This document shows, in pieces, positions 1 through 50,000 of a stretch of DNA of 50,000 bases. Each line of letters opens with the position of its first letter. The stretch's first letter is position 1. The position numbers were made by a program, and so were the translations under genes. The notes under the pieces were generated by a model, which saw only the letters and a list, made by a program, of their open reading frames with translations, ran no database searches and was not told the DNA's origin. Source of the DNA: Neocallimastix lanati (nom. inval.) (taxonomy: Eukaryota; Neocallimastigomycota; Neocallimastigomycetes; Neocallimastigales; Neocallimastigaceae); contig JACVTC010000011.1 in assembly GCA_016946835.1 (NCBI GenBank), positions 290,001-340,000 on the forward strand, given 5' to 3'.

Positions 1-1035
1 TGAACTTCACATCTTCACATCTAATTCTTTATTACTATTATTGAAATACATAATTTTAATTTATATTTTATTTTATTATTAATAATACATATTAATAACA
101 TTATTATTATTATTTTTTTTTTTTATAAATTGATATTCATATAATTAAATTATTGATTTTAATATGAGTTTAATAAATTGTTATTAATTTTAAAGTATAA
201 TACATAATAATGTTAGAAATTTCATATATTTAAAAAATAAAATAAAAATAAAATAAAACTTTTATTGACTAGTATAATTTAAATTAAATATATCACAATT
301 TTAACTTTCAATTATTATTATTATGGTCTTTTCTCTTTAATGATTTGGATTGCTATATCATAGAGAATACAAAATCTGATATTCAAATTTTGTGGAAATG
401 AAAAGGATTCAAATAAAAGAATTACAGTAAAAAAAAAAAAATAATAATAATAAAAGAAATATAATTAATATATACATAATATATATTAATAAAAATCGAT
501 TATTTATCTTACCAATATAAATTCAAAAATTAGAAAAATTGTGAAATAGAAATATTATATTACTATAACTTTTTTAGATGTTCATTTTTTCTTAGTATAT
601 GAATAAATATTGTATATCAATAATAATAAGAATATATATATATTTGACATTATAAAAAAAAAAAAATTAAAGAAAAATATTATATATCGAACAACAAGTC
701 ATATTTTATTAAATTTATTTTTTATTTTTTATTTTTTATTTTATAACTTTTTATTTTGTTTCTTTTTGTTCCTATTATTATTATTATAGTTATTATTATT
801 ATTATTATTTTATTTTCCCATTTATATTTTTAGTTATATGCATATATATAATTGTATGAATTTTAAAAATATAATATTATATTAACAATAAACATCAAAT
901 ATTAATATAATCATACCATAATACAATTTTCAAAGATAAATTTAAATTAGGAATAATATTTTTTTTTTTTTTTGTTATAACCTTTAAGAAAAAAAAGGAA
1001 GGAAAAATAATTATATATTAATGAATATATAGAAT
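1..1035. other. AT-rich intergenic / 5' flank of kinase gene
   Basis: No coding potential is seen in either strand. The stretch consists of short ATT runs, poly-A and poly-T tracts (for example T runs near 960-972) and TA-rich DNA. It ends directly at the start codon of the kinase gene, so its right part is presumably the promoter and 5' UTR. No recognisable TATA box can be singled out because the whole stretch is TA-rich. Confidence 0.7.
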
Positions 1036-9058
<8,023 letters not shown>

Positions 9059-9621
9059 AATACAATTAAAAATAAAAATATATCATCTTTTGAATAATAA
9101 ATAATTTTAAAAAGTCAAACTAACAACCAACTAAAGCAAAATATAATAAAAACAAAAACATAAAACAAAGCAAATCAAAATAAAACAAAACAAAAAAACA
9201 TTACAAAAACAAAAGCATAAACAAAATAGCAATAATAATAATTTATTAATGTGTATAATAGGAATATTAATACATAATTTAATATCATAAACCAACAATA
9301 ACAATATCCTACAAAATAATAATCTGTTATAACAGTATAATTAAAAATATCATAAATATTAGTTTACCAAAAAAATAAATATATATTTAAAAAAAAAAAT
9401 AAGAATAAAAATAAAAGAGAAATATATATTTCATACCAAATACCATCTAAAAAAAATATTTTTTCTCTTTTCAATATTTATTATTATTATTATTATTATT
9501 ACTTTATTTTTAAATTATTTATATTCTTTATAATAAAAAAAATGAAAATTGCATACATTTAGGGAGAAAAAAAAAAAAATAAAATAAATTTATAAATAAA
9601 TAGTTCAGTTTTATACATCAG

Positions 9622-9656
<35 letters not shown>

Positions 9657-11224
9657 AAAGAAAACTATCATAATTTAAATAAGCATTTTCAAATTACCTT
9701 TTAATTCTGTTTATATAAAATTATTAATGATTATAATAATGAAAAATAAAATCAAAAAATAAATAAAATAAAATAAAATAATAATTAAAAAAAATAGAAA
9801 TGATTATTATTTTATATTTATTTTCTCTTTTTTTCATTTCATTTATTCTTTATTTATTAATTATAAATATATAAATGATAATTTAATTATAAATTAATAA
9901 TTATTCATAATATTTTTTTCAAAATATTTTTATATTTATTATTACTTTATATTAATTTATTACTTCATATAATTGATTATATTAAAAAAAATTGATATTT
10001 ATTAGATGAAAATATATATATATATATGTAAATCAATAAGTAATAATAAAATTAAGTTATATATACAAAATATTTGATTTTTCAAATAAATTCCATATCA
10101 TTAATTGTATAAAAAAATTTTTTTGTTTATTGTATAACTATTGATAAAATAATAATTTTTATAATTGATAAAGTTTATAAATATATTTTATGTTACACAA
10201 CATTGCAATATAATATAGTAAATAATAATAAAGTTTAATTATAAGGATTACCATTAATAGTAGTCATATTAACATCGTTTTATCATAATTTTTTGACATA
10301 GGCAATATATGAAATAAGATTAATGACAAATGTTTCATAATATGATAATAATCATTATTTTTCATAATAAAAATTTATTTAGATTTGGCAATCATCAAAA
10401 ATAAAACAAATATAGTTTTAATAGGTTAAAATAAGTTTATAATTAATTATAATTTATTAGAATTTCATAAAATACAAAAACTTAGATTAAAAATACTTAA
10501 TATTAATTTATTATTATATAATTTTTTTAATAATAAAAATAAAATAAAAAATATAATAATAAAAAAAAATAATAATTATCTACTTCATTTCAGAATATGT
10601 ATTAACATTTATATATTTATTTTAAGAACTTGCAATTTACTAAAACTAATCATTAAAATTATGTACTTTTTTTTTTTTTTACCTGGCACTGCAATTAATA
10701 ATTTTTGAACTTTAAAATTTAACATTTTCGTATATAAGATTTACTTAAAATAGAAATAAATTATTTGAATATAAATATATTTAAATATAACAATTAAATA
10801 TTTATTAGTAAATTATTTAATAAAAACTCTAAAAATGAATTTCGTAATAGTTAATAATTAATCTTTGGATACATTTGTGTTATGAAAAACAGATAATAAA
10901 TAAATAATAAATAAATAAATAATAAGTAAATAAATGAATAATTAATAAATAAATAATAAATAGAAAATAAATAATAAATACATAATAAATAAATAAATAA
11001 TAAATAGAAGTTGAAATGGGAGTGTCGCATTTCGTAAAGTTAACATTTCTGAAAATATGGTTTTTCAAAACTTTAATAAATAATTATAATAAAAAAATAA
11101 TGACAAATTAGGATTAAAATTATTATTATTATTTTATTCTTTTTATATTTATATTTATTTAATTAATTATTCTGAATAAATTAATATTAATTATTCAATT
11201 TTTTTTTTTATTAATAATGAAAAA
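9059..11224. other. Intergenic region downstream of kinase gene
   Basis: The first 350 bases are A/C-rich on the + strand and probably include the 3' UTR of the kinase gene. There is a 33-base A tract at 9622-9654. Runs of AAAT/AATA repeats occupy 10886-11007. A G+C-containing motif GGGAGTGTCGCATTTCG at 11018-11034 resembles the MULE terminal repeats, but no partner end was found. No gene is seen. Confidence 0.6.
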
Positions 11225-11258
11225 TTTTTATAGGGGAGGTCGAATTACTCCAATTTTC

Positions 11259-11264
11259 ACGTGA
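11259..11264. promoter_or_regulatory. CACGTG palindrome near MULE right end, copy 1
   Basis: CACGTG stands out in otherwise almost G/C-free DNA, 25 bases inside the terminal repeat. The same palindrome lies at 32127-32132 and 32195-32200 in the other two copies, at the equivalent distance from their ends. It could bind a bHLH factor or the transposase; this is inference. Confidence 0.5.
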
Positions 11265-11739
11265 TGTATACAAATATGTGGCTATAGCTATATTATGCTA
11301 CATAATATTATTCTATTGTATTATTTTGTTATTTCAATTTTAATTTAATTATTAAGTGAATAATTAAATAAATCATATAATGATTAGATTTTATGATTTT
11401 AATTCTTTTATTTAAATGTTATTAATAAAAAATTATATAAAAATATAAATGTTATTAATAATATTTTATTAATAAAAAAATTATAAAAATATAAATGTTA
11501 TTAATAATAATTCTTTTATTTAAATATTATTAATAATTCTTTTATTCAAATATTATTAATAATAATTCTTTTATTTAAATGTTATTAATAATTCTTTTGT
11601 TTAAACGTTATTAATAATTCTATTATTTAAATGTTATTAAAAAAATAATTATAATGTTAAAATTATTAACTATACATTGTATTTGAATATTTATTTAAAC
11701 TATATAAATTTAAACTATATAATATTATTTCTATCACAT

Positions 11740-13076
11740 TTAGCATCAATTAACTTGGCTTCAATATTTTTGTAGCGTTCAATTAAGATACTGATTTTAT
11801 TAGCTTTATTTATTGCTCTTTTTTTTATTTTCAAATTCCTTTTATTTTTTTTTTTTTGATAATCATAATATGATAAATGTTCAAGTTCATCCAATTTATC
11901 TATTAATTCAAAAAAGATAATTTTGTTGGAAATAAATTATTTAAATAATTATTGAGTGATTCTGAGGTATTGTTTGTTATATGTTCCATATTATTATAAT
12001 AATTCCAAAACTTCATATTATAATCAATTAAATATGTTTTATAAAAATATTCTAAAAATTTTAAAAATCGACAATAATTATTTTTAATGGATTTAATTTT
12101 AATTATAACATAAATATCAAATATGTATTCAGGATTTATAAATGGTAAATTTGAAATAGCTTTATAATAAATAAATATATTATTATCATTTTTTACTTCA
12201 TTATAGCATAATTTTTTATAATGCCAAATGCAATATTTAATATTTGTATTAGGAAATATTGTTTTTGCTGCTTTAGATATGCCCATTTCAAAATCACAAT
12301 GCAAATTTTTTGGTTCAATTATAATATTATTGTTACATGTATTAGCATTTTTTTTTTAATTTTTAAAATAATATTTTATATGTTTCTTATTCTTTATTTT
12401 TTAATATTGCAAAAGAAGTATTGTAAAAACTATCTAATTCTTTAGCATAAGTTCTTGTAATAAATATTTGATAACTAAATTTAGGGGCAATAAAAAATGT
12501 ACCATCAACAAATATATCATCATTATACTCCCTAAATAATTTTGCTTGAAAAGGGGATTGAAAAATTATTAAATTAGAATTTTTGAATATCATAAAATTT
12601 TCACTTCGTTTTGTTTTATAATACTCAGATTTACTAGGAATCTCAGAAAATGTCGTTACATTGGATGGTAGTTTTTTATTTAAATTTCTTGATATTTGGG
12701 ATTTAATTGAATTATATTCTGGACATATAAATCCCATTTCTTTAGAAATTTTATTATATAGGGGTTTTATTTTTATACCAAAAGGAATAGAGATTTTTTC
12801 AATTCCATCTTTAATTTTATGTTTCATTATAGATAGAGATACATCGTATTCTTTTTCAGGATGATTATGTGAACTATCATATTTTAAGATTTCTTTCTTA
12901 TCATTTAAAATAATAAAAGATTTATATTTATTTATTTTTTAATATTCGGTACATTTATAAACTTTGGAATTATCTTTTCTTAAATATGAAAAATTAAATT
13001 TATATTTTTTATTAATAATAATTTGCTCTTTTCTCTTGTTAGACTCACTTACATCAATAATTAGATTTTCTTCCAT
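11740..13076 (-). pseudogene. MULE transposase pseudogene, copy 1
   Basis: Starting at the ATG complementary to 13074-13076, fragments in several frames show a FLYWCH/WRKY-like N-terminus (a YKC segment and a HNH after about 25 residues). Next come a conserved block ending at FVDGTFF (12387-12827) and a block beginning HCDFEMGISKAA (to about 11903). The VDGTF aspartate, the CDFE aspartate and a glutamate in NNTSES are the likely catalytic DDE triad of the MULE transposase family. In-frame stops lie in the zinc-finger linker, just after LKNKE and before the CDFE block, and the C-terminus (ISILIERYKNIEAKLID) is shifted and truncated near 11740. Compared with copy 2 the stop after LKNKE is a CAA to TAA change. 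It cannot make a full transposase. Confidence 0.85.
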
Positions 13077-13311
13077 TTCTATATTTTTATAAATATTTTT
13101 TAATTATATAATCAAAATTATTATATTAATTATCCAATACTATTCTTAATAATAATTTTGAAAAATTAGTTTTTCAAATAAATAAATAAATAAAGAATGT
13201 AATAAGTATAAGTATATAAAATAAAATAAATTATAATAAAAAAAATAAATATTGAATATAATAATATAAAAGTACAAGTATATAAAATAAAATGAAATAA
13301 ATATTTATTAT

Positions 13312-13523
13312 TTTTTTTTATTAAAGAATATTAAAGACAATTTATTTTTAAAAATAAAATGTCTTATTTAATTATATATGTTAGAAAGCAAAAAAAAAAA
13401 AAATTCATTTATATTTAATGAGATTATTAACAACCAATAATATTAAATTACATCATTGAATAAAAAAAATGTAAAAAATTTTCATTCTAAAACATTGCTC
13501 TTTAATATTCTTTAATAAAAAAT
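13312..13523. repeat. MITE-like inverted-repeat module inside MULE copy 1
   Basis: Both ends read TTTTATTAAAGAATATTAAAG towards the inside, as inverted repeats of about 24 bases. The interior of about 165 bases carries no gene. The same module occurs at about 29340-29580 in MULE copy 3, in the same orientation relative to the transposase, and is absent from copy 2. It may be a small non-autonomous DNA transposon nested in an ancestral MULE, or a hairpin-forming part of the MULE itself. Confidence 0.65.
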
Positions 13524-13570
13524 AAAAATAGATATTTATTTTATTTTATTTTATTTTATTTTATTTTATT

Positions 13571-15046
13571 CAATCTGTACTTTATATTCATATTCTACTA
13601 TTTATTTTATTCAATCTGTACTTTATATTCATATTCTACTATTTATTTTATTCAATCTGTACTTTATATTCATATTCTACTATTTATTTTATTCAATCTG
13701 TACTTTATATTCATATTCTACTATTTATTTTATTCAATCTGTACTTTATATTCATATTCTACTATTTATTTTATTCAATCTGTACTTTATATTCATATTC
13801 TACTATTTATTTTATTCAATCTGTACTTTATATTCATATTCTACTATTTATTTTATTCAATCTGTACTTTATATTCATATTCTACTATTTATTTTATTCA
13901 ATCTGTACTTTATATTCATATTCTACTATTTATTTTATTCAATCTGTACTTTATATTCATATTCTACTATTTATTTTATTCAATCTGTACTTTATATTCA
14001 TATTCTACTATTTATTTTATTCAATCTGTACTTTATATTCATATTCTACTATTTATTTTATTCAATCTGTACTTTATATTCATATTCTACTATTTATTTT
14101 ATTCAATCTGTACTTTATATTCATATTCTACTATTTATTTTATTCAATCTGTACTTTATATTCATATTCTACTATTTATTTTATTCAATCTGTACTTTAT
14201 ATTCATATTCTACTATTTATTTTATTCAATCTGTACTTTATATTCATATTCTACTATTTATTTTATTCAATCTGTACTTTATATTCATATTCTACTATTT
14301 ATTTTATTCAATCTGTACTTTATATTCATATTCTACTATTTATTTTATTCAATCTGTACTTTATATTCATATTCTACTATTTATTTTATTCAATCTGTAC
14401 TTTATATTCATATTCTACTATTTATTTTATTCAATCTGTACTTTATATTCATATTCTACTATTTATTTTATTCAATCTGTACTTTATATTCATATTCTAC
14501 TATTTATTTTATTCAATCTGTACTTTATATTCATATTCTACTATTTATTTTATTCAATCTGTACTTTATATTCATATTCTACTATTTATTTTATTCAATC
14601 TGTACTTTATATTCATATTCTACTATTTATTTTATTCAATCTGTACTTTATATTCATATTCTACTATTTATTTTATTCAATCTGTACTTTATATTCATAT
14701 TCTACTATTTATTTTATTCAATCTGTACTTTATATTCATATTCTACTATTTATTTTATTCAATCTGTACTTTATATTCATATTCTACTATTTATTTTATT
14801 CAATCTGTACTTTATATTCATATTCTACTATTTATTTTATTCAATCTGTACTTTATATTCATATTCTACTATTTATTTTATTCAATCTGTACTTTATATT
14901 CATATTCTACTATTTATTTTATTCAATCTGTACTTTATATTCATATTCTACTATTTATTTTATTCAATCTGTACTTTATATTCATATTCTACTATTTATT
15001 TTATTCAATCTGTACTTTATATTCATATTCTACTATTTATTTTATT
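13571..15046. repeat. 41-bp minisatellite, 36 uniform copies
   Basis: The unit starts CAATCTGTACTTTATATT and ends TATTTATTTTATT. Unit starts at 13571, 13612 and onward to 15006 are spaced by exactly 41 bases, which gives 36 copies with no variant noticed on reading. It lies between the left terminus and the inverted-repeat module of MULE copy 1. In the other MULE copies the same core is separated by variable numbers of TAAAA pentamers, so the strict 41-bp periodicity here looks like a recent expansion of one unit. Confidence 0.95.
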
Positions 15047-15244
15047 TTATTTTATTTTATATACTTATTACATTCTTTATTTATTTATTTATTTATTTAT
15101 TTATACATTTATTTTTTTTTAAATATAATTGTATTAAAATTTTTTATGCCGTTAGTAAAAAATTTTACAAGCCATTAAAAATAAATGGCGTATTAAAAAT
15201 TTATATTTTAAAAATTGGCAAAATGCACCACATTCATTTTTATA

Positions 15245-17659
15245 TACTAATAAAAAAAAAAATTTATAATTATTTATTATTTATATCTAATTTTTTGTAT
15301 TTAATTATTTTTTTATTTATATTTAATAATATAATTTTTATTATTTAAATTTAATTAATATTAACAATACAATCTTTTTTTGTTACAAAGTAATTAAAAT
15401 ATTAAAAACATTTTATTTTTTAATAATTAACCCAACTTTCCAAAATGTACCTCATCCGTTGTAACTATGATATAAATTTAATGTTAGATTAAATTAATAT
15501 GAATATATGAATAATTAATACATTAATTAAATAAATTAACATATAAATAAATTTAGCCACAATTCCAGTATAAATATAACATAAACCAATTTTTACATAT
15601 CATTAAATAATTAGTATTAATATATATTATTAAAAAAATGAAATTTTATTTTGTCGAAAATTTATATATTATTTAAATTGCAAAGAAGAATGGTTATTAT
15701 TATTATTAATTATTATTGTTAATTATTATTATTATTAATTATTATTATTATTATTTACTATTTACATATATGTATATATATATAAAGAGGTTTTTTTTTT
15801 TTAATTATTAATATTTTAATTGACATATAATAATAGAATATTAATTTCATAATCTTTTTTTTTTCTTATGTATAAGATTCCTTCACTAATATATAAATAA
15901 AAGTATTTTCGCAGAAAAAACCGAAATAAAACAAAAGCAATTTACAATAAATGGCAAAATAATTATCTCTATTTATAATGAAATTATTAAGCATAAACAA
16001 AAGTAACACAAGAAAGGCAAAGTATATTATAAAAAATTTTATTACAAATTTTTTAATAACCAAAAAGGATAGTCGAAGATTTGTTTTATTAAAATGTATT
16101 TAAAACCTCTTTTTTTGTATTTTTTATTTTTTATGGATTATTATTTAATAGAATAGATTTATTTATTATTTTATTTTAATCAATATTTATTATATATTAA
16201 ATTTATATTATTAATTAGTTTTCATATATTTATTAAATAAACTTAATAAATTATAATTTAATTTATTAGCATTTTATTTACATTATATTTTTATTAGGAT
16301 TTATACTATAAAAAGTATAACTATATTAATATATTAAATACTTTAATTCTGATTAAATTTATTATACCAAAGCTTTATCACTTTACTATTATTTTATTTT
16401 ATTTATAAAAAGTTGGAATAAATTATTAAAAATATGTTATGTAATATATTACAATATATTACATTTAAAGTACATTCTTTATAATTTATAGTACATAAAG
16501 TATATTCTAAAAATTTCAAGGATATATTGTTTATAATAAAATAGAATATACAATCTTTTATAAAAATTATATTTATAAAATTCATATATTATAGAATAAT
16601 TAAAATTTTGATATTTTATTATATGTATTTAATTTATTTTAATATATTTTATTATAATATATGGAAGTTAAATCTAATATATTATACAATTATTTATAAT
16701 AAAAAAATATATGATCTTATTATTATTATTTATTTATTATATAATACATAAATTTTAGGTAAAACTTATTTTTTTTATTTTGTTTTGTAATAAATTAAGT
16801 ACATAATATATTATAAAATATATTAAGTACTTTATAAATAATTAAATAGTATTAAAATTTAAAATTAGATTAATTTTTATTAAAATTCATATATCAAAAT
16901 TATTAAATGAAAAAAAAAAAAAAAAACTATTAATTTTAAAACCGTAAATCGACATTACTATATATTTTTCATTTATTAGCAGATTATTAAAATATATTTG
17001 AATAGATAGAATACTATATTATATTTCTATAAATTTATTTAAAAAAATTATATATATATATTTTTTTTTAAAAAAAAAAAATAAAATTTTTTATTTAAAT
17101 ATATTTAGTAATTGGATTTTCGAAAAAAAAATCTTCTTTGTTATTTATTGAAAGAGGTTTATTTTTGCCATAGAAATTAAAATATTTTGTTTTGATCATC
17201 AAAATATTAAAAAAAGAAAAAGTATTAATACCTAAAATAAGTAAATATTAGAAGGGCTAAATGAATTTTTTTATTTTATGTTTATTTTAAATAAATATTG
17301 GTAGTAATATATAATAATAAGAGACAGTATTATATTTTAAAAATGTATAATATAAGATAAAGTTTTAATAAATATATTTATAGTTCTTAAAAACCTAAAA
17401 TTAGATATAAATATAAAACAGTAAAATAATATAAAATAAAACAATAAAATTATTTAGAAATAAATAAATAAAAGTTGAAAGGATAGAAGTTGAAGACAAT
17501 ATATAAATAAAAATTTAAAATACAAATTAAATAATAAAACATAATTTAATAGTATATATTAATTTTTTTTTTTTTCTTATTTATTTATTAATTTTAAAAT
17601 AATATAGATATATTTATTCACTTAAATATTTATAATTTCATAAAAATAGTATCAATAAA
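15245..17659. other. Intergenic region between MULE copy 1 and GMPP gene
   Basis: No gene is seen. A stretch at 15430-15450 (CCAAAATGTACCTCAT) weakly resembles the MULE left terminus and may be an old solo end. The ORF at 15866-16063 on the minus strand codes only for a hydrophobic, low-complexity peptide and is not supported as a gene. The last several hundred bases presumably contain the promoter of the GMPP gene, which has no distinct motif. Confidence 0.6.
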
Positions 17660-19501
17660 ATGAAGGCTCTTATTCTTGTTGGTGGTAAATATCTATTTAT
17701 TTATATATATTTTTAATAATAAATATATTTTATGAAATTATAAAAGCAAATAATTGTTATATATGAATAAAAATAATTCATATATTTATATTTAAGTTTT
17801 ATTAAAATAAAACGAATTATATATATAATAACAATAAGATATAATTTAATGGAAGATCAAAAAAAATAATAAATATTAAATAATAAATACAAAATAAAAA
17901 TAAACCTAAAAGAAATTAAAATATTAAAAATTTTTTAAAATAAAAAAATAAGCGTTTGAGATGAACTTCAAATAATAACTTTTTTTACCTTAAAATAAAA
18001 TAAAAAAATAATATATAATAAATAAAAATATAAAAAAAATGATGAAATTTAAAAAGTTAAAAGATAATAAAAATTATTTTGATGTAACTTATAAAAGAAA
18101 AGATGATATTAATAAAAAAATATTTTTTATATGATTTTTTTTTTTTTTATTTAATATGAAAGGTTTTGGTACCCGTCTTAGACCATTAACTCTTACTCTT
18201 CCAAAACCATTGGTTGAATTCGCGAACAAGCCAATGATCCTCCATCAAATTGAAGCATTATCTAAGGTTAGAATTATAATTAAAAAAATATAAGATTATT
18301 AGAAATATAGAGCATAAATATAATAATAAAAGAAAATTTCTAAATAATAAAATAAAAAAAAATATAATAATTTTAAAAAAATAGGCTGGTGTTAAGGATA
18401 TTGTACTTGCTGTTAACTATCGTCCAGAAATTATGGTAAATTTCATGAAAAAATATGAAGAAGAATTCGGTGTTACAATTACTTTTTCAGTAGAAAATGA
18501 ACCTTTAGGAACTGGTAAATATTATTAATAATGATAAAATTCAGATAAAAAGACTATTTAATATAATAATAAAATATTTTATTATTATAATTTAATAATA
18601 TTTATTTAAAAATATAAACTTCTTATTTTTTTATTTCATACTGGTAAAAACAAATTTTAAAAATAATTTAAATGTAGCTGGTCCATTGGCTTTAGCAAAA
18701 GAAATTCTTGCTAAGGATGATGATCCATTCTTTGTATTAAATAGTGATGTTATTTGTGATTTCCCATTTGATTATTTAGCAAAATTCCATAAGTCTCACG
18801 GTGCTGAAGGAACAATTATGGTTACAAAGGTGGAAGAACCATCAAAGTATGGTGTTGTTGTTTGCAAGCCAAACAGCTCAGTAATTGACCGTTTCGTTGA
18901 AAAACCACAAATTTTCGTTGGAAATAGAATTAATGCAGGTATTTACATTTTCAATCCTTCTATGCTTGACAGAATTGAATTACGACCAACTTCTATTGAA
19001 AAGGAAATCTTCCCAGCTATGGCTGCAGAAGATCAATTACATTGTTTAGATTTAGAAGGATTTTGGATGGATGTTGGTCAACCAAAGGATTACTTAACTG
19101 GTATGTCTTTATATCTTTCATCTCTTGCTAAGAAAAGTCCAGAAAAGTTATCTAAGGCTCCATACATAGTTGGTAATGTTTTAATTGATCCAACTGCTAA
19201 GATTGGTGAAGGTTGTAAAATTGGTCCAAATGTTGTTATTGGTCCAAATGTCGTCATTGGTAATGGTGTTAGAATAGTTAGATCTTCTATCTTAGAAGAT
19301 GTAAAAATTAAAGACCATTCATGGATTAGAGAGAGTATCATCGCTTGGCATTCAACTATTGGAAAATGGGCACGTTTAGAAGGTGTTTCTGTTTTAGGTG
19401 ATGATGTTCATGTTAAGGATGAAATATATATTAATGGTGGTTCAATTCTTCCACATAAAAGTATTTCATCAAATATTACTGAACCAAAAATCGTTATGTA
19501 G
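17660..19501 (+). CDS. Mannose-1-phosphate guanylyltransferase (GDP-mannose pyrophosphorylase)
   Basis: Exons 17660-17684, 18163-18266, 18385-18514 and 18678-19501 join in phase to a 360-residue protein, the usual length of the fungal/animal beta-type enzyme. It makes GDP-mannose from mannose-1-phosphate and GTP in the cytosol, feeding N- and O-glycosylation, GPI anchors and cell-wall mannans. The nucleotidyltransferase signature [11 protein letters not shown] with the PKP lysine follows MKALILV, and it is split by intron 1 after the eighth codon. Other hallmarks are [23 protein letters not shown] and [12 protein letters not shown]. Residues from about 250 form left-handed beta-helix hexapeptide repeats ([14 protein letters not shown]), and the C-terminus ITEPKIVM matches the conserved end of the family. 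Its codons are richer in G/C than those of its neighbours, as expected for a highly expressed housekeeping gene. Orthologues are Psa1/Mpg1 in yeasts; the exact symbol in this species is unknown. Confidence 0.97.
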
Positions 19502-20184
19502 ATAATCTTAAAAAATTAATGTTGCAAAAGAAATAAATATGATAATTTTTTTCAATATTAACACAAAAATATCATAAAAATTTTATATATTAATTATATA
19601 TATATAAGTAATAGACAATATATATATATATATTTATAATAAATAAAAAAAAGAACAAATGAAATAATAATAATCATAAATTTTAATAATTAAAGTAATC
19701 AATAATCAGTAATTATATTACTTCATATAAATTCAATTTTTAAAATTATATAAAAGACATAAATATATAAGTTTTTTATATGTTGTTAAAAGTTAAATAA
19801 AGATTATTATTTATTAATTTATATAATATATATATAAAATTAATAAAACAATTCAATAAAATTAGAAAAAAAAATAAAATTTCTTTGAAGATGGAATAAC
19901 TATAAAAAATAAAATGACACATAAATTGAAATAGTAATATATAAAAAAAATTATAATAATAATAATAAGAAAATAAGAAAATAAAGATAAGAAGTTATTA
20001 AAAAAAAATAATTATATAATAATGGTAAATGTTTTTTATAGATATTAATGATTTAAATTTTATAAATATATCGACTTATTTTAATCATTTATATAATAAT
20101 TTATATTAATAACACTATCCTTTTTATTTTCAAAAAAATGTAATATATTATATACAATTTCATTTTATATTATTATTTTTTTTT

Positions 20185-20218
<34 letters not shown>

Positions 20219-20460
20219 TAACATATAAATTCATCAAAGTATATAATATCATAAATTAACAAAATTATATTATGAAATTAAAAAAAAAAAAAAAAAATTA
20301 AATAAATATATATATATATATAATTAAATAATAATAATAATAATAATAAATAATTATTGAATCTTAATATTTTTATAAAATTTTATTGTCCCTTTTATAA
20401 AAGTAATAAACAATGAATAAGACATTGGTTAATTAATTTTTCATTTTACAATCATATTTT
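19502..20460. other. Intergenic region downstream of GMPP gene
   Basis: The first part is the probable 3' UTR. A 28-base A tract lies at 20189-20216, followed by A and TA runs and an AAT run near 20330. No gene is seen. Confidence 0.6.
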
Positions 20461-21059
20461 TAGTAAAGTCCATGGTAAAATTTTATTCTTATATAACGCT
20501 TTTAACCGTGACAACCTAACAAATGTTAACATTAATAGTAATAATGATAATAGTAACAGTAATAATAGTTATAGTAATAATAGTTATAGTAATAATAGTT
20601 ATAATAATATTAGTAATAGTAGTATTAGTATGTTAGCAATACTATTGAAAATAATGTGTATATTGATTCTAATGTGTGTGAAAAAGTGTTTAATTTCTTT
20701 CTTGGGGGAAGAAGTATTAATAACAGTATAAGGGAATGGAAGGTCCTGTTTAAGTGCCAGATAAAATTAGGTGCTTATTCTGATATTCCATTCTTTGGTG
20801 GTTACTGCGGCACATCTTCAATCGATTATACCTATTGCTATTGGCTAGCAATGATCTTTATTTTTTTTTTACTTTAGCATTATTTTGAATATGTATTTTT
20901 CTATAATATTATTTAAAATCATGTAGCTATTATAAAATGGAAAGGGTAGGAAATTGATTCACTCCATAGCTTGTGTTTAAGACTTTATTTAACCAATGGG
21001 AATCTTTTTATAGTTTTTCACTACTAATGTTTTATATACATTTTCATTTTAGTTTATAT

Positions 21060-21700
21060 ATGATTATTTTAGAGAAAATTGGTAAATGGTGTATTTTCAA
21101 CAGATTGTATAATTGAAAAGTTCATCAACACTACCAATTCCATTGCTAAGAATTTATCGATTACATCTTCAACAGAAATCAGAAAAGTGATGTTTAGAAT
21201 GTCCCGCAAAATTTTATTGATTTCAAAAGATAAAACATTTAAAATATAAACAAATTAAGCATTAAAAATCTACAAATGATTCCAATGAATTTGCTAAAAT
21301 TGTTGAGGGGGAAGTTTCAATATTTCTTAATAATAGTAACCCTACCGTTTATCAATCAAGTCAAGAGTTATCTAAAACGAATTGCTATACCTACTTAAGG
21401 TGTACCATTTTCAAATTATTTAGAACTGAAACCGATCATACAGAGAATGAATAATAAAGTTAGAAAATCACTTTATTCCATTAAAGGGTTTCTTAAGAAT
21501 CCTCATATTCCTATCCCGTATAAACGAATGTTATTTTATGCTATTGTAATTGGTCAAATTTTGTATTATAATGCACCTCTACTTGGGTCTAACAAAGAAA
21601 GAATGAAAAGTACACAAACACTAATAATAAATATAGGATTATACTGGATTGAAAGATTTTCTAATGAGAATAGCTTTACATCCCATTAAACAAAAAATCT
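21060..21700 (+). mobile_element. Non-LTR (LINE-like) retrotransposon relic, RT C-terminal region
   Basis: Base composition is visibly less AT-rich than in the flanks. A frame from about 21311 reads PTVYQSSQELSKTNCYTYL. A single-base shift then leads into GVPFSNYLELKPIIQRM and on through 21447-21689 (KVRKSLYSIKGFLKNPHIPIPYKRM, LYYNAPLLGSNKERMKSTQ). This combination of YLG-type motif, tether region and lipid-like IPIPYK stretch is typical of the thumb and C-terminal part of non-LTR retrotransposon reverse transcriptases. Upstream sequence (20480-21060) may be further decayed parts of the element, including KLGAYSDIPFFGG at about 20765-20805. No poly-A tail or target duplication could be fixed. 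It is a dead fragment. Confidence 0.75.
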
Positions 21701-21740
21701 TATAATCTTGGAGGTGTGGTTCGTTGCCTCTGATCTTTTT

Positions 21741-21867
21741 TCTGAATTTATTTATAAACTTTATTTTTAATATTAATTTTATTTCCCATTATTATTTAAA
21801 TATTGCTATGTTCCAATTGGACAAATAATATTTAGTTTTTTAATACTTTTGTGTTTTTTTTTTATTA

Positions 21868-21909
<42 letters not shown>

Positions 21910-22076
21910 TATGATTAATAAAAGAATAAATAAACAAAGTTTAAAGTTCATAATAATTGTGGCTGTAAAAAAAAATATATATATATTTCTATAATGGTCT
22001 CTTCTTTAAATTTATATAAACCATGATTCATAATTTATTCCTAGTGTTGAAATAAACTTCGATTCATAATAAAAAA

Positions 22077-22125
<49 letters not shown>

Positions 22126-22193
22126 AAAATTATAAAAAAAAAAAAATTATAAATTATAATTATTATTTCAAGTTTATTATAATTATCTTTATT

Positions 22194-22225
<32 letters not shown>

Positions 22226-22266
22226 TTATTTTATTTTATTTTTAATTAATTTATTACAATAAAAAG

Positions 22267-22352
<86 letters not shown>

Positions 22353-22484
22353 ATATTATAAATATTTTATTATAGTTTTTTTATTATTTGCTAATTTTAT
22401 AATTAATAATAATAATAATAAAAATCATTAAATATATACATAGATTAATTTATCTATCTATCTATCTATTTATTTATTTATCTA
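21741..22484. other. Low-complexity intergenic region
   Basis: It holds a (TA)n run at about 21873-21905, (AAAT)n at about 22078-22127, TTTTA runs near 22200-22240, a 42-base A tract at 22269-22310 followed by (TA)n to about 22341, and (CTAT)n near 22452-22468. No gene is seen. The right end abuts the stop codon of the minus-strand gene at 22485, so it includes that gene's 3' UTR. Confidence 0.7.
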
Positions 22485-28072
<5,588 letters not shown>

Positions 28073-28351
28073 GGTGTCAACCTTGAATATTTAATTATAA
28101 TAAATAATTTTTTATATAATTTTATTTAATTAAATTAAAATATAAAATTGTTCGATTCATTTTTCAAACATTTACAAAATAAATACAACTTATACATACG
28201 TATTAATTTTTCATTACTGAAATTAATACAATTACATTTTATTTAAAGGTTAGATTTATAATTTAATATATACAGAGAGATATTTCAATAATTATTTATT
28301 AATTTCATATCACATACTTTATAATCAAATTTGTAAAAAGAATTATAATTG
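28073..28351. other. 5' flank of minus-strand gene
   Basis: Less than 300 bases separate the start codon of the minus-strand gene from the first sequence assignable to the copia LTR. No distinct motif is visible. It must contain the promoter unless the LTR has taken over that role. Confidence 0.5.
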
Positions 28352-28740
28352 AAATATGTCCAAAAATTATAAAATAAATATTCACTTTTTACTAATATTT
28401 TTATTATATTTAAAGGACTTATTTTTAAAAATATATGATTTATGATTTAATATTTTTAAATTCATAAAATTACATTCAATGGAACATACATATTTTATTA
28501 TATTTTATGCATGCTTTAATAAAAAATTATACAAAAGAACCGAATGTGGTTCATTTCGCCAATTTTTATAATACAAATTTTCAATACGCCATTTATTTTT
28601 AATGGCTTGTAAAATTTTTTGTTGACGCCATAAAAATTTTAATAAAATTATATGTAAAAAAAAATAAATGTATAAATAAATAAACAAACAAATAAATAAA
28701 TAAACAAAGAATGTAATAAGTATATAAAATAAAATAAATA

Positions 28741-29330
28741 GTAGAAATATGAATATAAAGTACAGATTTAATAAAATAAAATAAAATAAATAATTGAAAT
28801 ATGAATATAAAGTACAGATTTAATACAATAAAATAAAATAAAATAAAATAAAATAAAATAAATAGTAGAACTATGAATATAAAGTACAGATTTAATAAAA
28901 TAAAATAAAATAAAATAAAATAAATAGTAGAATATAAATATAAGTACAGATTGAATAAAATAAAATAAATAGTTGAAATATAAATATAAAGTACAAATTG
29001 AATAAAATAAAATAAAATAAAATAAAATAAATAGTAAAAATATGAATATAAAGTACAGATTTAATAAAATAAAATAAAATAAAATATAATAAAATAAAAT
29101 AAATAGTAGAAATATGAATATAAAGTACAGATTTAACAAAATAAAATAAAATAAAATAAAATAAAATAAAATAAATAGTAGAATATTAAATATAAAGTAC
29201 AGATTGAATAAAATAAAATAAAATAAAATAAAATAAATAATAGAATATAAATATAAGTACAGATTGAATAAAATAAAATAAAATAAATAGTTGAAATATA
29301 AATATAAAGTACAGATTGAATAAAATAAAA
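28741..29330 (-). repeat. Minisatellite array, first arm in MULE copy 3
   Basis: Irregular units with core TATAAAGTACAGATT are separated by variable runs of TAAAA. They are the reverse complement of the 41-bp unit of copy 1 and lie in the same orientation relative to the element. Units differ by small substitutions (TTGAAATATGAAT, AGAACTATGAAT, AGAATATAAAT), which suggests an older, less homogenised array. Confidence 0.85.
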
Positions 29331-29339
29331 TAAAATAAA

Positions 29340-29580
29340 TATCTAATAATTTTTTATTAAAGAATATTACAGATCAATGTTTTAGAAATGAAATTTTTTT
29401 ACATTTTTATTGTATTCAATTGATGATGTAATTTAATATATAAAACAATATTATTGATTGTTAATAATCTCATTAAATATAAATGATTTTTTTACTTTCT
29501 AACATATATAATTAAATAAAACATTTTTAAAAATAAATCGTCTTTAATATTCTTTAATAAAAAATAATGATAAATATTTA
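29340..29580. repeat. MITE-like inverted-repeat module in MULE copy 3
   Basis: The ends read TTTTTTATTAAAGAATATTA inward from both sides, and similarity extends outward through AAATAT. It corresponds to 13312-13523 of copy 1. Here it separates two minisatellite arrays of opposite orientation, so 28741-30520 is one large imperfect palindrome with this module at the centre. Confidence 0.65.
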
Positions 29581-29595
29581 TTTTATTTTATATAT

Positions 29596-30520
29596 TAGTA
29601 CTTTTATATTATTATATTCAATATTTATTTTATTTTATTTTATTACTTGTACTTTTATATTATTACATTCAATATTTATTTAATTTTATTTTATTTTATT
29701 TTATTCAATCTGTACTTTATATTTAATATTCTACTATTTATTTTATTTTATTTTATTTTATTTTATTTTATTTTATTTTATTTTATTTTATTTTATTTTA
29801 TTTTATTTTATTTTATTTTATTTTATTTTATTTTATTTTATTTTATTTTATTTTATTTTATTTTATTTATTTTATTTTATTTTATTTTATTTTATTTTAT
29901 TTTATTTTATTTTATTTTATTTTATTTATTTTATTTTATTTTATTTTATTTTATTTTATTTTATTTTATTCAATCTGTACTTTATATTTAATATTCTACT
30001 ATTTATTTTATTTTATTTTATTTTATTTTATTTTATTTTATTTTATTTTATTTTATTTTATTCAATCTGTACTTTATATTCATATTCTACTATTTATTTT
30101 ATTTTATTTTATTCAATCTGTACTTTATATTTAATATTCTACTATTTATTTTATTTTATTTTATTTTATTTTATTTTATTTATTTTATTTTATTTTATTT
30201 TATTTTATTTTATTTATTTTATTTTATTTTATTTTATTTTATTTTATTTTATTTTATTCAATCTGTACTTTATATTTAATATTCTACTATTTATTTTATT
30301 TTATTTTATTTTATTTTATTTTATTTTATTTTATTTTATTTTATTTTATTTTATTTTATTTTATTTTATTTTATTTTATTTTATTTTATTTTATTTTATT
30401 TTATTTTATTTTATTTTATTTTATTTTATTTTATTTTATTTTATTTTATTTTATTTTATTTTATTTTATTTTATTTTATTTTATTTTATTTTATTATATT
30501 TTATTTTATTTTATTTTGTA
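29596..30520 (+). repeat. Minisatellite and (TTTTA)n array, second arm in MULE copy 3
   Basis: Units with core CAATCTGTACTTTATATT (for example at 29706, 29969, 30062, 30116 and 30258) are separated by long perfect TTTTA runs; the final run covers about 30290-30490. The orientation is opposite to the array at 28741-29330. Confidence 0.85.
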
Positions 30521-30674
30521 TACTTGTACTTACTATTACATTATTTATTTATTTATTTTTTTTTTACAAATAATTGAAAAACTAATTTTTCAAAATTAGT
30601 ATTTAGAATAATATTGGATAATTAATATAATAATTTTAATTATATAATTAAAAAATATTTATAAAAATATAGAA

Positions 30675-31720
30675 ATGGAAAAAAATCTTATTATCGATAT
30701 AAGTGAGTCTAACAAAGGAAAAAAATAAATTATTATTAATAAAAAAAATAAATTTAATTTTTCATATATAAGAAAAGATAATTCAAAAGTTTATGTACAG
30801 AAATAAATGTAAATCTTTTATTATTTTAAATGATAAGAAAGAAATCTTAAAATATGATAGTTCACATAATCATCCTGAAAAAGAATACGATGTATCTCTA
30901 TCTATAATGAAACATAAAATTAAAGATGGAATTGAAAAAAAGTTCAATTCCATGGTATAAAAATAAAACCCCTATATAATAAAATTTCTAAGGAAATGTG
31001 ATTTATATGTTCAGAAGATAATTCAATTAAATCCCAAATATCAAGAAATTTAAATAAAAACTACCATCCAATGTAACAACATTTACTGAAATTTCTAATG
31101 AATCTGAATATTATAAAACAAAGTGAGGTGAAAATTTTATGATATTCAAAAAATATTTAATAATTTTTCAATCTCCTTTTCAAGTAAAATTATTTAAGGA
31201 ATATAATGATGATATATTTGTTGATGGTACATTTTTTATTGCCCCTAAATTTAGTTATCAAATATTTATTACAAGAACTTACGCTAAAGAATTAGATAGT
31301 TTTTACACTACTTCTTTTGCAATATTATAAAATAAAGAACAAGAAATATATAAAATATTTAAAAAATTAAAAAAAAAGCTAGTATATGTAACAATAATAT
31401 TATAATTGCAGAATCAATAGTTATTTAAATAATTTATTTCTAACAATACCATCTTATTATAAATTAAAAGATAAATTAAATGAACTTGAACATTTGCCAT
31501 ATTATGATTATCAAAGAAAAATAAGAGGAATTTAGAAAATAAAAAAAAGAGCAATAAATAAAGCTAATGAAATCAGTGTCTTAATTGAACGCTACAAAAA
31601 TATTGAAACCAAGTTAATTGATACTAAATGTGATAGAAATAATACTATTAATTTGTGGTTTGATTGTTTAACTGATTTAAATAATATAATATAAATATTA
31701 TTTTATAATAAAAAATTAAA
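30675..31720 (+). pseudogene. MULE transposase pseudogene, copy 3, internally deleted
   Basis: It begins with an ATG and NLIIDISESNKGKK and reaches a stop after about 17 codons. Later frames show NKCKSFIILNDKK, HNHPEKEYDVSLSIMKHKIKDG, then FVDGTFFIAPKFSYQIF (31139-31330). Near 31410 the sequence jumps from the position of IIIEPKN straight to the NNYLNNLF region, so the CDFE block and about 400 bases present in copies 1 and 2 are missing. The C-terminal RAINKANEISVLIERYKNIE to WFDCL follows. The second catalytic Asp is therefore lost. This is the most decayed of the three copies, although it keeps the zinc-finger Cys that reads Tyr in copies 1 and 2. Confidence 0.8.
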
Positions 31721-32157
31721 AAATGAGGAATAACCAAACGAAATAATCAGAATTCTGTCATTCAAAAATTTAATTTATAAAGCTTATTAAATTTATACAG
31801 TTTAAATAAATATTCAAATACGTCTCTATAATTATTAATTTTATCATTATAACTATTATTTTTTTAATAACATTTAAATAAAAGAATTATTATTAATAAT
31901 ATTTATATTTTTAATAACATTTATATTTTTAATAACATTTATATTTTTATATAATTTTTTTTATTAATAGCATTTAAATAAAAGAATTAAAATCATAAAA
32001 TCTAACCATTATATGATTTATTTAATTATTCACTTAATAATTAATTTAAAATTTGAAATAACAAAATAATACAATAAAATAATATTATGTAGCATAAAAT
32101 ATCTATAGCCACAAATTTATATATATCACGTGAAAATTGGCATAATGTAACCTCCCT

Positions 32158-32166
32158 GGTTCTTTT
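32158..32166. other. 9-bp spacer GGTTCTTTT between the paired MULEs
   Basis: The two elements abut with only nine bases between their right termini. The spacer is the exact reverse complement of the AAAAGAACC found at 28533-28541 and 36252-36260. CACGTG palindromes lie symmetrically on both sides (32127-32132 and 32195-32200), so about 32100-32230 is a long inverted repeat able to form a cruciform. Confidence 0.9.
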
Positions 32167-32569
32167 GGGGAGGTTGCATTACGCCAATTTTTTTCACGTG
32201 ATATATATAAATATGTGGCTATAGCTATATTACCCTACATAATATTATTTTATTTACTTCAATTTTTAAATTAATTATCAAGTGAATAATTAAATAAATC
32301 ATGTAATGGTTTAGATTTTATAATTTTAATTCAAATGTTATTAATAAAAAAATTATATAAAAATATAAATGTTATTAAAAATATAAATGTTATTAATAAT
32401 AATTATTTTATTTAAATGTTATTAAAAAAAATAATAATTATAATGATAAAACTATTAATTATTCATAGTATTTGAATATTTATTTAAACAGTATAAACTT
32501 AATAAGCTTTATAAATTAAATTTTTAAATGACAGAATTCTAAGTATTTCATTTGGTCATTCCTAATTTC

Positions 32570-33990
32570 TTAATTATTTATTATATAAAGTAATATATAT
32601 ATTATATTATTTAAATCAGCTAAACAATCAAACCACAAATTAATAATATTATTTCTATCATATTTAGCATCAATTAACTTGGCTTCAATATTTTTGTAGC
32701 GTTCAATTAAGATACTGATTTCATTAGCTTTATTTATTGCTCTTTTTTTTATTTTCAAATTCCTTTTATTTTTCTTTGATAATCATAATATGATAAATGT
32801 TCAAGTTCATTTAATTTATCTATTAATTCAAAAAAAGATGGTTTTTTTGGAAATAAATTATTTAAATAATTATTGAGTAATTCTGAGGTATTGTTTGTTA
32901 TATGTTCCATATTATTATAATAATTCCAAAATTTCATATCATAATCAATTAAATATGTTTTATAAAAATATTCTAAAAATTTTAAAAATCGACAATAATT
33001 ATTTTTAATGGATTTAATTTTAATTATAACATAAATATCAAATATGTATTCAGGATTTATAAATGGTAAATTTGAAATAGCTTTATAATAAATAAATATA
33101 TTATTATCATTTTTTACTTCATTATAGCATAATTTTTTATAATGCCAAATGCAATATTTAATATTTGTATTAAGAAATATTGTTTTTGCTGCTTTAGATA
33201 TGCCCATTTCAAAATCACAATGCAAATTTTTTGGTTCAATTATAATATTATTGTTACATGTATTAGCATTTTTTTTTTAATTTTTAAAATAATATTTTAT
33301 AAGTTTCTTGTTCTTTATTTTTTAATATTGCAAAAGAAGTATTGTAAAAACTATCTAATTCTTTAGCATAAGTTCTTGTAATAAATATTTGATAACTAAA
33401 TTTAGGGGCAATAAAAAATGTACCATCAACAAATATATCATCATTATACTCCCTAAATAATTTTGCTTGAAAAGGGGATTGAAAAATTATTAAATTAAAA
33501 TTTTTGAATATCATAAAATTTTTACCTCGCTTTGTTTTATAATATTCAGATTCACTAGGAATTTCAGAAAATGTTGTTACATTAGATGATAGTTTTTTTA
33601 ATTAAATTTCTTGATATTTGGGATTTAATTGAATTATATTCTGGACATATAAATCCCATTTCTTTAGAAATTTTATTATATAGGGGTTTTATTTTTATAC
33701 CAAAAGGAATAGAGATTTTTTCAATTCCATCTTTAATTTTATGTTTCATTATAGATAGAGATACATCGTATTCTTTTTCAGGATGATTATGTGAACTATC
33801 ATATTTTAAGATTTCATTCTTATCATTTAAAATAATAAAAGATTTATATTTATTTATTTTTTAATATTCGGTACATTTATAAACTTTGGAATTATCTTTT
33901 CTTATATATAAAAAATTAAATTTATATTTTTTATTAATAATAATTTGCTCTTTTCCTTTGTTAGACTCACTTACATCAATAATTAAAAAT
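32570..33990 (-). pseudogene. MULE transposase pseudogene, copy 2
   Basis: On the minus strand the frames give HNHPEKEYDVSLSIM, the FVDGTFFIAPKF block (33284-33514), HCDFEMGISKAAKTIF to YYDYQRKIKGI (32755-33225) and RAINKANEISILIERY to WFDCLADLNNII (32570-32758). The CAA codon after LKNKE is intact here, unlike copy 1, and the VDGTF Asp, CDFE Asp and NNTSE Glu are all retained. Frameshifts near 33595, 33280 and 32760 and a stop in the zinc-finger linker still break it, and the first codons, including the ATG, are deleted. It is the best preserved of the three transposase relics. Confidence 0.85.
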
Positions 33991-34081
33991 TATTATATTA
34001 ATTATATAATATTATTCTTAATATTAATTTTGAAAATTAGTTTTTCAATTATTTAAAAAATAAATAAAGAATGTAATAATA

Positions 34082-36010
34082 TAAGTACAAATATATAAAA
34101 TAAAATAAACAGTAGAATATTAAATATAAGTACAGATTGAATAAAATAAAATAAAATAAAATAAAAATAAATAGTCGAAATATGAATATAAAGTACAGAT
34201 TGAATAAAATAGAAGAAAATAAAATAAAATAAAATAGAAGAAAATAAAATAAAATAAATAGTAGAATATGAATATAAAGTACAGATTGAATAAAATAAAA
34301 ATAAAATAAAAATAAATAGTAGAATATGAATATAAAGTACAGATTGAATAAAATAAGATAAAATAAAACAAAATAAAATATAATAAAACAAAACAAAATG
34401 AATAGTTGAAATATAAAGTATAGATTGAATAAAATAAAATAAAATAAATAGTAGAATATGAATATAAAGTACAGATTGAATAAAATAAAATAAAATAAAA
34501 TAAATAGTAGAATATGAATATAAAGTACAGATTGAATAAAATAAAATAAAATAAAATAAAATAAAATAAAATAAAATAAAATAAAATAAAATAAAATAAA
34601 TAGTAGAATATAAATATAAAGTACAGATTGAATAAAATAAAATAAAATAAAATAAAATAAAATAAAATAAAATAAAATAAAATAAAATAAAATAAAATAA
34701 AATAAAATAAAATAAAATAAAATAAAATAAAATAAAATAAAATAAATAGTAGAATATAAATATAAAGTACAGATTGAATAAAATAAAATAAAATAAAATA
34801 AAATAAAATAAAATAAATAGTAGAATATAAATATAAAGTACAGATTGAATAAAATAAAATAAAATAAAATAAAATAAAATAAAATAAATAGTAGAATATA
34901 AATATAAAGTACAGATTGAATAAAATAAAATAAAATAAAATAAAATAAAATAAAATAAAATAAAATAAAATAAAATAAAATAAAATAAAATAAAATAAAA
35001 TAAAATAAAATAAAATAAATAGTAGAATATAAATATAAAGTACAGATTGAATAAAATAAAATAAAATAAAATAAAATAAAATAAAATAAAATAAAATAAA
35101 ATAGAAGAAAATAAAATAAAATAAATAGTAGAATATGAATATAAAGTACAGATTGAATAAAATAAAATAAAATAAAATAAATAGTAGAATATGAATATAA
35201 AGTACAGATTGAATAAAATAAAATAAAATAAAATAAATAGTAGAATATGAATATAAAGTACAGATTGAATAAAATAAAATAAAATAAAATAAAATAAAAT
35301 AAATAGTAGAATATTAAATATAAAGTACAGATTGAATAAAATAAAATAAAATAAAATAAAATAAAATAAAATAAAATAAAATAAAATAAAATAAAATAAA
35401 ATAAAATAAAATAAAATAAAATAAAATAAAATAAAATAAAATAAAATAAAATAAAATAAAATAAAATAAAATAAAATAAAATAAAATAAAATAAAATAAA
35501 ATAAAATAAAATAAAATAAAATAAAATAAAATAAAATAAAATAAAATAAAATAAAATAAAATAAAATAAAATAAAATAAAATAAAATAAAATAAAATAAA
35601 TAAAATAAAATAAAATAAAATAAAATAAATAAATAAAATAAATAGTAGAATATAAATATAAAGTACAGATTGAATAAAATAAAATAAAATAAAATAAAAT
35701 AAAATAAAATAAAATAAAATAAAATAAAATAAAATAAAATAAATAGTAGAAAATAAATATAAAGTACAGATTGAATAAAATAAAATAAAATAAAATAAAA
35801 TAAAATAAAATAAATTAAAATAAAATAAAATAAATAGTAGAATATAAATATAAAGTACAGATTGAATAAAATAAAATAAAATAAAATAAAATAAAATAAA
35901 ATAAAATAAAATAAAATAAATAGTAGAATATGAATATAAAGTACAGATTGAATAAAATAAAATAAAATAAAATAAAATAAAATAAAATAAAATAAAATAA
36001 AATAAAATAA
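34082..36010 (-). repeat. Minisatellite and (TAAAA)n array in MULE copy 2
   Basis: About twenty units with core TATAAAGTACAGATTGAAT are separated by variable perfect AAAAT runs, the longest from about 35332 to 35610. A variant unit at 34371-34440, with ACAAAACAAAATG and AGTATAGATTG, is the one shared with kinase intron 7. The poly-FYFIL-type frames here are not genes. Confidence 0.9.
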
Positions 36011-36462
36011 ATATCTATTACTTGTACTTTTATATTATTACAATCAATATTTATTTTATTTTATTTTATTTTATTTTATTTTATATACTTAAATTATTAC
36101 ATTCTTTATTTATTTATTTATACATTTATTTTTTTTACATATAATTGTATTAAAATTTTTTATAGCGTTAATAAAAAATTTTACAAGCCATTAAAAATAA
36201 ATGGCGTATTGAAAATTTATATTTTAAAAATTGGCGAAATGCGCCACATTCAAAAGAACCTTATAAAAAATTTTTAAATTATATTATTTGTATCATAAAC
36301 TACATAAACTATATATATTATTATTATATGATTTATTTATTTATTTATTTATTTATTTGTAACACACTACTTAATATTTAAAATTATAATAAAAATAAAA
36401 GTATTAATTAAAATGTTAATTAAAAATTTAAACTAAAAATACTATTTTTCTAACATTCTCCC

Positions 36463-37130
36463 ATAAACAAGGTATTGTTAAAGACTCTGTTTGCAAAATC
36501 AGTTATTTGATTTTTATTAGTATCTTTCATTAAAATATTAGTTAAATTTTTTTTCAGATTTAATATAATGGAAAATTACATCTTTTCTTTCAATATTCTC
36601 CTTGAAGTAATGATAGCTAACTCAAACATAACAAAGTTTCATACTAATAACTAAATTTTCAGCAGCAAATAAGGATGCTCTGTTGTCTCTAGTTAAGTTT
36701 ATTACAAATTTCTTTTTTAATATTTTATTAAGCATATTTTTATCCTTAAATAATTTACTACAGCTTCAAAAAGAGCAATGTATTCTGTTTGTTACCTATT
36801 GTTGCTGTTTTGACATTCAAGCGATTGGTTCTGAAGCTAAGATAAAGATATTTCTTGAGGTTGGTTTGCAATTTGATAAATTTCTTGCAAAATTAAAATC
36901 TGTATAGCAAGCTGATTTCTATGCTTTAATATGAAACATAACAATTTTTAGTTTGATTTTAATATTTGAGAATATTAGCTACCTTGTTCCCATTTGATGT
37001 TGTTGGATTTATTTTTTTTTTCTTGATACTTTGCTAAAGAAGGAAGATATATCTGATCTTGTTGATTTAGATATGTTTATTATATAGTCAACTGAGTTCT
37101 ATGAATGATTATCTCGGATATCTTTATATA
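36463..37130 (-). pseudogene. Copia pol relic: RT end and RNase H
   Basis: Read on the minus strand, the region follows the copia order: RPDISFA-like motif (TRSDIS at about 37060), NPTTSNGNKVANIL (matching the NP...HW..v.RIL block), YTDFNFARNLSNCKPTS, ASEPIA-MSKQQ, EAVVNYLRIKNMLNKIL, DNRASLFAAENLV, then YHYFKENIERKDVIFHYIK and NLTNILMK. Stops and shifts break it repeatedly, so it is non-functional. The plus-strand ORF 36683-36907 is its shadow. Confidence 0.8.
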
Positions 37131-37811
37131 AATATTTTATTTATTTATTACTAAAATACTAAAATATAGTTTTGCATACATATATATATATATTTATTTA
37201 TTTATTTAGTTGACTATTATATATATATATATTTATTTATTTAGTTGACTATTAAATTAATCAACAAAACAATAATACAAATTATAACCAATTTCTAAAT
37301 TGCCAAAAATACTTTTTTTAACCAATACTTATATAACTAAAAATACCAGAGAGTCATTGAGACTCTTAATCTGACAAAAAGTTGTAAATTAAATATATGT
37401 AAAAGGACTTATTTTTAATAATACATGATTTAATATAATTTAATAAAATTACTTTCAGTGGAACATACATATTTTATCATATTTAATACGTACTTTAATA
37501 ATAAATTTTATAAAATAGGCTTGTAAAATTTTTTTAATATCTTAGTTGTATCATAAACTAAATAAACTTTATATATTATTATATGTCCTATTTATTTATT
37601 TCACTACTTAATATTTAAAATTATAATAAAAATAAAGTATTGATTAAAACCTTTTTTAAAAATTTAAAAAATACTAATATTCTAACAAAATATATATAAA
37701 ATTTGTAATATATAAATTAAAAAAAAAAAAAAAAAAGTATAATTTTTATATTTAATTTGAAAAAATATATTTAATTCATCAATTATATTGGTAATACTAT
37801 TTTTTTTAATT

Positions 37812-37849
<38 letters not shown>

Positions 37850-38711
37850 GAAATTTCATAAAAATTATAAAAATAAATTTTATTCTATTTGCTTTAATAA
37901 TTTTAATATGTTTAAAAATTCAAATATATATTTTATATTATTACAAATTATTGCTACTAGTTACTAATCATTAAATAAAAATAATTAATTTTCAAAAATA
38001 AATCAATGTATATTAAATTAAAATATTTATTAGCTATATAAAGCGTGTAAGGTATATTTTTAATTTTAATATTTTAAGGTATAAAAATAAAAAATTAATA
38101 TAAATATTCTAAATATACAATAAAGAGATAAGATTATTTATACAATACATTAATATATTAATGAAATATAATATTGGTTTAAATTTCTTTTTTAATTATT
38201 TAAATATTTTTTTTTAAGATCTTTCAAAAAAAAATTATCAATTAATAATAAAATACTAATTTAAAAGTTTTTTATATAAAAATTGTTTATAAATATATTA
38301 AAATTCAATATTTTATTTAATAAACTTGTAATTTTAAATTAGAATATCTATATAAATTTATAATTTAAATTTATTAAAAGGAATAATTATATATCTCTTT
38401 AATAAAACTGGTATATTTAGTTTTTTTTATCAACCATAACAATAGACTATTGAATTTATAAATAGATTATCTAATTTTAAATTATAGTTTTATTTTTTTC
38501 TTCATATTTTATATATATTTTTTTAATAATTTTTATAAATATATAATAATATATAATAAAATAATATAAAATTTTTTTTCAATGTCTAATTTTAGTGTAA
38601 TATAAAAAATAAGGAGTAATAGTGATTATAATTACAATATCAAAATAATAACAATAGCAACAATAATAATAAAATAAAAATAAATTTATTCACAATTAAT
38701 CAATTAAACAA

Positions 38712-38742
<31 letters not shown>

Positions 38743-39682
38743 AAGTAAATAATAAATAATAAATAAATAAATGAATAAATAATGAAACGAAACAATAACA
38801 ATATTATAACAATGAAAAATATATGATAAAAATAAAAAAAGTAATATATATGATAAAAATAAAAAAAAAGTAATATATAATGATAATATATTAATTGTAT
38901 AAACAACTATTACCAAACAATGTCTTTTTAATAATATTAATAATTCAATAAAAGAGAATATTTGTTGGAGTAATGCTAATATTTAAAAGTTTTTAAATTG
39001 TTATTTAACAAAACAGTATATAGATTATTTTAAAATTATATGTTATTATTACTTCATTAAATTTGAAAGTATTATAAATGTTTTTTATTGAATAATTTAA
39101 AATTCAATTAAGTCTTTCAAATAGATAAAAAAAATAAAAAACAAAAACACATAAAAAAATAATATAAAAAAAAATAATATAAAAAAAATTAATATAAAAA
39201 AAAATAATATAAAAAAAATAATATATTAAAAAAATCTAAATAACAAATTACTGAAAATTATATTGAATGAATCAAATATGAATAAAAATATATTAACAGA
39301 CTAATTAATTTTTATTTTAAATAAATTAAAAACATATAATTAGAAAATATGTGAATTTAAAGATTTTTATTTTCTTTTTTACTTCATTTTTTTTTAATAA
39401 AATGATATAAATATATTTGAATTGTTAATAATAATCTGTAAATATATTGGAATAATTGCTAGTAATGTTAATAATATTAATATTACACTATTAAACAAAA
39501 TATATTATTTTAGGTTACATTAATGACTAAAAATTGTGTAGATATTCATTATAATTATTAAGCCCTTTGATGTTGATAAAAATTATTATTATTATATTTT
39601 AGAAAAAAATTATTGGTTTATTCTCCCATATTTCAAAAATTATAGTTCCAAATAATTTATTGAAAATTTTACGTAGTACACA

Positions 39683-39690
39683 ACACGTGT
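39683..39690. promoter_or_regulatory. E-box ACACGTGT
   Basis: An 8-base palindrome in nearly pure A/T DNA. A second motif, GTCACGTGT, follows 49 bases later (39732-39740). CACGTG is the classic target of fungal bHLH factors such as Cbf1 and Pho4. The pair lies about 1.7 kb upstream of the receptor-RGS start codon. Whether it acts on that gene is unknown. Confidence 0.45.
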
Positions 39691-39731
39691 GAAATATTTT
39701 TATATTCAAAATGGAAAATATTTAGATTTGT

Positions 39732-39740
39732 GTCACGTGT
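39732..39740. promoter_or_regulatory. E-box GTCACGTGT
   Basis: The second CACGTG of the pair, with the GTCACGTG context preferred by Cbf1-type factors. The same 9-mer occurs at 46807-46815 upstream of the WD40 gene. Confidence 0.45.
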
Positions 39741-40328
39741 ACTAGTTAAAAAAACAATATTATTTTAGCTTTCTTCCTCCTTTTTTTCCATTCCAATAAT
39801 ATTTAATACATTATTAATATATGAAATAATTCATATAAAATATAAAATAGGATAAATCAGATTATTATAATAAAAATATAGTGAATAATTTATTAAATAT
39901 ACATTTTTTATACTTCTAATAATAATAATATTTTATTTAATATAAAAATTTCTTTTTTTATCACTGAAATATTATTGTTTGTAAATTTTATTATTAAATA
40001 AGATATATTTAGAAATTTAAAATGTTACAAATATCTATTTATTATTACTATTTTTTTTGTTTCTTTATATTTATTTATTTATTATTATTATTATAATTAT
40101 TTTTTATGTAAAAATAATACTAATCTCTTCAATGATTTGCTCTATTATTTTAACCTTATTTTAAATATATTAATTTTTTAATAATTGGATTATTCAAATT
40201 GTTTATTTGAAATTAAAAACAACTTTTTAATATAATTGAAAATTAAAATGAAATTAAGGTTTTCTTGTATAACAATTTTGAAAAGTATTAATAAATTATC
40301 CAACTTTTTTGTTAATATTCTTTCATCC

Positions 40329-40363
<35 letters not shown>

Positions 40364-41099
40364 ATATATAAATTATTTTAATGATTAATTAAAATAAATA
40401 ATAAATTTATTATTTTATTTTATATTTTAAAGTTTAATGGCATATTAAATATTTATTAATATATTTTTAATTTACAATCTTATGCAATAATAGTAAAAAT
40501 TAATAGACGTTATTAATATTATAATAAATTAAATGCCATTGAAAGTTTAAAATATATTATCATATTTTTATAGTATTGAAGTTAAAATTTTCAATTTTAC
40601 AATACTTTTTTATGAGATATTTCAATAAATAATCGATTTATTTTAGATTTTATTAGTGTTTTTTTTTTTATTCTTTTATTTTATAATTTTTTTTTAATTT
40701 TTTTTCATATTTTTTATTTTTTTAGTTTTTAGTTGTTCAATTTTTAATTTTTAAATTTTAAGTTTTGTAATTTATTAATCTTTTTATGTGTGCAATTTAC
40801 AAAAAAAAAAAAGTAATTTTATGGACTTAGCAGTATTTTAAACTAATAATAATTGAGGTTGAAATAGCTAATATATTTTGTATTCATAATATTGAAACAC
40901 AACAAGAAAAAAAAAAAAAAAAAAAAAAAAAAGAATAAAAAAAAATGGTTAGATTATAAAATAGTTGAAATATTTATAATATATATTTTTAATATTAGAA
41001 TTATTAATTATATTATAATTTTATAGTTAAATTGAAATTATTATTTAGAAATAAGAAAAAAAAAAATTATTTATTAATTAAAAAAAATAAATTAACTTC

Positions 41100-41142
<43 letters not shown>
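41100..41142. repeat. T16-A27 homopolymer switch in receptor promoter
   Basis: A T tract runs directly into an A tract about 310 bases upstream of the receptor start codon. Long dA:dT tracts exclude nucleosomes in fungi, so this may mark the promoter. That role is inference. Confidence 0.6.
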
Positions 41143-41145
<3 letters not shown>

Positions 41146-41450
41146 TATTAAAAAATAGATATATATATATATATATAAAATCTTAATTCAAAAGGAGATT
41201 TAATATATATATAAAATCAAAAGAAAATTCTGTTTAAAAATATAAAAATATAAAATATATTAGTATTAATATTTTATATAGATAATTTTAAAAATTAAAA
41301 GATACTGTAATTTTTTAGGTATTTTTAATAATTAAAAAATACTGTAATTTTTTAGATATTTTTAAAAATTAAAAAATACTGTAATTAAAGTCTTAAGTAA
41401 AATTAATATTTGAAATAAATAATTTTGAATATAATTTTTTAAAATATACA

Positions 41451-41848
41451 ATGGAACAATATATTTATGATAATAACAATAATAATAACAGTAATAATAA
41501 CATATATTTTAACAATGACATAAATTATAATAACAATAATTATAATACCTATAGTAATGGTAACAATACTACAATTAATAATCAAATTGACAATGAAAAT
41601 GTAATTTCAGAAAAATATGTTTCAAATACATTTGAAAATATAGTACTTCCAGTTGTGTGGTCAATACTATGCATATATTTGTCTACAACAATTATTATTT
41701 TTATATACTATAGAAAAAGACCCCAATTGGAATATAGAAGTGTAAAACTGACATTACTTTATGGTTTTAGTTCAGCATTATATATTTTACTTATCATTGT
41801 AAATATTCATAAAATGAAATTATTTAAAATCAAAAAGATTTATTATTA

Positions 41849-41884
<36 letters not shown>

Positions 41885-43957
41885 TTTTTTTTATTTTAAT
41901 AATAATTAACATAGGCAGCAAGAATTTTTCAATTTAGTTGTATTGTTAAGTTATGGATTACAGATATATTCGTTGTAATTTCAGTTTTTTCAGTTATGAG
42001 TATGGGTATAAGAATAATATATTTATGGAAGGTAAATAATATAGTTAATCATAAATATTTAAAAAAAACATATAGGGTTATATATTAAATATATGTTTTT
42101 TTTTTCTTTAATTTTATATTATAGTTAAATTGTTATAAGTTGACTAATTCAAAAAGAAAACCAATAACATATAATAATACTAATTATGAACCAGAAGCAA
42201 ATACATATTTTAAAGCTGTTTATAAATTAATTAATAAGGTAAGTGATATATAAAATATATAAAATATATATTTTTTATAATGAAATTTTTATTAAGTGTA
42301 TCATTATTTATAATAAGGAGATATCTAAACGTTTGATAATTTTGCCAATAATATTTGATTTCATTATCACTGGAATAACATCATTTTTAGTAAAAGATAA
42401 TTGTAGTAAAAGTCATATTGCATTTGCACCAATTATTATTTTTAGTATTATATTTTCTTTCACATGTCCATATTTAATTTATCAATTACATAAAGTTAAT
42501 GAATATCAAAGAATTACGACAAAAGTAGAATATATTTTGACTACAATAACTTTGTTTATTTGTAAGCTTTAAAAAAATTTAAAAAATTTTATATAAATTA
42601 TATAAATATATTAATATTTTATAAATGAAATTATTTTTTCTTATTGTATTTATCGATTCATAAAATAATAGTAATTTCATTATATATTATCGTAACGGTT
42701 GTTCCAAAATATAAGAACAATGAACTTTTACAATACTATACTAATGAAGGTGTATTTTTCTTTGTAATTCAAGAATTTATTGGTTTTCTAATAATAATGA
42801 ATATTCCATTTATTGAATTGCTTTGTGATAAAAAAAATTATAAAAATCTTAATCTTAAAGAACAAGTAAGTAATTATTTACAAATACAAATTTAATAAAT
42901 TATTATTACTAATAATAAAATTAATAATTTAACAATATTTTAAAATTACAAATAGATATCAATCGAATATTTTTATAAATTAATTAATGATCCAATTATT
43001 ATAGAAGAATTGAAAGAAGTTGCTATTAGTGAATTTTCAATTGAAAATGTACTATTTTGGGAATCCTATCGGGAATTAATGAATTTATCTAAATATAAGA
43101 AGGGCAATGCTATAAAAAAGATATTTAATGGTATATCAAATGTTCATAAAAGTATAAAACAAAATAATAATAATAAAATAACTAATAATCAAATTAGTAA
43201 TAATTTCCTTTATGAAAAAAATAATTCCGGTAGTAATAAATATAATAAATTAATGAATAATGAAAACTGTGATAGTTATGATAAAATGAATGAAAATCAG
43301 TTTTATTCTAATAATTTTTATGATAATAATTTCTATTCTCGTAATCATAATACAAATAAATTATTAAAAGAATTTAATGGTCATACTTATATGAAAGAAA
43401 GCATAACATATGGAACTCCAAAGTCACCCACTAATTATCCATATATTGATGAAAATATGAATGATAAATATAATAGTAATTATTATTATTATTATAGTGA
43501 AATGCATGGTCAACGTAGACGCAGTATAAACCAATACAATATAAATATGATGGAAGAGAGATTAAATATATCAGAAAAGTCTTATGATACTACTTCATCA
43601 GCCTCGTCAGAAGTTACTGCTGATACCCCAGTTCCTTTAAAACTTTATAACTATTACCAAAACTTTTATCATACTTTTATAAATGTGAATTCAACCGCAG
43701 CTGTCAATATTAATTGTTCAGTAAGGGAAAATATTGAAAATGGTATAAAAAATCCAAAAATTGGTATATTTGATGAGGTAATAAGAAAAAAAAATTATAT
43801 TATAAATTATTATTTATCTTAAATAAATCTGTTAATTTTATATTTTTATTTTTTTTTTAAAAAAAAAAAAAAGGCTAAAGAAGAGGTAATTCTACTAATG
43901 TTTAGGAATCTGTGTCCAAAATTAATAATACAATTAAAACGGAAAGAAATGATCTAA
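41451..43957 (+). CDS. Seven-transmembrane receptor fused to RGS domain, 7 exons
   Basis: Exons 41451-41798, 41915-42031, 42125-42238, 42318-42561, 42672-42865, 42956-43777 and 43874-43957 join in phase to 640 residues. An Asn-rich extracellular N-terminus (1-60) precedes seven hydrophobic segments: about 64-87, 97-117, 129-155, 197-217, 227-251, 262-285 and 299-325. An RGS domain follows from about 343: FYKLINDPIIIEEL, AISEFSIENVLFWESYREL, then after an Asn-rich insert of roughly 185 residues FYHTFINVNSTAAVNI, RENIENGI, GIFDEAKEEVILLMFRNLCPKL. RGS domains speed GTP hydrolysis by G-alpha subunits, so this is probably a plasma-membrane receptor or sensor with built-in signal termination. Its layout is that of plant RGS1 and fungal 7TM-RGS proteins. 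The insert inside the RGS fold is unusual. The ligand is unknown. Confidence 0.88.
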
Positions 43958-44023
43958 AAATATTTGTATATAAAAAAGGTTCATTTTGTATGTTTGCCCA
44001 AAATTAATAATACATTTAAAGCG

Positions 44024-44379
44024 AATTAAATTATAATTATATATTATATATAATGACATTTCATTTTGCTAAAAACTTATTTCAATAAATACAATTATTA
44101 AATTACTTTATTAAATTATAATTATATATATATATAATTACATTTCATTTTGCTAAAATCTTATTTCAATAAAAAATACAATTATTTAATTATTAATTTA
44201 TATTTGTTATAGAAAATAGAAAAAATAGAAAAAAAAATTAAAGATTAAATTATAATTATATATATATATATAATTACATTTCATTTTGCTAAAATCTTAT
44301 TTCAATAAATACTATTTAATTACTAATTTATATTTGTTATAGAAAATAGAAAAAATAGAAAAAAAATTAAAGATTAAAA
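44024..44379. repeat. Three tandem units downstream of receptor gene
   Basis: Units starting near 44024, 44111 and 44245 share TTAAATTATAATTATATA and CATTTCATTTTGCTAAAA followed by TTTCAATAAA. The second and third also share TATATTTGTTATAGAAAATAG and an A-rich tail. Unit length is about 90-135 bases. No function is evident. Confidence 0.8.
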
Positions 44380-44516
44380 TTAAGTAAATAAATAAATAAA
44401 TAAATAATAGTTAATAATAATGATGATGATTGTATTTTATTAATAATTTTGTATTAAATTCATATTTACCATTAATTATTAATATTTATATAATATAATA
44501 TTATTATAAAATGTTA

Positions 44517-44762
44517 TTGATTTTTAAATACTATAAATTATTGATTCTTGATTTTTAATATAAGAATTATTAACATATATATAATTTTACATCATTTTTT
44601 AATGGTATATAAAAATAAAGAATTATTATAATTTATGGTATTTAAAGCTAATTAATAATCAATTAATAAATGAAGTATAGTAGATTAACACAATATAATT
44701 AATACTTTTTAAATGGTATAATAAAAATCAAAAATCAATAATTTATAGTATTTAAAAATCAA
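44517..44762. mobile_element. Candidate MITE with terminal inverted repeats of about 40 bases
   Basis: The left end from 44517 (TTGATTTTTAAATACTATAA onward) recurs as its reverse complement at the right end, finishing at about 44762; about 39 positions match with one visible mismatch. The interior of about 165 bases is non-coding. Part of the interior, TAAGAATTATTAACATATAT, recurs as a diverged direct copy from 44767 to about 44935. No clear target duplication was identified, so the class is open. Confidence 0.6.
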
Positions 44763-45815
44763 TTAATAAGAATTATTAACATATATGTAATATTGACTAT
44801 TTTTTAATGGTAAATAAAAATAATGAATCAATTTTGATACTTTATGGTATTTAATACCAACAAATAATTAATTAATAAATAAGTATAGTGGTTTATCACA
44901 ATTAATATAATTAATTTATTAATTTATTGAGTTTTTTCAATAATTATGTATATAGAAAATAAATTTGTAATATAAATTTAATTTATTAATGGTAATTATA
45001 TGTATATATCAATAGATAGTTGTTAATTATTATTGGAATTTATTTATTAAATTTATTAAAGTATTATTTATTTATTCATTTGTTTAATTTTATTTCTATG
45101 ATTACTTATTCAAGTAAAATAATTATAAAGGATTATTTATTTATTTATATAATTTTATTATTATGATTATGTATATATGAAGTATTATTAATTTATTTAT
45201 TTATTATTATTATGATAAAGTATACTTATTCAAGTAAAATAATTATACTTGATCATACATTTAACTATCTAACTTCTTAATTCCGAGAAATGCTTTATTT
45301 TTATGTTATTTAGTTATGATTAACTGTTTAATTAATTATTCTTAAGATTAGAATAAACTATTTAATGAATTTTTATGTATAAAATAAAAATAATATAATT
45401 AGAACATTGATTTATGTTATAATATTTATTATTAAATTTAAGTGTAATTAATACTTAGAATTCAAGCCACATGGTAAAATCTTATAAAATTATTAGATTT
45501 AATTTGATTTATGACATTAATTTGTTTGAATAATAAAAATTACTTTATATTAATTGAGGTTTGAATATTTCATTTCATATCACTTTAATTAAGAATTTGA
45601 ATTATATTTTGAATATATTAATTGAAGTTTGAATATTTTATTTTATATCACAATAATTAAGAATTTTAATTATATATTGAATAAAAGGTTTTATTAATAA
45701 AGTTATTTTTAAGTAAATATAAATAGGTAATTACAAATGTTTAGCATACTAAAAATATGGCTTATTATAGAAAATTTTTTAATAAATTACATTATATTAA
45801 GTTTATATTATTATT

Positions 45816-46030
45816 CTAGGGTTGTTTAATATATAAATTCACATAGTAGCATTCTTGTATTCGGTTGTTCATTATTTTCGGATATGTTATTATTACCGTA
45901 ACATGGTGTATTACATTTTTTAATAATATTTGTATAATTCTTTGATATACGAAATATTTATTGTTTTTATTTTCGATAGTTATTCCTAAGATACTTGATG
46001 GGTTCACAATTTGATATATTATATCTTCTG
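45816..46030 (-). pseudogene. Possible copia reverse-transcriptase relic
   Basis: The minus-strand frame reads QIVNPSSILGITIENKNNKYFVYQR and continues through ILLKNV and ITYPKIMNN. The order LGI-x-I-E...Y-x-x-Q-x-x-I...L resembles the end of the copia RT domain (FLGI...Q..Y...L). No flanking LTR or neighbouring pol sequence was seen, and the frame closes quickly. It is a weak call based on a short motif. Confidence 0.35.
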
Positions 46031-46806
46031 GTTAAATCTGAATAATTTATTTTTCTGTTTTTTAATGTAACTTATATATAAAGCGTTTATAAAAATATTA
46101 ATAGGTAAAAAATAAAATATTTACTTATTTACTTAATTATTTATTATTGTTATAATATGTTAAATGTATAAAAAATAAGTTTCAAATGTATTGAGTATTT
46201 CAGCTTTGGCGAATATAAGAATTTAAAATCGGATTATATATTGATAAGAATTATTAAATATTTTTTTTTCATATTATATTATTTATTATAAAATAATTGA
46301 TATTAAATTTTATAATCTTTCATATATTATTTAATATTAATTTATATTAATTATGTTATTTATTTATTTGATATATAATATTTTTTTTATGGGATATATT
46401 ATTGATTATTTAACTATTGAAGAAATTTTTCGTAATTTTTTTTTTTTTTTTTTTGTTTTTTTTTTTTTTTTGTTTTAAAATTAAAGCAATATTAATTAAA
46501 TTAAATTTAAAATAACTAATTCTTGTTATATATATTCATGTGGATTGTTTTATCTTTATATTAAAACTTTTATTGTATATTTACTATATTAAAGAGTATG
46601 TAATTTTTAATGAATTATAATTATGATAAAAAAATTTTTATGGTTAAACAATATATTATATAAAACAAATATGTGTAGCATTATATTTATATATTTGAAT
46701 ATTAATATATATTCAAATATTAAATTTATATCTTATAATAATTTATATTATTATATATTTTATATTATTTTTTATATATTGTATTTATTATAAATATTTT
46801 ATCACG

Positions 46807-46815
46807 TCACGTGTA
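46807..46815. promoter_or_regulatory. E-box GTCACGTGT upstream of WD40 gene
   Basis: CACGTG lies about 220 bases before the start codon at 47035, in otherwise A/T-only DNA, with a partial CACGT copy (46803-46807) immediately before it. It matches the 9-mer at 39732-39740. It is a plausible bHLH site for the WD40 gene. Confidence 0.5.
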
Positions 46816-46882
46816 TTTCAAATTTATTTAAATAATAAAATGTCAAAATTTCTTTTCATAAAAAAACAAATTAATTTAATGT

Positions 46883-46939
<57 letters not shown>
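46883..46939. repeat. (AAT)19 microsatellite in promoter or 5' UTR
   Basis: About nineteen AAT copies end roughly 95 bases before the start codon of the WD40 gene. They are non-coding here, unlike the AAT runs inside exons. Confidence 0.85.
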
Positions 46940-47034
46940 GTTGAAAATAAAAATATTTTCAAAATCTAATATAACAGATAAATGTTAAATAGTAATATAT
47001 AATTTATATATATAAAAGAAAATAATAAAGTAAA

Positions 47035-48092
47035 ATGGAATTTTATAAAAAAACTTACAATAATCTCTCAATGGAAGTCTTAATGGACGGTGAAATATTA
47101 TTTGATAGAATTGATGAATATATTTCGATTATGCCATGGGTAATATATTAGTAGAAATTTTCATTAATAATATTTTTTTTGTTGTTTTTAATTTTATAAT
47201 TTAAAATTTAATAGAAAATAAATTTATTAGCTTGTAGTCAAACAAGACCTTATCTTTTTTTAGCAGTTAATAATAATATATATGGATATAAAATTTATAA
47301 TGAAAAAAAAATTAGCGAAGAACCATTTATTATATTAAAAACTGGAAATAATTCAGTAAGAAATCATTCCTTTATTTCATTTGTTTTCTTTTTTATTTGC
47401 ATATAAATATTGTAAAACTTAAATAAGTAAATTGAATGTTGGTAGTTTGATTGAATTAAATTTATTGTTTAATTTAAATATGATACACATAAGGAAATTT
47501 CAATCAATTCAATTAAGATGGGTTATCTTTATGATGATGAAATATTAGTTGCAGTAGTAAGTGGTTTCATATTATATAATCGTTAATTTTATTATTATAA
47601 TTAAATAATTTAATATTAATTCAATAATATTTACTATTATAATTATTAATAGTGTGATAATGGTGTTGTAGTTATTTTTTTTATGTTTGATATTGAACAT
47701 GAACCAATAAAATTAATGTATATATATATATTTTGCTCTTTATTATTAATTATTATAATTTATAAATATGGTAAACATTTTTTTAATATTATTCTTATAA
47801 AATATAATTTGAACTTAATAGAAATGATTGTAATATTTCAACTTGGGGAATTGCTTTGTATGGACCATTAGGATATATTGCAGTCAGTGCCAATAATTTT
47901 ATAATAAAAATGTATAAAATTTTAAAAGTAAATAAAAAACAAATAAATAATTTAAAAGAAAATTGTATACAATCTGAACAAAATAATAATAATAATAAAA
48001 ATAATACTGAAGATTGTAGTAGTGATATTAACAATAATAGTAACACTAATAATATCAATGATAATAGAAATATCAGTAACACTTGTAATTTC

Positions 48093-48126
<34 letters not shown>

Positions 48127-50000
48127 GTAATAATGAGAATTATAATGAAAATAATAATCGGAATGATGATAACAACAATAATAATGAGAATAATATTTTA
48201 ATTAGTAATGAAGAAAATAATACTTCCAAAAATGAATTAGATGAGATAGAAGTATGTGATTCTGAAATTGAATTTGAGGAATATTATATTAATAATAATA
48301 ATTCAGGAAAAATAATAGAAAATCATCCAAGATATTTGTTAGGAAAAGAATGTATGTATTTTAGAGGCCATAAACATAATATTCCATATATATCTTTTTC
48401 AAAGGATGGAAAATACCTTATTTCAAGTTCAATAGGTAATGTTTAAATCATAATTTTTATTTAATAAATCAAGTTTAATAAATATATTAATTAATTATTT
48501 ATAAATAATTAATAATAAAAGATTCAACAATTAAAATTTGGAATGTTAGTACTGGTAAAAAGGTTTATTCGAAAATTATAGAAAAAAATGGATGGTAATT
48601 GGAAATTATAAAAATGTTTGATTATATGAGTTTATTTAATATATAAATATATATTTCATAAAAAAATCAATATTAATCTAAATAATATATTTAATTTAAT
48701 AAGAGAAAAAAAAAATAAAAGTAAAAATAAAATAAAATAATAAAACTAAGATTATATTATATTAATTAGGAATTGGACTGGAAATTTTATTGAAATTAAT
48801 CATGGATATATATACAAAGAGCAAGTAATTGATGAATTTATAAAATCCATACATGTTCATGATGATTTTATTGATAGATTTATGGCAATGAGACGATTTT
48901 TTCCAAATATTCCAAATATTTCAATAAATATTCAAAATTTAATTAATCGAAGGGATATATTATTAAATCCAGTTCGACTTAGTCAAGCTCTTAATAATGA
49001 ATCTGATCAAGATGAAGGTAATCAAGATGAAGAAGATATAATTGAACATATTGATGTCATTGATAGTGGAAGTGAAATTAGTTTTCAAGAAGATAATGAA
49101 AATATAGAAGAACAATCAATAGAAGATTCTGAGGTAGGAGAAAAAAAGGAAAAAGAATATACTTTTGGTAGTTCTACATTTAAAAGCAAACATGACGAAA
49201 ATTTTAATTTAAATAAATTAGAAATATTTAGTAAGGAGAAGAATGACATTAAAGAAGAAAAAAATTATCATTCAATTAAATGTGATAATATTATTACTTC
49301 AAATGATAAAGATTTTAGTAATATTCAAAGTTACGATTTAATGGGAAATCAGAAAATTATAATGAAATATAAAAATAAAAATAATAGTAATTGTAGTAGA
49401 AGTAATTATAAAAATATAAATTCAAAGAATAAAAATGAAGAATTCAATAATGATAATGAAATATTATGTATTAAAAATTCATTAGATTGTGCTAAAGACA
49501 AAAAAAAGAAGAATGAAGAAGAGGATGAACCTTTAGGAAATACAGATAATACCAATCTAAATAATATTAATATTAATATTGTAAACAATCCAGATTATCA
49601 TGAAATTAATATCGAATCTTCACATCTTAATATATCTAATCGACCAAGTTCGGTTCATGAAGTTGAAATTATAGAAGATTCAAATAATAATATTATAAAT
49701 GATAGATATGATGCAAGAATGATAAATGATAATATAAATTATATGTCATTATCAGATAATAGTTCTTTTGATAGTTCCAGAGAACCAAACGATTTTCTTG
49801 TTGAATCTAGGAGAAGAAATAATGATAACGAAGAGGAAGAATCATCTTTAATTAGTAATGATAGTGAATCTTTTTATGATGCAATTGGCGAAGATAATGA
49901 TAATTATAATAGTGAAAATGATAATATCTTTTCAAATGCTAACAATTCTGAAAACTTATTTAATATAGAAGAAAATATGAATGCCTTTAATGATACAGAA
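47035..50000 (+). CDS. CRT10-like WD40 protein, 3' end outside window
   Basis: Exons 47035-47139, 47215-47355, 47494-47556, 47653-47717, 47822-48435, 48522-48594 and 48770-beyond 50000 join in phase and give 764 residues before the window ends. Beta-propeller pieces are visible: NLLACSQTRPYLFLAVNNNIYGY, YLYDDEILVAVCDNGVVVIF, TWGIALYGPLGYIAVSANNF, then RGHKHNIPYISFSKDGKYLISSSI and DSTIKIWNVSTGK, the last a canonical WD repeat. The order of the EVLMDGEILF start, the AVN block, CDNG, WGIA and GH-HNIP matches fungal CRT10-family proteins, which in budding yeast repress ribonucleotide reductase genes. An Asn-rich loop (about 165-260) sits inside the propeller, and the C-terminal region from about 430 is acidic and disordered (SQALNNESDQDEG, EEEESSLISNDSES). 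The start is the only ATG that leads into the first exon. The family call is from memory of motifs. Confidence 0.7.

What the first reader, a model, noticed from the sequence alone, without database searches (positions are those of the whole stretch)
28533..36260. Inverted MULE pair with direct outer 9-mers and a reverse-complement central 9-mer
Outer flanks are AAAAGAACC (28533-28541 and 36252-36260), a direct repeat as expected for a target duplication. The nine bases between the two right ends are GGTTCTTTT, its exact reverse complement. Neither arm alone has a direct duplication. A simple history fits: one MULE inserted with AAAAGAACC; a second inserted in opposite orientation into the same 9-mer, giving three direct copies; then homologous recombination between the inverted arms flipped the interior, turning the central copy into its reverse complement. 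That would record two insertions and one inversion. Independent origin of all three 9-mers is unlikely.
Basis: partly seen in the sequence, partly recalled or inferred. Interest (0 to 1): 0.85.

Follow-up and report, generated by a model that had tools for sequence, protein, structure and literature searches.

The report
Two jumping genes, flipped palindrome tip
Two related jumping genes landed one after the other, in opposite directions, in the same nine-letter spot of a nuclear genome, and a tiny segment where they meet then flipped over, leaving the middle copy of the nine letters reversed; the parts are known, but the whole history can be read with unusual clarity.

Summary
AAAAGAACC flanks an inverted MULE pair, and its reverse complement sits between the arms. 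Most single copies examined carry ordinary 9-bp duplications, so the boundaries are right and the 9-mer is not part of the terminus. Four of four fetched paralogous empty sites have one direct 9-mer between joined flanks. The arms come from different lineages: the left is a young deletion derivative, 99% like a copy elsewhere; the right is older. One self-duplicating element is therefore excluded. The interior was inverted, but not by wholesale exchange between the long arms: lineage markers keep their place to within about 45 bp of the centre. The left tip carries three changes absent from its relatives, and T-run lengths at the two tips look swapped. This puts both breakpoints in one 22-bp shared block and makes the inversion 54-98 bp long, a microinversion at a hairpin tip. 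A second tail-to-tail pair elsewhere shows the same inverted inner flanks. Two of two close pairs found are flipped. The kind is known (exchanged duplications at transposon inversions; hairpin microinversions); scale and placement are unusual.

The parts
28533..28541 (+). outer left 9-mer AAAAGAACC (target duplication)
   Evidence: paralogous empty sites have one AAAAGAGGC here
28542..32157 (-). left arm: young non-autonomous MULE of lineage A (inner end at 32157); lacks about 355 bp of the transposase region that the right arm keeps
   Evidence: 99% to C35:1002092-1005197; gap between matches; tree
32115..32136 (.). left breakpoint interval of the inferred microinversion (shared 22-bp block)
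   Evidence: block list (left 22-43); lineage markers
32137..32157 (.). left inner tip with three transitions not seen in its relatives; inferred to have come from the right-hand element
32158..32166 (-). central 9-mer, read GGTTCTTTT on +, inverted relative to the outer copies; the 9-base loop of the predicted hairpin
32167..32190 (.). right inner tip, unmutated, followed by a T run of 7 as in the left element's closest relatives; inferred to have come from the left-hand element
32191..32212 (.). right breakpoint interval of the inferred microinversion (shared 22-bp block)
   Evidence: right 25-46
32167..36251 (+). right arm: older MULE of the lineage that includes the third window copy; transposase frame broken into pieces
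36252..36260 (+). outer right 9-mer AAAAGAACC
11233..15235 (+). third, single copy of the family with normal 9-bp duplication ATTTTTATA (boundary control)
36261..37100 (+). right flank: part of a repeat, 78-80% like 17 other copies over some 770-850 bp; one paralog carries a Copia-type reverse transcriptase frame beside it

Best explanation
An older MULE (right arm) inserted into a repeat and duplicated AAAAGAACC. Much later a young, non-autonomous MULE of another lineage (left arm) inserted in the opposite direction into the left copy of that same 9-mer, giving three direct copies and a tail-to-tail palindrome with a 9-base loop. A segment of 54-98 bp at the palindrome centre (the two inner tips plus the 9-mer) then inverted, with both breakpoints in a 22-bp block shared by the two tips. 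Shown: two lineages, normal 9-bp duplications elsewhere in the family, one direct 9-mer in paralogous empty sites, inverted centre. Supported but not proved: exchange of the tips. Inferred: the order of insertion and the machinery. I think the flip arose through the hairpin or cruciform at the centre (double template switch, or break repair by microhomology-mediated break-induced replication) rather than through long-homology crossing over.
For: Three 9-mers exactly at boundaries. Normal perfect duplications in 7 of 10 single copies: third copy, C35, and 5 of 8 others. Empty sites: L022-L025, 4 of 4 fetched, run through the site with one AAAAGAGGC. Lineages: the left arm groups with C35 and 7 other copies (terminal branch 0.003); the right arm groups with the third copy (0.029). 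Tip exchange: in the first 1598 bp the left arm differs from C35 by substitutions at 1, 10, 16, 236, 408 and 410 only. Against its 8-copy clade 10, 16 and 236 were scored as private, and position 1 is read; P about 4e-6 for 3 of 4 in the first 16 bp. This tip is unique in the genome at up to 1 mismatch. T runs: left 4, as in THIRD, L061, L062 and L013; right 7, as in L027, L029 and L030. Lineage markers resume at left 44 and right 47. Hairpin with exactly the 9-mer as loop: -48.6 kcal/mol, z -16. Second pair C1:3113917-3117562: TATATTTAC-[element]-ATTTTTTTT-spacer-GTAAATATA-[element]-AAAAAAAAT, i.e. both inner flanks inverted.
Against: The tip exchange rests on three substitutions plus a variable T run (within the left clade L034 and L032 also have 4 T, L028 has 6). 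The P value is post hoc: the 16-bp span was chosen after seeing the changes. Position 236 was compared with only one clade member, and position 1 also differs in L031. The first lineage marker (left 44 / right 47) is a single base; a second follows at about left 57. The right tip has no private changes, but only about 0.5 would be expected in 46 bp (21 in 1890 sites). Mutation concentrated at the palindrome tip after it formed would mimic the left-tip evidence. The paralogous empty sites differ from the 9-mer at 2 of 9 bases. No reads, sister strains or alleles were available; the joined-flank pattern at up to 3 mismatches is absent from this assembly, so no true empty allele was seen.
Confidence: 0.8

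Rival explanations
1. Two insertions into one 9-mer, then ordinary homologous recombination between the long inverted arms flipped the interior.
For: Arms are 93.8% identical at 1503 aligned inner sites, gaps left out, and identical blocks of 80 and 100 bp exist. It yields the same 9-mer pattern.
Against: A crossover deep in the arms would swap lineage identity from that point to the centre. The left arm stays with its lineage from position 44 outward, and the right arm from 47. The only interval left is a 22-bp block, below the 50-250 bp minimum for recombination in eukaryotes cited in PMC8755829 (passages seen).
Confidence: 0.1
2. One element transposed replicatively into its own flanking duplication (adjacent inversion, as in Shapiro-type intramolecular transposition), producing two inverted copies and an inverted central 9-mer in one step.
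For: The predicted anatomy is identical (reasoned from the known model, recalled), and the C1 pair also fits it.
Against: The arms belong to separate lineages; the left arm's nearest relative is C35 at 99%, not the right arm.
Confidence: 0.03
3. A variant of the best explanation, not exclusive of it: the flip happened during the second insertion itself. While the 9-base gap between two inverted tips was being filled, repair switched strands inside the palindrome.
For: The left arm outside its tip has almost no private changes in its first 1598 bp, so the flip is recent. Breakpoints lie near the gap. Both close tail-to-tail pairs found are flipped.
Against: No intermediate seen; two cases also fit a later, reversible flip at 50:50.
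Confidence: 0.2
4. Assembly artefact (palindromic long read or collapsed copies).
For: Palindromic joins are a known long-read fault (recalled); the arms hold long AAAAT-type arrays.
Against: A read-through palindrome would give identical arms; these differ by lineage and length, and the flanks match paralogous empty sites on both sides.
Confidence: 0.04
5. The composite of both arms moved here as one large transposon, and the central 9-mer resembles the duplication by chance or by target preference.
For: The outer 9-mers are a normal direct pair.
Against: Chance about 3e-6; 0 of 49 other flanking 9-mers equal it or its complement.
Confidence: 0.01

Closest known systems
Galileo transposon inversion 2z3 of Drosophila buzzatii (PMC2775673, abstract and passages seen)
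   Same: Two copies in opposite orientation, exchanged target duplications and chimeric copies, taken there as evidence of inversion by recombination between transposons
   Different: There the two copies lie at the two breakpoints of a chromosomal inversion; here the inverted piece is 54-98 bp, the two elements share one 9-mer, and only the tips appear exchanged
Chimeric Galileo copies of D. mojavensis with non-matching 7-bp flanks (PMC3573991, passages seen)
   Same: Copies made of two subfamilies without a matching direct duplication, put down to ectopic recombination or conversion
   Different: Single dispersed copies; no paired element, no inverted central duplication in the passages seen
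Hairpin-associated microinversions (human/chimpanzee, PMC8755829, abstract and passages seen; chloroplast small inversions, PMC12371153, passages seen)
   Same: A short segment between inverted repeats is cleanly inverted, and the flanking repeats may be imperfect
   Different: Reported sizes are 17-33 bp and 4-50 bp, here 54-98 bp; here the repeat is made by two transposon tips and the loop is a target duplication, so ancestral orientation and breakpoints can be read
Double insertions of P elements in inverted orientation at one target (singed-weak; recalled; no listed paper held that term)
   Same: Two elements of one family inserted at one duplicated target
   Different: Class of element; I cannot cite an inverted central duplication for it
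Mutator-like elements (MuDR/MULE)
   Same: 9-bp duplications, terminal inverted repeats, MULE transposase domain
   Different: Ordinary member; the pair, not the element, is the finding

Membership tests
Mutator-like elements (MULE) | MULE-type transposase | tested here: met
   Open 470-aa frame in copy L009: PF10551 MULE E 2.7e-12, PF04500 FLYWCH E 3.6e-8. The right arm's 156-aa fragment is weak: E 0.0057, below the curated cut-off
Mutator-like elements (MULE) | 9-bp target site duplication | tested here: met
   Third copy and C35; 5 of 8 further copies perfect
Mutator-like elements (MULE) | terminal inverted repeats | tested here: met
   The two end patterns share G.....G.TGCATT.CGCCAATTTT; short and imperfect at the outermost bases
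Transposon-mediated inversion by recombination (Galileo type) | two copies in opposite orientation | tested here: met
Transposon-mediated inversion by recombination (Galileo type) | exchanged target duplications | tested here: met
   Each arm has inverted rather than direct flanks; same in L057
Transposon-mediated inversion by recombination (Galileo type) | both copies chimeric at the crossover | tested here: inconclusive
   Left tip looks of other history; right tip only by T-run length
Hairpin-associated microinversion | short clean inversion flanked by inverted repeats that reach its edges | tested here: met
   Breakpoint block 22 bp, hairpin z -16; size 54-98 bp is above the ranges in the papers seen
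Replicative adjacent inversion | two copies of the same element | tested here: not met
   Different lineages
Two-isomer inversion in populations | both orientations present | not testable with these tools
   No reads or sister strains

The most novel reading that the evidence does not exclude
Insertion of a MULE into the duplicated target of an older MULE creates a near-perfect palindrome whose 9-base loop is inverted during or right after gap filling, as a regular by-product of such insertions; tail-to-tail pairs in this genome would then carry inverted inner duplications as a rule, a built-in marker of hairpin repair in the host.
Probability: 0.2. Interest if true: 0.6.

Novelty: new variant of a known kind. 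Interest (0 to 1): 0.42.

Why it matters
Hairpin-tip inversions are hard to polarise because the ancestral orientation of the loop is usually unknown. Here the loop is a target duplication, whose orientation is fixed by the two outer copies and by paralogous empty sites, and the two stems come from distinguishable lineages, so direction, breakpoints and relative age can be read from one genome. Genomes rich in inverted transposon pairs could be screened the same way to measure how often, and by what repair route, short palindromes flip. It also warns that a missing direct duplication does not mean that an element failed to insert normally.

Tried and rejected
Wholesale arm exchange: rejected by lineage markers. 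Self-duplication: rejected by the tree. GGTTCTTTT as part of the terminus, or a target preference for it: 0 of 49 inner-end 9-mers (matches at up to 5 mismatches, a few of them doubtful ends; the window pair's own loci left out). C246 (L056) was fetched as a possible further pair, but it is a copy broken up by other MULE-like sequence with no clean inner ends: uninformative. Head-to-head pairs: the first pattern was too narrow and found 0; the wider one found 4 places. Of these, L064 and L066 had no recognisable MULE ends and L063 had only one. L065 is a pair of unlike families; its right element seems to have a normal direct duplication TTAAAATAT (at 1518 and 2711; the 9-mer also occurs at 1970), so no sign of a flip where the tips share little sequence. 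A list of 155 inner ends (typed from the capped list and, plus the left arm's; one search counts 287) gave no further tail-to-tail pair nearer than 23 kb; that distant pair (C755) was not tested. True empty allele by pattern: none. Literature: the listings (10 of 254; 10 of 285) showed no title on MULEs in anaerobic fungi; those (15 of 57; 7 of 7; 10 of 10; 8 of 114; 10 of 727) showed no title on a flipped target duplication between two MULEs. Beyond listings I saw only passages of PMC3573991, PMC12371153, PMC8755829 and PMC2775673.
Full report
The window is bases 290001-340000 of contig 13 of a 199-Mb, 762-contig genome. GC is 7-26% in 2-kb steps along the window, and it holds eukaryotic-type genes (a protein kinase, a GMPPB-like protein). 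By recall this looks like an anaerobic gut fungus; I did not test that.

Observation. AAAAGAACC is present at 28533-28541 and 36252-36260, and as GGTTCTTTT at 32158-32166, and nowhere else in the window. Each lies exactly at an element boundary. The element ends are defined by other copies: the single copy at 11233-15235 begins GGGGAGGT and ends CCACATTC, with ATTTTTATA on both sides; C35:1002092-1005197 has AAAAATATT on both sides (L027 and L058). Of 8 further single copies with both ends in view, 5 have perfect 9-bp duplications, one differs at 2 bases and two do not match. The family is large: 287 inner-end and 416 outer-end matches at up to 3 mismatches (100 of each listed). It is a Mutator-like family: a 470-aa open frame in L009 matches the MULE transposase domain (E 2.7e-12) and a FLYWCH finger.

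What was there before. The right flank belongs to a repeat: 17 other places match at 78-80% over some 770-850 bp, and others are shorter or more diverged. The neighbouring frame in L024 is a Copia-type reverse transcriptase (RVT_2). I had four paralogs (L022-L025). All four run through the insertion point, with homologous sequence on both sides and one 9-mer, AAAAGAGGC, in the orientation of the outer copies. For L024 the left-flank alignment scores 133, against at most 72.5 for 100 random window stretches. So the ancestral site most likely had one direct 9-mer, and two were added, one per insertion. The empty-site 9-mer differs from AAAAGAACC at 2 of 9 bases.

Two elements, two ages. The left arm's inner 1598 bp is 99% identical to C35; 39 places outside the pair match it at 93-99%, 34 of them over 1500 bp or more (40 candidates scored). 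The right arm's matches that span nearly its whole 1894-bp query are 88-89%; partial ones reach 90-93% from query base 152 or 158 onward. In a tree of 54 inner regions (51 loci, the two arms and the third copy) the left arm falls in a tight clade with L027-L034, and the right arm pairs with the window's third copy. Terminal branches are 0.003 and 0.029. The arms are 93.8% identical at 1503 aligned inner sites, gaps left out, or 85-87% with gaps counted, and the left arm lacks about 355 bp of the transposase region. The two arms are therefore separate insertions, the left one young. This rules out the one-step alternative, replicative transposition of one element into its own flank, although that model predicts the same anatomy.

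Where the flip happened. If recombination deep in the arms had flipped the interior, lineage identity would switch at the crossover. It does not: the left arm carries its own lineage's base at 44 (and again from about 57 outward), and the right arm its own at 47. The left tip is different. Against C35 there are 30 substitutions in 3080 aligned sites; 24 lie in the tandem arrays beyond 1598, none in the outermost 200 bp, and the six in the first 1598 bp are at 1, 10, 16, 236, 408 and 410. Against the 8-copy clade only 10, 16 and 236 were scored as private (at 236 only one clade member had a base). The alignment did not cover position 1, where one search shows G in the relatives except L031. The chance that 3 of 4 private changes fall in the first 16 bp is about 4e-6, a post hoc figure. 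All three tip changes are G>A or C>T, and this tip occurs once in the genome at up to 1 mismatch. The T run at 22-28 also looks swapped: 4 in the left arm, as in the right arm's relatives THIRD, L061, L062 and L013; 7 in the right arm, as in L027, L029 and L030. The run varies in length (L034 and L032 have 4, L028 has 6), so it is supporting evidence only. The simplest reading is that the older element's decayed tip now sits on the young element and the reverse. The breakpoints then lie in the shared block left 22-43 / right 25-46, window 32115-32136 and 32191-32212, and the inverted segment is 54-98 bp. Longer identical blocks (44, 80 and 100 bp among them) lie deeper in the arms and were not used.

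Mechanism. The centre folds into a hairpin with the 9-mer as its loop (z -16). PMC8755829 (abstract and passages seen) reports microinversions of 17-33 bp, all flanked by inverted repeats, cites 50-250 bp as the minimum homology for recombination in eukaryotes, notes that template switching tends to make imperfect repeats perfect, and proposes break repair by microhomology-mediated break-induced replication. Here the mismatches between the tips were kept and, on my reading, exchanged, not erased, which fits the second route or a double switch better than a single switch. The machinery is inferred.

A second case. C1:3113917-3117562 reads TATATTTAC-[3.35-kb element]-ATTTTTTTT-33 bp-GTAAATATA-[244-bp element]-AAAAAAAAT (L057). 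Each inner 9-mer is the reverse complement of the outer one on the far side: two insertions with duplications TATATTTAC and AAAAAAAAT, and the interior inverted. The tips are nearly identical there, so breakpoints cannot be placed, and replicative transposition is not excluded for that pair. Exact-pattern searches for tail-to-tail tips with 2-63 bases between the pattern halves found only these two places, so 2 of 2 are flipped; decayed tips would be missed. A head-to-head pair of unlike families (L065) seems to have a normal duplication on its right element.

Why the same 9-mer. Of 47 inner ends, 7 (in 6 loci; L057 counts twice and L017 is a tandem tip duplication) have a MULE-tip-like motif within 120 bp outside, against 19 of 2000 random 120-bp stretches of this window. 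MULEs here may tend to land next to MULE tips, which would make re-use of a flanking 9-mer less surprising. The control comes from one window only, and some motif hits may not be real tips.

Compared with what is known. [quoted passage not shown] The first two are met here; the third is fair for the left tip and weak for the right. I file this as a new variant of a known kind.

Noticed in passing
13560-15046: Inside the third MULE copy, 36.3 copies of a 41-bp unit at 100% match: a recent or homogenised satellite made from the family's internal repeat, although the copy itself has a long terminal branch (0.09).
   Followed up: no
28700-29340, 29580-30520, 34060-36010: The same spacer unit (TACAGATTGAATAAAATAAA... 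with AAAAT runs) forms long arrays in both arms, differing in length and arrangement.
   Followed up: partly
L017 (C14:290379 and 290430): The first 51 bp of a MULE tip are duplicated in tandem, giving two nested candidate ends.
   Followed up: no
L049, L055 (and probably L037): Tips of a different MULE-like family (GGGGGAGGAGCATTTCG type) lie directly against or within about 12 bp of inner ends of this family, suggesting insertion preference for MULE ends.
   Followed up: partly
L009:1775-3184 (-): A 470-aa open MULE+FLYWCH frame in a copy with perfect 9-bp duplication GATATGCGG: a candidate source of transposase for deleted copies such as the left arm.
   Followed up: partly
4598-4846: 83 TTA repeats at 100% match.
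   Followed up: no
24944-25541: 1.9 copies of a 309-bp tandem unit, 78% matches, overlapping or between two frames without Pfam hits.
   Followed up: no
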